Assembly (NCBI GenBank): GCA_023653055.1
Contig: JAMNXR010000012.1
Location: 1-64,000, forward strand
Direction: 5' to 3'
DNA length: 64,000 bases
Origin: Burkholderiaceae bacterium
GTDB lineage: Bacteria; Pseudomonadota; Gammaproteobacteria; Burkholderiales; Burkholderiaceae_B
Shown: piece after piece, positions 1-64,000 of the stretch
Layout of the letters: each line of letters begins with the position of its first letter
Numbering within the stretch: the stretch's first letter is position 1
Position numbers and translations under genes: made by a program
Notes under the pieces: generated by a model
Told to the model about the DNA's origin: nothing
What the model saw: the letters and a program-made list of their open reading frames with translations, nothing else
Database searches by the model: none

Positions 1-278
1 CATCAGTCTATTACGACGCAACGATAAGACACTTGTTTGCCTGGTGGGAAGGCGAGGACTTAGACCCCGACAGCGGTATGAGTCACATCACAAAAGCAAT
101 CGCAAGCCTCACTGTTTTGCGTGATTCGATGATTCAGGGAATGAGTACGGATGACAGGCCGCCAAGATCAGTGCCAATTTACAGCGTACTTAATACCAGC
201 GCTGCATTGATTATCGAGAGGCACAAGGGCAAAACTCCGCGCCATTACACGGTTGACGATACTGGGCTAAAGCTATGA
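1..278 (+). CDS. Phage dATP/dGTP diphosphohydrolase-type protein (DUF5664-like), C-terminal part, cut by window start
   Basis: The ORF track starts this at a TTG (33), but the frame is open to the window edge (it reads ...YYDATIRHLFAWWEGED), so only the end of a longer gene is present. The block 'RHLFAWWEGEDLDPDSGMSH' matches my memory of the conserved core of the phage DUF5664 / dATP-dGTP diphosphohydrolase N-terminal family, small phage enzymes thought to act on purine dNTPs. The acidic residues in GEDLDPDSG and the following His are the likely metal or substrate ligands, by inference. The stop overlaps the next gene by 4 bp (ATGA), as in a compact phage operon. The family call is from memory of the motif; the enzymatic role is not shown here. 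Confidence 0.6.
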   Translation, partial: SVYYDATIRHLFAWWEGEDLDPDSGMSHITKAIASLTVLRDSMIQGMSTDDRPPRSVPIYSVLNTSAALIIERHKGKTPRHYTVDDTGLKL

Positions 279-511
279 GCCAATCAAGACTTGGTAGTTT
301 TATTGAGGCGCTGATTAACGTGGCGATTGGATTCAGTATCAATTTTCTGGCCAACTTGTTGATTTTCCCGCTATTCGGTTTTCACATCACTCTCGGCGAA
401 AACTTCGTGATGGGTATTTTGTATACGGCGATCAGCGTAGTTAGGTCGTACACGATTCGCCGTTGGTTTAACGCAAGAATCAAACGCGCCGCTGAGCGCA
501 TGGCGGGTTGA
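275..511 (+). CDS. Small phage-type membrane protein, DUF7220-like
   Basis: This 78-residue protein has two hydrophobic stretches, about residues 8-33 and 39-58, and ends in a basic tail (RRWFNARIKRAAERMAG). This suggests a two-span inner-membrane protein with the C-terminus inside. The opening 'MSQSRLGSFIEALINVAIGF' and the core 'SVVRSYTIRRWFNA' resemble the DUF7220 family found in prophages and phages of proteobacteria. It starts inside the stop of the preceding gene (ATGA overlap), so the two are translationally coupled. Function is unknown. It supports reading the first 0.75 kb as phage-derived. Confidence 0.6.
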   Translation: MSQSRLGSFIEALINVAIGFSINFLANLLIFPLFGFHITLGENFVMGILYTAISVVRSYTIRRWFNARIKRAAERMAG

Positions 512-514
512 GAA

Positions 515-694
515 ATGAAATTTACCTTCATATCAGAGCAAGAAGGATTAAAAGTCGAAATGAATTTTGAAGCTGAGTTCATTTATGACATTGAAGAAAT
601 GTTTAAGCAGTTTCTTCGTGGCACAGGTTTTTCTGTTGAGGACGAGGATTTGTCCGAAGAATGTATGCACAAATCAGCGGGAGATCACCGATGA
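515..694 (+). CDS. Small acidic hypothetical protein, phage-type, 59 aa
   Basis: This ORF was too short for the supplied track. It starts at an ATG three bases after the upstream stop and runs 59 codons to a TGA that overlaps the next ATG (ATGA). The product begins MKFTFISEQEGLKVEMNF and is rich in Glu and Asp (FSVEDEDLSEE). I recognise no domain. The tight spacing on both sides, in the same direction as two phage-like genes, is the main support that it is real. Confidence 0.5.
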   Translation: MKFTFISEQEGLKVEMNFEAEFIYDIEEMFKQFLRGTGFSVEDEDLSEECMHKSAGDHR

Positions 695-819
695 TTGACT
701 TACGCAAAGCAGCAGAAATGGCGTTGGAGGCGCTGGAAAGAGGTACTACTGGATTAGCCATACGGGCTATCCCAGCCCTAACGTCGCATGACCGTCATAA
801 AGTAGAACGCCCATTTTGA
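691..819 (+). pseudogene. 5' remnant of a phage ORF, broken at the junction with the ATPase region
   Basis: The frame starts at the ATG overlapping the previous stop and reads MIDLRKAAEMALEALER, a start I recognise from many small phage hypothetical proteins. After about base 741 the reading becomes unrelated (GTTGLAIRAIPALTS...) and runs antisense into the 3' end of the minus-strand ATPase before stopping at 819. I read this as a gene whose 3' part was lost at a recombination joint near 740-750. The alternative, that the 42-residue product is still made, cannot be excluded. Confidence 0.5.
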
Positions 820-1975
820 ATTGACTTCCAGCTAGGGCGGCGAGTTTTTTCAGCCCATGAAAATCACTCGCTTTGACTGTTGCAGTAGCTTTGATTTCTA
901 CACCTACTAGTTGTCCCTTCGCATTTTCGATCACGATATCGACTTCAACTTTTTCTGTGTCTCGGTAATACATCAAGCTGTAATGATCATCGGAAGTTGC
1001 TGCGTGTTTGAGTAACTCTCCAAAAACAAATGTCTCCAGAACATGCCCAAACCGTGTGCGATCATCATGGATTTCCTCAATGCTGAGATTGAGTAAGGCT
1101 GCCAGTAATCCAGAGTCTATAAATTGCAACTTTGGTGTCTTGACTAGACGATTCAGTCTATTGCGCGCCCAAACGCTCACCCGCTTTAGGAGATACATCT
1201 GCTCAAAGACGTTGATGTACTTTGCGGCCGTCTTGCCGTCGAGCCCGACTTCTCCACCTAGCTTTGCGTAATTGCACATCTGACCTGAAGTCTGCGCTAA
1301 GGCTCTGAGAAAGCGGGGTAACTCATCCAGCTTGTTAATGCCAGCAAAGTCACGGACGTCCCTTTGGATGATGGCTTCCACATACTGCATCGCCCAAGCT
1401 TGCCTTCTTTTAGCGCTTGTTCGCGAAATGGACTCAGGATATCCGCCTTTAAGCACGCGTTGAGCAAGTGATCTTTCAGGTCGATTTACACCTTCAGGCA
1501 GAATCTTCCCTGCGAATGCATTGTCAATCCAGTTCGCGCCTTTACTTTCAATTTCACTTTGAGACAAAGGTAGTAAAGAAAGGGTTTCCATGCGCCCGGC
1601 TAGTGAGTCCGCCACGGTTGGAAGCGCCATCAAATTGGCGGATCCCGTGAGTAAGAAACGTCCTGGACGACGATCCTCATCGATACTTTTTTTTATAGCG
1701 AGCAATAACTCGGGAGCACGTTGAATTTCGTCGATGACTGCGTGGTCTAGCGTTGAAATCATACCCACAGGATCTTCGCGGGCTGATAATAGTGTGAGTG
1801 CATCATCTAATGTGAAGTACTGAAGTTGTTTTTCAGCAGCTATCTGGCGAACAAGAGTTGTTTTGCCTGCCTGACGCGGGCCCGCCAACAGGATGACTGG
1901 GGTGTCTTTGAGTGCCTCCTCAATGCGGGGCCTGATCAGGCGAGCAAAGTTCGGGAGGTTTTCCATATTGAACAA
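767..1975 (-). CDS. AAA-type ATPase with DUF4143 C-terminal domain
   Basis: The 402-residue product has an N-terminal P-loop ATPase domain (AAA_14 type) with Walker A 'GPRQAGKTT' near residues 32-40 and Walker B 'AVIDEIQ' near 79-85. A 'TGSANLM' sensor-like segment follows. The C-terminal DUF4143 domain carries 'EVDIVIE' and 'VGVEIKA' (about 345-363), an arrangement of Asp, Glu-x-Lys like that of PD-(D/E)XK nuclease folds. Proteins of this type are widespread in accessory regions and their function is not established. The start could also be the Met at residue 4 (MENLPNF). The C-terminus is short: family members usually continue past the 'LYDG' strand to a 'W-x-x-P-I' tail, whereas here a TAG comes after GLG. 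The upstream region holds a 22-bp-periodic repeat array. Confidence 0.85.
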   Translation of the reverse strand: MFNMENLPNFARLIRPRIEEALKDTPVILLAGPRQAGKTTLVRQIAAEKQLQYFTLDDALTLLSAREDPVGMISTLDHAVIDEIQRAPELLLAIKKSIDEDRRPGRFLLTGSANLMALPTVADSLAGRMETLSLLPLSQSEIESKGANWIDNAFAGKILPEGVNRPERSLAQRVLKGGYPESISRTSAKRRQAWAMQYVEAIIQRDVRDFAGINKLDELPRFLRALAQTSGQMCNYAKLGGEVGLDGKTAAKYINVFEQMYLLKRVSVWARNRLNRLVKTPKLQFIDSGLLAALLNLSIEEIHDDRTRFGHVLETFVFGELLKHAATSDDHYSLMYYRDTEKVEVDIVIENAKGQLVGVEIKATATVKASDFHGLKKLAALAGSQFKMGVLLYDGHATLGLG

Positions 1976-1991
1976 TATCCAAAGACTCGGG

Positions 1992-2079
1992 AATATTCCG
2001 TAAATTACGGAATATTTTACCGTAAATTACGGAATATAATTATGTAAATTACGGAAAGTTAGGTTGTATATTACGGAAA
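1992..2079. repeat. Array of four TTACGGAA-type repeats with exact 22-bp period
   Basis: The first copy is a perfect 12-bp inverted repeat around one base (AATATTCCGTAA-A-TTACGGAATATT, centre 2004). Further copies centre at 2026 (CCGTAA-A-TTACGG), 2048 (GTAA-A-TTACGGAA, left arm decayed) and 2070 (only the right half TTACGGAAAA). The centre-to-centre distance is 22 bp each time, about two helical turns, so all copies face the same side of the DNA. The array fills the space between the ATPase start (1975) and the moaC stop (2081). A cooperative operator for the ATPase promoter is the simplest reading. It is too short, and lacks variable spacers, to be a CRISPR. Confidence 0.85.
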
Positions 2080-2080
2080 A

Positions 2081-2566
2081 TTAGAGCGTCTCCGCAACCC
2101 AAGAACCTGATTTACCCCCATGCTTTTCCAATAGTTTGACCCCATCAATTACCATGCCGCGGTCAATCGCCTTGAGCATGTCATAAATCGTCAGTAAAGC
2201 AATCGATGCAGCGGTCAGCGCTTCCATTTCAACACCAGTACGCCCAACCGTTTCAGAGGTCGCGGTACACGTCACAGAGGAAGTGCCGGCATCTGTGACA
2301 AAATCAACCGTTACCCGTGTCAGCGGAATCGGGTGGCAAAGAGGAATCAGCGCCCCTGTTTGCTTAGCTGCCATGATGCCTGCCAATCTCGCCACACCTA
2401 AGACATCGCCTTTTTTGGCATCGCCTTGTGACAGCTTTGCAAAGGTGGCGGGTTGCATGGTGATGCGTCCCTGGGCTACTGCACGACGATGCGTTTCATT
2501 TTTGGCTGAGACATCCACCATGTGCGCCTGACCGGATGCGTCAAAGTGTGTGAGATTTTGTGTCAT
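2081..2566 (-). CDS. moaC: Cyclic pyranopterin monophosphate synthase MoaC
   Basis: MoaC converts the MoaA product (3',8-cyclo-GTP) to cyclic pyranopterin monophosphate, in the first stage of molybdenum cofactor synthesis in the cytoplasm. The 161-residue length is normal. The family blocks are present: '[18 protein letters not shown]' near the N-terminus, '[11 protein letters not shown]' around the active-site His, and '[20 protein letters not shown]'. It is the last gene of the moaA-moeA-moaD-moaE-mobA-moaC run. Its start codon overlaps the mobA stop by 4 bp, so it is probably translated by coupling. Confidence 0.96.
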
Positions 2567-3162
2567 GAAGGATTCCGCTGAGCCTTTAAGGCTTCAGGTG
2601 TATTGAAATAGGTAAATAATGCGGCGTGTTCAAAGCGCACGGGTATTGCTTGAATGGCCTCGAGCCAAGCGAGGGTTTCACCGTGCCTGAGGTCAAGCTG
2701 TTTGCCCAGAGAGCCTGCAGCAGAGGGTTTGAGCAGGCAGCATAAAGGTTGTGCGATCTCAGTTGTCACTGCATAGGCAGCAACCGCCTCAGGTTGGTCT
2801 GTAAGCGCCTGTTGGAGTTTTTCAAATAAGTCGCTAGGCAACAGGGGCGCATCACAAGGAATCACCAAGAGATTATTTTTTTTACAACGCATCAGTCCCG
2901 CTTCGATTCCCGACATTGGCCCTTGGAAGTCAGCACGCTCATCCGTGACAACAACATGACCAGTCTGCTGATAAGCATCTAAATTTCGATTGGCACTGAT
3001 GAGTATGCGCACAGGGGGCGGCACCTGTTTGGCGAGTGCAGCAAGGGCGTGCTCAACCAGTGGCAAACCGCTCCACATCACCCAACCTTTGTCTTTGCCA
3101 CCCAACCTAGCACCACGGCCGCCAGCCAGGATCAATGCATCATACGTGTGTTTCATTTCCAT
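2563..3162 (-). CDS. mobA: Molybdenum cofactor guanylyltransferase MobA
   Basis: MobA transfers GMP from GTP to molybdenum cofactor to give the MGD form used by DMSO-reductase-family enzymes such as formate dehydrogenases and nitrate reductases. The 199-residue protein opens with the nucleotide-binding loop '[18 protein letters not shown]'. It also has '[11 protein letters not shown]' and the metal-binding '[10 protein letters not shown]'. The start overlaps the moaE stop by 10 bp; the Met at residue 3 (MKHTYDAL) is an alternative start. Its position inside the Moco operon supports the call and suggests the host has bis-MGD enzymes. Confidence 0.94.
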
Positions 3163-3626
3163 CTTGCGGCTGCCTTGTCGTCGCTGTCACGCGCTTCAAT
3201 CCAACGTGGGCCTTCGGGGGTCCATTCTTTTTTCCAAAAGGGTGCTTCGGTTTTCAGATAGTCCATGATGAAGTTGTTTGCTTCGTAGGCATCGCCGCGA
3301 TGTGCGCTGGCGGTGAGCACCAGCACGATTTGATCCCCTGGATACATTTTGCCAACCCGATGGACGATGCGTGCACCTTGCAACGACCAGCGCTCCGCAG
3401 CTGCATTCAAAATTTTATTCAAGGACTTTTCAGTCATGCCAGGGTAGTGCTCGAGCTCGAGCGCCACGACATCATCGGCAAGATTGAGATCGCGTACCGT
3501 TCCGACAAAGGCCACGATGGCTCCGATGCTGCGGTCGTCTGCCAAGAGGGCTGTGTATTCTCGACCCAAATCAAAATCTTCAGGCTGCACGGCGACGGAT
3601 AAGCGCGTAGACATTTGTGCGGTCAT
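3153..3626 (-). CDS. moaE: Molybdopterin synthase catalytic subunit MoaE
   Basis: MoaE is the large subunit of molybdopterin synthase. It takes sulfur from the thiocarboxylated C-terminus of MoaD and inserts it into cyclic pyranopterin monophosphate. The 157-residue product has 'GAIVAFVGTVRD', 'LELEHYPGMTEKSL', 'RIVHRVGKMYPGDQIVLV' and the catalytic-lysine region 'FWKKEW', all standard for the family. It starts one base after the moaD stop, which keeps the two subunits co-translated. An in-frame Met at residue 5 is a possible alternative start. Confidence 0.95.
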   Translation of the reverse strand: MTAQMSTRLSVAVQPEDFDLGREYTALLADDRSIGAIVAFVGTVRDLNLADDVVALELEHYPGMTEKSLNKILNAAAERWSLQGARIVHRVGKMYPGDQIVLVLTASAHRGDAYEANNFIMDYLKTEAPFWKKEWTPEGPRWIEARDSDDKAAARWK

Positions 3627-3884
3627 CTAGCCTCCCGTCACAGGTCTGAAAATGGCGAGTTCAGCGCCATCGACGAGAGGGGTATCGAGCGCAATCATTT
3701 CTTGGTTCATGGCGACACGAAAGGCCTGTGCGCCCTCAAACGTCTCACCCCACGCGCCACCTCTGCTCGAAAGATGCGCAATCAGTTCACCTGCTGTGCG
3801 GATGGACTCTGGCAATTGGATATGCTCGTCAGACAGACCAAATTTTTCTCTAAGTTGTGCGAAATACAAGACCTTGATTTTCAT
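3627..3884 (-). CDS. moaD: Molybdopterin synthase sulfur carrier subunit MoaD
   Basis: This is an 85-residue ubiquitin-fold protein ending in the required Gly-Gly (FRPVTGG). The terminal glycine is adenylated and thiocarboxylated to carry sulfur to MoaE. The start 'MKIKVLYFAQLREKFG' is typical. No moeB homologue for activation lies in this window, so that gene must be elsewhere. It is packed directly before moaE and 23 bp after moeA. Confidence 0.95.
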   Translation of the reverse strand: MKIKVLYFAQLREKFGLSDEHIQLPESIRTAGELIAHLSSRGGAWGETFEGAQAFRVAMNQEMIALDTPLVDGAELAIFRPVTGG

Positions 3885-3907
3885 GCTGTTGGGCTCTTAA
3901 CTTTGGT

Positions 3908-5131
3908 CTAGTAAAGAAGTTCGGAAAGAGAAAGATAGCGCACAACATCCCCCCGCGCGACTTTTGTATCCGATGCGATATCAACAAGTCCATCGGCCCA
4001 AGCAAGGCTGCTCATCACGCCAGAGCCTTGATTCGGCCATAAATCTAGCACTGGCGCGCCAGAGGCAACATGCGAGATTTTGACGCGCAAAAATTCACGG
4101 CGACGGTCTGGCTTGGGCCAGTTAAAATTCGCCGTGGCAGACAGGTATTTCAATTCTGTGTGTGCGGAGCCCATGCGTTTAAGCAAAAACGGACGTGCCA
4201 TCAATAAAAACGTGACAAAAGAACTCACTGGGTTACCAGGCAGACCAATGAAGTCTGCGTGCCCGACGCGACCATAGGCAAGTGGCTTGCCAGGCTTCAT
4301 TGAAATCTGCCAAAGGTCTAGGCTACCGAGCGCCATCACTGCGGCTTTAACATGATCTTCTTCACCGACAGACACACCACCACAGGTAATGATGACGTCG
4401 TTTTCGCTTGCAGCTTTGCTAAGGGCTTCACGAGTGGCTTCTGCAGAATCACGCACAATGCCGTAATCGTTGACTAAGCAACCTAATTGCACCAACAAGG
4501 CATTGATCGCATAGCGATTGCTGTTGTAAATCGCGCCTGGTGCCAAAATTTGACCAGGCTCTGTGAGCTCATCGCCAGTAAAAAACACACCTACCTTCAG
4601 TGGTTTGAAGACCGTCGCTGTGGCTACGCCAATGGAAGCTAGCATGGCGAGATGTGGCGCACCTAAGCGTTGTCCAGCGGACAATACTAAGCTGCCCTCT
4701 GAGATGTCCTCGCCCTTGCGGCGAATGTGTTGCATACGTTCGATTGGATGCGTGAGCGCAATCGAACCCTCATGATCTTGTGTGTGCTCTTGTGGCACGA
4801 CCACGTTGGCGCCTTCAGGTACAGGAGCACCCGTAAAAATGCGTGCTGCGGTATTGGATGCGAGTGAGGTGCCGGTCTGACCAGCCGCGATCCGTTGGGT
4901 GACGGGAAAAGATTCAGGCAATGCCTGCATATCCAGCACGTTAAGCGCATAGCCGTCCATTGCGGAGTTATCAAAACCAGGGACGTTGATCGGGGACTGG
5001 ATGGACTGTGCCAGTGTGCGTCCGAGCGCCGCCAAAAGCGGTAAGGTTTCAGTGGCGCTCAAGGGAGTTGCGCTCGCCAATAAGGTCTGGCGTGCATCTT
5101 CAAAATTTAGGAGGTTGGCTCTGGGTTTCAT
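3908..5131 (-). CDS. moeA: Molybdopterin molybdenumtransferase MoeA
   Basis: MoeA inserts molybdate into adenylylated molybdopterin, completing Moco. At 407 residues it has the usual length. The N-terminal domain shows 'NVPGFDNSAMDGYAL', the MoaB/Mog-like domain shows 'TGDELTEPG', 'YNSNRYAINALL' and 'ITCGGVSVGEEDHVK', and 'MKPGKPLAYG' with 'GLPGNPVSSFVTF' follow. A beta-barrel C-terminal domain (MoeA domain IV) completes it. It sits second in the operon after moaA with a 54-bp gap in which I see no terminator. No mogA/moaB gene is present in the window. Confidence 0.95.
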   Translation of the reverse strand: MKPRANLLNFEDARQTLLASATPLSATETLPLLAALGRTLAQSIQSPINVPGFDNSAMDGYALNVLDMQALPESFPVTQRIAAGQTGTSLASNTAARIFTGAPVPEGANVVVPQEHTQDHEGSIALTHPIERMQHIRRKGEDISEGSLVLSAGQRLGAPHLAMLASIGVATATVFKPLKVGVFFTGDELTEPGQILAPGAIYNSNRYAINALLVQLGCLVNDYGIVRDSAEATREALSKAASENDVIITCGGVSVGEEDHVKAAVMALGSLDLWQISMKPGKPLAYGRVGHADFIGLPGNPVSSFVTFLLMARPFLLKRMGSAHTELKYLSATANFNWPKPDRRREFLRVKISHVASGAPVLDLWPNQGSGVMSSLAWADGLVDIASDTKVARGDVVRYLSLSELLY

Positions 5132-5185
5132 GCTGTGTCGCTTTGGTGAGACTCAATCCAGACTTTAACCTACCTGCAGGGAAGC

Positions 5186-6196
5186 TTAGCCCCCAGTTTG
5201 AGACATAAAGCGGATGATTTTTGTGGGCGCTTCGAGAAATTCGTGACGCTCTGGTTTGAGCTCGATTCCTTCACGAATCGTTTGCTCAAGCTCTGCATCG
5301 GAAATGCCTGCGCGCAACAAAGGTCTGAGTTCAACTTTTTCTTCTTGGCCCAAGCATAAGTAGAGCGTGCCGTCCACAGATAAGCGAACCCGGTTACAGG
5401 TTGCACAGAAATGTTGACTGATTGGGGTGATGAGACCGATTTGTCCACGTCCATCGGCGGTGCGCCAATAGCGTGCGGGTCCACCGCCCATGGTCTTGAT
5501 TTCCGGAATCAGGTCAAACCGTTCGCGCAGGCGTTCGAGGACGGGTCCGAGCGGCGTATAGCCTGAAGCCAGCCCGGTACTGCCCATTGGCATGGTCTCG
5601 ATCAAGCGCAAAATGAATCCGCGGTTGATGCAAAACTCTGTCATCGCCTCGATTTCATGTTCATTGACACCGGGCATCACGACCATATTGAGCTTGATGG
5701 GTGAAAAACCGTGTTCTTGCGCAGCATCCAAGCCAGCCATTACATCGTCAATCGTGTCGCGACCGGTAATTTGAGTCACACATTCGCGATCCAAACTGTC
5801 CAAACTGATGTTGAGACGCGTGACCCCTGCTGCACGCAAGGCGGCAGCGTGTTTAGGTAATTGTGTGCCATTGGTCGAGAGGGATAAATCTTTGATGCCA
5901 GGTAGGGCGCTGATCCGTGCGGCTAAATCTGGCAGATTACGGCGCAGAAGAGGCTCGCCACCCGTTAGACGAATCCGCGAAGTACCCAGGCGACCAAAGA
6001 CGCCCACAACGCGTTCGATTTCATCAAAAGTGAGCCAATTTTTTGGCTCTTGATAGCCTTTGAAACTTTTAGGCAAACAATAAGTGCATTTCATATCACA
6101 CCGATCCGTGACGGATAGGCGAAGGTACTCAATGCTTCTGCCAAAGCGATCGATGAGGGGTGAGTGTGTCTGCGTCATCACAAGTGCGTCGGTCAA
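5186..6196 (-). CDS. moaA: GTP 3',8-cyclase MoaA (radical SAM)
   Basis: MoaA is a radical SAM enzyme that converts GTP to 3',8-cyclo-GTP, the first step of Moco synthesis. The 336-residue protein has the SAM cluster motif 'CDMKCTYC', the 'RLTGGEPLLRRNL' block, and the second C-terminal cluster 'CATCNRVRLS' plus a downstream Cys (LYLCLG). It ends in the functional Gly-Gly (SQTGG). It is the first gene of the operon; the 84-bp gap upstream is shared with the divergent SMR gene and must contain the operon promoter. I see no Moco riboswitch in that short gap. The start may also be the Met at residue 7. Confidence 0.96.
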   Translation of the reverse strand: MTDALVMTQTHSPLIDRFGRSIEYLRLSVTDRCDMKCTYCLPKSFKGYQEPKNWLTFDEIERVVGVFGRLGTSRIRLTGGEPLLRRNLPDLAARISALPGIKDLSLSTNGTQLPKHAAALRAAGVTRLNISLDSLDRECVTQITGRDTIDDVMAGLDAAQEHGFSPIKLNMVVMPGVNEHEIEAMTEFCINRGFILRLIETMPMGSTGLASGYTPLGPVLERLRERFDLIPEIKTMGGGPARYWRTADGRGQIGLITPISQHFCATCNRVRLSVDGTLYLCLGQEEKVELRPLLRAGISDAELEQTIREGIELKPERHEFLEAPTKIIRFMSQTGG

Positions 6197-6280
6197 ACCT
6201 AGTTTCTTATACTGTTTCTTAATGTACTCTTATTTCGACAATAATTTACAAACCGCCACATCAGCAAGTAGGGTATCCAC

Positions 6281-6601
6281 ATGAGTATTTACTGGGGGGC
6301 GTTGTTTATAGCCGGCTTGTGCGAGGTTGGCTGGCCATTGGGATTGAAATTAGCCGATGCGCCAGGCATGAAAGCTTGGGGCCTTCTGTTGGCCGTTGTC
6401 AGCATGGCGATCAGTGGCGCATTGTTGTGGTTTTCTTTAAAAGAAATCCCAATCGGTACGGCGTATGCCGTTTGGACTTCGATCGGTGCGGTGGGCACGT
6501 TTGCACTAGGGGTATTCTTTTTTGGGGATCCGAGCCTGCCCATTCGCTGGGTGGGCGTGGCGTTTATTATTCTTGGTGTCGTGATGCTCAAGATGGGGTG
6601 A
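6281..6601 (+). CDS. Small multidrug resistance family exporter, Gdx/SugE-like
   Basis: This is a 106-residue, four-helix inner-membrane protein of the SMR family, which works as an antiparallel dimer exchanging protons for substrate. The essential Glu is in helix 1 (GLCEVGWPLGLK). The 'PIGTAYAVWTSIGAVGTF' block and the short 'FGDP' loop are typical. The TM1 Gly-x3-Glu pattern and 'VVSMAISG' in helix 2 fit the guanidinium exporter (Gdx) branch better than the broad EmrE branch, but this is a judgement from motifs. It is divergent from moaA. No guanidine riboswitch is apparent in the 84-bp leader. Confidence 0.82.
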   Translation: MSIYWGALFIAGLCEVGWPLGLKLADAPGMKAWGLLLAVVSMAISGALLWFSLKEIPIGTAYAVWTSIGAVGTFALGVFFFGDPSLPIRWVGVAFIILGVVMLKMG

Positions 6602-6617
6602 TTGGCTGAAATCACCC
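6596..6617 (+). terminator. Candidate terminator after the SMR gene
   Basis: A perfect 8-bp stem, GGGTGATT / AATCACCC with a 6-base loop, includes the SMR stop codon. It is followed by 'taagttctgtttt', only a moderate U-tract. It lies at the convergent end with the DUF2252 gene. On the minus strand no U-run follows, so it probably serves the plus-strand gene only. Confidence 0.5.
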
Positions 6618-6628
6618 TAAGTTCTGTT

Positions 6629-8062
6629 TTAAGCCTCTAGTTGCGCTTGGATCTTGCCCTGCCGAATCGCCTCAATAAATGCCCGGTAGTCCAGGCTGTT
6701 TTGCTCGGTGTATTGCACGGCAAACTCCCCGATGGCTTGATCAAAGCTTTTGCTTGTTCCAATGTATCCCGCAATCATGGCTGGGTCGCCTGAGCGGGCA
6801 TGCGCGCGTGCCAACGCATGGCCGCACATTTTTGCATAATGTCGCAGGGTTTCTGTATCCCAGTCTTCGATGATTGCAGACAGCTTGAGATCGCGAAGCT
6901 GCCGAATATAAAAATCACGACCATTGATGCCGCGTGTCCACCCTAAAAACACATCCGAGGCGGTTTGAATCAGACGTTGGCCATGGACCACGCGTTGCCC
7001 TTGGTTGGCATATGCACTTTTACCCGCATAAGGCTCAAGTACTGACTGTCGTGCTTCTTTGACCTGCATAAAAAGCGGATCCTTGTCCCCCGCCATAAAT
7101 AAGGCCACACCACACATCGTGCCTACGCTACCGACCCCGACAACTTTTAGAGCGAGGTCGCAATAGTGAAAACGATTAAAAAGTATGCGGATATGTTCTG
7201 GTAGCGTTTGACGATAGGATTCAATTACCGTCGCATAGTCAGATTGTGCGCCGGGTGTCAGTATCTCAGTCGTATGGAAAATCAATGGAGGCTCGTCTTT
7301 GATCTTGGGCCTGCCTCCGTGATGGACAACAAATTTCGGATACATGATGTCTGGATGAGACTTGCGCTGTTCTATTTCAATGCGCTGGGCCAGACGTTTG
7401 CGGGCGCGTCTGAGTACTTCGGGGTCGGTCGAGCGATGTGTGTAGTTTTGCAGGTCAATTTTGTCGTACCAGACATCGAGTGCGCGCATCCCCGCATAAT
7501 CAGACATTTTTTCACGGTATTCACGTACGAGGTCGTTCACAATCGCTGCAGCGTCACCTATGGGTAGTTCGATGTGCTTGGCTGCGATCACAACGCTGGC
7601 GGCGAGTCGTTTGATATCCCACTCAAAAGGCGCAGGCAAGGTTTCGTCTAAATCATTGATATCAAATACGATATTTCTTTCAGGCGTCGCAAATCCGCCA
7701 AAATTCATGAGATGCGCGTCGCCGCATGCTTGGACGTAGAGGCCGCTCGTGGGCGTCTTCGCAAGATCCGACGCCATGATCGCTGCTGCACCCCTGTAAA
7801 ACGCGAAGGGAGACTGTGCCATGCGTCCAAAGCGAATGGGGACGAGGTGTTCAATCCGGCCGGCGTTCGACGCGGAAAGAGTCTCAATAGGATCGGGGCG
7901 ATTTTTCGGGGCCTGCCATTCTGAATGCGCACTGCGGGGCGCTTTGTTGCGCAGGCTTTTGCCCTGAGTCGCTCGCGCCTCTGCGGTCTGAAAGGGCAGT
8001 GAAGGTGTCTCAAAAGCCTTGGCAGGCTTGACATCTGTTTTTTTAGAAGAATTTTTGGGCAT
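6629..8062 (-). CDS. DUF2252 family protein
   Basis: The 477-residue protein has a Lys/Pro-rich N-terminus and then the DUF2252 core. That core resembles aminoglycoside-phosphotransferase/kinase folds: 'MAQSPFAFYRGAAAIMASDL', 'CGDAHLMNFGGFATPERNIVFDINDLDET' and 'PFEWDIKRLAASV'. The pattern CGDAHLxNF plus FDINDLDE looks like the catalytic and metal-binding HxD...D pair of such kinases; no substrate is known to me. A tRNA-Ser gene lies upstream on the same strand, so read-through is possible. The convergent neighbour is the SMR gene. Confidence 0.9.
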   Translation of the reverse strand: MPKNSSKKTDVKPAKAFETPSLPFQTAEARATQGKSLRNKAPRSAHSEWQAPKNRPDPIETLSASNAGRIEHLVPIRFGRMAQSPFAFYRGAAAIMASDLAKTPTSGLYVQACGDAHLMNFGGFATPERNIVFDINDLDETLPAPFEWDIKRLAASVVIAAKHIELPIGDAAAIVNDLVREYREKMSDYAGMRALDVWYDKIDLQNYTHRSTDPEVLRRARKRLAQRIEIEQRKSHPDIMYPKFVVHHGGRPKIKDEPPLIFHTTEILTPGAQSDYATVIESYRQTLPEHIRILFNRFHYCDLALKVVGVGSVGTMCGVALFMAGDKDPLFMQVKEARQSVLEPYAGKSAYANQGQRVVHGQRLIQTASDVFLGWTRGINGRDFYIRQLRDLKLSAIIEDWDTETLRHYAKMCGHALARAHARSGDPAMIAGYIGTSKSFDQAIGEFAVQYTEQNSLDYRAFIEAIRQGKIQAQLEA

Positions 8063-8147
8063 GTTTTAGCTTCACTGCATGATGAGCAACGAAATACCAG
8101 AGGAGGAGGGGATGGAGCGATGGGGTGTAGACCCTTGCTGTGTGCAT

Positions 8148-8237
8148 TGGCGGAAGCGGTGAGATTCGAACTCACGGAGGGCGTGAACCCTCGCCGGTTT
8201 TCAAGACCGGTGCCTTAAACCACTCGGCCACGCTTCC
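8148..8237 (-). tRNA. tRNA-Ser(UGA)
   Basis: On the minus strand the acceptor stem is GGAAGCG / CGCTTCC with discriminator G and an encoded CCA. A 'GTTCGAATC' T-arm and a long variable arm typical of class II tRNAs are present. The anticodon loop CTTGAAA gives UGA, so serine. The coordinates include the CCA. Confidence 0.96.
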
Positions 8238-8361
8238 ATCAGGAAGGGTTGAATCATAAACGATTTAGCAAGATATTTCCTGCGTGCTACGCGCGCGCCC
8301 CTTAATTGAAGGCAACAGGATACAATTCTGGGTTTGCTGCTATCTTCTTATACGCTTAAAA

Positions 8362-9102
8362 ATGACCGCGACACGCACGAGACTCGTCCTTGGCAATTGG
8401 AAAATGCATGGCAATCTGGCCGATAACGCCAGGCTGCTTGCAGCACTTCTGGCTGCCTCTCCATCAGCTTCCGCAACCCAAATGAGTGTGTGCGTCCCTT
8501 TTCCTTACCTCGCACAGGTTGCGTTGGCGCTAAAAGGCTCATCATTCGCCTGGGGCGCACAAGATCTCAGCGTGCATACGCAGGGTGCTTTTACGGGCGA
8601 AGTGTCAGGTTCGATGTTGGCTGATTTTGCATGTCGTTTTGTGTTGGTAGGCCATTCTGAGCGTCGAGCGATGCATGCCGAGTCCGATCAGCTTGTGGCA
8701 GACAAGGCCCAAGCAGCGTTGACGTTCGGCATTACTCCAGTTGTGTGTGTCGGTGAGTCATTGGCTGAGCGCGATGCAGGTCAGGCCGTAGCAGTGATTG
8801 CGCGCCAGCTTGCTCCAGTGCTGGCGCTTGGCGCTGAGGCGGTCAAAAAAATGGTTGTCGCGTATGAGCCAGTTTGGGCAATCGGGACAGGTCGCACCGC
8901 TTCACCCGAGCAAGCGCAGGAAGTGCACGCAGCGATTCGCGCTGCTCTCAAGGGTATCGGTGCAGAGCACGTACAGATTTTGTATGGTGGTAGCGTCAAA
9001 GCAGCAAATGCTGCCAGTTTGTTTAGCATGCCTGACATCGACGGCGCGTTGGTCGGTGGGGCGTCTTTAGTTGCCGAGGATTTTCTAGCCATTGCCGCCT
9101 GA
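8362..9102 (+). CDS. tpiA: Triosephosphate isomerase
   Basis: This enzyme interconverts dihydroxyacetone phosphate and glyceraldehyde 3-phosphate in glycolysis and gluconeogenesis. The track ORF starts 78 bp too early. The ATG at 8362 gives the usual 246-residue protein, MTATRTRLVLGNWKMHGN. Catalytic elements are visible: 'GNWKMHG' (Lys), 'GHSERR' (His), 'AYEPVWAIGTGRTA' (Glu, flexible loop 6 follows) and the phosphate-binding 'YGGSVKAAN'. It precedes secG and a tRNA-Leu, a standard betaproteobacterial order. Confidence 0.97.
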   Translation: MTATRTRLVLGNWKMHGNLADNARLLAALLAASPSASATQMSVCVPFPYLAQVALALKGSSFAWGAQDLSVHTQGAFTGEVSGSMLADFACRFVLVGHSERRAMHAESDQLVADKAQAALTFGITPVVCVGESLAERDAGQAVAVIARQLAPVLALGAEAVKKMVVAYEPVWAIGTGRTASPEQAQEVHAAIRAALKGIGAEHVQILYGGSVKAANAASLFSMPDIDGALVGGASLVAEDFLAIAA

Positions 9103-9154
9103 GGTGGTTTTGATCTAAATTTTTCCTTGGTTGTTTAGTTTTCGGAGCGTTTCA

Positions 9155-9604
9155 ATGTCTTGGATGTTTAATCTTCTGCTTGTTGTGCAGATTCTTTCTT
9201 CGCTAGCGATCATTTCTCTCGTCTTGCTTCAGCAAGGCAAGGGTGCTGATATGGGCTCAGCTTTTGGTAGCGGTTCAGCGGGGAGTTTGTTTGGTGCGAC
9301 AGGTGCTGCCAACTTCATGTCTCGCGCCACCAAGTGGGCAGCGGTCGTCTTTTTCATCACTACAATTGGCTTGGCCTATGTGGCAAACCGTGGCAACACA
9401 GGTCAAGACACCGGCATCATGCAAAACTTTACACAGACTGCGCCTGTTGCACCGCCTGCTGGCTCAGCCGTGCCTGGTGTTGCACCGATCGCACCGGCAG
9501 TACCTGGCGTTCCCGCTGCGCCATTGAACGCAGTACCCGGCGTGCCTGCAGTTCCTGCAGCGCCTTCCGTCCCTGTCGTGCCTGCTGCACCCGCCAGCAA
9601 ATAA
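9155..9604 (+). CDS. secG: Preprotein translocase subunit SecG with Pro/Val/Ala-rich tail
   Basis: SecG is the accessory membrane subunit of the SecYEG translocon. The ATG at 9155 (GGAG upstream) gives 149 residues. Two transmembrane helices (about 4-24 and 55-74) flank the conserved cytoplasmic 'LQQGKGADMGSAFGSG' loop and 'FGATGAANFMSRATKW'. The rest, about residues 88-149, is a low-complexity tail of Pro, Val and Ala with repeated VPGV / VPAAP units, longer than in enteric SecG (about 110 residues). Extended tails of this composition occur in Burkholderiales; their role is unknown. Confidence 0.95.
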   Translation: MSWMFNLLLVVQILSSLAIISLVLLQQGKGADMGSAFGSGSAGSLFGATGAANFMSRATKWAAVVFFITTIGLAYVANRGNTGQDTGIMQNFTQTAPVAPPAGSAVPGVAPIAPAVPGVPAAPLNAVPGVPAVPAAPSVPVVPAAPASK

Positions 9605-9672
9605 CGCGCTGAGACTGAAATCAAAGATTGTGGCGTCGTGCTACAATCATTGGCTGATCAAGACCACATAAA

Positions 9673-9757
9673 GCCGACGTGGTGAAATTGGTAGACACGC
9701 TATCTTGAGGGGGTAGTGGCGAAAGCTGTGCGAGTTCGAGTCTCGCCGTCGGCACCA
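9673..9757 (+). tRNA. tRNA-Leu(GAG)
   Basis: The acceptor stem GCCGACG / CGTCGGC has discriminator A and an encoded CCA. The D-arm, long variable arm and 'GTTCGAGTC' T-arm are present. The anticodon stem CTATC / GGTAG holds the loop TTGAGGG, so the anticodon is GAG (leucine). It lies between secG and uspA. Upstream, TGCTACAAT (9639-9647) resembles an extended -10. Confidence 0.96.
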
Positions 9758-10015
9758 TCAAAAGTAAGCTTGAGCGCATCAAACTGCAATCAAAAGCTTA
9801 AGAGCAGCGTATCAAAGTCCTGCATTAATCCCTGCCTCACACCCGAACCCATCTCGCAGGTTCAAAATCTCCCCAACAGTAATAAACTTTTAGGTATATT
9901 GTGTCTATGAACGCGCTATGGGCAAACTTTGTTGCCGTTGTGTAGCGACTTGCACAAAGTATTCAACTGCGCCTCTAGCAAGTTTCATTGATCCCACACC
10001 AAAAAGGAGTGAATA
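9758..10015 (+). other. Intergenic leader of the universal stress protein gene
   Basis: This 258-bp stretch has no convincing gene. The track ORF 9716-9910 is read out of the tRNA and its flank. A TATATT hexamer at about 9895 could be a -10 but I see no good -35. An AAGGAG ribosome-binding site sits just before the 10016 start. I see no FNR-type TTGAT-N4-ATCAA box. Confidence 0.5.
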
Positions 10016-10444
10016 ATGAAAATTCTCGTCGCCACCGATGGCTCGAAAAATGCACTGCGCGCTGTTAAATACGCAGCTGACTTATTAGGCGGCACTTCTG
10101 ACAAGACCAAGAGCATTACGCTTATTAGCGTGCATGACGATGCTGGCTTGCGTCACGCCAAGGCTTTTGTGGGCAAGGAAGCCGTTGCTGACTATCTCCG
10201 TGAGCTCAGCGAAAAAGAACTGAAGCCTGCGATGAAAGTGTTGGATGCCAAAGGCATCAAGCACAATATGGTCATGTTGGTGGGAAATGCTTCTCAGGAA
10301 ATCGTCGCTGAAGGGCAAAAAGGCAAATATGACATGATCGTGCTGGGGTCCAAGGGCCGCAGTGCGATTGCCGATATGTTGTTAGGCTCCGTCGCGCAGC
10401 GGGTGTTAACGCAGGCAAAACAACCTGTTGTATTGGTAAAGTAA
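10016..10444 (+). CDS. Universal stress protein, UspA family
   Basis: This is a 142-residue single-domain UspA-fold protein. It has the N-terminal 'KILVATDGSKNALRAVKYA' and the C-terminal ATP-binding signature 'GSKGRSAIADMLLGSVAQRVL' (pattern G-x2-G-x9-G-S/T), so it probably binds ATP and dimerises. It has a strong AAGGAG ribosome-binding site and a strong terminator just downstream, so it is a single-gene transcript. Members are usually induced by starvation or oxygen limitation; I see no specific regulator site here. Confidence 0.93.
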   Translation: MKILVATDGSKNALRAVKYAADLLGGTSDKTKSITLISVHDDAGLRHAKAFVGKEAVADYLRELSEKELKPAMKVLDAKGIKHNMVMLVGNASQEIVAEGQKGKYDMIVLGSKGRSAIADMLLGSVAQRVLTQAKQPVVLVK

Positions 10445-10480
10445 TGCTTACGCACCTCAGGTATTGAGTGCGGCAATAAA

Positions 10481-10518
10481 AAAAACGGGCCGGGAAAATT
10501 TGTTTCCGGCCCGTTTTT
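10481..10518 (+). terminator. Rho-independent terminator of the usp gene
   Basis: The stem AAAAACGGGCCGG(G)AAA / TTTCCGGCCCGTTTTT has a 5-base loop and ends in a T-run. One G is bulged in the left arm. The A-run on the left makes it usable in both directions. Confidence 0.92.
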
Positions 10519-10640
10519 ACTTAAAAAGACATAAATTAGGTTGTTTTGTGGTGTTGCGCTGTGACGACACTAATGTGCGGGTAAACCCTCTATTTTTCAC
10601 CAACTTCCCTTGTTTTGTTGCGGTAACCCAACACAAAGTA

Positions 10641-10734
10641 CTCCCCTAGCCGCTTTTCTGTCGGGATTCATAGCCACAGCGCCTGATTTTTGATGCAATA
10701 GCGTCAACTTCCCTTAGCGGAGTTAGGGGGGCGG
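10641..10734 (+). promoter_or_regulatory. Possible structured leader upstream of the porin gene
   Basis: In the 270-bp gap before the porin, CTCCCCTAGCCGC (10641-10653) can pair with GCGGAGTTAGGGGG (10717-10730), giving CCCCTA/TAGGGG and CCGC/GCGG helices around a loop of about 63 bases. It could be a 5'-UTR fold of the porin mRNA or chance. I see no clear -35/-10 pair. The rest of the gap shows no gene. Confidence 0.25.
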
Positions 10735-10788
10735 CAGACAAATGGTTGTTTGTTGCTCTTGTCACTCAAATCTACGGAGATTTCTTAA

Positions 10789-11964
10789 ATGAAAAAGACT
10801 CTGCTCGCCGCCGCCCTGTTAGCCGGCTTCGCTGGTGCCGCTTCGGCCCAATCCTCAGTAACTTTGTACGGTATTGTTGACGGCGGTTTGCGTTACAACA
10901 ATGTCAGCTACTCTAACGGCTCTGGCGCATCAAACTTCGGTTTGGCTTATGGCCAACAGTCGGGCAACCGTTTCGGCCTGAAAGGCGTCGAAGACATCGG
11001 TGGCGGTAACAAAGCAACTTTCGTCCTCGAAAATGGTTTTGACCTCGGTAACGGTACAATGGGTAACTCCAGCCGTATTTTCGGTCGTGCTGCTTGGATG
11101 GGCGTTGAAAACAACTCATGGGGCTATGTCCGCATCGGCCGTCAGCTCAACTTCGCAACAGAATACGTTGGTCTCCCAGTTGATCCGTTCGGCACAGGCT
11201 TTGGCCAGTTGAACATGGGTACTGCTTTCGGTGCTGTTAACACAGACCGTATCTCTAACGCAATCAAGTACCAAACACCTAACATGTCTGGCTTCCAGGC
11301 TGGTATTGGTTACTCGTTCGCAACTGGTAATACAGCACTTTACACAGCCGACGCTAACGGCAATGGTAAGACTGGTGCATCCGGTACAGGTTACAACTTC
11401 TCCTCTTCAAACAACTCACGTCAATTGACTCTGGGTGCTAAGTACGCAAACGGCCCATTCTACGCAGCTGCATCGTGGGACAAACTGTACGCTGACAATG
11501 GCGGTCCTTTGGGTCGCAATGCAACAATCAGCTCATGGAACTTGGCCGGTACGTACGACTTTAAAGTTGTCAAGCTTGCTCTCGGTTACGGTCAGACACG
11601 TGACGGCGCAATCTTAGGTCAGGGCACTGGTGTTACAGGCGCGAGCTCAATTGCTCAGCGTTTGGGATCATCTGGCGATCTGGTTTTTGCACCAGCAGTC
11701 GGTACAAACAGCTACATCGTTGGTTTGACTGTTCCTGTGAACCCAGTTTCACGTGTGATGTTGTCATGGAACATGTTGACACCTAACACCAACATGCAAG
11801 ATGCATACAATGCAGCGAACCAGTCTGCATACAACATCGCCTACACATATGACTTCACAAAGCGCACAAACCTGTACGCCTTGTTCGGTTACATGAACAA
11901 CGTCGGTACTGTTGACACAGCAAAGAGCACCCTCATCGGTCTCGGTATGCGTCACCAGTTCTAA
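10789..11964 (+). CDS. Outer-membrane trimeric porin (Burkholderiales Gram-negative porin family)
   Basis: The 391-residue precursor has a clear signal peptide (MKKTLLAAALLAGFAGAASA, cleaved before QSS). The mature start 'SVTLYGIVDGGLRY' and the end 'TLIGLGMRHQF' with C-terminal Phe are the hallmark of 16-strand beta-barrel porins in this order. 'RFGLKGVEDIGGGNKATFVLENGFDL' and 'GRAAWMGVEN' are family blocks. It forms general diffusion pores for small solutes. Codon use is strongly biased (many GGT, AAC, GCA), as in highly expressed genes. It has a good Shine-Dalgarno (CGGAG) and a strong terminator, and is monocistronic. Confidence 0.95.
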   Translation: MKKTLLAAALLAGFAGAASAQSSVTLYGIVDGGLRYNNVSYSNGSGASNFGLAYGQQSGNRFGLKGVEDIGGGNKATFVLENGFDLGNGTMGNSSRIFGRAAWMGVENNSWGYVRIGRQLNFATEYVGLPVDPFGTGFGQLNMGTAFGAVNTDRISNAIKYQTPNMSGFQAGIGYSFATGNTALYTADANGNGKTGASGTGYNFSSSNNSRQLTLGAKYANGPFYAAASWDKLYADNGGPLGRNATISSWNLAGTYDFKVVKLALGYGQTRDGAILGQGTGVTGASSIAQRLGSSGDLVFAPAVGTNSYIVGLTVPVNPVSRVMLSWNMLTPNTNMQDAYNAANQSAYNIAYTYDFTKRTNLYALFGYMNNVGTVDTAKSTLIGLGMRHQF

Positions 11965-12015
11965 GCAACCGCTTAGAGTTACAGCCTAGCTCCGGTTAGG
12001 TTGTTGCAAGACAGT

Positions 12016-12053
12016 AAATAAGCGAGCCACTCTTTTGAGTGGCTCGCTTATTT
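12016..12053 (+). terminator. Rho-independent terminator of the porin gene
   Basis: A perfect 17-bp inverted repeat, AAATAAGCGAGCCACTC / GAGTGGCTCGCTTATTT, has a TTTT loop and is followed by more T residues. It isolates the porin from the nuo operon promoter. Confidence 0.95.
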
Positions 12054-12090
12054 TTTAGTGGGTCATTACAGGTAAAACCCTGATGCGGGA

Positions 12091-12099
12091 TGATACAAT
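12091..12099 (+). promoter_or_regulatory. Candidate extended -10 of the nuo operon promoter
   Basis: TGATACAAT (TG-N-TACAAT) lies 33 bp before the nuoA ATG and downstream of the porin terminator. I see no good -35 at 17 bp, which fits an extended -10 promoter. It is the only candidate in the 79 bp between terminator and nuoA. Confidence 0.4.
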
Positions 12100-12132
12100 C
12101 TTGAAGTTTTGTGCAACAGCCGGAAACGTTCA

Positions 12133-12492
12133 ATGAATCTGGAACAATACTTCCCCGTTTTGTTATTTATTATGGTCGGTACAGCAATTGGCTTTGCGCT
12201 GATTGCTGCAGGCTCACTGATTGGTCCCAATCGCCCCGACGCTCAAAAGCTCTCTCCTTATGAGTGCGGATTTGAGGCCTTTGGTGATGCGCGCATGAAA
12301 TTCGATGTGCGTTATTACCTTGTTGCCATTTTATTTATTCTGTTCGATCTCGAGATTGCATTTTTGTTTCCCTGGGCGATTGCAAATGGCTCAGTCGGAA
12401 TGGTTGGTTTTGTCACAGTCATGATTTTTCTGGCTGTCCTGACCGTTGGTTTCATCTACGAATGGAAAAAAGGCGCGCTCGACTGGGAGTAA
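12133..12492 (+). CDS. nuoA: NADH-quinone oxidoreductase subunit A
   Basis: This is a small membrane subunit of proton-pumping complex I. The ATG at 12133 ([12 protein letters not shown]) gives 119 residues, matching the family; the track start 24 bp upstream is not needed. Three transmembrane helices are visible, with the conserved loop '[22 protein letters not shown]' between helices 1 and 2. The Cys in YECGFE is the residue known to be exposed in the deactive state. It opens the complete nuoA-N operon. Confidence 0.96.
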
Positions 12493-12516
12493 TCCTATCG
12501 CGGCAGAGACACATCT

Positions 12517-12993
12517 ATGGCGATTGACGGTATTTTGAAACAAGGTTTTGTCACCACGAGTGCTGACAAATTTATCAACTGGGCCAAGACGGGGTCGATG
12601 TGGCCCATGACCTTTGGGTTGGCCTGTTGTGCAGTCGAAATGATGCACGCAGGTGCTGCGCGTTACGACCTTGACCAGTTCGGGATTATTTTTCGACCCA
12701 GCCCACGTCAGTCTGATCTGATGATTGTGGCCGGTACGCTTTGCAACAAAATGGCACCTGCCTTGCGCAAGGTCTATGACCAGATGCCTGAGCCTCGCTG
12801 GGTCGTGTCGATGGGTTCCTGCGCCAACGGTGGTGGTTACTACCATTACTCCTACTCTGTCGTGCGAGGCTGTGATCGCATTGTGCCCGTAGATGTTTAC
12901 GTACCGGGCTGTCCGCCCACTGCAGAGGCCTTGGTGTATGGCTTGTTGCAGATGCAAAACAAAATTCGTCAGACCAATACAATCGCTCGTTAA
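12517..12993 (+). CDS. nuoB: NADH-quinone oxidoreductase subunit B
   Basis: This peripheral-arm subunit carries the terminal cluster N2, which passes electrons to quinone. The 158 residues include the cluster ligands '[10 protein letters not shown]', 'GSCANGGG' and '[10 protein letters not shown]'. The quinone-site neighbourhood 'ARYDLDQFG' and '[11 protein letters not shown]' are intact. It lies 24 bp after nuoA. Confidence 0.97.
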
Positions 12994-13054
12994 ATCAAAA
13001 ACGCTGAGTGGTTCCTTTTTAGGAATCGTGCAGCTGTTGAACCAGGCTTAAGAC

Positions 13055-13675
13055 ATGTCCAGGCTAGAAAACCTGCAACAACAATTGATCGCTTCGTTCG
13101 GTGAACAAGCCAAGATCACGCTCTCAACCGATGAGATTACGCTCGAGATTGCACCTGAGCAGTGGCAGTCTTCCTGTCAGCGCTTGCGTGACGAGCATGG
13201 TCTTGGTTTTGAAACCTGCATTGATCTATGCGGTGTGGATTACTTGACTTACGGTACGGGTCGTGTGGGTGAGACGCCAGCGGCCTCCGTAGTTCCGCAA
13301 GCACGTTTCGCGTTTGTTGCTCATCTGTTGTCCCTCAAACACAACTGGCGTTTGCGCGTGCGCACCTTTGCTGTCAACGCAGAGTTCCCTGTATTGGACT
13401 CGCTCGTGAATGTTTGGCCCTCCGTCAATTGGTTTGAGCGCGAAGCCTTTGATCTGTTTGGTATCGTGTTCGAAGGTCATCCAGACTTGCGTCGTATTTT
13501 GACCGATTATGGTTTTATTGGTCATCCTTTCCGCAAAGATTTCCCTGTCTACGGCAACGTTGAAATGCGTTATGACCCCGAACAAGGACGTGTGGTGTAT
13601 CAGCCTGTCACGATTGAGCCGCGCGAAGTCATTCCGCGTGTGATCCGCGAAGACGGCTACGGAGTGGGGCGCTAA
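13055..13675 (+). CDS. nuoC: NADH-quinone oxidoreductase subunit C
   Basis: This 30-kDa-type subunit of the peripheral arm has no cofactor. The 206 residues contain the signature '[24 protein letters not shown]' and '[14 protein letters not shown]'. It is separate from nuoD (in enterics they are fused), with a 2-bp gap, as usual in betaproteobacteria. Confidence 0.96.
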
Positions 13676-13677
13676 TC

Positions 13678-14934
13678 ATGGCAGAAATTAAAAACTACAC
13701 ACTCAATTTTGGGCCACAGCATCCTGCTGCACACGGCGTGTTGCGTTTGGTGCTTGAGCTTGACGGTGAGGTCATCCAGCGTGCTGATCCGCACATTGGT
13801 TTGTTGCACCGTGGTACGGAAAAGCTTGCCGAACACCGCACATATCTCCAGGCCTTGCCTTACATGGACCGTCTCGACTACGTGTCGATGATGTGTAACG
13901 AGCATGCCTATGTGATGTCGATCGAAAAAATGATGGGCGTGACGGTTCCATTGCGTGCGCAATACATCCGTGTGATGTTTGACGAAATTACCCGTCTGCT
14001 CAATCACCTGATGTCCTTGGGTTCACACGCACTGGATGTGGGGGCGATGGCGGTATTTTTGTACGCTTTCCGCGAGCGAGAAGATTTGATGGATTGCTAC
14101 GAGGCTGTTTCAGGTGCGCGCTTGCATGCCGCCTATTACCGTCCGGGTGGTGTGTATCGTGACCTGCCCGATGCCATGCCTCAGTACGGTAAGTCGAGCC
14201 AGTACCGTTCCGCAAAAGACCTCAAGGCCATGAATGATGCGCGTTCGGGCTCTTTGTTGGATTTTATCGAGGACTTTACCAATCGTTTCCCTGCCTGCGT
14301 GGACGAATACGAAACCTTGTTGACGGATAATCGCATCTGGAAACAGCGTCTGGTAGGTATCGGTGTTGTTGACCCCGAGCGTGCCAAGGCACTTGGCTTT
14401 ACGGGTCCAATGCTGCGTGGTTCTGGCGTGGCCTGGGATCTGCGCAAGATGCAGCCCTACGAGGTCTACGATCGCCTGCAGTTTGACATCCCTGTTGGTG
14501 TTAATGGTGATTCATATGACCGTTACTTGGTGCGTATCGCTGAGATGCGTGAAAGTAATCGCATCATTGCACAGTGCGTCCAGTGGCTCCGTAACAATCC
14601 GGGCCCTGTGATGGTCGATAACCACAAGGTGTCGCCACCGCATCGCACTGGTATGAAGTCCAACATGGAAGAGCTGATTCACCACTTCAAACTCTTTACC
14701 GAAGGATTTCATATGCCAGCGGGCGAGGCGTATGCCGCGGTTGAACACCCCAAAGGTGAGTTTGGTATTTACATGGTGTCAGACGGGGCCAATAAGCCTT
14801 ATCGACTCAAGATTCGTGCGCCAGGTTTTGTGCACTTGCAGGCGCTTGACGAAATGTCTCGTGGCCACATGATTGCTGATGCCGTCACGATTATTGGTAC
14901 TCAAGATATTGTTTTTGGCGAGATCGACCGCTAA
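13678..14934 (+). CDS. nuoD: NADH-quinone oxidoreductase subunit D
   Basis: This 49-kDa-type subunit forms the quinone-binding chamber with NuoB. The 418-residue length is normal. It shows '[15 protein letters not shown]' (quinone-site His), '[12 protein letters not shown]', '[14 protein letters not shown]' and the end 'DIVFGEIDR'. It follows nuoC after 2 bp. Confidence 0.97.
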
Positions 14935-15004
14935 TTGTTTCAGCTGCGCTTTCACATTGTGCGTTTCAACTGCGTTTTGACTTTGCTATCACCGGATTTA
15001 GATC

Positions 15005-15505
15005 ATGCTGCTCTCTGAACAGGCTTACAAAAGAATTGATCGTGAGATCGCCAAGTATCCGCCAGATCAAAAGCAATCTGCCATCATGGCGTCTCTTGGC
15101 ATCGCCCAAGAGGAAAAGGGCTGGGTCTCACCTGAGGTGATTCAGGATGTGGCCGACTATCTCGGACAACCTGCGATTGCTGTGCAGGAAAACGCGACGT
15201 TCTACAACATGTTTGACGTGCGTCCTGTCGGCAAGTTCAAGATCACCGTCTGTACAAATCTGCCTTGCGCTTTGCGTGATGGTGAAAAGACCGCCGACTA
15301 TCTGAAAAAGAAACTTGGGATTGGTTTTCGCGAAACGACGCCTGATGGTGCCTTTACCTTGATGGAAGGTGAGTGCATGGGGGCATGCGGTGATTCACCT
15401 GTTTTGTTGGTCAACAACAATCATATGTGCGTACGCATGGAACGTGAAAAAATTGATTCAATGATCAGCGAGCTGTCCGCAGCCGCCAAAGGAGGCGCAG
15501 CATGA
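15005..15505 (+). CDS. nuoE: NADH-quinone oxidoreductase subunit E
   Basis: This 24-kDa-type subunit binds the 2Fe-2S cluster N1a. The 166 residues have the ligand pattern 'CTNLPC' and '[11 protein letters not shown]' near residues 82-130. The N-terminal part has the helical '[22 protein letters not shown]'. Its stop overlaps nuoF by 4 bp (ATGA), consistent with coupled synthesis of the NADH module. Confidence 0.96.
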
Positions 15506-16857
15506 GCGCCGCAATATTATCCAAGTACTCGCAGGGCCTTGATGCCGCGCCCGGCATAGATTCGATGGCACTCCATGGACGTCACCTTGGTGCGCAGATC
15601 ATGGCGGACCTGGATGGCAAAAACTGGGGTCTCGCAGACTACGTCAAGCGTGGTGGCTACGAGGCATTGCGCAAGATTTTGACCCAAGGCATGAGCCAAG
15701 AGGATGTGATCGCCGAGGTCAAAGCTTCTGGTTTGCGCGGTCGTGGCGGTGCAGGATTTCCGACTGGACTCAAGTGGAGCTTTATGCCCCGCAGCTTTCC
15801 CGGTCAAAAATATCTCGTCTGTAACTCCGACGAAGGTGAGCCCGGCACGTTCAAAGACCGTGACATTCTCCGACTCAATCCGCACATCGTGATCGAGGGT
15901 ATGGCGATTGCGGCGTATGCAATGGGTATTTCAGTTGGTTACAACTATATCCATGGTGAGATTTTCGAGGTCTACAAGCGTTTCGAAGAAGCCTTAGACG
16001 AAGCGCGTCAGGCGGGCTTTCTCGGTGACAACATCCTCGGCTCAAGTTTTAATTTTGAGCTTCATGCCTTTCACGGTTACGGTGCCTACATCTGTGGCGA
16101 AGAAACCGCATTGCTCGAGTCGCTCGAAGGCAAAAAGGGTCAGCCGCGCTTCAAGCCCCCATTTCCAGCGAGTTTTGGTCTATACGGCAAACCCACCACG
16201 ATTAACAATACCGAGACGTTTGCGGCAGTGCCGTGGATTATCCGTAACAGTGGTCAGGCGTATCTCGAAGTCGGCAAGCCCAATAACGGTGGCACCAAAC
16301 TGTTTTCGATTACGGGTGACGTCGAGCGTCCCGGTAATTACGAGATCCCCTTGGGTACACCCTTTTCCAAGCTGCTGGAGCTTGCGGGCGGCATGCGCGG
16401 TGGCTCGACACTCAAGGCCGTGATCCCTGGTGGATCTAGTGCCCCCGTGATTCCTGGCAACATCATGATGGATACGACGATGGACTATGATGCCATCGCC
16501 AAAGCCGGTTCGATGCTAGGTTCGGGTGCAGTGATCGTGATGAACGACACGCGCTGTATGGTCAAGTCACTTTTGCGTTTGTCATATTTTTATTTTGAAG
16601 AAAGTTGCGGTCAGTGCACGCCTTGCCGTGAAGGTACAGGTTGGCTCTACCGTATGGTGAATCGTATCGAGCACGGTCAGGGTCGCCCCGAAGACCTCGA
16701 TTTGCTGGACTCGGTCGCGGGCAACATTATGGGTCGCACAATTTGTGCACTGGGTGATGCGGCTGCGATGCCAGTACGTGGTTTCCTAAAGCATTATCGC
16801 GACGAATTTGCACACCACATCGAGCATAAGCGATGTGTCGTAGCCCCCTATCTCTAA
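15502..16857 (+). CDS. nuoF: NADH-quinone oxidoreductase subunit F
   Basis: This 51-kDa-type subunit binds NADH and FMN and holds 4Fe-4S cluster N3. The 451 residues include the NADH/FMN glycine-rich '[20 protein letters not shown]', '[14 protein letters not shown]', the FMN region '[17 protein letters not shown]', and the cluster motif '[12 protein letters not shown]' with a distal Cys (TICALGD). It overlaps nuoE by 4 bp. Confidence 0.97.
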
Positions 16858-16872
16858 GGTCTGGACAAAGTT

Positions 16873-19200
16873 ATGGTTGAGTTAACCATCGACGGCAAGA
16901 AAGTCGAAGTGCAAGAAGGCAGCATGGTCATGCACGCCGCGCATAAGCTTGGCGTGTACGTGCCCCATTTCTGTTATCACAAGAAACTATCCATCGCTGC
17001 AAACTGCCGCATGTGTTTGGTTGAGGTGGAAAAAGCACCCAAGGCGATGCCTGCGTGCGCAACACCTGCAACCAACGGCATGGTGGTGCACACGTGCTCA
17101 GAGCGCGCTGTTGCTGCACAAAAAAGCGTGATGGAGTTTTTGCTGATTAATCATCCGCTTGATTGTCCGATCTGTGATCAGGGCGGCGAGTGTCAGTTGC
17201 AAGACTTGGCTGTCGGCTACGGAGGCTCGACCTCCCGCTACAACGAAGAAAAGCGTGTGGTGTTCCATAAAGAGCTTGGGCCATTGGTTTCTGCAGAGGA
17301 AATGTCACGCTGTATTCATTGCACACGTTGTGTCCGCTTTGGACAAGAAGTCGCAGGCGTGATGGAACTCGGCATGGTGGGTCGCGGTGAGCACTCCGAG
17401 ATCACGACGTTTGTTGGTCGTACGGTCGACTCAGAGCTGTCGGGCAACATGATTGACTTGTGTCCTGTTGGTGCGTTGACGTCAAAGCCTTTCCGTTACC
17501 AAGCACGTACTTGGGAGCTGGCACGTCGCCGCTCGGTATCGCCGCATGACAGTATGGGTGCAAACCTGGTTGTGCAGGTTAAGGGCGATGAGGTGATTCG
17601 TGTCGTGCCTTTTGAAAACGATGCCCTGAACGAATGCTGGATCAGCGATCGCGATCGTTTCTCATACGAGGGACTCAATGAGGATCGCCTGACGGTTCCA
17701 ATGATTAAGGGTGAGGACGGTCAGTGGAAAGAAGCCACATGGTCGGACGCCTTGCAGGTGGTCGCGCATGGCTTGATGGATGTGCGCGATGCTTCAGGTG
17801 GTGCGCAGATCGGCGCCTTGGCGAGCGAATACTCGACACTCGAAGAACTTGCCTTGCTCGCACGTGTCACGCGTGGCTTGGGTTCTGAAAATATTGATTT
17901 CCGCTTACGCCAGACAGATGCAGCCTTGGATGCGGCGTTGACAGGTACGCCATGGCTGGGTTTCCCCGTTGCGGATTTGGATACGCTTGACCGTGTGTTG
18001 ATCGTGGGTTCGTTCTTACGCAAGGATCATCCTCTGATGGCCCAACGTTTGCGCCAGGCCGCCAAGCGTGGCACACAGATCTCACTCATCGATATCGCCG
18101 GGGATGACCCCCTGATGAAGTTGACAGCACGTGCAACGGTATTGCCTGGTGCTTTGGCACAAACTGTTGCGCAGGTGGCTGTTGCTATATCCAAACTCAA
18201 AGCGCAAGAAGTCCCCGCGGCCTTGGCTTCGGTGCAACTTGATGCCGTCTCTCAGGCCATCGCGCAAAGTCTCTCGAGTGGTGAGCGTGTCGCGATCTTG
18301 CTCGGTAATACTGCCGTCAATGCCCCTGATGCCTCGACCATTGCCGCCAATGCGCAACGCATTGCTCAGTTGTCAGGGGGGAAGTTTGGTTTCTTGACCG
18401 CAGGTGCCAATACGGTGGGCGGATATCTTGCAGGCGCTGTGCCAGCCAAAGGTGGCAAAGGTGCTGCTGCGATGCTGTCACAGCCACTCAAGGCATATGT
18501 TGTTTTGCATGCAGAGCCTTTGCTTGATGCAGACAATGGCGCACAAGCCGTCGCGACACTCAAGGCTGCTGAGTTTGTGGTGGCCTTGACGCCTTATGCA
18601 TCGGGTGCGCGCGATTGGGCGAACGTCATGTTGCCTGTTGCACCTTTCACAGAAACCTCAGGCACTTTTGTCAATGCCCAAGGCACCGCCCAAAGCTTTA
18701 AAGGTACGGCGACTGCACGTGGACAGAGCCGTCCAGCGTGGAAAGTCTTACGCGTCTTGGGTAATGTCTTGCATTTGGCTGGCTTTGATGACGAGTCTTC
18801 CGAGACGGTTCGCGATGCTGTGCTGGCCAATGGCGTGGATGCGCGCTTGTCCAATCAAATCCAAGCGACACCTGGCATTGCTTCCGGTTCGGTACAAGGT
18901 TTGCAGCGTGTCACAGATGTACCGATCTACCGTAGTGATGCGATGGCACGCCGTGCACCGGCCCTGCAAGCGACAAACTCTTCGCGCGCACCAGTTGCGC
19001 GGATGCACGAGCAGACCTTGACGAGCTTGGGTGTGATGGCGGGTCAGCAGGTCCGGGTGAAGTCTGCAACGGGCCAGATTACGCTGACTGCTGAACTAGA
19101 TAACACCCTGGTGTCTGGTGCGGTGCGTATCGCCGCCGCGTTTGAGCAAACGGCCGCACTGGGCAGTGCCTTCGGTCAATTACAAGTGGAGCGTGCCTGA
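16873..19200 (+). CDS. nuoG: NADH-quinone oxidoreductase subunit G
   Basis: This 75-kDa-type subunit carries three iron-sulfur clusters. The N-terminal ferredoxin domain has '[19 protein letters not shown]' (2Fe-2S N1b). It is followed by the His-ligated N4-type motif '[18 protein letters not shown]' and '[10 protein letters not shown]'. The remainder is the molybdopterin-oxidoreductase-like domain without catalytic Mo, including '[19 protein letters not shown]'. Length is 775 residues. Its TGA overlaps the nuoH ATG by one base. Confidence 0.96.
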
Positions 19201-20273
19201 TGGAGTGGCTGAACGTTCTTGAAACTTTTGGTACGGATCTGCTGGGTCCAACACTCTGGTTAGTGGTTTGGACAATCGTCAAGATTTTGGTGATTGCCGT
19301 GCCGATTATCTTGTGTGTGGCGTATCTCACTTATTGGGAACGCAAGATGATTGGCTTTATGCATATTCGTCTTGGACCTAATCGCGTAGGTTTTCGTGGC
19401 TTGCTTCAGCCTTTTGCTGACGTTTTCAAGTTGTTGACCAAAGAGGTTGTCGTCCCAAGTCAGGCAAACAAGATTCTATTTATCTTGGCGCCAGTTGTGA
19501 CGCTGATGCCGGCACTGGCTGCTTGGGCTGTCGTGCCTTTTGGTCCAGAGTTGGTGTTGGCGGATGTGAATGCCGGCCTAATGTATGTGATGGCGATTAC
19601 CTCGATTGGTGTGTATGGCGTGATTGTGGCTGGCTGGGCCTCGAACTCCAAGTACGCGTTTCTGGCAGCCATGCGCGCCTCAGCGCAAATGCTTTCCTAC
19701 GAACTCGCCATTGGTTTTGTGTTGGTCACGGTGTTGCTCGTGTCTGGTAGTTTAAACATGACAGAAATTGTCAATGTCCAGACGCGTGGATGGTTTGCTG
19801 ACATGGGTCTGAACTTCCTGTCCTGGAACTGGTTACCGCTGTTGCCACTCTTTGTGATTTACGTGATTTCCGCTGTCGCTGAAACTAACCGTCACCCGTT
19901 TGACGTGGTGGAGGGTGAGTCAGAAATTGTGGCGGGTCACATGGTCGAGTACTCGGGAATGGCCTTTGCGCTGTTTTTCCTTGGCGAGTACGCCAACATG
20001 ATTTTCTTGTCTTGCATGGCCGCCATTATGTTCTTGGGTGGTTGGGCGGCACCTGTTGAGTATGCGCCTTTGACTTGGATTCCTGGCTGGATTTGGCTTG
20101 GACTCAAGACCTTCTGCGTCGTGTCATTGTTCATCTGGTTCCGTGCGTCATTCCCACGTTACCGCTATGACCAAATCATGCGCTTGGGTTGGAAAATTTT
20201 TATCCCTCTGACGGGCGTGTGGCTGGTCGTAGTTGCGATCTGGATGCAAACACCCTGGAACATTTGGAACTGA
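19200..20273 (+). CDS. nuoH: NADH-quinone oxidoreductase subunit H
   Basis: This membrane subunit joins the peripheral and membrane arms and completes the quinone channel. The 357-residue product has about eight to nine transmembrane helices. Conserved loops are present: '[20 protein letters not shown]', '[14 protein letters not shown]', '[27 protein letters not shown]' (acidic quinone-side loop, two adjoining pieces) and '[19 protein letters not shown]'. Confidence 0.97.
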
Positions 20274-20301
20274 CCGCGACTCGACGGCAAAAAAGGCATT
20301 T

Positions 20302-20790
20302 ATGGAAGCGATCAAGGATTTTTTCGGTAGCCTCTTGCTCCTTGAACTACTCAAGGGCATGAAGCTGACTGGCAAGTATTTTTTCAAGCGCAAGATTACG
20401 CTGCGCTATCCGCAAGAAAAGACACCTATGTCTCCGCGTTTTCGTGGTCTGCATGCGTTGCGTCGCTATCCAAATGGCGAAGAGCGTTGTATCGCCTGCA
20501 AACTATGCGAGGCTGTTTGTCCCGCAATGGCGATCACCATTGAATCAGAGCAACGTGAGGACGGTTCCCGCCGCACTACACGTTATGACATTGATCTGAC
20601 TAAGTGTATTTTTTGTGGATTTTGCGAAGAAAGCTGTCCAGTGGATTCGATTGTCGAAACACACATCCATGAGTACCACGGTGAAAAGCGTGGCGACTTG
20701 TATTTCACTAAAGACATGTTGTTGGCCGTGGGCGATCGTTACGAAGACGAAATCGCTCGTAATCGTGCCATCGATGCGCCTTATCGCTGA
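20302..20790 (+). CDS. nuoI: NADH-quinone oxidoreductase subunit I
   Basis: This is a ferredoxin-like subunit with two 4Fe-4S clusters (N6a/N6b): '[12 protein letters not shown]' and '[12 protein letters not shown]'. The start is placed at ATG 20302 ([10 protein letters not shown]), giving 162 residues. The track start 69 bp upstream reads through the gap after nuoH without family resemblance. The N-terminal amphipathic helix anchors it to the membrane arm. Confidence 0.96.
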
Positions 20791-20811
20791 TCGCCGAGGC
20801 TTAAAGAAATC

Positions 20812-21429
20812 ATGTTTATTACTATCCTTTTTTATGTCCTCGCCTTTGTATTGGTGGTGGCGGCCTTTCGTGTCATTACAGCCTCTAGCCCTGTCACCGC
20901 GGTATTGCATCTGATTTTGGCTTTTGCCAATGCCGCCATGATCTGGATGTTGCTCGGCGCCGAATTTCTCGGTTTGCTCCTAGTACTGGTTTACGTCGGT
21001 GCGGTGATGGTGTTGTTCTTGTTTGTCGTGATGATGTTGGACGTCAAAATGGAAGAGTTACGCTCCGAGATCAAAACCTACTTGCCAATGGGCTTGATAG
21101 TGGGTTTGATCATGGTGGTCGAAATGTCTTTTGTCTTGTCGACCTCATGGGGACAGGTGGGCCCTGCCGCAGACATGGGCGACGACTACAACAACTCGCG
21201 TGCCTTGGGTGAGTTGATGTACACAGAATATGCGTTTGCTGTCGAGGTCGGTGCCGTCCTGTTGTTGGTGGGTATGATTGCCGCGATTTCTTTAACGCTG
21301 CGTAAGCGTCGTGATGTGAAATACAACGATCCTGCAGCCGCTGTGCGCGTGCGTGCAGCCGATCGCGTTCGACTCGTTGACCTGCCGAGTCAGGAAGCCG
21401 TCAACGCTAAATCGGGAGACCAAGCATGA
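20812..21429 (+). CDS. nuoJ: NADH-quinone oxidoreductase subunit J
   Basis: This membrane subunit has five transmembrane helices and takes part in the proton-coupling chain. The 205 residues contain the conserved helix 3 block '[28 protein letters not shown]'-type sequence (with its pi-bulge Gly/Tyr region) and an extended soluble C-terminus. It overlaps nuoK at the stop. Confidence 0.95.
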
Positions 21430-21737
21430 TGACGTTGACATTGCCCCATTTTTTGGTGCTGGGCGCCATTCTGTTTGCTATTGGTGTATTCGGGATTTTT
21501 TTAAATCGCCGTAATTTGATTGTCTTGCTGATGTCAGTTGAATTGATGCTGCTGGCAGTGAACATGAATTTCGTCGCGTTTTCCACCTGGATGGGTGACG
21601 AGGCGGGTCAGGTCTTTGTGTTTTTTATCCTGACTGTGGCTGCAGCAGAAGCTGCAATTGGTTTGGCGATCTTAGTGCTGCTGTTCCGTAATCTCAGCAC
21701 GATCAATGTTGACGAACTTGACCGCCTAAAGGGCTAA
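21426..21737 (+). CDS. nuoK: NADH-quinone oxidoreductase subunit K
   Basis: This MrpC-like membrane subunit has three transmembrane helices and two buried glutamates, in '[12 protein letters not shown]' and '[11 protein letters not shown]', that are needed for proton coupling. Two start codons are possible: 21426 (103 residues, ATGA overlap with nuoJ) or 21429 (102 residues, MTLTLPHF, the more usual form). Confidence 0.96.
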
Positions 21738-21754
21738 TCGGGATATAGAAGAAT

Positions 21755-23812
21755 ATGTTTAGCTCACCTAGTCTCTATTTAGCCATTGCACTCGCGCCTT
21801 TATTGGGCGCAATATTGGCTGGCTTGTTTGGTACGGGTTTCCTGGGCCGCCAGATCGGACGTCGCGCTTCGCACATGATCACGATCGCGCTGGTTGCGTT
21901 TTCAGCGATCGGTTCGGTACTTGTCTTGATCGATGTGTTGAACGGCTTGCGTTATGACGGCACGGTCTACACCTGGATGATGCTCGGCCAGGCCAAACTT
22001 GAAATTGGCTTTTTGATTGATCCGCTGTCGGCCTTGATGATGGTTGTCGTGACGTCCGTCTCACTGATGGTGCACGTATACACCATTGGTTACATGTCGG
22101 AAGACCCTGGTTACCAACGTTTCTTTTCCTACATTTCATTGTTTACCTTCTCCATGCTGATGCTGGTGATGGCAAACAACATGGTTCAGCTGTTCTTCGG
22201 TTGGGAAGCAGTTGGATTGGTCTCCTATCTGTTGATTGGCTTCTGGTACACCAAGCCGACGGCGATCTTTGCCAACATGAAAGCCTTCTTGGTGAACCGT
22301 GTGGGTGACTTTGGTTTTGTGCTTGGCATTGGTTTGTTGTTTGCCTATGCCGGTACGATGCATTACGGTGAAATTTTCAAGCAAGCAGGTGATCTCGCCA
22401 AAGAAACGCTCCCTGGCACGAGCTGGATGCTGGTAACTGTTGCGTGTATCTGTTTGTTTATTGGTGCGATGGGTAAGTCAGCCCAGGTACCTTTGCATGC
22501 CTGGTTGCCCGATTCAATGGAAGGCCCCACGCCAATTTCTGCGTTGATTCATGCTGCCACGATGGTGACAGCTGGGATTTTTATGGTGGCGCGCTTTTCG
22601 CCTATTTTCGAGCTCTCAGATGTCGCACTTTCGTTCATCATCATCATTGGTGCGATTGGCGCGTTGTTTTTGGGTATCTTGGGCATTATTCAGACAGACA
22701 TCAAACGCGTTGTGGCGTATTCGACGTTGTCACAATTGGGTTACATGACAGTCGCCTTGGGTGCGTCGGCTTACTCGGTGGCAATTTTCCATCTGATGAC
22801 ACATGCGTTTTTTAAAGCCTTGCTGTTCCTTGGCGCAGGCTCAGTCATCATGGGTATGCATCACGATCAGGATATCCGCAACATGGGTGGTTTACGCAAG
22901 TACATGCCCATCACGTGGATCACGTTCTTGATCGGCACCTTGGCGCTGGTTGGGACACCGTTCTTTTCAGGCTTTTACTCCAAAGAGCACATCATCGAGG
23001 CGGCTGCCGCGTCGACAGTCTGGGGTGCTGGCTTTGCACAGTACGCAACCTTGATTGGCGTGTTCGTGACGTCGCTCTACTCGTTCCGCGTTTACTTCCT
23101 TGTATTCCACGGCAAAGAGCGCTTCGATACCTCGGGCGGACATGATCACGCTGCACATGCGCATGCCGATCACGTTCACCAAGATCACGCGCATGACAGC
23201 CATAAGCATGACGACCATGGCCATCATGGTGGAACGCCTCACGAGTCACCCTGGGTCGTGACATTGCCCCTCGTATTGCTGGCGATTCCTTCGGTGATTG
23301 CGGGTGCGTTCTTATGTGATTTCTTGTTGTTTGGTGGCTACTTTAAAGACACGATCGTTGTGCTGGCGCAGCATCCTGCAATGGCGACCATGGCGAAAAC
23401 ATGGCACGGCTGGGTGGCATATGGCTTGCATGCTTTTGTGACGGTTCCTTTCTGGCTGATGATTGCGGGTGCGGTGGTGGCCTGGTATTGCTACCTCATT
23501 AACCCCAAGGTACCGGCTGCAATCCAAGCCAAACTCAAACTCATCAACTGCATCTTAGAAAATAAATATTTCTTTGACTGGTTCTACGAGCAAGTGATTT
23601 CACGCGGCGCACGTGTGCTGGGTAAAGGTCTCTGGCAGAAAGCGGATCGCGGCTTGATCGATGGTTTGTTGGTGAATGGTTCCGCCAAAGTTGTTGGTGC
23701 CATTGCCGCTGTGAGCAGACGCTTACAGACAGGGTATATCTACCACTATGCATTTGCGATGATCATCGGCCTGATGGCGGCGATCACCTACATTATCTTT
23801 GGTACTAAATGA
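21755..23812 (+). CDS. nuoL: NADH-quinone oxidoreductase subunit L, with His-rich loop
   Basis: This is the largest antiporter-like proton-channel subunit, with the long lateral helix at its C-terminus. The 685 residues show 'FFGWEAVGLVSYLLIGFW' (conserved Glu), 'GKSAQVPLHAWLPDSMEGPTP' (Lys, key residues; two adjoining pieces) and 'LIHAATMVTAGIFMV'. Between about residues 463 and 491, a soluble loop has 13 His in 29 residues (for example HAHADHVHQDHAHDSHKH), which should bind metal ions such as Zn or Ni. His-rich inserts at this place occur in other Burkholderiales NuoL. The stop overlaps nuoM by 4 bp. Confidence 0.96.
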   Translation: MFSSPSLYLAIALAPLLGAILAGLFGTGFLGRQIGRRASHMITIALVAFSAIGSVLVLIDVLNGLRYDGTVYTWMMLGQAKLEIGFLIDPLSALMMVVVTSVSLMVHVYTIGYMSEDPGYQRFFSYISLFTFSMLMLVMANNMVQLFFGWEAVGLVSYLLIGFWYTKPTAIFANMKAFLVNRVGDFGFVLGIGLLFAYAGTMHYGEIFKQAGDLAKETLPGTSWMLVTVACICLFIGAMGKSAQVPLHAWLPDSMEGPTPISALIHAATMVTAGIFMVARFSPIFELSDVALSFIIIIGAIGALFLGILGIIQTDIKRVVAYSTLSQLGYMTVALGASAYSVAIFHLMTHAFFKALLFLGAGSVIMGMHHDQDIRNMGGLRKYMPITWITFLIGTLALVGTPFFSGFYSKEHIIEAAAASTVWGAGFAQYATLIGVFVTSLYSFRVYFLVFHGKERFDTSGGHDHAAHAHADHVHQDHAHDSHKHDDHGHHGGTPHESPWVVTLPLVLLAIPSVIAGAFLCDFLLFGGYFKDTIVVLAQHPAMATMAKTWHGWVAYGLHAFVTVPFWLMIAGAVVAWYCYLINPKVPAAIQAKLKLINCILENKYFFDWFYEQVISRGARVLGKGLWQKADRGLIDGLLVNGSAKVVGAIAAVSRRLQTGYIYHYAFAMIIGLMAAITYIIFGTK

Positions 23813-25311
23813 TGGCGAGCGAGATGGCTTCTTTTTCTACCCCTTGGCTCACGCTTTCGATTTTTGTCCCGATCGTTTGCGGTTTGATTGTGCTGGCACT
23901 TGGACGTGATGATCGCCCAGGACTAACGCGCAGCCTTTCTCTGTTTGGCGCCATCATCAGTTTTCTGGTGACGATTCCACTGTATCTTGGTTTTGATAGC
24001 TCAACAGCGGCAATGCAGTTTGTTGAAAAATCAATCTGGATCGAAGCATTTGCGGTGTATTACCACCTCGGTGTGGATGGTATTTCAGTGTGGTTTGTCT
24101 TGCTGACAGCCTTTATCACGATCATCGTGGTGATTGCGGGCTGGGAGGTCATCACCTCACGTATTTCCCAATATATGGCGGCGTTCCTGATTTTGTCGGG
24201 ATTGATGATCGGTGTGTTTGCTGCACTCGATGGCCTCTTGTTTTATATCTTCTTTGAAGCCACCTTGATACCGATGTACATCATCGTGGGTGTGTGGGGT
24301 GGCCCCAACCGCGTGTATGCAGCGTTTAAGTTCTTTTTGTACACGCTGATGGGATCACTCCTGACCCTGGTTGCATTCCTCTATTTGTGGAATGCTTCTG
24401 GCGGCTCGTTCGATATCCTGACATGGCACACCTTGCCCCTTGACTCGACACCACAGTTATTCATTTTCTTTGCTTTCCTGGCGGCCTTTGCGGTCAAGGT
24501 GCCAATGTGGCCTGTCCACACTTGGTTGCCTGACGCGCACGTTGAAGCGCCCACAGGCGGCTCGGTGGTGTTGGCTGCGATTATGCTCAAGCTCGGCGCG
24601 TATGGCTTTTTAAGGCTGTCGTTGCCCATCGTGCCGGATGCGGCGGTAAGTATGTCAGGCTTGATGATTACCTTGTCATTGATCGCGGTGATCTATATTG
24701 GTCTGGTCGCGCTGATTCAAGATGACATGAAAAAGCTGGTGGCTTATTCCTCCATCGCGCACATGGGTTTTGTCACGCTCGGCTTGTTTATTTTTAATAC
24801 CGCTGGTGTTGAGGGTGCCATTGTTCAGATGGTCTCTCACGGTTTTGTTTCTGCTGCGATGTTCTTGTGTATTGGTGTGCTGTACGACCGCATGCATACC
24901 CGCGACATTTCAGCTTATGGGGGTGTCGTCAACACCATGCCCAAATTCGTCACGTTCTTTGTTTTGTTTTCTATGGCCAATGCAGGTTTGCCCGCGACCA
25001 GCGGATTCGTAGGTGAGTTCATGGTCATCATGGGCGCCGTCGAGTACAACTTCTGGATCGGTTTGTTGGCTGCAACAGCGCTGATCCTCGGGGCGGCCTA
25101 TTCACTCTGGATGGTCAAACGCGTCGCGTTTGGTGATTCGGCCAACGAACATGTGCGCGAATTGCATGACTTGTCCTCCAGAGAATTCCTGATGCTCAGC
25201 ATCATGGCAATCGCTGTGATTTTTATGGGTGTATATCCCAAGCCCTTTACCGACGTCATGCACGTTTCGGTTGAAGCCCTATTGCAACACGTGTCTATTT
25301 CTAAACTGTAA
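23809..25311 (+). CDS. nuoM: NADH-quinone oxidoreductase subunit M
   Basis: This antiporter-like proton-channel subunit has about 14 transmembrane helices over 500 residues. It shows '[18 protein letters not shown]' (conserved Glu), '[21 protein letters not shown]' (Lys and loop; two adjoining pieces) and '[12 protein letters not shown]'. The first ATG overlaps nuoL (ATGA). Met residues at 2 and 6 (MASFSTPW) are alternative starts. Confidence 0.96.
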
Positions 25312-25319
25312 GCCTCGCC

Positions 25320-26807
25320 ATGATGCAATCCCAATTCGATTTCGCCCTGGCCGCACCAGAAATTATTTTGCTGGTGCTGGGTATGGTCATTCTGGTCCTG
25401 GACGCGATGAGCCAGTCACCACGGCGCACGCTGGCCTACGTCCTTTCTCTGCTGACGCTTGCACTCCTGACTGCCGTCTCGGTTTGGCAGCTGGGGTTAG
25501 GCATGGTTGGAGAAACCTTCTCCGGTCTGTATGTGGCAGATCCGTTTGCCCACGTCCTCAAAATTGCCTCCTACATCGCGGTGGCGCTCACGCTTATTTA
25601 CGGTCGTGAATACATTCAAAGCCGTGACATGTTGCGTGGGGGTGAATTTTACGTCTTGGTGCTGTTTGCCTTGTTAGGGCAGATGGTGATGATTTCTGCA
25701 GGCAACCTCCTGACGATCTACCTTGGCTTAGAGCTGATGTCGCTTGCCCTATATGCCCTGGTCGCCATGCGCCGCGATCATGCCCAATCAACCGAAGCCG
25801 CAATGAAATACTTCGTTCTGGGCTCGCTTGCTTCGGGTTTCATGCTTTACGGCATGTCGATGATGTACGGTGCGACAGGCAATCTGGATTTGAAAAATAT
25901 TGCAGATGCTGTGAGTTCGGGACAGATCGATTTCCTGCCATTAGCCTTTGGTGTGGTGTTTTTGGTGGCGGGCTTAGCATTTAAGCTCGGCGCGGTGCCT
26001 TTCCATATGTGGGTGCCTGATGTCTATCAAGGTGCTCCGACTGCGGTCACCTTGGTGTTGGCGGCAGCCCCTAAGCTTGCCGTCTTTGCGATTACCGTCC
26101 GGATGTTAGTGGTGGGTTTTGGAGAGCTCACAGTGCATTGGCAGCCTATGTTGCTGATTTTGGGTGTGCTGTCACTTGCGATTGGTAACTTGACTGCCAT
26201 CATGCAGACCAATTTCAAACGAATGCTGGCGTACTCCACGATTTCTCACATGGGTTTTGTCATCCTTGGTCTCGCCTCAGGCGCTTTGGATGGTGATATT
26301 CAGGCGAATACGTCTGCCTACGGTTCGGCCTTGTTCTATATCTTGACCTATGTCTTGACGACACTCGCGAGCTTTGGCTTGGTGATGTATCTGTCCCGCG
26401 AAGGTTTTGAATGTGAAAATATTGATGACCTCAAGGGTCTCAATCGTCGTAGCCCATGGTTAGCCGCCATGATGCTGATTTTGATGTGTTCCTTGGCAGG
26501 ACTGCCACCGCTGGTGGGTTTCGATGCAAAGCTCTTGATTCTTCAGGCTTTACTTCAGTCGGATCGACTTTGGCTTGCGGTTGTTGCCGTCATGTTTTCA
26601 TTGCTTGGTGCCTTCTATTATTTGCGCGTGATCAAGGTTGTTTACTTTGATGAACCTGCAGAGCCAGTGACGCCTATCCCAGCAATGGGTGCCATGTCCA
26701 ATGGACTGATGTTGATCAACGGCATGCTGGTGCTCGTGCTGGGTCTGATGCCTGGTCCCTTGATGAGCTTGTGTCTGCAGGTCATGTACGCCACACTTTC
26801 TTACTAA
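25320..26807 (+). CDS. nuoN: NADH-quinone oxidoreductase subunit N
   Basis: This third antiporter-like subunit is 495 residues long with about 14 transmembrane helices. It shows '[17 protein letters not shown]', '[20 protein letters not shown]', '[13 protein letters not shown]' and '[16 protein letters not shown]'. Start is 25320 or the adjacent ATG at 25323. It closes the nuo set; a DUF2818 gene follows after 50 bp. Confidence 0.96.
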
Positions 26808-26857
26808 CTGAGAAAGTTGTTCAGCGCATTTGGTTGCTACCAGAAAGGTTGTTACTG

Positions 26858-27166
26858 ATGAATCAAAATGCTGCAGTTTGGTTGTTGATTTTGCTGGCTG
26901 CTGTGGCGGCGAATTTACCTTTTATCAATGAAAGGTTGCTCGCTGTTCTGCCGCTCAAGCACTTTTCAGGTGGTATCAAACCCTTTTGGGTGCGGGTAGT
27001 CGAATTACTCTTTTGGTACGCGGTGATCGGTCTGCTCGGCATGCTGTTTGAGCGCATGATTGGCAATACCTTTACGCAACGCTGGGAATTCTACGTCACA
27101 GCCTTTACTTTGTTTGTGGTGCTGGCGTTTCCAGGCTTTGTTGTACGCTATTTGCTCAAGCGATAG
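26858..27166 (+). CDS. DUF2818 family membrane protein
   Basis: The 102-residue product (from ATG 26858; the track start lies inside nuoN) has three hydrophobic segments. It carries the DUF2818 blocks 'LPFINERLLAVLP', 'KPFWVRVVELLFWYAVIG' and 'GMLFERMIGN'. The family is found in betaproteobacteria, typically directly after nuoN, so a role linked to complex I assembly or stability is reasonable but unproven. A hairpin with a T-run follows. Confidence 0.9.
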   Translation: MNQNAAVWLLILLAAVAANLPFINERLLAVLPLKHFSGGIKPFWVRVVELLFWYAVIGLLGMLFERMIGNTFTQRWEFYVTAFTLFVVLAFPGFVVRYLLKR

Positions 27167-27176
27167 GCGATCAAAC

Positions 27177-27203
27177 GTTGAAGCACTTCAACTGATTATT
27201 TTT
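27177..27203 (+). terminator. Candidate terminator of the nuo-DUF2818 transcript
   Basis: GTTGAA / TTCAAC around GCAC is followed by 'TGATTATTTTT'. The T-run overlaps the stop of the convergent serB gene. The stem is short (6 bp), so it may be leaky. Confidence 0.5.
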
Positions 27204-28053
27204 CAAACCAATTCAACACACCATCCAAGCCCGCGACGTTAAGCGCAAAGCGGGCTTGCGCACGCACCACAGGCTTAGCGCGATAGGCAACCGAATACCC
27301 CGCTAGTCCAAGCATTTTGAGATCATTGGCGCCATCACCAATCGCAATGATTTGCTCAGGTTGCGCACCGAGCGCTTGTGCAAACTGCATGAGCGTATCG
27401 GCCTTACCTTGAGCATCGAGAATTCTACCGTTGACTTCACCCGTCAGCAATCCGTTTGAGGATGCTAAAACATTGGCATGTGCCGCATCCAGATTAAGTA
27501 ACTGCTTCAGTTTTTCGGTAAAAAAGGTAAAGCCTCCAGAGACCAGCAGTACTTTTATGCCGGCCTGTTGCGCTGTTTGAATGAGTTGCTCGGCTCCAGG
27601 ATTGAGTCGTAACTTTTGGTCATAGACAGCTTGCAAAACGTCAGTGGAAAGACCTTTTAAAAAGGCGACGCGACGAATCAGACTTTCAGAAAAGTCCTTA
27701 ATCTCGCCTCGCATCGCCGCCTCAGTGATGCTGGCGACTTGCTCCTTGACGCCACCGAAGGCCGCGATTTCATCGATACATTCAATGTTGATTAATGTCG
27801 AGTCCATATCCATGGCCAACAGTTTGCAATCGGTCAGTCGTGCCCCAGCTGAAACGTACGCGGTATCAACATGAACGCGTTCGCCCCACAGTCTAATTTC
27901 TTCACGTACGTTTGCATCTGTATTGACACCTAGAATACGCGCGGCAGTCGTGCCCAATCGCTGAATGCCAGAGGCTTCGGCAATCGCTGCGGCGTGCTCA
28001 ATCAATTCGCCTGAGAGGGCGGGAGACTGGATGACTAAGTTTTGTGCGGTCAT
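27196..28053 (-). CDS. serB: Phosphoserine phosphatase SerB
   Basis: This HAD-family enzyme hydrolyses O-phosphoserine to serine, the last step of serine synthesis. Catalytic motifs: I 'AMDMDSTLI', II 'VLLVSGGFTFF' and III/IV 'IAIGDGANDLKML'. The start 'MTAQNLVIQSPALSG' (28053, 285 residues) is preferred over the track start (MPFLTAP, +7 residues). The N-terminal ~75 residues are the betaproteobacterial short regulatory extension. It lies 35 bp after mfd on the same strand and may be cotranscribed. Confidence 0.93.
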   Translation of the reverse strand: MTAQNLVIQSPALSGELIEHAAAIAEASGIQRLGTTAARILGVNTDANVREEIRLWGERVHVDTAYVSAGARLTDCKLLAMDMDSTLINIECIDEIAAFGGVKEQVASITEAAMRGEIKDFSESLIRRVAFLKGLSTDVLQAVYDQKLRLNPGAEQLIQTAQQAGIKVLLVSGGFTFFTEKLKQLLNLDAAHANVLASSNGLLTGEVNGRILDAQGKADTLMQFAQALGAQPEQIIAIGDGANDLKMLGLAGYSVAYRAKPVVRAQARFALNVAGLDGVLNWFEK

Positions 28054-28088
28054 AGGAGCGGTCAAAAAGGGCAAGAAGTGGAGTAGCG

Positions 28089-31000
28089 TTAATGTAACGC
28101 CTTGAGCACGGCACGCGTGGCATCAAAGCGTGCGGGCACGTCGGAGGCTTTAATTTCAATCCGTAGCTTGTCCTGTCCTGAAAAGCGAATGTGACGCTGT
28201 TTCTGGACAAGCTCAATGAGTTTAAGCGGGTCGACAGGTGTATTTTGTTTGAAATGCAACACAATCTGAGTCTCGCTTGCATCAATTTTCTGCAGTCCCA
28301 ATGGCAAACCGAGCAGTCGAAGTTTGTGCGTGGAAATAAGCGTGCGTGTTGGCTCAGGCAGCTTGCCAAACCGGTCGATCAGTTCCTCTTGAATCGCAAT
28401 CAGGTCGTCATCGTTTTTCGTATTAGACAGGCGTTTATAAATAGACAGTCGGGCATGTACGTCACCGCAATAGTCGGCGGGTAAAAGGGCAGGCGCATGC
28501 AGATTGACCTCGCAGCCTGCGCTAAAAGGAGCATCCAGATCGGGTTCTACACCGGCTTTTAATGCTCTGACAGCCTCATTTAGCATGTCGTTGTACATAG
28601 AAAAACCAATTTCCTGGATATTGCCTGATTGCGATTCACCCAGCACCTCACCGGTGCCGCGAATCTCTAGATCGTGCATGGCCAAGAAAAACCCAGAACC
28701 GAGTTCCTCCATTGCCTGAATCGCTTCCAAGCGTTTTTTGGCGTTCTTGGTAATGGCATCCTCGCCAGGCGTCATCAGGTACGCATAGGCTTGATGATGT
28801 GAGCGTCCGACACGTCCGCGTAGTTGATGAAGCTGCGCTAAGCCGAAGCGATCGGCGCGGTGAATGATGATGGTGTTAGCGCTGGCAACGTCAATGCCTG
28901 TTTCAATAATCGTCGTGCAAAGCAAGACGTTAAAGCGTTTTTGATAAAAGCCCTTCATCACCTGTTCGAGATCGCGTTCGCCCATTTGGCCGTGTGCGAC
29001 GGCGATCCGCGCCTCGGGGACGAGCTCTTCAAGCCGCGCACGGCGATTGTGAATGGTTTCGACTTCGTTATGTAAAAAGTAAGCCTGTCCACCGCGTTTA
29101 AGTTCACGCAGCAAGGCTTCACGCATGGTGCTATTGTCTTCGCGCCGCACAAAGGTTTTGATGGCGAGACGCTTTTGTGGCGCCGTTGCAATGACCGAAA
29201 AGTCACGGATACCTTCGAGCGACATGCCAAGCGTGCGCGGGATCGGCGTGGCGGTGAGTGTCAATACGTCGACTTCGGCACGCAGTGACTTGAGCGCTTC
29301 TTTTTGACGGACACCAAAGCGATGCTCTTCATCAATGATCACCAAACCGAGCCGTTTGAAGTTAACGTCTTTAGATAAAATTTTATGCGTGCCAATGACG
29401 ATATCAACGGTGCCATCAGTAATGCCTTCGATCGCGCTCTTAATTTCCTTGGCAGAGCGAAAGCGTGAGAGCTCAACCACCTTGACGGGCCAGTCAGCAA
29501 AGCGATCAGAAAAGGTCAGTGCGTGTTGCTCGGCCAGAAGCGTGGTGGGGCAGAGCAGGGCCACTTGTTTGCCGTTTGCAATCGCTAGAAAAGCTGCGCG
29601 CAAGGCAACTTCGGTTTTACCAAAGCCCACGTCGCCACACACTAAACGATCCATGGGACGCCCTGAGGTCATATCCTCAATGACGCACTTGATGGCTGCG
29701 GCTTGGTCGGCTGTTTCCTCAAAACCAAACCCTTCGGCAAAGAGATCGTAGTCGCCTAGAGGCAGCTTGAACGCGAATCCTTGTCGCGCAGCACGTTTGG
29801 CATACAGGTCGAGCAATTCTGCGGCGGTATCCCGCACTTGTTGTGCGGCTTTGCGTCGCGCCTTGTCCCACTGTCCGGAGCCCAACAGGTGGAGAGGGGC
29901 AGACTCTGAGTCGGTGCCACTGTAGCGGGCAATGACGTGGAGTTGTGAAACAGGTACGTAAAGTGTCGTTTTGTTGGCGTATTCGAGAAAGAGAAACTCC
30001 ATCTCGCCTTCGCCCATGTCCAGGTTGACGAGTCCGTGATAGCGCCCGATGCCGTGTTGGGCATGGACGACCGGATCGCCCTCGCGGAGCTCGGACAGGT
30101 CGCGGACCATCGCTTCAACGTTGCTGGCGCGCTCTTGGTCGCGCTTGCCGCGTCTCGCTGTGCCACCATGACCGGGGTACAGATCATTTTCTGTAAGAAA
30201 AAGAAGACCCTGGGCGGGAACGGCAAAACCTGTGGAAAGGGGCGCAACTGTAATACCAAAGTGCGCATCCCCATCAAGAAAAAGCGCAACAGATTCGGTC
30301 TGCGCATCGGGCACTAAGCCGTGTTCTGCCAGCATTTGAACGATGGTTTCACGACGACCATGCGAGTCGGTGCACAACACAATGCGTTGCTCACTGTTTT
30401 GACTGCCTGCGCGACCTGCCCGCGAAGTCTGTCCGGAGTGGGTAAGCAACCCACGAAACTTGGCCAACGGATCGTCCGCTCTGCGTGAAACGCCGATATC
30501 GGGCGCTGCGGCAAAATCTGGGTGTTTTGAGTCGGCAGTCAGTGCCAGTCTTGGAAACGCCTTGAGTTGTTCAAACAAGGCTTCGCTTTGTAAAAACAGT
30601 GCCTCAGGTGGCAGGACGGGGCGTTCACGATCGCTCTTGAGAAAGTTGTAGCGCGTCGCTGTGTCTTGGGTAAACCGTCGCATGGCATCATCAATGTCGC
30701 CAAGCGTCACCATGATCGTTTCTGTTTTTAAATAATCAAACAGCGTGGCGGTCTGTTCAAAAAACAAGGGGAGGTAATACTCAACGCCCGCAAAAGGAAT
30801 GCCGTTGCCCATGTCACGATAGGGGAGTGCGCGTGAGGGATCTCCTTCGAATACTTCGCGGAACGTCGCACGAAAGTGATTGCGGGCTGCCTCATCCATC
30901 GGAAATTCGCGCCCCGGTAGCAGTTGGACTTGACCTACGGGGTAAAGACTGCGCTGCGTATCGATGTCAAAGGCGCGTATGGATTCAATTTCGTCATCAA

Positions 31001-31568
31001 ATAAGTCGATACGGTAAGGTACGACCGATCCCATGGGAAACAAGTCAATCAGACTGCCTCGGACGCAAAATTCACCTGGCGCAGTGACCTGTGAGACATG
31101 CGCATAGTTAGCTAACGTCAGTTGCGAGCGCAGGGCTGATTCGTCGAGTTTGTCTTTTTGCTTAAAAGAAAACGTGTAAGCCGCCAAAAATCTAGGCGGC
31201 GCGAGCCGATACAGCGCGGTTGTGATGGGAACGGTTAGGACATCGACCTCGCCAAGCATCAAGGCATGCAGGGTACGTAAGCGCTCTGAAATCAGGTCTT
31301 GGTGTGGTGAAAAGCTGTCATACGGAAGGGTTTCCCAGTCTGGCAGTGGGCGAACCCTGAGTCCGGGTGCAAAGATTGGAATTTCCTCTGCCAGGCGTTG
31401 AGCCTCCAGGGGCTCGGCGGTCAGAATCACTAGCGTCTTGCCGCTCGCGGCTGCGAGTTCAGTCAATAGCCAAGCGTCCCCCGAGCCAGCAGGCGTGGGT
31501 TGCGCAAAGCGCAGACCGGGCTTAAGTGAGGCGAGTAAAGAAGAAACAGAGTGTGAAACAGTCGACAT
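28089..31568 (-). CDS. mfd: Transcription-repair coupling factor Mfd
   Basis: Mfd removes RNA polymerase stalled at DNA lesions and recruits UvrA. The protein is about 1159 residues from MSTVSHSVSSLL (31568); the track adds 10 upstream residues. Domains in order are: the UvrB-homology D1-D3 ('LVILTAEPLEAQRLAEE', 'RVRPLPDWETLPYDSFSP'), the CarD-like RNAP-interaction domain ('DPVVHAQHGIGRYHGLV'), helicase domain 1 with Walker A 'GDVGFGKTEVALRAA' and 'IIDEEHRFGV', helicase domain 2 ('TTIIETGIDVASANTI', 'QLRGRVGRS') and the C-terminal TRCF domain. It is divergent from ispD. Confidence 0.96.
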   Translation of the reverse strand: MSTVSHSVSSLLASLKPGLRFAQPTPAGSGDAWLLTELAAASGKTLVILTAEPLEAQRLAEEIPIFAPGLRVRPLPDWETLPYDSFSPHQDLISERLRTLHALMLGEVDVLTVPITTALYRLAPPRFLAAYTFSFKQKDKLDESALRSQLTLANYAHVSQVTAPGEFCVRGSLIDLFPMGSVVPYRIDLFDDEIESIRAFDIDTQRSLYPVGQVQLLPGREFPMDEAARNHFRATFREVFEGDPSRALPYRDMGNGIPFAGVEYYLPLFFEQTATLFDYLKTETIMVTLGDIDDAMRRFTQDTATRYNFLKSDRERPVLPPEALFLQSEALFEQLKAFPRLALTADSKHPDFAAAPDIGVSRRADDPLAKFRGLLTHSGQTSRAGRAGSQNSEQRIVLCTDSHGRRETIVQMLAEHGLVPDAQTESVALFLDGDAHFGITVAPLSTGFAVPAQGLLFLTENDLYPGHGGTARRGKRDQERASNVEAMVRDLSELREGDPVVHAQHGIGRYHGLVNLDMGEGEMEFLFLEYANKTTLYVPVSQLHVIARYSGTDSESAPLHLLGSGQWDKARRKAAQQVRDTAAELLDLYAKRAARQGFAFKLPLGDYDLFAEGFGFEETADQAAAIKCVIEDMTSGRPMDRLVCGDVGFGKTEVALRAAFLAIANGKQVALLCPTTLLAEQHALTFSDRFADWPVKVVELSRFRSAKEIKSAIEGITDGTVDIVIGTHKILSKDVNFKRLGLVIIDEEHRFGVRQKEALKSLRAEVDVLTLTATPIPRTLGMSLEGIRDFSVIATAPQKRLAIKTFVRREDNSTMREALLRELKRGGQAYFLHNEVETIHNRRARLEELVPEARIAVAHGQMGERDLEQVMKGFYQKRFNVLLCTTIIETGIDVASANTIIIHRADRFGLAQLHQLRGRVGRSHHQAYAYLMTPGEDAITKNAKKRLEAIQAMEELGSGFFLAMHDLEIRGTGEVLGESQSGNIQEIGFSMYNDMLNEAVRALKAGVEPDLDAPFSAGCEVNLHAPALLPADYCGDVHARLSIYKRLSNTKNDDDLIAIQEELIDRFGKLPEPTRTLISTHKLRLLGLPLGLQKIDASETQIVLHFKQNTPVDPLKLIELVQKQRHIRFSGQDKLRIEIKASDVPARFDATRAVLKALH

Positions 31569-31659
31569 TGACAGGAAATCGCAGGAGTAATCGCGCATGA
31601 AAAAGCGCAGGTGTTGCGCGACATATCGGTATATCTGACACCGACGAATCCATTGATTA

Positions 31660-31665
31660 TAAAAT
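31660..31665 (+). promoter_or_regulatory. Candidate -10 of the ispDF promoter, very close to the start codon
   Basis: TAAAAT (within TTATAAAAT) ends 9 bp before the ispD ATG at 31675, so a transcript from it would have almost no 5' leader. No ribosome-binding site is visible before the ATG. I see no convincing -35. Confidence 0.35.
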
Positions 31666-31674
31666 CATCTGAAT

Positions 31675-32394
31675 ATGACACCTTCTAAATCCCTGTTGAC
31701 TGTCCAAAATCGGATCGTGGCCTTGGTGCCGGCGGCAGGTATTGGTGCGCGTGCGCTGGGTGCGGGCGAGGTCAACCTCCCTAAACAATATCGCGTGTTA
31801 GCGGGTCAGGCGATGCTTAAGCATTCCGTGCAGGCCCTGCTGGCAGACACCCGGATACAAGAGGTCAGGGTGGCCGTAGCGCCAGGGGATCCCTATGCCC
31901 AAACGGTATTGGCTGGCTTGCCGAGAACACATTGCTCACCCTGTGGGGGCGCCACGCGTGCGCAGACCGTTTTAAACGCCCTCAGTGAGGCGCAGCTTGC
32001 ACCAGAGGATTGGGTCTTGGTGCATGATGCTGCACGCCCAGGACTGCCTTTAGACGCTTTGGCGCGCCTGATTGACGCATGTTTGGCGGATGGCGTGGGT
32101 GGCCTGCTGGCGATGCCGGCGGCGGACACCCTTAAACAGGCGCAGCCCCTGCGTGATCACGTTGCGCGAACGGTTGATCGTAAAGGGCTCTGGCTCGCCC
32201 AGACGCCGCAAATGTTTCGAGCAGGTTTACTGCTCAAAGCGTTAATGCGCGCGGTGACTGCATCCGAGCCCCCCACGGATGAGGCTCAGGCGATGGAAAC
32301 ATTGGGTTATGCACCAATTTTGGTGAGAGGTTCAGGGAAAAACACCAAAATTACCTGGCCTGAAGATTTTCAATGGGTGGAGTCTTGGTTATGA
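31675..32394 (+). CDS. ispD: 2-C-methyl-D-erythritol 4-phosphate cytidylyltransferase IspD
   Basis: IspD makes CDP-ME from MEP and CTP in the non-mevalonate isoprenoid pathway. The 239 residues have the CTP-binding loop '[24 protein letters not shown]', split here by a slightly longer variable loop than usual, then '[13 protein letters not shown]' and '[10 protein letters not shown]'. It overlaps ispF by 4 bp (ATGA), the usual ispDF pair. Confidence 0.95.
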
Positions 32395-32879
32395 GTGATT
32401 TTGCCTTGCGGATTGGACAGGGTTTTGATGTGCATGCTCTGGTTGAAGGACGTCCTTTGGTACTTGGGGGCGTCACCATTGAACACACACACGGTTTACT
32501 GGGGCACTCGGACGCAGATGCGCTGTTGCATGCTGTGACGGATGCCCTACTTGGTGCTGCGGGACTCGGGGATATCGGGCGCCTTTTTCCTGATACCGAT
32601 CTCCAATACAAAGGTGCGGATAGTCGGATGTTGTTGCGCGAGGCCTATCAAAAGGTGTTGGATGCGGGCTGGCAACTAGTCAATCTGGATGCAACGATTC
32701 ACGCGCAAGCACCAAAAATCGGACCGCATGCACCCGACATTGTCAAAAATATTGCAAGCGACTTGGGCGTCCAGGCTGGTGATATCAACATCAAAGCCAA
32801 AACCAACGAAGGATTGGGACACCTTGGTCGCAAAGAAGGGATCGCGGCCAATGTCGTCGTGTTATTGCGCCGACGCTGA
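32391..32879 (+). CDS. ispF: 2-C-methyl-D-erythritol 2,4-cyclodiphosphate synthase IspF
   Basis: IspF cyclises CDP-ME 2-phosphate to MEcPP. The start at ATG 32391 ([17 protein letters not shown]) gives 162 residues; the track start is 18 bp inside ispD. Metal ligands Asp and His in 'GFDVHAL' and the downstream '[21 protein letters not shown]' are present, as is '[19 protein letters not shown]'. It is coupled to ispD by stop-start overlap. Confidence 0.96.
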
Positions 32880-32940
32880 TCGTCTATGGCGTGCCGCCTC
32901 AAGTGTCGCGCCCATTTCTTTAAGCAACGATCTGATTGGC

Positions 32941-34368
32941 TTAACCATCGCTATTTAAGATAAAAATTTCGACTTGAGCCGTGAGCCCACCACCGGGTCG
33001 AGGACTAAAGGTCAGGTTGCCGTTCATGTGCTGTAGCAGGCGATCCACAATAGCAAGTCCGAGCCCCGTGCCTGATGCGCCCGTTCGCGCAGAGTTACCC
33101 CGCGAAAACGGCTTGCGAATATGCTCAAGATCGTGCACGGGGATGCCCGGACCGCGGTCAGAGACTTTAACCTTCAGTGACTGGCTGTTTCCGTCCAAAG
33201 TGATATCGAGCACTGGAATACCCGCTGGATTGAGACCGTAACGTCTCGCGTTTTCAATGAGGTTGGTGAGGATGCGTCGCAAATCAGTGGCGGATACCTG
33301 TGCATAAAGTTCTGGCGCGATCGTAGCGGTGAGTGTGCCGCCAGCATGCGTAGTCAGGCAGCGTTCGCGCTCAATGACTGCAGTCACTAAGTTTGAAATA
33401 TTGAGGGCGGCGTGAGGCTCTTGACTTGCGGGCCTGGCATAGTTCATGAGTTGCGCAAGAGAGTGATCAATCTGGGCGAGATCCTGGTCAATCGCCTGCC
33501 GTCCGACGTCGTTCATGTTGCTCATTTCGACTTCGAGTCGCATGCGTGTCAATGGTGTACGAAGATCGTGAGAGATGCCCGCCAGCATCAAGGCCCGATC
33601 GGCATTCGCTTGATGAATTTCGCGTGCCATGCGATTAAAGCTACTGTTGAGGGTACGTATTTCACGCGCGCCCGTTTCCGGCAATGCAGGGGGCGAGGTG
33701 CCCTTTGAAACTAAGTGCGCCGCGCGCGCCAGACGCGCCAGCGGACGGTTGATATAAGACACCCCAAAGGCTGCCCCGATAAGTGATAGCAGGAGTGCGG
33801 CAGCACCCCAGCTCAACCACTCCACGCCTCCAGTCAAACGAATTTCGTGACGCTCAAACGCAAGCCAATATTTTTCATGATTAAGCCGAAAGCTCACCCA
33901 AAAGCCTGGCACCTCATTGACGGACCACGCCAAGATGGTTTCTTCGCCAAGCTGTCTGCGTACCAGTTTGGCCACGCGTTGCCAGTATCGTCCACTGGGC
34001 AAAGGTTCGATCACGTCAACACCTGTGCGGGCATAGACATCCAATCCCTCGCGGAGTGACAGCGTACGGAGAAGATCTCGACGCTCTTGGCTGGGCGCAT
34101 AGGTGAGCGTGGTCAAAGTGAGGTTGACCGAGGTCGCAATCCGTTGGCTCATCTGCGCCGCACGCGGCCCCATTTCGAGGCTAAAAAACACAAGGACCCA
34201 AGCCCCTAGGCTGGCAAGCATGAGTGCGGAGAGCAGAAGAAAACTTCGTGTGAAGAGATCAACTTGGGAGAGGATATGCAAGAGCCAAGACCAACCGCAA
34301 CGTATCGCGTTTACCCAATGCAATATTTGCTGTCTGAGTTGGTGCTTAAGCGTACTAATTCCTGCCAT
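32941..34368 (-). CDS. Sensor histidine kinase, EnvZ/OmpR-pair type
   Basis: This is the membrane sensor of a two-component pair. From ATG 34368 (MAGISTLKHQ) it is 475 residues. TM1 is at about 42-62, a periplasmic domain of about 120 residues follows, and TM2 is at about 186-206. HAMP comes next, then the DHp domain with phosphorylated His267 in 'AGISHDLRTPLTRMRLE', and the HATPase domain ('LTNLIENARRYG', 'VSDRGPGIP', 'SGTGLGLAIVDRL'). The track start lies 33 residues inside ompR. The overlap with the regulator stop is 14 bp. 'EnvZ-like' rests on architecture and partner; the signal is unknown. Confidence 0.9.
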   Translation of the reverse strand: MAGISTLKHQLRQQILHWVNAIRCGWSWLLHILSQVDLFTRSFLLLSALMLASLGAWVLVFFSLEMGPRAAQMSQRIATSVNLTLTTLTYAPSQERRDLLRTLSLREGLDVYARTGVDVIEPLPSGRYWQRVAKLVRRQLGEETILAWSVNEVPGFWVSFRLNHEKYWLAFERHEIRLTGGVEWLSWGAAALLLSLIGAAFGVSYINRPLARLARAAHLVSKGTSPPALPETGAREIRTLNSSFNRMAREIHQANADRALMLAGISHDLRTPLTRMRLEVEMSNMNDVGRQAIDQDLAQIDHSLAQLMNYARPASQEPHAALNISNLVTAVIERERCLTTHAGGTLTATIAPELYAQVSATDLRRILTNLIENARRYGLNPAGIPVLDITLDGNSQSLKVKVSDRGPGIPVHDLEHIRKPFSRGNSARTGASGTGLGLAIVDRLLQHMNGNLTFSPRPGGGLTAQVEIFILNSDG

Positions 34369-35089
34369 CTGGAACGAAAACGTAGCCCATCCCCCAGACT
34401 GTCTGGATAAACGAGGGCTTTGCAGGATTGATTTCAAGGAGTTTACGTAGTCTCGAGATTTGTACATCTAGGCTGCGGTCAAACGCCTCATATTCACGCC
34501 CGCGCGCAAGCTCCATGAGTTTGTCTCGAGACAGTGGAATCTTTGGGTGACGTGCGAAAACTTTTAAGACTGAGAATTCGCCTGTCGTAATGGCCACGAT
34601 TTGTTGATCCCTCATGAGGGATCTTGTGGCGAGGTTGAGGGTATAAGGCCCAAAACTGATAGATTCGTTATCCTGACCGGGTGCGCCTGGATGCTCTTCG
34701 GAACTGCGGCGCCTGAGTACCGCATTGATGCGGGCGAGCAATTCGCGTGGGTTGAAGGGTTTGGATAGGTAATCGTCCGCACCCATTTCGAGTCCAATGA
34801 TGCGATCAATTTCCTCAGCTTTTGCCGTTAGCATAATGATGGGGGTTTGGTCGAGGTTGGCGCGTAGGCGTCTACAGATAGACAAACCATCCTCACCAGG
34901 TAGCATTAAATCAAGCACAAGCATATCGATGTGTTCGCGCTGCAGAATTTTGTTCATTTCTCGGGCGTCCTCAGCAGTCAGGACGCTGAAGCCTTGCTCT
35001 GTCAGATAGCGACGCAGCAAGTCACGTAGCCTCGGGTCGTCATCGACGACCAGAATTTTCCGTGTGAATTGGGTATTTAAAGTATTCAT
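34355..35089 (-). CDS. ompR: OmpR-family response regulator
   Basis: The 244-residue regulator has an N-terminal receiver domain: acidic pocket 'VVDDDPRLR', phospho-acceptor Asp60 in 'MLVLDLMLPGEDG', and Lys in 'DYLSKPFNPRELLARI'. The C-terminal winged-helix DNA-binding domain shows 'LTTGEFSVLKVFA'-like, 'SRDKLMELARGREYEAFDRSLDVQ' and 'VWGMGYVFVPDG' blocks (only short parts quoted). The sequence is close to OmpR proper, so control of porin or envelope genes is likely. The gene lies upstream of its kinase in the same transcript and is divergent from tsaB-rimI. Confidence 0.9.
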   Translation of the reverse strand: MNTLNTQFTRKILVVDDDPRLRDLLRRYLTEQGFSVLTAEDAREMNKILQREHIDMLVLDLMLPGEDGLSICRRLRANLDQTPIIMLTAKAEEIDRIIGLEMGADDYLSKPFNPRELLARINAVLRRRSSEEHPGAPGQDNESISFGPYTLNLATRSLMRDQQIVAITTGEFSVLKVFARHPKIPLSRDKLMELARGREYEAFDRSLDVQISRLRKLLEINPAKPSFIQTVWGMGYVFVPDGRN

Positions 35090-35244
35090 AAATAAAAATG
35101 TAACCGTGGTCGCGGCATAAACGTGCGGATCTCACAGGGTTTTACAAAAGCTGACATTTGCTTAACAAACTGTGACAATTTGTTTCAATTTTCCAAAAAA
35201 ATGCCAGAGTCGGCGGGTATTGATCGTTGTACGCTGGGGTTCAT

Positions 35245-35250
35245 TACAAT
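35245..35250 (+). promoter_or_regulatory. Candidate -10 of the tsaB-rimI promoter, giving a near-leaderless mRNA
   Basis: TACAAT ends 6 bp before the ATG at 35257, so the expected transcription start falls at or next to the A of ATG. No Shine-Dalgarno precedes the ATG. A TTGATC lies 19 bp upstream of the hexamer as a weak -35. Confidence 0.35.
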
Positions 35251-35256
35251 CTCACC

Positions 35257-36489
35257 ATGACAAGAATTCTGGCATTTGAAACCTCGACCTCCACCGGTAC
35301 CGTTGCCCTGCTCTCTGAGCGAGGGGCCGCTGTGATCGTCACGCAGCGCACCATCGAGGGCACGACGGGGCATGCTGCCGAAATACTCCCTCTGGCGCAC
35401 GCCATTTTAGCTGAGCTGAACTTGACTCAAAAAGACCTGACTGCGGTCGCATTTGGGCAGGGACCTGGCGCGTTTACGGGTGTGCGTGTTGCGTGTGGCG
35501 TGGCACAAGGTATTGCACTCGCCTTGGACATCCCTGTGATTCAGATCGGTGCGCTTTCTGCCGTGGCCTCCCAGGCTGCTGCGCGTCACCCTGGCGCGTT
35601 GCTCTATGTGGCACTAGATGCCCGTATGGATGAAGTCTATTTTGGCGTCTATGCTTGCGACACCTCGGCCGAACTTGTCGCGGTTCAACCCCCTGTCTTG
35701 TTGTCGGCCACGGATGTGCAGTTGTTTATTGCGCAGCGTCAGTTTTTTTGGCAACAGCGCTTACCGGACTGTGCGGCTGTGACCCTCGTAGGGGAGGGTT
35801 GGAGTGTTGTGCAGCGAATCTGCCCTCATCAAGCATTGTCTGAGATGGGTGATGTGGATAATGTGCAGGCGCGTCCCGAAGCTGGCGCGGTGGCGATGTT
35901 GGCTTTGCAAGCTTTGAAAGCAGGCCTGACCATTCTTCCCGAACATGCTGCGCCAATGTATCTGCGCGATAAAGTAGCCTTTACCACGCTGGAACGCGCG
36001 CGGGGTGATGGGGGTAATCCTCGTGCGCAGGTGCCGAGCGCGGCTGCGTTGCTGCCAATGCTCAAAGCGGACTTGCGCGAAGTGGTTGCACTCGAAGCTG
36101 CGGTTCAATCCTTTCCGTGGACACTCAAAAATTTTGAGGATGCGCTTGAGGCAGGCTATGAAGCGTGGGTCTTGCGCACAGAAGACGGGCTTCAAGGTTT
36201 TTCCATCACGATGATGGCCCCTGATGTGGCACATCTTTTGGTGATTGCGGTCGCGCGGGACGCTCAACGCCGTGGTTATGGCAGACAAATGTTGGCGCAC
36301 GTGACAAGACAGGCGCGCGGTGCGGGTGCGGAGGGCGTCGTACTCGAGGTTCGACCCTCAAATCTGGGGGCATGTGCGTTTTATCAAGACGAAGATTTTG
36401 TGCAGATCGGCGTCCGACGGGATTACTATCCAGCAGCAAAGGGTCAGCGCGAAGACGCATTGATCCTAAAAAAGAGCTTTGATCACTGA
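35257..36489 (+). CDS. tsaB-rimI: Fused TsaB (tRNA t6A synthesis) - RimI (S18 N-acetyltransferase)
   Basis: This one uninterrupted 410-residue frame encodes two proteins that are usually separate. Residues 1-246 are TsaB, the dimerisation partner of TsaD in N6-threonylcarbamoyladenosine synthesis at tRNA position 37 ('ILAFETSTSTG', 'GQGPGAFTGVRVACGVAQGI', 'YVALDARMDEVYFG', 'YLRDKVAFTT'). A linker of about 16 residues (RARGDGGNPRAQVPS) follows. Residues 263-410 are a GNAT acetyltransferase of the RimI type ('SFPWTLKNFEDALEAGYEAW', acetyl-CoA loop 'ARDAQRRGYGRQML', 'EVRPSNLGACAFYQ'). Both halves look complete. The true start is ATG 35257, not the upstream TTG. It shares one base with the UDG start downstream. 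Confidence 0.93.
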   Translation: MTRILAFETSTSTGTVALLSERGAAVIVTQRTIEGTTGHAAEILPLAHAILAELNLTQKDLTAVAFGQGPGAFTGVRVACGVAQGIALALDIPVIQIGALSAVASQAAARHPGALLYVALDARMDEVYFGVYACDTSAELVAVQPPVLLSATDVQLFIAQRQFFWQQRLPDCAAVTLVGEGWSVVQRICPHQALSEMGDVDNVQARPEAGAVAMLALQALKAGLTILPEHAAPMYLRDKVAFTTLERARGDGGNPRAQVPSAAALLPMLKADLREVVALEAAVQSFPWTLKNFEDALEAGYEAWVLRTEDGLQGFSITMMAPDVAHLLVIAVARDAQRRGYGRQMLAHVTRQARGAGAEGVVLEVRPSNLGACAFYQDEDFVQIGVRRDYYPAAKGQREDALILKKSFDH

Positions 36490-37346
36490 TGACCCATCCG
36501 CAATCCAACACACCTCAATATTCTGCTTTACAGCTTGCTTGGTTGCAGGAACTCGGCATTGAAAAACCTTGGTTGCCGAGTGAGCAGTTTGTTCCTACAA
36601 CAGTCAGCGCCCCTGTTTCGGTTGCGGTGTCCAAGGCGCCTGTCGTATCCGCCGAGGCCGTCGTCTCAGCGGCTCGTCCAATGGCGACGCGTCCCTCCGG
36701 CGCTTCAGGCGCGCGTGTGGTGGCCTCCGCGGCGTCTTTGTCCGCAACAGACGCGCCGGTCGATACGCGTGCGCTTGCTGCGGGTGCAAGTGATATGGTG
36801 GCTTTGGCAGACATCATTCATGCCTGTCAGGCGTGTGGGCTTTGTCGGGAGCGGCAGCAAGCGGTTACCGGCGAAGGCGTCATGCAGCCCGCCATCATGG
36901 TGATTGGCGAGGCACCGGGAGACTATGAGGACCGCCAGGGCAGACCTTTTGTGGATCGTCCTGGCCTGATGCTGGACAACATGTTGTCCGCCATTCAAAG
37001 TAGCCGAACCCAAAATGTGTATGTGAGTAATATCGTCAAGTGTCGTCCGCCCGGCAACCGTAACCCAAAGCCGGCAGAACTCTCTGCATGCAAACCTTAT
37101 TTGCTGCGTCAAATCGAACTTGTGCGGCCCTTTAGTATTTTGGCGGTGGGGCGTGCGGCCCAAGCACTGCTCGAAACAGACGAGTCTCTGGACAACCTGC
37201 GTCAGGTCACCCATTCACTCTTGGTGGCAGGACAAAAAATCCCGTTGATTGTGACGAGCCATCCGGTCACTTTATTGAATCACCCCGCTGAAAAAGCGGC
37301 AGTCTGGCAGGATTTATTGCTCGTCAAGACCGTTTCTGGCCTCTGA
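36489..37346 (+). CDS. Uracil-DNA glycosylase, family 4/5 type (iron-sulfur)
   Basis: This enzyme removes uracil from DNA in base-excision repair. The 285-residue protein begins with about 100 residues of Ala/Val/Ser-rich low-complexity sequence. The catalytic domain follows: 'CQACGLCRERQQAVTGEG' (first 4Fe-4S ligands), 'VIGEAPGDYEDRQGRPFV', 'VYVSNIVKCRPPGNRNPKP' (third Cys), the fourth Cys in 'ELSACKPYL', and the C-terminal 'VTSHPVTLLNHPAEKAAVW' His-Pro motif. The start overlaps the tsaB-rimI stop by one base, so the genes are coupled. Confidence 0.92.
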   Translation: MTHPQSNTPQYSALQLAWLQELGIEKPWLPSEQFVPTTVSAPVSVAVSKAPVVSAEAVVSAARPMATRPSGASGARVVASAASLSATDAPVDTRALAAGASDMVALADIIHACQACGLCRERQQAVTGEGVMQPAIMVIGEAPGDYEDRQGRPFVDRPGLMLDNMLSAIQSSRTQNVYVSNIVKCRPPGNRNPKPAELSACKPYLLRQIELVRPFSILAVGRAAQALLETDESLDNLRQVTHSLLVAGQKIPLIVTSHPVTLLNHPAEKAAVWQDLLLVKTVSGL

Positions 37347-37371
37347 CGAGCGTCTCCAGCGTTGTAAAAGC

Positions 37372-38733
37372 TTAAAGCGCCTTGCCATGACCTTCTTGAC
37401 CGATTTGGTCTAAAAGGTGAGGGTCTTTTTTGAGGTTGCGGCGGTTCCAACGGAGCATGGTGACCATCAAGATCGCGACGATTCCCCCAAACATCCAAAT
37501 AATGACATCGATGGAGCAGTCGAGCCAGAGCAACAGTGTGTAGACGGCGACCATCAGCAAAATATTGAGCTGTTCATTAAAGTTTTGAACGGCGATCGAG
37601 TGTCCTGCAGACAGCAGAACGTGTCCACGATGCTGCAGCAATGCGTTCATGGGGACGACAAAGAGTCCTGAGGTGAGTCCAATCAAAATCAGCAATACAT
37701 AAGCTACCCAAGGCAACTGTGTGCCAAGAATGTTGATACTCATGGAGTCGTTCACAAAAGGCATCAACATCACGATAAAGCCCATTGCGATCCCGAGCGG
37801 CAGAACCTGAAGAGCTTTAGGGAGAGGTATGCGTCCTGCCAAAATTGAACCTACGATGGTGCCGAGAGCGGTAATGCCCATCAGGATGGAAGCCTGATCG
37901 AGGCGATAGCCCAGATGGCTTTTGCCCCATTCGATCACAATGAGTTGCAGTGTGGCGCCTGCGCCCCAAAACAACGTCGTCACACCCAGAGATATTTGTC
38001 CGAGCTTGTCACGCCAGAGAATACGCACGTAGCCGGCAAAGGTTTGGACGAGCTTGATTGGATTTCTGTTTTGCTTGGGGTAGACGATGTTGGTGTTGGG
38101 GATCAATAAATTACAAGTTGCAGCAGCGATATAGACAAAAGCAATCATTAAAATGGCGGCTTCTGCAGGGGTGTCGACCAATTTGCTGATCCAAGCATGG
38201 CTTAATAGCCAGGACGAGACCGTTGGTGACACCAGAATGCCGCCGACGACCGTGCCAAGAATGATGGACAAAATTGTCAGACCTTCAATCCAGCTATTGC
38301 CTTTAACAAGCTGTAACGGATGAAGCATTTCCGTCACGATGCCATATTTTGCAGGGGAGTAGGCTGCAGCGCCGATCCCGACGAGGGCGTAGGCCACGCA
38401 TACAAGCGCCACTTGCCCATCCTGCGCCAGCCCGAACATGGCGTAAGAAAACATCAATAAACAGCCGCTGACTTTGATGGCATTGGTCAAAAACATCACG
38501 CGCCCCTTGGGGAACGAGTCTGCCACTGCACCGACAAAGGCAGCAAGTAAGACATAAGAGGCGGCAAACCACCATTTCATCATCGGTGCCATCCAATCCG
38601 GGCCGTGAAGCTCTTGAATGAGTGCAATCGCAGCGATAAACAACGCATTATCTGCAAGCGAGGACAATGCCTGCGCAGCCATGACGGTAAAAAAGCCTCG
38701 ATTCAAGATGGTTTCCCGAAAAAATGAACGCAC
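37372..38733 (-). CDS. lplT: Lysophospholipid transporter LplT (MFS)
   Basis: LplT flips lysophosphatidylethanolamine back across the inner membrane for re-acylation. The 453-residue protein has about 12 transmembrane helices. The N-terminal 'NRGFFTVMAAQALSSLADNALFIAAIALI'-type stretch, 'VGIGAAAYSPAKYGIVTEM', 'GNSWIEGLTILSIILGTVVGG' and 'GLFVVPMNALLQHRGH' are LplT family blocks. No aas acyltransferase gene is adjacent. It is divergent from smc. Confidence 0.9.
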   Translation of the reverse strand: MRSFFRETILNRGFFTVMAAQALSSLADNALFIAAIALIQELHGPDWMAPMMKWWFAASYVLLAAFVGAVADSFPKGRVMFLTNAIKVSGCLLMFSYAMFGLAQDGQVALVCVAYALVGIGAAAYSPAKYGIVTEMLHPLQLVKGNSWIEGLTILSIILGTVVGGILVSPTVSSWLLSHAWISKLVDTPAEAAILMIAFVYIAAATCNLLIPNTNIVYPKQNRNPIKLVQTFAGYVRILWRDKLGQISLGVTTLFWGAGATLQLIVIEWGKSHLGYRLDQASILMGITALGTIVGSILAGRIPLPKALQVLPLGIAMGFIVMLMPFVNDSMSINILGTQLPWVAYVLLILIGLTSGLFVVPMNALLQHRGHVLLSAGHSIAVQNFNEQLNILLMVAVYTLLLWLDCSIDVIIWMFGGIVAILMVTMLRWNRRNLKKDPHLLDQIGQEGHGKAL

Positions 38734-38895
38734 GCCACAATGCGGTATTACGCATAATAAATGAATGGGGGATTCCCCCTAGTTTTGTCCCCTCTTGGTA
38801 TGGACTGTTAAAAGCCTTTTGACGGCTTGGTTGTCAGTTTTCTGCTCAGGCTGCGTTATGATCTTGAGGATTCCATCCGAGATTGTGCCTATATT

Positions 38896-41800
38896 GTGCG
38901 TCTGACCCAGATCAAACTAGCGGGATTCAAGTCCTTTGTCGATCCGACCGTGATTCCTACCCCCAGCCAGCTCGTGGGCGTGGTGGGTCCGAACGGCTGC
39001 GGCAAGTCTAATATTATCGATGCAGTGCGCTGGGTGATGGGCGAAAGCCGTGCCTCGGAGTTGCGCGGTGAGTCGATGCAGGACGTGATTTTTAGCGGAT
39101 CTGGCCAGCGCAAGCCCTCTGCGCGCGCATCTGTTGAGTTGGTATTTGATAACAGCGATGGCAGGGCGGTGGGCCAATGGGCGACCTATGCCGAAATCGC
39201 TGTGCGGCGGGTGTTGACGCGAGATGGCACTAGCAGCTATTTCATTAACAACCAGCAAGTCCGTCGTCGTGACGTCAATGATATTTTCTTAGGCACCGGC
39301 TTGGGCGCCCGCGGTTACGCCATCATCGGTCAGGGCATGATCAATCGCTTGATCGAAGCCAAACCAGAAGAGCTCCGTGTTTACCTCGAAGAGGCCGCTG
39401 GCGTCTCGCGCTACAAAGAGCGTCGCCGCGAAACAGAAAACAGATTGTCCGATACACGTGAAAATCTCGTCCGTGTCGATGATATTTTGCGGGAGCTCAC
39501 TTCTCAGCTCGAAAAACTCGAATCCCAAGCAGAGGTTGCGCGCGAGTACCGCGCACTGCAAGCAGAGGGCGAGGGCAAGCAAAATGCCTTGTGGTTCCTA
39601 AAAGAAGCCGCGGCACACGAAGAGCGCGCACGTACACAACAAGACATCGAGCGAGCGCAAACCGAACTCGAAGCCTCGATGGCAGGTTTGCGCGCAAGCG
39701 AGGCGGCCCTTGAGTCGCGTCGCCAAGCGCATTACGCCGCTGGCGATGCGGTGCATGATGCCCAAGGCTTGCTCTATGAATCCAATGCCAAGGTCAGTAG
39801 CCTCGAGGCAGAAATCCGTCATGTCGTTGAGTCACGTAATCGCGTTCAAACACGACGCTCGCAGCTGCAGGTCCAGATGACGGAGTGGGATTCGCAAAAA
39901 GAACATTGCGTTTTGCAGATCCAAGAAGGTGAAGACGAGCTGATGACCAGTGCGGCTCGCGCTGAACAAGCGCGTGAGCTTGCGATGGCCGCCCAAGAGG
40001 GCTTGCCAGATATTGAGGCCCGAGTCCGCCAAGCCGCAGCACAACGTGAGGAAATGCGCGCCACGCTCGCGCGTGTCGAACAAAGTCTTGCGCTCGTTGC
40101 GCAGACGCAGCGGGATTCTGACCGACAGTTACAGGCCCTTGAATTGCGCCGTGAGCGCCTCAAGCAAGAGTTGCAAGGTGTTGATGCCCCAGATGTCGAG
40201 GCGCTTGAACGTTTGACGGGTGACAAGCTTGTCGCCGAAGAGTCTCTCGAAGAAGCCCAGGGTGGTCTCGCTGAACTCGAAGACAAATTGCCCGATGCTG
40301 ATGCGCGTCGCGCCCAGGCGCAGCAACAAGCGCAAGCCGAAGCGGAAACGCTAGCCCGTCTCGATGCACGCTTGACGGCATTGATGAGATTACAAGAGGA
40401 CGTGCAGAAAAAGGGTAGCCTTGAACCCTGGCTGGCCAAGCATGAGCTTTCTTCGTTGGCCCGCTTATGGCAAAAGCTTCATGTCGAACCTGGTTGGGAA
40501 ACTGCCCTGGAAGCAGTGCTCAATGAGCGCATGACAGGACTCGAGGTGCGCAATCTTGACTGGGCGCGTGCGTTTGCAAATGATGTACCACCTGCACGCC
40601 TGGCTTTTTATCAGCTACCACCTGCCGCGCCCGTAGCACCCGCGCCCGCTGGACTCAATCCACTTGCCTCTGTGTTGCGCATTACTGATCCTGAGTTGCG
40701 CACATTGCTTCAGGCTTGGTTAGGCAATGTTTATATTGCTAAAGACGTCACCGAGGCGCTTGCCGCGCGCGCGTCGCTTCCCACAGGTGCCACGTTAGTG
40801 GTACAAGGTGGACACTTGGTAGATGCCAACAGTGTGCGCTTTTATGCCCCTGACTCAGAGCAGTCTGGATTGCTGGCCCGTCAGCAGGAAATTGAAAATT
40901 TACAACGAGAAATAAAAGCCCATCAGCTCATTGCGGATAACTCTCGTTCTGCTGTTGCGCAAGCCGAGTCTGCGTGGCAGCAAGTGTCGCAGGCCTTGCC
41001 GCCCGCGCGTCAGCGCGTGTCTGAAATTACGCGTCGCTTGCATGATTTGCAACTCGAGCACACGCGCTTGCAGCAACAAGTCGAGCAAACCCGCGAGCGT
41101 TCCGGGCGACTGGAGCAAGACATTGCCGAAGTGATTTCTCAGCAAGAGGAACTGACTGCTGCCAAACTCGAAGCCGAAGCCCGCTTCGAAGAACTGGATG
41201 CAGAAATTGGCGTGCAGCAGGAGACGTATTCTGAAGCGGAAATGGCCGGTGAGGCACTCTCCGAAGAGGCCGAAACTGCGCGTAATCGTCTGCGTGATCA
41301 GGAACGTGGCGCGCAAGAAGCGGAGTTTGCAGAGCGCGGAATACGCGCACGGATTGCCGAGTTGCAACGTAACTTGCAGCTTGCGACTGAGCAAGCTACA
41401 CGTGCGCAGCAAGAGTTGTTGTCCTTGGAGTCTGAGCTTTCGACCTTGGATGCTGCAGCGGCCGAGGCTGGATTACAAGAGGCCCTAGAGTTTCGCGCGG
41501 AAAGAGAGGAGACGCTCGGTCGCGCACGAATCGAAATGGATACGCTTGCTGCTCAGCTGCGCGAGGCGGACGAGGCGCGCTTGGCGATCGAGCGCTCGCT
41601 TGAGCCGCGCCGTGAACGCATCATGCAGCTTCAGTTGCAGGAGCAAGCTGCGCGTCTGGCAACAGAGCAGTTTGCTGAGCAACTGAACGAGCGTCAGGTG
41701 GATCGCGCGGCCGTGCAGGCTTCTTTGCTCGATCAGCCTGATGAGTGGCAGCGTCCCGCTTGGTTGCAGTCCGAAGTGCAGCGAATTACTAAAAAAATAG

Positions 41801-42426
41801 AAGGCTTGGGTTCTGTTAACTTGGCCGCGCTGGACGAGCTGACTGCGTCGCGTGAGCGCAAAAACTATCTCGATGCACAGTATCTGGATTTACAAACTGC
41901 AATCGACACACTTGAAGATGCGATCCGTAAAATCGATCGTGAGACACGTGATTTGTTGCAGACGACCTTTAATCAGGTCAATGGACATTTTGGTGAGTTG
42001 TTTCCAAAGTTATTTGGGGGCGGCGAAGCCCGCTTGATTATGACGGGCGACGAGATTTTGGATGCCGGTGTTCAAGTCATGGCGCAGCCGCCAGGCAAGC
42101 GCAATACGTCGATTCATTTGCTCTCCGGGGGTGAAAAAGCCCTCACAGCGACGGCGTTGGTGTTTGCGCTATTCAAGCTCAATCCCGCTCCGTTCTGCTT
42201 ACTGGATGAGGTGGACGCACCGCTGGATGATGCGAATACCGAGCGTTATGCCAATCTCGTGAGTAATATGGCTGACCACACACAGTTTTTATTTATCTCA
42301 CACAACAAGATCGCCATGCAAATGGCACGTCAGCTCGTTGGCGTGACCATGCAGGAGCAAGGTGTTTCGCGTATTGTGGCCGTTGATATCGAATCCGCAT
42401 TGCAGCTTGCCTCTGAAGCTGCATGA
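38896..42426 (+). CDS. smc: Chromosome segregation protein SMC
   Basis: This condensin ATPase organises and segregates chromosomes with ScpAB. I place the start at GTG 38896, reading (M)RLTQIKLAGFKSFVDPT, which matches the usual SMC N-terminus; the track adds 23 unrelated residues. Length is then 1176. Walker A is 'GPNGCGKSN' (about residue 33). Two long coiled coils flank a hinge near 500-640. The C-terminal head has the signature 'LSGGEKALTATALV' and Walker B 'CLLDEVDAPLDDANT'. It is followed 15 bp later by zipA. Confidence 0.96.
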   Translation: MRLTQIKLAGFKSFVDPTVIPTPSQLVGVVGPNGCGKSNIIDAVRWVMGESRASELRGESMQDVIFSGSGQRKPSARASVELVFDNSDGRAVGQWATYAEIAVRRVLTRDGTSSYFINNQQVRRRDVNDIFLGTGLGARGYAIIGQGMINRLIEAKPEELRVYLEEAAGVSRYKERRRETENRLSDTRENLVRVDDILRELTSQLEKLESQAEVAREYRALQAEGEGKQNALWFLKEAAAHEERARTQQDIERAQTELEASMAGLRASEAALESRRQAHYAAGDAVHDAQGLLYESNAKVSSLEAEIRHVVESRNRVQTRRSQLQVQMTEWDSQKEHCVLQIQEGEDELMTSAARAEQARELAMAAQEGLPDIEARVRQAAAQREEMRATLARVEQSLALVAQTQRDSDRQLQALELRRERLKQELQGVDAPDVEALERLTGDKLVAEESLEEAQGGLAELEDKLPDADARRAQAQQQAQAEAETLARLDARLTALMRLQEDVQKKGSLEPWLAKHELSSLARLWQKLHVEPGWETALEAVLNERMTGLEVRNLDWARAFANDVPPARLAFYQLPPAAPVAPAPAGLNPLASVLRITDPELRTLLQAWLGNVYIAKDVTEALAARASLPTGATLVVQGGHLVDANSVRFYAPDSEQSGLLARQQEIENLQREIKAHQLIADNSRSAVAQAESAWQQVSQALPPARQRVSEITRRLHDLQLEHTRLQQQVEQTRERSGRLEQDIAEVISQQEELTAAKLEAEARFEELDAEIGVQQETYSEAEMAGEALSEEAETARNRLRDQERGAQEAEFAERGIRARIAELQRNLQLATEQATRAQQELLSLESELSTLDAAAAEAGLQEALEFRAEREETLGRARIEMDTLAAQLREADEARLAIERSLEPRRERIMQLQLQEQAARLATEQFAEQLNERQVDRAAVQASLLDQPDEWQRPAWLQSEVQRITKKIEGLGSVNLAALDELTASRERKNYLDAQYLDLQTAIDTLEDAIRKIDRETRDLLQTTFNQVNGHFGELFPKLFGGGEARLIMTGDEILDAGVQVMAQPPGKRNTSIHLLSGGEKALTATALVFALFKLNPAPFCLLDEVDAPLDDANTERYANLVSNMADHTQFLFISHNKIAMQMARQLVGVTMQEQGVSRIVAVDIESALQLASEAA

Positions 42427-42441
42427 TTACCGAGGCAACAT

Positions 42442-43509
42442 ATGAGTGAGTTGCAAATCTCTCTGATAGTGATCGGTGCAGCAATTATCGTTTTGCTGCT
42501 TGGCTTTAACTGGTTTCAAGATCGTCGCGTGCGGCGTCGGATGCAGGCGCAAATGCCTGTCATTGAGCAAGATCCTTTGCTTGGGGAGTCTTTTGCGGCC
42601 GCTGAAGCGCGACGTGAACCGGGTCTTGGTGGAGGACAGTCTTTTGCACAGCCCGATGCGACTGCAGCGTTGAGCGCGATCAATGATCATCCCGACGGGG
42701 CGTTAGATGAACAAGGTCCGGATCCATCAACTGAAGTCGTGATCGAAATTACGTTTCAAGGTCCGATGTTGGGGGAAGACCTCCTGCCCTTGCTTCAGCC
42801 TCTGCGTAGCGCAGGTCGCAAAGCTGTTCGAATTTTTGCGCAAGACATCGAGGGGCAACTGGATCTTCGTTTGCATGCGAGCGGCCAATACGTCGCGGTG
42901 CATCTCGCTGTATTGCTGGCCAATCGGAGTGGGGCACTCTCTGCGATCGAATGGTCCCAAATCTGGAATCGTGCGCAGAGCTTAGCTGATCAATTAGAGT
43001 CCAATATCGAAGGGCCCGATCAGCAGTTCGTGCTGGATGCAGCATCTCGTTTGGATGACACCTGTGCCGCGCTCGATACCCAGGTCGGTTTGACCTTGCT
43101 GCTTGGTAGTATGCGGCCTGTCCCTGAGGTGACCGCAGCGGCCCAGGGAATGGGTTTTGTCCCCTTTAATGGTGGACTCGTCTGGTTGGGTGATTATGGG
43201 CTGGTGTGTTTTAGTTTGTCTCGCTCGGATGCAGAGTCTTTTGACGCGGGCATGGCGAGTGTGGATCGCCTGTCTCTGCTTTTGGATGTGCCCTGTAGTC
43301 CGGTCGATACGCGGGCCTTTGCCAAAATGTCAGAGATTGGCTTTGAACTGGCACGACGGATTGGCGGTGAACTGGTAGATGATCAATTGCGTCCCTTGCA
43401 GCCGGGTGCTGAAGTGTCGATTGATGAGAAACTGATGACCTTGTATTCGCAGCTTGAAAAGGCGGGTTTCGCTGCGGGCAGCCCTCGCACAAGACGTGTT
43501 TTTGTATAA
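42442..43509 (+). CDS. zipA: Cell division protein ZipA-like
   Basis: ZipA anchors FtsZ to the inner membrane. The 355-residue protein has an N-terminal membrane helix (about 5-24, 'ISLIVIGAAIIVLLLGFNWF') followed by a basic patch (RRVRRR), an acidic/Ala linker, and a C-terminal domain. That domain has 'MGFVPFNGGLVWLG', 'LLLDVPCSPVDTRAFAKMSEIGFELA' and 'LYSQLEKAGFAAGSP', the betaproteobacterial FtsZ-binding domain. It sits between smc and ligA, a conserved order in this group. Confidence 0.85.
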   Translation: MSELQISLIVIGAAIIVLLLGFNWFQDRRVRRRMQAQMPVIEQDPLLGESFAAAEARREPGLGGGQSFAQPDATAALSAINDHPDGALDEQGPDPSTEVVIEITFQGPMLGEDLLPLLQPLRSAGRKAVRIFAQDIEGQLDLRLHASGQYVAVHLAVLLANRSGALSAIEWSQIWNRAQSLADQLESNIEGPDQQFVLDAASRLDDTCAALDTQVGLTLLLGSMRPVPEVTAAAQGMGFVPFNGGLVWLGDYGLVCFSLSRSDAESFDAGMASVDRLSLLLDVPCSPVDTRAFAKMSEIGFELARRIGGELVDDQLRPLQPGAEVSIDEKLMTLYSQLEKAGFAAGSPRTRRVFV

Positions 43510-45567
<2,058 letters not shown>

Positions 45568-45576
45568 ATCCCGTGT

Positions 45577-46350
45577 TTACTGGATCTTGGCCTTGCCGCG
45601 CAGTTGAGCCTGGTAGGCTGCAAGTGCCTGTTCACGCATCATCTGCTCGAGTTCTTTGCGAACCTGATCCAATGGTGGGAACTCGACGGGACGAATGTCC
45701 ATGACTTCAATAACGTGCCAGCCAAACTGTGACTGAACAGGCTTGTCTGCCAACTGACCTTTTTTGGTGGCGGCAACAGCCTTGGCAAAAGGCTCGACAT
45801 AATTTGAGTTAGGCGCCCAACCCAGATCGCCACCTTTGGCAGCACTGCCAGTGTCTTTGGACTGTTTAGCTAACTCTTCAAACTTGGCAGATTTGTTTTT
45901 GAGCTTGTCCTGAATGTCGTTAGCCGTCTTTTCGTCTTCAACCAAGATGTGGCGAACGTTGTACTCAAACTTGTCGGCTTCAGCCTTTTTGAGTTTTTCG
46001 TATTCGGCTTTCACAGCATCATCAGTGATGGGATTCTTTTTCAGGTAGTCAGCCATCAAGGCCTGAACCAAAATGCCCTGACGTGCTAATTCGAGCTCGA
46101 TGGCGACAGCAGGATCCTTGGGGATACCAGCGGCATCAGCGGCTTGAACCATCACCTGACGGTTGATCAACTCTTGCTTGATCTGGTCGCGCATTTCTGG
46201 AGAGTCGGTCGCACCGCGTGCCACCAGCAGCTTTACAAACTGATCGACGTTCGCCTGGGTAATTGCTTTGCCATTCACGGTGGCAACATTTTGAGCATGA
46301 AGGGGTGCAACCAACACGAGTGCGGCGGCGAGCATAACGATACGTTTCAT
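45577..46350 (-). CDS. Periplasmic parvulin-type peptidyl-prolyl isomerase
   Basis: The 257-residue precursor has a signal peptide (MKRIVMLAAALVLVAPLHA, cut near AQN), an N-terminal SurA/PrsA-like chaperone region and a central parvulin domain. That domain shows 'NVRHILVEDEKTANDIQDKL', 'GGDLGWAPNSNYVEPFAKAV' and 'VQSQFGWHVIEVMDIRP'. It should act on folding of exported proteins. It is last in the msrB-yciB-bolA-parvulin row, a common arrangement in Burkholderiales. Confidence 0.92.
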   Translation of the reverse strand: MKRIVMLAAALVLVAPLHAQNVATVNGKAITQANVDQFVKLLVARGATDSPEMRDQIKQELINRQVMVQAADAAGIPKDPAVAIELELARQGILVQALMADYLKKNPITDDAVKAEYEKLKKAEADKFEYNVRHILVEDEKTANDIQDKLKNKSAKFEELAKQSKDTGSAAKGGDLGWAPNSNYVEPFAKAVAATKKGQLADKPVQSQFGWHVIEVMDIRPVEFPPLDQVRKELEQMMREQALAAYQAQLRGKAKIQ

Positions 46351-46631
46351 GAATTTCCTTTGGAAGGCGCCCGAGTGGTCAGCGCAAGCGCATGAATCGG
46401 GTGTGGGATTAAATCGCGCAAAAGATCATACACCAGCCGATGTTGCGCAATCATCGGACGGTGATTAAAACATTCAGCCACGATCGTGGCACGAAAGTGA
46501 CTGGCATTGCCTGGGTTGCCAGAGTGACCAGCATGAAGATGTGACTCGTCAACGATATCGAGTTCGAGGGCATTGAGCGGAGCAAGACGCTCGCGCAGCA
46601 AGGTCATGTGAGGATTGATTGTGCCGCTCAC
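46347..46631 (-). CDS. BolA family protein
   Basis: This is a 94-residue BolA-fold protein, a family that pairs with monothiol glutaredoxins in iron-sulfur handling. Conserved pieces are 'LDIVDESHLHAGHSG', 'ASHFRATIVAECF' and 'HRLVYDLL', with the invariant His in RLVY context. The frame starts at GTG 46631, overlapping the yciB stop; ATG at 46607 (MTLLRERLAP) is an equally plausible start giving 86 residues. The stop overlaps the parvulin start. Confidence 0.92.
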   Translation of the reverse strand: MSGTINPHMTLLRERLAPLNALELDIVDESHLHAGHSGNPGNASHFRATIVAECFNHRPMIAQHRLVYDLLRDLIPHPIHALALTTRAPSKGNS

Positions 46632-47215
46632 GGTTTGTTTTCCTTGGCATCCGATCCAACTGACACGTCTTTAGGTTCGTCCTGCTGCATGTGTTTTCCG
46701 AGCCAAACGGATTGTGCGATCACAAAGACAATCAAGAGTGCCATTAAGCCAAAGACCTTAAAGTTGACCCACTGATCCTGAGTGAATAATCCTGAAAATG
46801 CCACAAACAGATTCAGTCCACCCGCCACGATGAAAAAGAGTGCCCAGCTCAAGTTGAGCTTATTCCAAGCTGCGCTCGGCATGGCGACTTTTTCACCTAA
46901 TAGTTTTTGCATAAGGTTTTTGTTCATCAGGTATTTGCTGACAATCAAGACGCCACCAAATAACCAATACAGTACTGTCGGTTTCCATTTAATAAATGCA
47001 TCATTCTGAAGCCACAGTGTTGCGCCACCGAAAAATACGATGACGGCAAAGTTGACCCAGTGCATGGTTTCAATCGGTTTGCCCGTGAGCTTGATCCAAA
47101 GGATTTGTAAAACTGCTGCGGCAATGGCCACGGCTGTTGCGACATAGATGTCCGCAAATCTGTACGCTACAAAAAATAAAATAAGAGGAAACAGATCGAA
47201 GAGGAATTTTTTCAT
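46628..47215 (-). CDS. yciB: Inner-membrane septation protein A (YciB/IspZ family)
   Basis: The 195-residue membrane protein has about five transmembrane helices. It carries the YciB blocks '[20 protein letters not shown]', '[19 protein letters not shown]', '[24 protein letters not shown]' (short parts) and '[20 protein letters not shown]'. The family is linked to cell-envelope synthesis and septation. A charged tail ([16 protein letters not shown]) ends it. It overlaps msrB upstream and bolA downstream by 4 bp each. Confidence 0.93.
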
Positions 47216-47610
47216 GTTTTGACTGGCTCGAATGTCAGCGAAAGAGAGTTGATGCAGTAGCGCCGGCCAGTCGGGGGCGGACCATCTGGAAAAACGTGAC
47301 CTAAGTGGCTATCGCAGACATTGCACATCACCTCAGTGCGCACCATGCCGTGCGACATATCTGTCTCTTCTTTGACATTTTCAGGATCGAGTGGCTCAAA
47401 ATAACTTGGCCAGCCACAGCCTGCATCAAACTTTGTGTCCGAAGCGAATAGCGCGGTTCCACAGCCTACGCAGCGATAAATGCCGTATTCGCGGTGATCC
47501 CAATAGCGTCCCGTAAAGGCGCGCTCCGTGCCTTTTTGACGGGCAACGTAGTATTCGTCGGCGGAAAGCTGGGCTTTCCATTCAGCATCAGTTTTATGAA
47601 TTTTTGACAT
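47212..47610 (-). CDS. msrB: Peptide-methionine (R)-S-oxide reductase MsrB
   Basis: MsrB repairs oxidised methionine (R isomer). The 132-residue protein has two zinc CxxC pairs ('CVGCGTALF' and '[12 protein letters not shown]'), the substrate block '[13 protein letters not shown]', and the catalytic Cys in '[12 protein letters not shown]'. It is the first gene of the minus-strand msrB-yciB-bolA-parvulin row and is divergent from bioM. Confidence 0.96.
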
Positions 47611-47649
47611 ACTTTACTTGGAGTGAGCGTTTTGGAAAAAGTTCTCATG

Positions 47650-47655
47650 CATAAT
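47650..47655 (+). promoter_or_regulatory. Candidate -10 of the bioMNY promoter, close to the start codon
   Basis: CATAAT ends 8 bp before the bioM ATG at 47664, so the leader would be a few bases at most. No ribosome-binding site and no BirA-type palindrome are apparent in the 53-bp gap to msrB. Confidence 0.3.
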
Positions 47656-47663
47656 CGTTCACC

Positions 47664-48341
47664 ATGTTAATCGAGTTTAAAAATATCTTTGTTGAGCGCG
47701 AGGACCGTCAAGCACTGGCGGACCTGAGCCTAAGCCTGTCTGAGCGTCGTATTGGGGTGATTGGCCCAAACGGCTCGGGCAAGAGTACCTTTATTCGTCT
47801 GATTAATGGCTTGTTGCTCCCGAAAACAGGACAAATTTGTGTCGATGGCCTCGATACGCGTAAAGATGTTGAAAAGATACGCAGAAAGGTCGGTTTTGTA
47901 TTCCAAAACCCTGATAACCAGATTGTCTTTCCGATCGTGAGTGAGGATATCGAATTTGGTCTCAAACGACGTGTGCCGGAGCCAACCCTCAGACGTCAAC
48001 GCGCACAAGAGGCTTTAGACCAGCTTGGCGTGCTACATCTTCAGGATCGCTCGGTACATGCCTTGTCTGGAGGCGAGAGGCAGCTAGTCGCACTCGCGGG
48101 CGTGCTGGCGACTCAGCCTGAGATCTTGGTGTTTGACGAACCCACCACACAACTGGATTTGCGTCTGCGTAATCGCTTTGAGCAGCATCTGGCATCGTTG
48201 ACGCAAGCGGCGGTGATTGTCAGTCATGACTTAGCGTTGATGGGCACCATGGATCGTGTGCTGGTGCTCAAAGACGGACGACTCGCGTTTGATGGTGCAC
48301 CCGATGCGGCTTGCGCCTGGTATCGGACGCACTGCAGCTGA
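47664..48341 (+). CDS. bioM: Biotin ECF transporter ATPase BioM
   Basis: This is the ATP-binding subunit of the energy-coupling-factor biotin transporter. The 225 residues show Walker A 'GPNGSGKSTF', Q-loop 'FVFQNPDNQIVFPIVSEDI' (typical of CbiO/EcfA), signature 'LSGGERQLVALAGVL' and Walker B 'ILVFDEPTTQLD'. Assignment to biotin rests on the adjacent bioN and bioY. The stop overlaps bioN by one base. Confidence 0.92.
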   Translation: MLIEFKNIFVEREDRQALADLSLSLSERRIGVIGPNGSGKSTFIRLINGLLLPKTGQICVDGLDTRKDVEKIRRKVGFVFQNPDNQIVFPIVSEDIEFGLKRRVPEPTLRRQRAQEALDQLGVLHLQDRSVHALSGGERQLVALAGVLATQPEILVFDEPTTQLDLRLRNRFEQHLASLTQAAVIVSHDLALMGTMDRVLVLKDGRLAFDGAPDAACAWYRTHCS

Positions 48342-48931
48342 TGGGCTCATTTTATTTTCCGGGCGATAGTTGGCTGCACCATAGGGCGGCAGGTCAAAAG
48401 CTTTTACTGCTGATGCTGGCCGGAGGGGGCTTGATGTGGGTGCATGACTGGCGCATCCTTGCCGCAGTCGTTTGCATTGTATTGTTGTTACTGCAGCAGT
48501 CAGGTGTACGCTTCCGACAACTGTGGCAGCACATTCGTGCCTTAAGCTGGCTGGTATTGGCGCTCGTCGTCTTTACAGCGTTCGTGCAGTCACTCCCTGC
48601 GGCCCTAGAGGTGGGTCTACGCATGACGGCGCTGCTCTTGGCGGCGTTGTTGGTGTCGATGACGACCTCAATCGCTAAAATGATGGAAGTCTTGATTTGG
48701 TTACTACAACCCTTTCAAGCGCTGGGTTATGTCAACAGCGAGCGTGTGGCGCTTGTTTTTGGACTCACCCTGCGACTGATTCCCGAGCTGAGTTTGCAAT
48801 GGCATGAGATTCGTGAGGCACAGGCCGCACGTGGCCTAAAAGCAAATCCTCTTACAATGGGCGTGCCGATGTTGTTGCGAACGCTCAAGCGCGCGCAGGA
48901 AATTGCTGACGCACTAGATGCTAGGCAATAA
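48341..48931 (+). CDS. bioN: Biotin ECF transporter transmembrane subunit BioN
   Basis: This is the T component (EcfT-like) of the biotin transporter. From ATG 48341 (MGSFYFPGDSWLHH) it is 196 residues; the track start is inside bioM. It has four to five hydrophobic helices, and the coupling-helix motifs are 'EAQAARGLK' (A-R-G type) and 'KRAQEIADALDAR' (second A-x-x-A-R-type motif). It follows the bioM stop by TGATG overlap. Confidence 0.9.
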   Translation: MGSFYFPGDSWLHHRAAGQKLLLLMLAGGGLMWVHDWRILAAVVCIVLLLLQQSGVRFRQLWQHIRALSWLVLALVVFTAFVQSLPAALEVGLRMTALLLAALLVSMTTSIAKMMEVLIWLLQPFQALGYVNSERVALVFGLTLRLIPELSLQWHEIREAQAARGLKANPLTMGVPMLLRTLKRAQEIADALDARQ

Positions 48932-48943
48932 CGCGTCTGACAA

Positions 48944-49570
48944 ATGTTCGATCACCTCATTCTGGGTGATTCTTGCTCAATGACCGGAATACCGATGTTA
49001 AACACTAAAGATCTCGTGCTGGTTGCACTTTTTACCGCAATGATTATTGTGCTGGGTCTGATTCCACCCGTGCCCGTGCCTTGGGTGCCAGTTCCCGTCA
49101 CGTTACAAACCTTTGGGGTGATGCTGGCCGGCTTGATATTGGGTCCCTGGCGGGGTGGGCTGGTGGTGTTGACCTATGTGCTGATCGCGATGATCGGAAT
49201 CCCTGTATTGCCAGGTGGACGTGCTGGACTCGCGGTTCTGGCGGGTCCGACAGGTGGGTTTTTGTTGGGGATGATTCCTGGCGCTGTGGTCACGGGCTGG
49301 CTGGCCGGACGGCTAAAGACAAATCGTGCTGGCAGTGGACAGCAGGGGTGGTCCGCTGCAGCCCCTCAGGTCTTTCGTTGTTGGTTAGCGGGTGTGGCGG
49401 GAGGCATGGTGGTGGTCTATGCCGTCGGCATTCCATGGCTTGCCATTGTCACGGGCATGGGATTGACCAAAGCAGTCTGGGCAATCGCAGTGTTTATTCC
49501 CGGTGATTTGCTAAAAGCCCTGATCGCGGGCATCGTCGCACAACGTGTGCGACGACTCGCTCTCGTTTAA
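48944..49570 (+). CDS. bioY: Biotin transporter BioY (S component)
   Basis: BioY binds biotin in the membrane. Six hydrophobic helices are present, with the family block 'VPVTLQTFGVMLAGLILGP', 'VLTYVLIAMIGIPVLPGGRAGL', 'GPTGGFLLGMIPGAVVTGWLAG' and 'FIPGDLLKALIAGIVA'. The start is uncertain: 48944 (208 residues), 48980 (MTGIPMLNTK) or 48995 (MLNTKDLVLVAL), the last giving the most usual N-terminus. Its TAA overlaps the convergent livM stop (shared TTAA). Confidence 0.93.
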   Translation: MFDHLILGDSCSMTGIPMLNTKDLVLVALFTAMIIVLGLIPPVPVPWVPVPVTLQTFGVMLAGLILGPWRGGLVVLTYVLIAMIGIPVLPGGRAGLAVLAGPTGGFLLGMIPGAVVTGWLAGRLKTNRAGSGQQGWSAAAPQVFRCWLAGVAGGMVVVYAVGIPWLAIVTGMGLTKAVWAIAVFIPGDLLKALIAGIVAQRVRRLALV

Positions 49571-50553
49571 TTTTGCTTGAGCGCTTTACGTCGCTCAAGC
49601 CAGGCACCAAACTCTCCAACGATTCCGCGGCGGAAAGCCAAGACGCAGATCACGAAAATCAGTCCGATCACAATCGAGACAGATTCACCGAGTCGTTGAA
49701 ACCATTCGATCCCAGTCCAACCCGTGAGTGTCGCGCCGAGCTCGCCTACTTTGTTTTCTAGCAAGACCACGATAAACGCACCAATGACTGGACCGATGAG
49801 TGTGCCGAGGCCGCCAATCAGCGTCATCAAGATCACGAGTCCAGACATTTGCCACGTTGCATCGGTGAGCGTCGCAGAAACAAAAATCAACATCTTGGTC
49901 GAGCCTGCAAGGCCCGCCAACATGGCGGATAAGACAAAGGCCAACAGTTTGAAGCGATCAACGTCATAGCCAAGTGAAATGGCACGTGCTTCATTTTCTC
50001 GAATGGCTTTGAGGACTTGTCCAAAAGGAGAGTGCACGGTGCGCCATATGATAAAAAAGCCCAAGACAAAAATACCCATCACCACGTAGTAGAGATTGAA
50101 GTCGCTTTTTAAATCAATCAAACCAAACAAGGTACCCCTAGGCACGCCTTGCAGGCCATCCTCGCCACCCGTGAAATTGGCTTGCAAGAAAAAGAAATAC
50201 ACCATTTGTGACAATGCCAAGGTGATCATCGCAAAATAGATCCCGCTACGTCGAATGGCGATGGCTCCCATCGCAAGTCCGAGTATGCCGGCCACGAGCA
50301 CACCAAAGGCAAGCCCTACTTCTGTAGGAAAGCCCCAGAGCTTGATTGCATGTCCCGAGGCGTAGGCAGCACTCCCCAAAAAGGCTGCGTGACCGAAGGA
50401 AAGTAGGCCTGTAAAGCCCAGTAGCAGGTTAAAGGCGCAGGCAAACAGCGCATAGCACATGATCTTCATGACGAAGACGGGATAAATGCCCGTCAAGGGT
50501 ATGAGCGCTAAAAGGATCAGTGCCAGTAAATAGCCGAGATTCTGACGATTCAT
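49567..50553 (-). CDS. livM: Branched-chain amino acid ABC transporter permease, LivM type
   Basis: This 328-residue permease has about eight to ten transmembrane helices and the family blocks 'LLLGFTGLLSFGHAAFLGSAAYA', 'IRRSGIYFAMITLALSQMVYF' and the coupling segment 'KAIRENEARAISLGYDVDRFKLLAF' (short parts). It pairs with LivH. It is last in the livG-F-K-H-M transcript and ends tail to tail with bioY, sharing four bases. The exact substrate is not deducible. Confidence 0.92.
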   Translation of the reverse strand: MNRQNLGYLLALILLALIPLTGIYPVFVMKIMCYALFACAFNLLLGFTGLLSFGHAAFLGSAAYASGHAIKLWGFPTEVGLAFGVLVAGILGLAMGAIAIRRSGIYFAMITLALSQMVYFFFLQANFTGGEDGLQGVPRGTLFGLIDLKSDFNLYYVVMGIFVLGFFIIWRTVHSPFGQVLKAIRENEARAISLGYDVDRFKLLAFVLSAMLAGLAGSTKMLIFVSATLTDATWQMSGLVILMTLIGGLGTLIGPVIGAFIVVLLENKVGELGATLTGWTGIEWFQRLGESVSIVIGLIFVICVLAFRRGIVGEFGAWLERRKALKQN

Positions 50554-51437
50554 TTTTCTTTTCCAAACAAACCGGCTGGGCGAATCAATAAGACAATCGC
50601 CATGATAATAAACACAACTGTACTTGAGGCCTCAGGCCAAAAAACTTTAGTCAGTCCTTCGATCACGCCAAGTCCAAGACCTGTCACGATCGCGCCAAGT
50701 ATCGAGCCCATTCCACCAATCACCACAACGGCGAACACCACAATAATCAAGTTTGATCCCATCAGCGGTGAAACTTGAATAATGGGGGCGGCTAACACGC
50801 CTGCAAAACCTGCCAGAGCGACGCCAAAGCCATAGGTTAAGGTGATCATGAGCGGCACATTGACACCAAAGGCTTCTACGAGGCGAGGATTTTCAGTACC
50901 GGCGCGCAACAATGCGCCGAGCCGTGTGCGTTCAATCACGAACCAAGTAATCAGGCAAACCGTGAGCGAGGCCACAACGACCCAAGCACGATAATTTGGC
51001 AGCATCATGAAGCCGAGATTCGTGGCACCCCGAAGTGCTTCGGGCGAAGAGTATGGCTGCCCTGAGGCGCCATAGAAACTGCGGAATAATCCCTCGATGA
51101 GCAGCGTGATACCAAAGGTCAGTAACAGACCATACAGGTGATCGAGTTTGTAGAGGTGTTTTAAGAGAAACTTTTCAATCAGGATACCGAAGAGGCCAAC
51201 CAAGATCGGAGCCACTATCAGCATGACCCAGTAGTTCAAGCCTAAATAATTCAGTCCCATCCAGGCAAGAAAAGCGCCCAACATGTACAAAGCGCCATGT
51301 GCAAAATTGATCACGTTGAGTAAGCCGAAAATGACGGCGAGACCCAGCGACAAAATGGCGTAGAAAGAGCCGTTTACCAGGCCCAGCAAAAGCTGTCCCA
51401 GAAACGCTTGCAAGGGAATACCAAAAATAGTGATCAT
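50550..51437 (-). CDS. livH: Branched-chain amino acid ABC transporter permease, LivH type
   Basis: This 295-residue permease shows 'LLLGLVNGSFYAILSLGLAVIFG', 'NFAHGALYMLGAFLAW' and the coupling block 'RAGTENPRLVEAFGVNVPLMI', all standard LivH sequence. It overlaps livM by 4 bp (ATGA), so the heterodimeric pore is translated together. A strong GC hairpin separates it from livK upstream. Confidence 0.93.
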   Translation of the reverse strand: MITIFGIPLQAFLGQLLLGLVNGSFYAILSLGLAVIFGLLNVINFAHGALYMLGAFLAWMGLNYLGLNYWVMLIVAPILVGLFGILIEKFLLKHLYKLDHLYGLLLTFGITLLIEGLFRSFYGASGQPYSSPEALRGATNLGFMMLPNYRAWVVVASLTVCLITWFVIERTRLGALLRAGTENPRLVEAFGVNVPLMITLTYGFGVALAGFAGVLAAPIIQVSPLMGSNLIIVVFAVVVIGGMGSILGAIVTGLGLGVIEGLTKVFWPEASSTVVFIIMAIVLLIRPAGLFGKEK

Positions 51438-51480
51438 CGTCTGCCTACTTCATCAAGCCTATTGTCAGAACAGCTTTAAT

Positions 51481-51508
51481 GCCCCCGGGCACCATGTGCA
51501 ACGGGGGC
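51481..51508 (-). terminator. GC-rich stem-loop between livK and livH
   Basis: On the minus strand, GCCCCCG / CGGGGGC with an inner GCAC / GTGC helix lies just after the livK stop. No U-run follows it, so it is more likely a 3'-end stabiliser or partial attenuator that lets livK mRNA outnumber livHM. Such processing is common for binding-protein genes. Confidence 0.5.
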
Positions 51509-51517
51509 AAGGTCTGA

Positions 51518-52729
51518 TTATTTCTTGACGAGTTTGCAAGTGGACTCAGACAACTTGGTGAAAACCTCTTCACCAGGCAACACAGCGATTTGCTTGTAGT
51601 AGTCCCAAGGTCCTTTGGACTCGCTTGGCTTTTTGACTTCCATCAAGAACATGTCGTGCACCATACGACCATCTTCGCGGACGTAGCCGTTTTTGGCAAA
51701 CATATCATTGACTTTATTGGACTTCATCCATTTCATGACGGTATCGCCGTCATCGCTACCCGTTGCTTTAATCGCGTTGAGATAGAACGATACAGCGGAG
51801 TAGTCACCGGCTTGAATCATTGAAGGCTTACGTTTAACGCGCGCCTCAAATTTCTTGGACCAAGCACGGGTTTCGTCGTTTTGATCCCAGTACCAGCCGT
51901 CGGTAAATTGCATGCCTTGTGTAGCTTGCAAACCAAGTGAATGGATGTCATTGATGAAAATCAACAGGCCAGCCATTTTCATGGTCTTGCCGATGCCAAA
52001 CTCGTTTGCAGCTTTGATCGAGTTGATCGTGTCGCCACCCGCATTTGCAAGGCCCAAAATTTGTGCTTTGGAGCTCTGTGCCTGGAGCAGGAAGGATGAG
52101 AAGTCGGAGGAGTTCAGCGGTGCGCGCACTTGGCCTTTGACTTCGCCACCAGCCTCTCTGACAACCTTGGCGGTATCACGCTCAAGCGCATGGCCAAATG
52201 CATAGTCCGCAGTCAAGAAATACCAGCTCTTGCCGCCGGCTTTCACCACAGCAGAACCCGTGCCGCGTGCGAGTGCGACGGTGTCATAGGCCCAGTGAAT
52301 CGTGTAGGGCGTGCACTGTGAGCCTGTCAGGTCAGAAGCAGCGGCGCCAATGGCAAAAAACGGCTTTTTCTTTTCAGCGGCAATGCCTGCCAGCGCCAAG
52401 TTGACGCCAGAGTTGGTGCCACCAATCAGCATGTCGATTTTTTGCTGGTCGAACCATTCACGGGCGCGTGCGGCAGCAACGTCCGCTTTGTTTTGATGGT
52501 CAGCAAAAACGAGTTCAATTTTTTTACCGTTGATCTCACCACCTGCATCAGCAATTGCCATGCGGGCAGCTTCGATGCCGCCTGCGCCGTCGATATCGGA
52601 ATAGACGCTAGCCATGTCGGTGATGAAGCCGATACGGATGACGTTGTCAGACACGTTTGCTTGTGCGGTGTGACCGACAAGTCCGAGGCCTGCCATCATC
52701 AACGAAGCACTTAGGGTACGAAGTTTCAT
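51518..52729 (-). CDS. ABC transporter substrate-binding protein, LivK-like
   Basis: The 403-residue periplasmic binding protein has a signal peptide (MKLRTLSASLMMAGLGLVGHTAQA). The type I periplasmic-binding fold of branched-chain amino acid and amide transporters follows ('IRIGFITDMASVYSDIDGAGG', 'MLIGGTNSGVNLALAGIA', 'SWYFLTADYAFGHALERDTAK' in parts). It has an AGGAGA ribosome-binding site, better than its neighbours. The ligand may be Leu/Ile/Val, but homologues in this order bind varied carboxylates and amides. It sits between livF and livH. Confidence 0.9.
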   Translation of the reverse strand: MKLRTLSASLMMAGLGLVGHTAQANVSDNVIRIGFITDMASVYSDIDGAGGIEAARMAIADAGGEINGKKIELVFADHQNKADVAAARAREWFDQQKIDMLIGGTNSGVNLALAGIAAEKKKPFFAIGAAASDLTGSQCTPYTIHWAYDTVALARGTGSAVVKAGGKSWYFLTADYAFGHALERDTAKVVREAGGEVKGQVRAPLNSSDFSSFLLQAQSSKAQILGLANAGGDTINSIKAANEFGIGKTMKMAGLLIFINDIHSLGLQATQGMQFTDGWYWDQNDETRAWSKKFEARVKRKPSMIQAGDYSAVSFYLNAIKATGSDDGDTVMKWMKSNKVNDMFAKNGYVREDGRMVHDMFLMEVKKPSESKGPWDYYKQIAVLPGEEVFTKLSESTCKLVKK

Positions 52730-52800
52730 TTAATTCTCCTGGGGTTCGCTGCTTGAAAATTTTCTTGGTTTAAAAAAGTGTGTCATGCTTGTTTAAGTTA

Positions 52801-52852
52801 GGTTTTTTACGCGCTTAAAATTTTTAAATGCGTAAAAGATTTTTAAACGCCT
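52801..52852 (-). repeat. AT-rich direct repeats and hairpin between livF and livK
   Basis: On the plus strand ATTTTTAAACGCC (52839-52851), ATTTTTAAATGCG (52820-52832) and a diverged GTTTTTTACGCGC (52802-52814) recur at 18-19 bp. TTTTACGC (52805-52812) and GCGTAAAA (52830-52837) also form an inverted repeat. It lies upstream of livK, in the 113-bp spacer after livF. It could be an operator or an mRNA structure; no protein is identified. Confidence 0.55.
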
Positions 52853-53553
52853 AAAAGTTCAGTTAATACAGATTGTTTTTCTTTGAGGTCTTTGGCATCA
52901 AAGTGCTCGACGATTTGCCCATGTTCCATGACATAAAAACGATCAGCCAACGGTGCGGCAAAACGGAAGTTTTGTTCGACCATGATAATGGTGTAACCCT
53001 TGGCTTTGAGCATCTTGATCATGCGTGCGAGTGCTTGCACAATGACAGGCGCCAAGCCTTCTGAAATCTCGTCGAGTAAAAGTAGATTGGCACCGGTACG
53101 CAAAATGCGTGCGACGGCAAGCATTTGTTGTTCCCCTCCAGAAAGACGTGTGCCGGGTGAGTGTCTACGTTCCAATAGGTTGGGGAACATCTCGTAAATC
53201 TCAGCCAGCGACATGCCGCCACCCGCGACACCCACAGGGGGTGGCAACAGCAGGTTTTCTTCGCAGGACAAACTCGCAAAAATACCGCGCTCTTCTGGAC
53301 AATAACCGATGCCGAGGTGCGCGATCTTAAAGGTGGCCATGTCGATGGCTTCTTGACCGTGGATCCGCACAGAGCCTTTACGGGAGCCAGTTAAACCGAG
53401 GATTGCGCGTAGAGTCGTTGTACGACCGGCACCATTACGTCCCAGCAAGGTCACAACTTCGCCTTTGTTGACGGTTAAATTGACGCCATGCAGAATATGA
53501 GATTCACCGTACCACGCATGCAGGTTATTGATTTCGAGTGCGGCATTGCTCAT
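52843..53553 (-). CDS. livF: Branched-chain amino acid ABC transporter ATPase, LivF type, with Arg in Walker A
   Basis: This 236-residue ATPase has Q-loop 'IGYCPEERGIFASLSCEEN', signature 'RLSGGEQQMLAVARIL' and Walker B 'NLLLLDEISEGLAP', all normal for LivF. Walker A reads 'GRNGAGRTT', so the lysine that contacts the ATP phosphates is Arg44 (codon CGT, 53422-53424). I believe this variant is seen in other Burkholderiales LivF proteins, but cannot check. It overlaps livG by 4 bp. Confidence 0.92.
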   Translation of the reverse strand: MSNAALEINNLHAWYGESHILHGVNLTVNKGEVVTLLGRNGAGRTTTLRAILGLTGSRKGSVRIHGQEAIDMATFKIAHLGIGYCPEERGIFASLSCEENLLLPPPVGVAGGGMSLAEIYEMFPNLLERRHSPGTRLSGGEQQMLAVARILRTGANLLLLDEISEGLAPVIVQALARMIKMLKAKGYTIIMVEQNFRFAAPLADRFYVMEHGQIVEHFDAKDLKEKQSVLTELLGV

Positions 53554-54323
53554 CCGTGTGCTCCCTCAAGTTCGCCCTCTGTGGTCCCCATGTAGGCTTC
53601 CATCACGGCAGGGTCTTTTGAGACGTGTGCGTAGTTGCCCTCGGCCAACACCGATCCACGCGCCAACACGGTGATGGTATCTGCAATGGATGAAACCACA
53701 TTCATGTTGTGTTCAACCATCAAAATGGTGCGGCCAACGCTCACGCGTTTGATGAGTTGCGTCACGCGATCGACATCTTCGTGTCCCATGCCTTGGGTGG
53801 GTTCGTCCAGAAGCATGAGTTCAGGCTCCATGGCCAGCGTGGTGGCGATCTCCAGGGCTCTTTTGCGGCCATAGGGAAGGTTGACTGTCATTTCATCCGC
53901 AAACGCGCCGAGATCAACTTGTTCTAGGAGTTCGCGTGCACGCTCGTTTAGGGCGTTTAAACGCTTGTCGCTTTGCCAAAAATGAAAGGAGAGCCCCGTC
54001 TCGCGCTGCAAGCCAATGCGAACATTTTCAAGGACAGATAAATGTGGAAAAACGGCAGAGATTTGAAACGAGCGAATAATGCCTCTGCGTGCAATGTTTG
54101 CAGGCGTGTCGCGGGTGATGTCCGTGCCGTTAAATAAGATACGGCCGCGTGTTGGCGTTAGAAATTTGGTGAGTAAGTTAAAACACGTCGTTTTTCCAGC
54201 ACCATTTGGACCGATCAAGGCATGGATTTGTCCGCGTTGAACTTGGAGAGAGACGTCATTGACCGCGATAAAACCACGGAATTCTTTGGTGAGCTTTTGC
54301 GTCTCAAGAATGATGTCTTGCAT
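53550..54323 (-). CDS. livG: Branched-chain amino acid ABC transporter ATPase, LivG type
   Basis: This 257-residue ATPase has normal Walker A 'GPNGAGKTTCFNLL', the LivG-specific 'GIIRSFQISAVFPHLSVLENV', Walker B 'ELMLLDEPTQGMGHEDVDR' and the switch His 'MVEHNMNVV'. The signature is degenerate ('VNLPYGRKRALEIATTLA' in place of LSGGQ), which is usual for LivG. It is the first gene of the livG-F-K-H-M transcript. Confidence 0.94.
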   Translation of the reverse strand: MQDIILETQKLTKEFRGFIAVNDVSLQVQRGQIHALIGPNGAGKTTCFNLLTKFLTPTRGRILFNGTDITRDTPANIARRGIIRSFQISAVFPHLSVLENVRIGLQRETGLSFHFWQSDKRLNALNERARELLEQVDLGAFADEMTVNLPYGRKRALEIATTLAMEPELMLLDEPTQGMGHEDVDRVTQLIKRVSVGRTILMVEHNMNVVSSIADTITVLARGSVLAEGNYAHVSKDPAVMEAYMGTTEGELEGAHG

Positions 54324-54361
54324 ACAGCCACCTACTTAAATTGTTAAACCTTTAATCCCTA

Positions 54362-54391
54362 AGTATCGCGCAGTTTGCTTTTTTTTTTCAA
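54362..54391 (-). promoter_or_regulatory. Candidate livG promoter with A-tract
   Basis: On the minus strand TTGAAA (54386-54391) and GATACT (54362-54367) are 18 bp apart, 39 bp before the livG start. A run of ten A residues (54379-54388) overlaps the -35. Judged by eye. Confidence 0.35.
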
Positions 54392-54413
54392 TTCGGGTTT
54401 GCCTTAGGAGGCG

Positions 54414-55049
54414 TTAACCCTTGGTTTTTTTTGTGTACTCACACAGGTCAGAAATCCCGCACTGAGAGCATTTTGGCGTCCGCGCCACGCAAATGTAACG
54501 GCCGTGCAAAATTAACCAGTGGTGGACATCAAGTTTAAATTCGTCTGCGACAAATTTTTCCAGTCCTTTTTCAACTGCGACAACATCTTTGCCAGGCGCA
54601 ATTTTTGTTCGATTGGATACTCTGAAAATGTGCGTGTCGACGGCGATGGTGGGTTGACCAAACGCGGTGTTGAGTACAACGTTGGCGGTTTTTCGGCCAA
54701 CGCCGGGTAGTGCCTCGAGCGCCTCGCGAGTTTGAGGGACTTTGCCACCGTGTTGCTCGAGCAAAATGCCGCAAGTCGCAATCGCGTTCTTGGCTTTGTT
54801 TTTATAGAGGCCAATGGTTTTGATGTAGTCCATCAGTTTTTCTTCACCGAGTGCATAGAGCGCCTTGGGCGTCCCATAGCGGGGGAAAAACTTGCGCGTT
54901 GCGATATTGACGGCTTTGTCTGTCGTTTGGGCTGAAAGCAAAACGGCGATCAGCAGTTGAAAGTCACTTTTGTACTCAAGCTCGGTCGTGGGGGTAGGAT
55001 TGGCCGCACGCAAGCGCGTGAATATTTCTCGACGCTTCTGTGGATTCAT
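54414..55049 (-). CDS. nth: Endonuclease III
   Basis: This DNA glycosylase/AP lyase acts on oxidised pyrimidines. The 211-residue protein has the helix-hairpin-helix '[20 protein letters not shown]' with catalytic Lys, the catalytic Asp in '[11 protein letters not shown]', and the C-terminal 4Fe-4S loop '[17 protein letters not shown]'. The start overlaps the rsxB-like stop by 4 bp, the classic rsxB-nth pairing. Confidence 0.96.
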
Positions 55050-55690
55050 GAGGTGGCGGCATTTCGGCGCGCGCGCGCGCGGGCGAGTGCGGCTTGAACG
55101 GCGGTTTGTTTTTCTTGGACAGCGCTCGTTGACAGAGCCACTTGAGGCGTGGTGTGTGTCAAGTAGTCCTCAGAAGCATCGGTTTGCTCGCTAGATCTTA
55201 AGCTTGCGGGCGTTTTGTTCACACGCAGCTGTCTGCGGGTGTATCGCGCGCGCGCTTGATCTGCATCATTGCGGGTCCATGTTCGGGCGGGCGCAACATC
55301 GACCATCTCTATGCAATCCACTGGGCAAGGGGCTACGCATAAGTCACAACCCGTACAGTCATCGGACAAGACGGTATGCATGACTTTTGAAGCGCCTAGA
55401 ATGGCATCCACTGGACAGGCTTGAATGCATAGTGTGCAACCAATGCAATATTGCTCATCAATCACAGCAACTTGGAGTGGAACGTGCAAGCCACAATCTG
55501 TATCAAGCGCAAGGATTGGACGATCGAGAAGCTGAGCAAGTGCCGCAACGCCAGCCTCGCCGCCAGGTGGGCAGCGATTGATAGGGGCCGAATCTTCGGC
55601 GATGGCGCGCGCGTAGGGCGCGCAGCCATCAAAGCCACATTTCGTGCACTGTGTTTGCGGGAGCAAACGATTGATGCGTTCAGCCAGCAT
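55046..55690 (-). CDS. rsxB: RnfB/RsxB-like ferredoxin protein
   Basis: From ATG 55690 ([15 protein letters not shown]) it is 214 residues; the track adds 28 residues inside phaZ. An N-terminal four-Cys cluster domain ('[16 protein letters not shown]' ... 'CPPGG') is followed by two 4Fe-4S ferredoxin motifs, '[12 protein letters not shown]' and '[12 protein letters not shown]'. The membrane helix of full RnfB is missing and no other rnf genes are adjacent, so this is the short betaproteobacterial orphan form. The C-terminal tail is basic and Ala-rich ([14 protein letters not shown]), encoded partly by a (GC)7 run. Confidence 0.88.
55067..55081. repeat. (GC)7 dinucleotide run inside the 3' end of rsxB
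   Basis: Seven uninterrupted GC dinucleotides plus one G encode the Arg-Ala repeat at the end of the RsxB-like protein. Such alternating runs can slip during replication. A change of one unit would alter only the last few residues and could extend into nth. Confidence 0.8.
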
Positions 55691-56916
55691 TAGACGCGGC
55701 GAATAAATTCCGCGATTTGCGGACAAATTGTCGTGCGCCAACGGCGACCCGAGAAAATGCCGTAATGACCGCATTCCGGGGCGGTGTAGTGCTGTTTGCG
55801 CTTAGCCGGGATGCCTGAGCAAAGCGTTTGTGCGGCGCGCGTTTGGCCCTCGCCGGAGATGTCGTCGAGCTCGCCTTCAATCGTAAACAATGCGACGGAT
55901 TTGATATCGGCGGGTCGCACAATCTGTCCATCAATTTCCCATGTGCCGTTGGGCAGATCGAAATCTTGAAAGACGACACGAATCGTGTCGAGGTAAAAAT
56001 CAGCCGACATATCTAGCACTGCGTTGTATTCGTTGTAGAAACGACGGTGCATCTCAGCGTCTTCATCGTCGCCGCGCAGGAGATCAAGATAAAAGTCGTA
56101 ATGGGATTTGAGATGACGGTCAGGGTTCATCGACAAAAAGCCAGCATGCTGTAAAAAGCCTGGATACACGCGACGACCAGCACCAGGATATTGGGCAGGA
56201 ACCGTGTGAATCAGCTTTTCTTCGAACCATTTAAAAGGTTTGGTGGTGGCCAGACGGTTGACCTGCGTGGGAGAGCAACGCGGATCAATCGGGCCACCCA
56301 TCATGACCATGCTGCGTGGCAGGCAAGGATCTTTATTGGTGGCCATCAGAGAAATTGCAGCAAGCGCAGGCACAGTAGGCTGGCATACAGAGATGACGTG
56401 CACGTCGGGACCGAGTTGTCTAACAAAATCCTGAATGTAATACACGTAGTCATTCAAGCTGAAAGAACCTTCGGACATCGGCACCATGCGCGCATCTTTC
56501 CAGTCTGTCACATAGACTTCGTGTTCGGCGATGAGTGAACGCACCGTGTCGCGTAATAGCGTCGCATGGTGGCCAGACATCGGCGCAATCAATAGAATTT
56601 TTGGTGAGGCCTTACGTACTTTTTCTGAAATATCGCGGTTGAAATAAATCAGATTGCAAAAGGGTTTGGTGTACACATTTTCTTGGCTCACCGCGACACT
56701 TTTGCCGGCGACCTCAGTGGTGGGTAAGTCCCATGCAGGTTTATCGTATGTTTTGCCTAGGCGATAAATCAGCTCATAGCTTGCGGCCATCTGCCTCGCC
56801 ATCGGCGAGTATGCAAGTGGACTGCCAGGGAGGGAAAAGAGTTTGGACCCGACTTCGGTGAAGTGCGCAAGCGGCGACAACATGGCCCGTTGCATTTCAT
56901 GCAAATCATAAAGCAT
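55690..56916 (-). CDS. phaZ: Intracellular polyhydroxybutyrate depolymerase PhaZ
   Basis: This cytoplasmic enzyme mobilises stored PHB granules. The 408-residue protein has '[16 protein letters not shown]' at the start. The nucleophile elbow '[18 protein letters not shown]' uses Cys in place of Ser, as in known intracellular PHB depolymerases. '[16 protein letters not shown]' and the catalytic His in '[15 protein letters not shown]' follow. It shows that the host can store and reuse PHB, although no phaC is in the window. The stop touches the rsxB start. Confidence 0.94.
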
Positions 56917-57043
56917 GCTTCATTCCCTTAATGGTCACAAGATGATGCATTATCCACCCTAAAGTGAGCGATCAGCGGGACTGAATGTGTATGAATTGCT
57001 GTGCCGCAACAAAATGTCGCAAAACCACCACGCAAACAAGGGT

Positions 57044-57865
57044 TTACCAGTAGTTTTCAACGGCCAGATTACCTGCAACGCCGCGTCTTCCGGGCGCAAA
57101 GCCGCGCTCAGACAGAAGTCCACGCATCTCGGTGACCATGGCAGGGTTGCCGCAAAGCATGACCCGAGAGCGTGCGGGTTCGAGCGCCACGCCAACGCGC
57201 TGCTCAAGTTCGCCATTGACTAATAACGTGGTCAAACGTGCCGCATCCCGCCATTGCGACGAAATAGAGGGGGAGAGGTCGCAGGTAAGGGGTTCCTGCG
57301 ACGTCACTGGCAAATAGATAAATTGGGCGCTTTGGTCGCCTGAACGTTGCATGAGAGCGATAAGTTCGTCCCGGTAAGCCAGTTCGGTGGCATTACGCAC
57401 GCCATGCAGCAGAATAATGCGCTTGAAGCGGCTCCAGGTGGCAGGGTCACGCAGCATGGAGAGGTAGGCGGACAAGCCTGTACCGGTCGCAATGAGCCAG
57501 AGATCCTCACCCTCAACAAAACGTTCAAGGGTCAAAAAACCAAATACCGTTTTATCTATCCAGAGCGATTCGCCGATCTGCAGTCGCGCAAGGGCAGGGC
57601 TGAATTTTCCATCTGGTACGACAACAGAATAGAACTCGAGTTCATTGGCATCTGGTCGGGAGACCATCGAGTACGCGCGCCATTCATTGGGTTCGGGGGA
57701 CGTATCGGCGGGTAAAGCCTCGGAGTCACCTACAAACAACCCTAAACGGGCAAATTGACCGGGTAAAAAAGAAAAGTCTGGGTCGCGTGTCACCGTGACA
57801 GAAAATAACTTGTCTGTCAGCCAAATGGTTTTAGCCAGGACGGTTTGTCGGGTATAGCGCGACAC
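57044..57865 (-). CDS. fpr: Ferredoxin--NADP reductase Fpr
   Basis: This FAD enzyme exchanges electrons between NADPH and ferredoxin or flavodoxin. The 273 residues include 'FLPGQFARLGL', the FAD-binding 'RAYSMVSRP', 'LIATGTGLSAYLSMLRD', 'ILLHGVRNATELAY' and the NADP-region 'LCGNPAMVTEMRGLL'. It ends in an aromatic residue (ENYW). It starts 2 bp after the fdxA stop, making FdxA its probable partner. Confidence 0.93.
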   Translation of the reverse strand: MSRYTRQTVLAKTIWLTDKLFSVTVTRDPDFSFLPGQFARLGLFVGDSEALPADTSPEPNEWRAYSMVSRPDANELEFYSVVVPDGKFSPALARLQIGESLWIDKTVFGFLTLERFVEGEDLWLIATGTGLSAYLSMLRDPATWSRFKRIILLHGVRNATELAYRDELIALMQRSGDQSAQFIYLPVTSQEPLTCDLSPSISSQWRDAARLTTLLVNGELEQRVGVALEPARSRVMLCGNPAMVTEMRGLLSERGFAPGRRGVAGNLAVENYW

Positions 57866-57867
57866 GC

Positions 57868-58191
57868 CTAGCGCTCGAGGAGCTTGAGCTTGTCGGACAT
57901 GCCGTTCCAGTTGTCCGCATCGTCAAGAGGCTTTTTAGAACGGCTGATACTTTGAAAAATAGGCGAGAGCTCAGCATTGAGTGCGATGAACTTCATCTGG
58001 TCTTGGGGGACGTCTTCTTCGGCAAAAATTGCATTGGCGGGGCATTCGGGAATACAGACCGCGCAGTCGATGCATTCATCTGGATCGATCACTAAAAAGT
58101 TAGGACCTTCACGAAAACAATCAACGGGACAAACGTCCACACAGTCTGTGAACTTGCATTTAATACAGTTTTCGGTCACGACGTGCGTCAT
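57868..58191 (-). CDS. fdxA: Seven-iron ferredoxin FdxA
   Basis: From [12 protein letters not shown] (58191) it is 107 residues; the track start adds MVKH. The motifs '[18 protein letters not shown]' (3Fe-4S plus 4Fe-4S pattern) and '[17 protein letters not shown]' match the Azotobacter FdI-type 7Fe ferredoxins. The long C-terminal extension (about residues 60-107) is typical. It is directly upstream of fpr and divergent from pncB. Confidence 0.94.
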
Positions 58192-58313
58192 GTGTTTCAC
58201 CAAAGTGCAAATTAGATATTCTTATTTTACCCAAAGCGGTGCCGAGTGTTCGGCATACCCCTATGAAAGGGGTTGGCTGTGCTAATGTTCAAAAAAAGCC
58301 CAAATAACAGCCC

Positions 58314-59489
58314 ATGATTATTAGATCCCTGCTGGACACCGACCTGTATAAATTCACCATGATGCAGGTGGTGTTGCACCATTTCCCTGCCGCTCAGGTC
58401 GAATATCGCTACAAATGCCGAACACCGGGGGTCAATTTGCGTCCCTATTTGGATGAGATTCGGGCCGAAATACATAGCTTGTGTCAGTTACGTTTTAGCG
58501 AAGATGAACTCTCTTACTTGGGCGGATTACGCTTTATTAAAAGTGACTTTATCGACTTTTTAGGATTGTTCCATCTGCCGGAGAAGTGCATTACGGTGAC
58601 GGAAGGTGTCTTGCCTGGAGAAATTGATATCCAGGTCAAGGGTTCTTGGCTCCATACCATTTTGTTTGAAATTCCAGTGCTGGCAATTGTGAACGAGGTG
58701 TACTTTCGTCGAACATGTACAAGTCCAGACTGGCAAGAGGGGCGCGAGCGACTTCAAACCAAGATGAAACTGGTCCTTGAGGCAACGGATCTTGATGACT
58801 TCAGGGTCGCCGAATACGGCACGAGAAGGCGTTTCTCGCGCGAATGGCACGAAGAAGTCGTGCTCACAATGAAAGCCCAAATGGGAAAACATTTTGCGGG
58901 TACCAGCAACGTGTGGTTTGCGATGCGTCACGGTGTCCTGCCGCTTGGCACGATGGCGCACGAGTATTTACAGGCCTGCCAGGCGCTTGGCCCGCGCCTG
59001 CGTGATTCTCAAGTCTTTGCCTTGGATGTATGGGCCAAGGAATACCGTGGTGACCTCGGAATCGCCTTGTCAGACGTGTACGGCGTGGCTGCGTTCTTAC
59101 GCGACTTTGATATGTATTTTTGCAAACTGTTTGACGGCGCGCGTCACGATTCGGGCGATCCATTTGACTGGGGCGAGCGCATGATCGCGCACTACAAAAC
59201 CAATCGTGTTGACCCCCGCACGAAAACTTTAATTTTTTCAGATGGGTTAACATTTCCACGTGCGATCGAATTGACTCGGCGCTTTGCCAGTCGTTGTAAA
59301 ACAGCCTTTGGTATCGGTACAAATTTGACTAATGATTTAGGTCACGAGCCGCTACAGATTGTCATGAAAATGGTGCGCTGTAATGGTCAGCCAGTTGCAA
59401 AGGTTTCAGACGCGCCAGAAAAAACGATGTGCGATGACAAAGCGTATCTTGCATATCTCAGGCAAGTCTTTGAACTCCCACCCGCCTAA
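58314..59489 (+). CDS. pncB: Nicotinate phosphoribosyltransferase PncB
   Basis: This NAD salvage enzyme forms nicotinate mononucleotide from nicotinate and PRPP, aided by ATP. The 391 residues begin '[21 protein letters not shown]', have '[18 protein letters not shown]' and '[22 protein letters not shown]' (phosphorylated His region), and end with '[15 protein letters not shown]' and '[10 protein letters not shown]'. It appears to be a single gene divergent from fdxA; the RidA gene follows 51 bp later with its own ribosome-binding site. Confidence 0.96.
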
Positions 59490-59540
59490 TTTGTCCAACT
59501 CCTGGTGTACACAGCACCACTTATCATTTAAGGAAAAATA

Positions 59541-59891
59541 ATGAGCAACATCAAACGCGTGAACGTAGGTAAACGTCTCTCTGATATGGCGGTCTACAAC
59601 GGCGTTGCGTATTTGGCAGGACAAGTCGCGACCGACACCACTCAAGACGTCACAGGTCAGACAGCCCAAGTGCTGGCTGCGATTGACGCGTTGCTTGCTG
59701 AGGCAGGCACCGACAAAACACGTATCTTGATGGCGCAAGTGTTTGTGGCCAATATCGCTGAATATGACGGTATGAACGTGGCCTATGAGGCTTGGGTCCC
59801 AGCTGGCCACACCCCTCCACGCGCCACGATCGAAGCGCGCTTAGCGGGCCCCGACTACAAAGTTGAAATCGTTGTAACGGCAGCGGTATAA
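59541..59891 (+). CDS. RidA family protein
   Basis: The 116-residue protein has the YjgF/RidA fold: 'MAVYNGVAYLAGQVATDT', 'VLAAIDALLAEAG', 'KTRILMAQVFVANIAEYDGMN' (part) and 'PPRATIEARLAGPDYKVEIVVTA'. The Arg in PPRAT matches the residue that deaminates reactive enamine intermediates, although subfamily assignment (RidA versus Rid2-like) is not clear. A good AAGGA ribosome-binding site precedes the ATG. Confidence 0.92.
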   Translation: MSNIKRVNVGKRLSDMAVYNGVAYLAGQVATDTTQDVTGQTAQVLAAIDALLAEAGTDKTRILMAQVFVANIAEYDGMNVAYEAWVPAGHTPPRATIEARLAGPDYKVEIVVTAAV

Positions 59892-59917
59892 GCCAAGTCG
59901 TTTTTTTTTCAAACGCG

Positions 59918-62203
59918 GTGTCGCCTGAGCAACAATCAGAAGTAGCAGCCCTCATCGTCGACATGAATATCGACGATGGGGCTTTGTTGCGCCGGGCGGC
60001 CGAATGGTCGAGCCAGTGGCTGGGTGAGCAGTGCACGGCATCCGGCGAGCCTTTGATCGTGCACGCGCTGGGTTCAGCCAAAATATTGTCGGGCATGCAG
60101 GCGGATCCTGCCACGCGTACCGCGGCATTGTTGGTGGCGACCTTAGAGGTTTCACAGGCTGATTTGAGTCAGGTGAGGCAGTTAGATGGCATCAAAGAGC
60201 AGTTTGGCCCAGAAATTGCGCGTTTGGTTCAAGGCACGCGCGAGTTGATGCGTTTGAGTGGCATCGCCAGCGGTGCAAGCGATGGCGCTGATGATGCGCC
60301 AATGCAAAAAGAAATGTTACGAAAAATGCTGTTGGCGATGGCGGCTGATTTGCGCATTGTTTTGCTCAGATTGGCCTCCCGATTGCAAACCTTGCGTTGG
60401 CATGCGAACACCAAAATGCCTTGCAGTCCTGCACTTGCGCGTGAAACGCTTGATTTGTATACACCTTTGGCAAATCGTCTGGGTATTTGGCAGATCAAGT
60501 GGGAAATGGAAGATCTGGCCTTTCGTTTTACAGATCCCGCGCGTTACAAAGAAATTGCGGGCTTGCTCGAAGAAAAGCGTGCTGAGCGTGAGTCGTTCAT
60601 TCATGAAACGGTTGAAGCGTTAACCTCTGCATTACAAAAAATGGGCATCGCAGCCGATGTGACAGGACGGCCCAAACATATTTACAGCATCCACAACAAG
60701 ATGCTTCAGAAAAGTCTCGATTTCAGTGCACTGTTTGATGTGCGCGCACTGCGGATTATTGTTCAAACGGAGCGTGACTGTTACAACGCGCTCGGGCTGG
60801 TGCACGAGCGATGGGTACCCATGGGCGATGAGTTTGATGATTATATTTCTCGTCCTAAACCGAACGGATATCGTTCCTTGCACACCGTTGTAGCCGATGC
60901 CGAGGGTCGACCTTTCGAAGTGCAGATCCGCACGCGCGCGATGCATGAATTTGCAGAGTTAGGGATGGCTGCGCATTGGCGCTACAAAGAAAGTCCTCGC
61001 GCGGGTGCGGCAGAAAACGCAGTGGCAGCGGATCAATACGATCGTCAACTTGCCTGGATGCGACAGTTATTGGCATGGAATACCGAAGCTGCTCAACGCC
61101 CTGGTGGGGGCGCGGGTCAGACTGTTGCGACGGCATTGGCCTCAGGTGCCGTCACAGACAGACGCTCTGCTGGGCGCATGGCAAAACCGACAGAAGAACG
61201 CATCTACGTTTTGTCTCCGCAGGCACGCGTACTGGAGCTTCCAGCTGGGTCAACCGCGGTTGATTTTGCGTATCTTTTACATACCGATCTGGGCCACCGT
61301 TGTCGTGGTGCGCGTATCGATGGTCAATTGGTGCCGCTTCAGACCCAATTGCAAACCGGGCAGACGGTTGAAATCGTGACAACAAAGTCAGGGGGGCCAT
61401 CGCGCGACTGGCTCAACCCTCAGCTTGGTTTTCTCGCGAGTCCGCGCGCCCGTGCCAAAGTGCGTTCCTGGTTTAACGCGATTGAATTACAACAGCGTAT
61501 GACGCAAGGCCAGGCGCTGGTTGAAAAAGAGCTTCAGCGCTTGGGCAAGACTGCGATCAATCTTGAGCAGTTAGCTCAGCAGCTTGGATTTGCCCATGCA
61601 GATGATTTGTATGTTGCCGCGGCGAAAGAGGAATTTAGTTTGCGTCAGATTGACGCAGTTTTTCAGCCGGTTGCATCAGAAGTGGAGCCTAGTCTTGAGT
61701 CAATGATTGTCCATGCTTCGCGCACCGAGCGTGGAGGCGTGGGTGGAAAAAGCGGCGTCCTGGTAGTGGGCGTAGATTCCTTGTTAACGCAGCTGGCGAG
61801 GTGTTGCCGTCCTGCGCCACCGGATCCGATTGCGGGATTTGTCACCCGAGGTCGGGGCGTTTCAATTCATCGCGCTGATTGCGCGAGCTTTGTGGCCTTA
61901 AATGCCCGGCAGCCTGAGCGTATCATTGACGTCGCCTGGGGTCAGGCCGAGGCGCAAGCGCTTTTTCCAGTAGATCTGTTCGTGCAGGCTCAGGATCGTG
62001 CGGGGCTGTTGCGGGACTTGTCTGAAGTTTTTGCCAGACTGCGTCTCAATGTTGTAGGCGTCAATACGCATAGCAAGGCTTCTATGGCCTACATGTCCTT
62101 TACTGTTGAAATTCGAGATGGGGGCGAATTGCAGCGTGCTTTGATTGCAATGCGAGAAGTTGGTGGTGTTTTGACGGCAGAGCGGCGGTCGCCTGGGGCA
62201 TGA
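59918..62203 (+). CDS. relA: GTP pyrophosphokinase RelA (hydrolase domain degenerate)
   Basis: RelA makes (p)ppGpp on stalled ribosomes. The 761-residue protein starts at GTG 59918 (no clear ribosome-binding site; ATG 59987 or nearby Met codons are alternatives). The N-terminal HD domain has lost its catalytic residues: the HDxxED position reads VATLEV (about residues 73-78). The synthetase domain is intact ('GRPKHIYSIHNKM', 'DEFDDYISRPKPNGYRSLHTVV'). TGS ('IYVLSPQARVLELPAGSTAVDFAY'), zinc-finger ('LARCCRPAPPDPIAG') and ACT domains follow. A separate SpoT hydrolase is therefore expected elsewhere in the genome. Confidence 0.93.
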   Translation: MSPEQQSEVAALIVDMNIDDGALLRRAAEWSSQWLGEQCTASGEPLIVHALGSAKILSGMQADPATRTAALLVATLEVSQADLSQVRQLDGIKEQFGPEIARLVQGTRELMRLSGIASGASDGADDAPMQKEMLRKMLLAMAADLRIVLLRLASRLQTLRWHANTKMPCSPALARETLDLYTPLANRLGIWQIKWEMEDLAFRFTDPARYKEIAGLLEEKRAERESFIHETVEALTSALQKMGIAADVTGRPKHIYSIHNKMLQKSLDFSALFDVRALRIIVQTERDCYNALGLVHERWVPMGDEFDDYISRPKPNGYRSLHTVVADAEGRPFEVQIRTRAMHEFAELGMAAHWRYKESPRAGAAENAVAADQYDRQLAWMRQLLAWNTEAAQRPGGGAGQTVATALASGAVTDRRSAGRMAKPTEERIYVLSPQARVLELPAGSTAVDFAYLLHTDLGHRCRGARIDGQLVPLQTQLQTGQTVEIVTTKSGGPSRDWLNPQLGFLASPRARAKVRSWFNAIELQQRMTQGQALVEKELQRLGKTAINLEQLAQQLGFAHADDLYVAAAKEEFSLRQIDAVFQPVASEVEPSLESMIVHASRTERGGVGGKSGVLVVGVDSLLTQLARCCRPAPPDPIAGFVTRGRGVSIHRADCASFVALNARQPERIIDVAWGQAEAQALFPVDLFVQAQDRAGLLRDLSEVFARLRLNVVGVNTHSKASMAYMSFTVEIRDGGELQRALIAMREVGGVLTAERRSPGA

Positions 62204-62264
62204 GCCTTCGAGGATCATTATGGCGTCAATTGAGGGATTATCCGCAGTTTTTCCTGCGACACAC

Positions 62265-62273
62265 TGGTAAAAT
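62265..62273 (+). promoter_or_regulatory. Candidate extended -10 upstream of trpB
   Basis: TGGTAAAAT (TG-N-TAAAAT) lies in the 143-bp gap between relA and trpB, 73 bp before the trpB start. There is no clear -35. I see no Trp-rich leader peptide or attenuator hairpin in the gap. Confidence 0.3.
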
Positions 62274-62346
62274 CACATCTTTGAAATGCTTCACGCACTT
62301 GGCATATTGTTGCCGGTGTAGCTCGGTCTGATCTGGAGATCCGGTC

Positions 62347-63546
62347 TTGAAACCCTATGACTTTCCCGATGCCAAAGGGCATTTTGGTCCCTACGGCGGT
62401 GTATTTGCAGCAGAAACCCTCATGCAGGCAATCGAGGAGTTACGTTTGTCCTATGACAAATATCGTAACGACCCCGAATTTCTGGCTGAGTTTGAATATG
62501 AGCTCAAGCATTTTGTCGGGCGCCCGACCCCCGTCTACCACGCACGTCGTTGGTCTGAAGAGCTTGGCGGCGCGCAGATCTGGTTCAAGCGCGAAGACCT
62601 GAACCACACGGGCGCGCACAAGATCAACAACAGTCTGGGACAAGCCTTGCTCGCCCGCCGGATGGGCAAGCGCCGCATCATCGCCGAGACTGGCGCAGGT
62701 CAACATGGTGTGGCGACAGCAACCGTCTGCGCGCGCTATGGCATGGAATGTGTGGTTTACATGGGTAGCGAGGACGTCAAGCGTCAATCGCCCAACGTGT
62801 TTCGTATGAAGCTGTTGGGTGCGACCGTTGTGCCAGTCGAATCCGGTTCCAAGACCCTCAAAGATGCGCTCAACGAAGCTATGCGCGACTGGGTCACCAA
62901 CGTGGACGATACCTTTTACATTATTGGAACGGTGGCTGGACCACATCCTTATCCAATGATGGTGCGCAACTTTCACTCAGTGATTGGCCAGGAGTCGATC
63001 GAGCAAATGCCTCTTTACGCCGGCAAGCAGCCAGATTACGTCTTGGCTTGCGTGGGAGGCGGTTCAAACGCGATGGGTATTTTTCATCCTTATATCCCCT
63101 TTGAGCATACCAAACTGGTGGGTGTTGAAGCCGCCGGTGAGGGTGTCGAAACAGGTAAGCATTCTGCTTCCCTCACGGCAGGGCGCGTTGGTGTGCTACA
63201 CGGTAATCGTACGTATGTGTTGCAAGACGAAAACGGCCAAGTAGCCGAGACGCACTCTGTATCGGCCGGTCTGGATTATCCTGGTGTGGGCCCAGAGCAT
63301 GCATGGCTCAAAGACAGTGGTCGTGCATCTTATGTCAGCGTGACCGATGACGAAGCACTGGCGAGCTTTCATCACTGCTGCCAGATCGAAGGCATTATTC
63401 CTGCACTTGAGACCTCACATGCGTTAGCGTATGCCGCCAAGCTTGCCCCTACGCTGTCAAAGGACCAAGTGATCTTGGTGAATTTGTCAGGGCGTGGCGA
63501 CAAAGATATCAACACAGTCGCACAGCGTGCGGGTATGGTGCTCTAA
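62347..63546 (+). CDS. trpB: Tryptophan synthase beta chain
   Basis: TrpB condenses indole with serine to tryptophan using PLP. The 399 residues begin at TTG 62347 ([18 protein letters not shown]), supported by a GGAGA ribosome-binding site 7 bp upstream and by family length. PLP Lys is in '[20 protein letters not shown]', the phosphate loop is '[12 protein letters not shown]', and '[14 protein letters not shown]' is the catalytic Glu region. It is followed 24 bp later by trpA. No trpF lies upstream here. Confidence 0.96.
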
Positions 63547-63570
63547 GGTTTTAAAGGTTTTTAAATACAT

Positions 63571-64000
63571 ATGGCTCAACACACAGATCGCATCGCCGCA
63601 GCGTTCGACCGCGCTGCACAACAGCAACGGGCGGCGCTGATTCCTTACATTGCTGCGGGCAATCCTTTGCCTGAGTCAACGGTGCCCTTGATGCATGCAT
63701 TGGTCAAGGCGGGTGCCGATGTGATCGAACTTGGTATTCCTTTTTCGGATCCAATGGCTGATGGGCCTGTTATTCAGCGCGCCGCAGAACATGCGATTGC
63801 ACAAGGCGTCGGACTCAAGCATGTATTGGGGATGGTTGCCGAATTTCGCAAGCAAGACCAGGTCACACCGATTGTCCTGATGGGTTACGCCAATCCAATC
63901 GAGAACATTGGCCAACAAGCGTTTGCAGAACAAGCTGAACAAGCGGGTGTGGATGGATTGCTCACTGTTGATTATCCGCCCGAAGAAATCGATGATTTTG
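63571..64000 (+). CDS. trpA: Tryptophan synthase alpha chain, cut by window end
   Basis: TrpA cleaves indole-3-glycerol phosphate to indole, which is channelled to TrpB. The frame starts at ATG 63571 ([19 protein letters not shown]) and is open to base 64000, so about 143 of the usual ~270 codons are present. The catalytic Glu and Asp lie in '[21 protein letters not shown]', and '[14 protein letters not shown]' is also present. The ORF track omits it because it has no stop in the window. Confidence 0.96.

What the first reader, a model, noticed from the sequence alone, without database searches (positions are those of the whole stretch)
1992..2079. Helically phased 22-bp operator-like array upstream of the DUF4143 ATPase
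Four copies of a TTACGGAA element are centred at 2004, 2026, 2048 and 2070, exactly 22 bp apart. The copy nearest the ATPase is a perfect 25-bp inverted repeat and the copies decay stepwise away from it. This fits a protein that binds cooperatively along one DNA face to control the ATPase, perhaps the ATPase itself or a partner. The graded decay suggests growth by tandem duplication. With the PD-(D/E)XK-like C-terminus of the ATPase, this is the best candidate here for an uncharacterised self-regulating accessory module.
Basis: partly seen in the sequence, partly recalled or inferred. Interest (0 to 1): 0.6.

Follow-up and report, generated by a model that had tools for sequence, protein, structure and literature searches.

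The report
ATPase reads its own promoter array
The four repeats form a promoter-embedded DNA array found in front of most close relatives of this ATPase gene, a very common but untested candidate anti-phage protein, and sequence covariation shows that the ATPase itself very probably reads the array, presumably to control its own expression.

Summary
The array is real: four copies, 22 bp apart, unique in this genome. It is not a local curiosity. In 209 DUF4143 ATPase genes from many phyla, one clade of 137 carries a 22- or 23-bp direct-repeat array just before the start in 85% of members; the remaining 72 rarely do (8%), but 47% carry one long dyad there instead. In register, the units share a gapless 13-bp core (TYYSRAWYNKNCG) with two conserved blocks and a drifting linker. 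Core sequence follows the ATPase, not the host. Covariation points to the ATPase as reader: residues 246-248, at the tip of its winged-helix recognition helix, covary with block 1, and residue 340, in a hairpin of its PD-(D/E)XK domain, with block 2 (H/R247 gives C4 in 53 of 54; K/R340 gives G10 in 57 of 58), surviving a tree-simulated null. Promoter-like hexamers flank a core in most arrays, so autorepression is likely. The ATPase matches PADLOC candidate PDC-S01, whose function is untested. No description of the array was found in the library searched. Binding, repression and nuclease use are inferred.

The parts
767..1966 (-). AAA_14-DUF4143 ATPase, 399 aa from ATG (402-aa open frame from TTG 1975): AAA+ domain, winged helix (recognition helix about residues 247-259), PD-(D/E)XK domain (D346, E360, K362). 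Residue numbers follow the 402-aa frame.
   Evidence: Pfam, PADLOC PDC-S01 E 2.3e-161, AlphaFold2 pLDDT 93.6, pTM 0.93 on a 148-sequence alignment, wHTH hints in PDB sequence search
1999..2011 (-). array core 1 (gene-proximal), TCCGTAATTTACG; inside the 25-bp dyad 1992-2016
2021..2033 (-). array core 2, TCCGTAATTTACG
2043..2055 (-). array core 3, TCCGTAATTTACA
2065..2077 (-). array core 4 (gene-distal), TCCGTAATATACA
1992..2079 (-). whole operator array, 4 units, period 22; expected to overlap the ATPase promoter
   Evidence: promoter geometry in relatives

Best explanation
The array is the ATPase's own operator. Each 13-bp core is read by one ATPase protomer: the tip of the winged-helix recognition helix (residues 246-248) reads block 1 (positions 2-5) and the hairpin turn 339-343 of the PD-(D/E)XK domain reads block 2 (positions 9-13), one helical turn away. 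Three to six units spaced 22 or 23 bp let protomers stack side by side. Because a core lies between the -35-like and -10-like hexamers in most family members, occupancy should shut the promoter, keeping a potentially damaging ATPase-nuclease low until something (ATP state, phage DNA or protein, titration) pulls it off. Shown: array anatomy, family-wide conservation, cognate pairing, residue-base covariation, promoter-like hexamers flanking cores. Inferred: physical binding, cooperativity, repression, the trigger and the defence role.
For: 22/23-bp arrays upstream in the clade; 85% of a 137-member clade against 8% of 72 others, 19 tree changes against 66 shuffled. Gapless 13-bp core, within-array identity 0.62-0.97 against 0.30-0.56 in flanking and linker columns. 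Top covarying pairs of about 5,000 are recognition-helix residues with positions 2-4 and residue 340 with position 10. With a tree-simulated null, position 4 pairs best with 247 (family-wise p 0.005), 5 with 247 (0.015), 10 with 340 (0.025); positions 11 and 13 rank hairpin residues 343 and 341 first (p 0.15 and 0.065). Counts: H/R247-C4 53/54, D/G247-G4 19/20, K248-C3 51/52, K/R340-G10 57/58, A340-T10 16/18. The pairs fall in the recognition helix and in one hairpin of a confident model. Newly fetched homologues with a readable core mostly agree. Paralogues in one genome have different arrays (G851, G676, G965). Promoter scores 8.3 against 5.4 shuffled, commonest placements putting a core between -35 and -10.
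Against: No binding or expression data. 12 of 47 upstream regions in the second set with HMM score above 300 bits had no array by the threshold used. Orphan arrays exist without an ATPase. The simulated null is approximate; positions 9, 11 and 13 do not pass 5% family-wise, one linker column (-4) does (p 0.03), and for position 2 residue 154 outranks 246. The second set is not fully independent: some members are over 90% identical to the first. The hexamer scan uses E. coli sigma-70 weights, only 38% of genes exceed the 95% shuffled limit, and in the window itself the promoter position is not clear.
Confidence: 0.8

Rival explanations
1. A centromere- or iteron-like site: the ATPase binds the array to segregate, position or replicate the mobile element that carries it, with autoregulation secondary, as in ParR/parC or Rep/iterons.
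For: Direct-repeat arrays in a promoter, bound by the product of the gene downstream, are typical of partition loci and iterons (own knowledge). Relatives of the gene sit on 402 plasmid records, and here it lies at the edge of what looks like an integrated element at moaC.
Against: Single gene; many homologues lie on chromosomal contigs; the protein carries a conserved PD-(D/E)XK motif, which known partition ATPases lack (own knowledge).
Confidence: 0.1
2. The array is the cutting or loading site of the nuclease: the PD-(D/E)XK domain cleaves or nicks it under some condition, for mobility or to switch the gene on.
For: The block-2 reading hairpin (339-343) adjoins the strand carrying D346; E344, D346 and K362 are invariant and E360 nearly so in 148 sequences. 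Remnant and orphan arrays persist where the ATPase is broken or gone.
Against: No element ends or target duplications were found (the downstream side was not searched systematically); cutting one's own promoter would need tight control.
Confidence: 0.07
3. A separate host-encoded regulator binds the array.
For: Operators are often read by proteins encoded elsewhere (own knowledge).
Against: Core sequence tracks the ATPase rather than the host; paralogues in one genome have different cores; covariation is with ATPase DNA-reading residues.
Confidence: 0.03
4. A transcribed RNA structure or a chance or mobile repeat.
For: A hairpin-capable dyad; a weak Rfam match, RAGATH-22, 23.4 bits against a cut-off of 120; one third of array places in the family have no ATPase remnant beside them.
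Against: The match breaks many pairs and lies far below threshold. In many relatives a good -10-like hexamer lies downstream of the last core with the ATG 6-8 bp after it, which would leave the array untranscribed from that promoter. Units are asymmetric elsewhere, and no reversed-pattern control match occurs in 269 genomes.
Confidence: 0.03

Closest known systems
PDC-S01 (PADLOC candidate defence family; AAA_14 + DUF4143)
   Same: The ATPase is a member by sequence (E 2.3e-161); PDC-S01 is described as an ATPase fused to the PD-(D/E)XK superfamily and as the fourth most common defence across prokaryotes (PMC12988326).
   Different: No upstream array, self-operator or base-recognition code was found described; defence function untested.
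ParR/parC, TubR/tubC and iteron/Rep arrays (own knowledge)
   Same: Several direct repeats in a promoter, read by the product of the gene downstream, with autorepression.
   Different: Here one protein is AAA+, winged helix and PD-(D/E)XK nuclease fold; a 13-bp core read by two domains; no partition or replication gene seen next to it in the window.
SSO1545-type archaeal AAA+ ATPases (PDB 2fna)
   Same: Best solved fold match, E 2.1e-5, TM 0.43.
   Different: Weak match; the listed hits do not cover the whole three-domain protein convincingly, and no array is known to me.
Dyad-type DUF4143 ATPases (sister lineages, this work)
   Same: Element overlapping promoter or start; some arms hold the same core read inverted (ATTAGACG, ATTAGTCG).
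   Different: One inverted pair (arms up to 25 bp) instead of a direct-repeat array.

Membership tests
PDC-S01 / AAA_14-DUF4143 ATPase | AAA_14 and DUF4143 domains above Pfam cut-offs | tested here: met
   93.1 and 157.9 bits against cut-offs 27 and 28.1
PDC-S01 / AAA_14-DUF4143 ATPase | PADLOC PDC-S01 model match | tested here: met
   PDLC04790 535 bits, residues 8-400
PDC-S01 / AAA_14-DUF4143 ATPase | PD-(D/E)XK motif and Walker motifs intact | tested here: met
   G37, K38, D346, K362 invariant, D82, E83, E360 nearly so in 148 sequences
PDC-S01 / AAA_14-DUF4143 ATPase | protects against phage | not testable with these tools
Autoregulatory direct-repeat operator (ParR/parC-like, works-like) | Direct repeats at regular spacing in the promoter of the binding protein's gene | tested here: met
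Autoregulatory direct-repeat operator (ParR/parC-like, works-like) | Binding protein is the product of the gene downstream | tested here: inconclusive
   covariation says yes; no binding assay
Partition system | ParM/TubZ/ParA-type cytomotive NTPase beside a separate adaptor | tested here: not met
   window neighbours are moaC and two phage-type genes; the array gene encodes a single AAA+ fusion
RAGATH-22 RNA | score above the Rfam gathering cut-off | tested here: not met
   23.4 against 120.3 bits

The most novel reading that the evidence does not exclude
PDC-S01 ATPases are one-gene, sequence-addressed AAA+ nucleases whose promoter array is both operator and inactive parking place: protomers stack on the array in a fixed 22/23-bp register, with the nuclease domain itself reading half of each site, and are released or switched to cutting when infection changes their nucleotide state or offers competing DNA. 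Array-type and dyad-type lineages would then be two geometries of one recognition module.
Probability: 0.25. Interest if true: 0.85.

Novelty: new variant of a known kind. Interest (0 to 1): 0.74.

Why it matters
PDC-S01 is reported as the fourth most common defence in prokaryotes, with about 39,000 detected copies (29,494 bacterial and 9,986 archaeal; PMC12988326), yet no known activity was found. This supplies the first handle I know of: a likely cognate DNA ligand for each protein, a residue-to-base code that predicts it, and a regulatory circuit. It makes binding, repression, ATP dependence and nuclease activity directly testable on a defined substrate, and suggests a PD-(D/E)XK fold used for sequence reading alongside a winged helix.

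Tried and rejected
Shallow AlphaFold model from 13 sequences (pLDDT 54), replaced by the 148-sequence model. Search for relatives in viral contigs found none; the array pattern in viral contigs gave two places, one an iteron-like array before a different gene. Literature searches for DUF4143, PDC-S01 and 22-bp repeats gave nothing on an array; the library holds open-licence papers only. Stepwise decay and a conserved palindrome were tested and rejected as family features. RNA element rejected. One alignment member on the wrong strand was corrected.

Full report
OBSERVATION. The array is exactly as described: TTACGGAA at 2005, 2027, 2049 and 2071, period 22, far above chance and unique in the assembly. 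The ATPase is on the minus strand, so on its coding strand the units read TTCCGTAATTTAC and end before the ATG at 1966. The array fills the gap between the moaC stop and the ATPase start. The unit nearest the gene is extended to a full 25-bp dyad.

THE PROTEIN. The gene encodes AAA_14 plus DUF4143 and matches PADLOC PDC-S01 at E 2.3e-161, a candidate defence family described as an ATPase fused to the PD-(D/E)XK superfamily and the fourth most common defence across prokaryotes; the paper states that validation is pending for most such candidates (PMC12988326). The best solved fold match is the archaeal AAA+ ATPase SSO1545 (2fna).

FAMILY-WIDE ARRAY. Homologues were gathered from the host family, the phylum, the class and named genomes across Pseudomonadota, Desulfobacterota, Chlorobi, Spirochaetes, Opitutae and Acidobacteria. 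In 137 upstream regions the best self-match lag (15-40 tested) was 22 bp in 87 and 23 bp in 14; 76 of these beat all 60 shuffles. A further set gave 31 arrays of period 22 or 23 among 47 regions with HMM score above 300 bits. On a tree of 209 genes one clade of 137 has arrays in 85% and dyads in none; the other 72 have arrays in 8% and dyads in 47%. The array label changes 19 times on the tree against 66 when shuffled.

ANATOMY. Placed in register, 89 arrays share a gapless 13-bp core, T-Y-Y-S-R-A-W-Y-N-K-N-C-G. Within one array, positions 1-4 agree 0.83-0.97 and 10-13 agree 0.75-0.83, with the middle at 0.62-0.74 and flanking or linker columns 0.30-0.56. Such drift of linkers around a conserved core is what maintained binding sites show, not recent tandem copying, although L018 and L021 look recently expanded. 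Copy number is mostly 3 or 4 (range up to 6), and the last core usually ends 10-40 bp before the ATG. The window's dyad and its stepwise decay are not general.

WHO READS IT. Three lines say the ATPase. First, core sequence follows the ATPase: paralogues within one genome carry different cores (G851: TCCGTAATTTACG before L147 and TTACATTTGGCCG before L174; G676 and G965 likewise). Second, covariation: among about 5,000 residue-base pairs the strongest join residues 246, 248 and 247 to positions 2, 3 and 4, and residue 340 to position 10 (that output counts from the ATG, so add 3). With motif evolution simulated along the protein tree, positions 4 and 5 pair best with residue 247 (family-wise p 0.005 and 0.015), position 10 with 340 (0.025); positions 11 and 13 rank 343 and 341 first without reaching 5%. 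Third, the counts are nearly categorical: H or R at 247 with C4 in 53 of 54, D or G with G4 in 19 of 20; K248 with C3 in 51 of 52; K or R at 340 with G10 in 57 of 58, A340 with T10 in 16 of 18. These residues sit at the tip of the recognition helix and in one hairpin turn (339-343) of the nuclease-fold domain. Newly fetched homologues with a readable core mostly fit the same pattern, including ones only 53-61% identical to any first-set member; a few distant ones do not at position 10 (L186). Physical contact is inferred.

PROMOTER. Sigma-70-like hexamers score above shuffles (mean 8.3 against 5.4), and in the commonest arrangements a core lies between them: TTGATA-N17-TATTGT with the ATG 6 bp later in several beta/gamma relatives, TTGACT-N17-GATAGT in alpha relatives. 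Occupancy should therefore block RNA polymerase. In the window itself the promoter position is less clear.

ARRAYS WITHOUT AN INTACT ATPASE. In 269 genomes of the host family a two-unit pattern occurs at 18 places in 17 genomes with no reversed-pattern control match. Eight precede an intact ATPase; four precede broken ATPase or DUF4143 pieces (L268, L272, L273, L275); six have none (L266 and L267 before the same amidohydrolase-like gene in two genomes, L271, L277, L278, L281). L267's genome also has an ATPase with an array (L009) whose 5' flank resembles L267's, so the element may have been copied to another promoter.

CONTEXT. The array begins right after moaC. In other genomes of the genus an integrase-like reading frame follows moaC and second partial moaC 3' ends exist, so this is an integration site; the window's other flank holds phage-type genes up to the contig end. 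The ATPase thus probably lies at the edge of an integrated element.

CONCLUSION. Binding, repression, the trigger and any role of the nuclease remain to be shown.

Noticed in passing
L194, L196, L215, L220, L229, L230 and others, last 75 bp before the start; own genome G000:C10 (L215) and G000:C8 (L214): Sister DUF4143 lineages lack arrays but often have one long dyad over the promoter or start (arms up to 25 bp, e.g. GTTTAAACCATACTAATTCAGAGTTGAACTCTGAATTAGTATGGTTTAAAC); some arms hold the array core read inverted.
   Followed up: partly
window 2081-2566 and L236, L239, L241, L245, L248, L249, L259-L263: The 3' end of moaC looks like an integration site in this genus: an integrase-like frame follows it and duplicated moaC 3' fragments exist elsewhere.
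   Followed up: partly
L266 and L267: Three-unit array without an ATPase, upstream of the same amidohydrolase-like gene in two genomes; one of them also carries the array-type ATPase elsewhere, a possible second target.
   Followed up: partly
L264, about 2600-2830 (viral contig IMGVR_UViG_3300035517_000383): Iteron-like array of CGTAATTTACGATATTATG units before a small HTH-like reading frame in a 152-kb viral contig.
   Followed up: no
window 3-278 and 275-511 (+): dGTP_diPhyd_N and DUF7220 genes, phage-type, at the contig edge beside the ATPase.
   Followed up: no
L122, L124-L127, L151, L152, L155, L159: A group with SRQ or SRP at residues 246-248 uses 23-bp instead of 22-bp spacing.
   Followed up: partly
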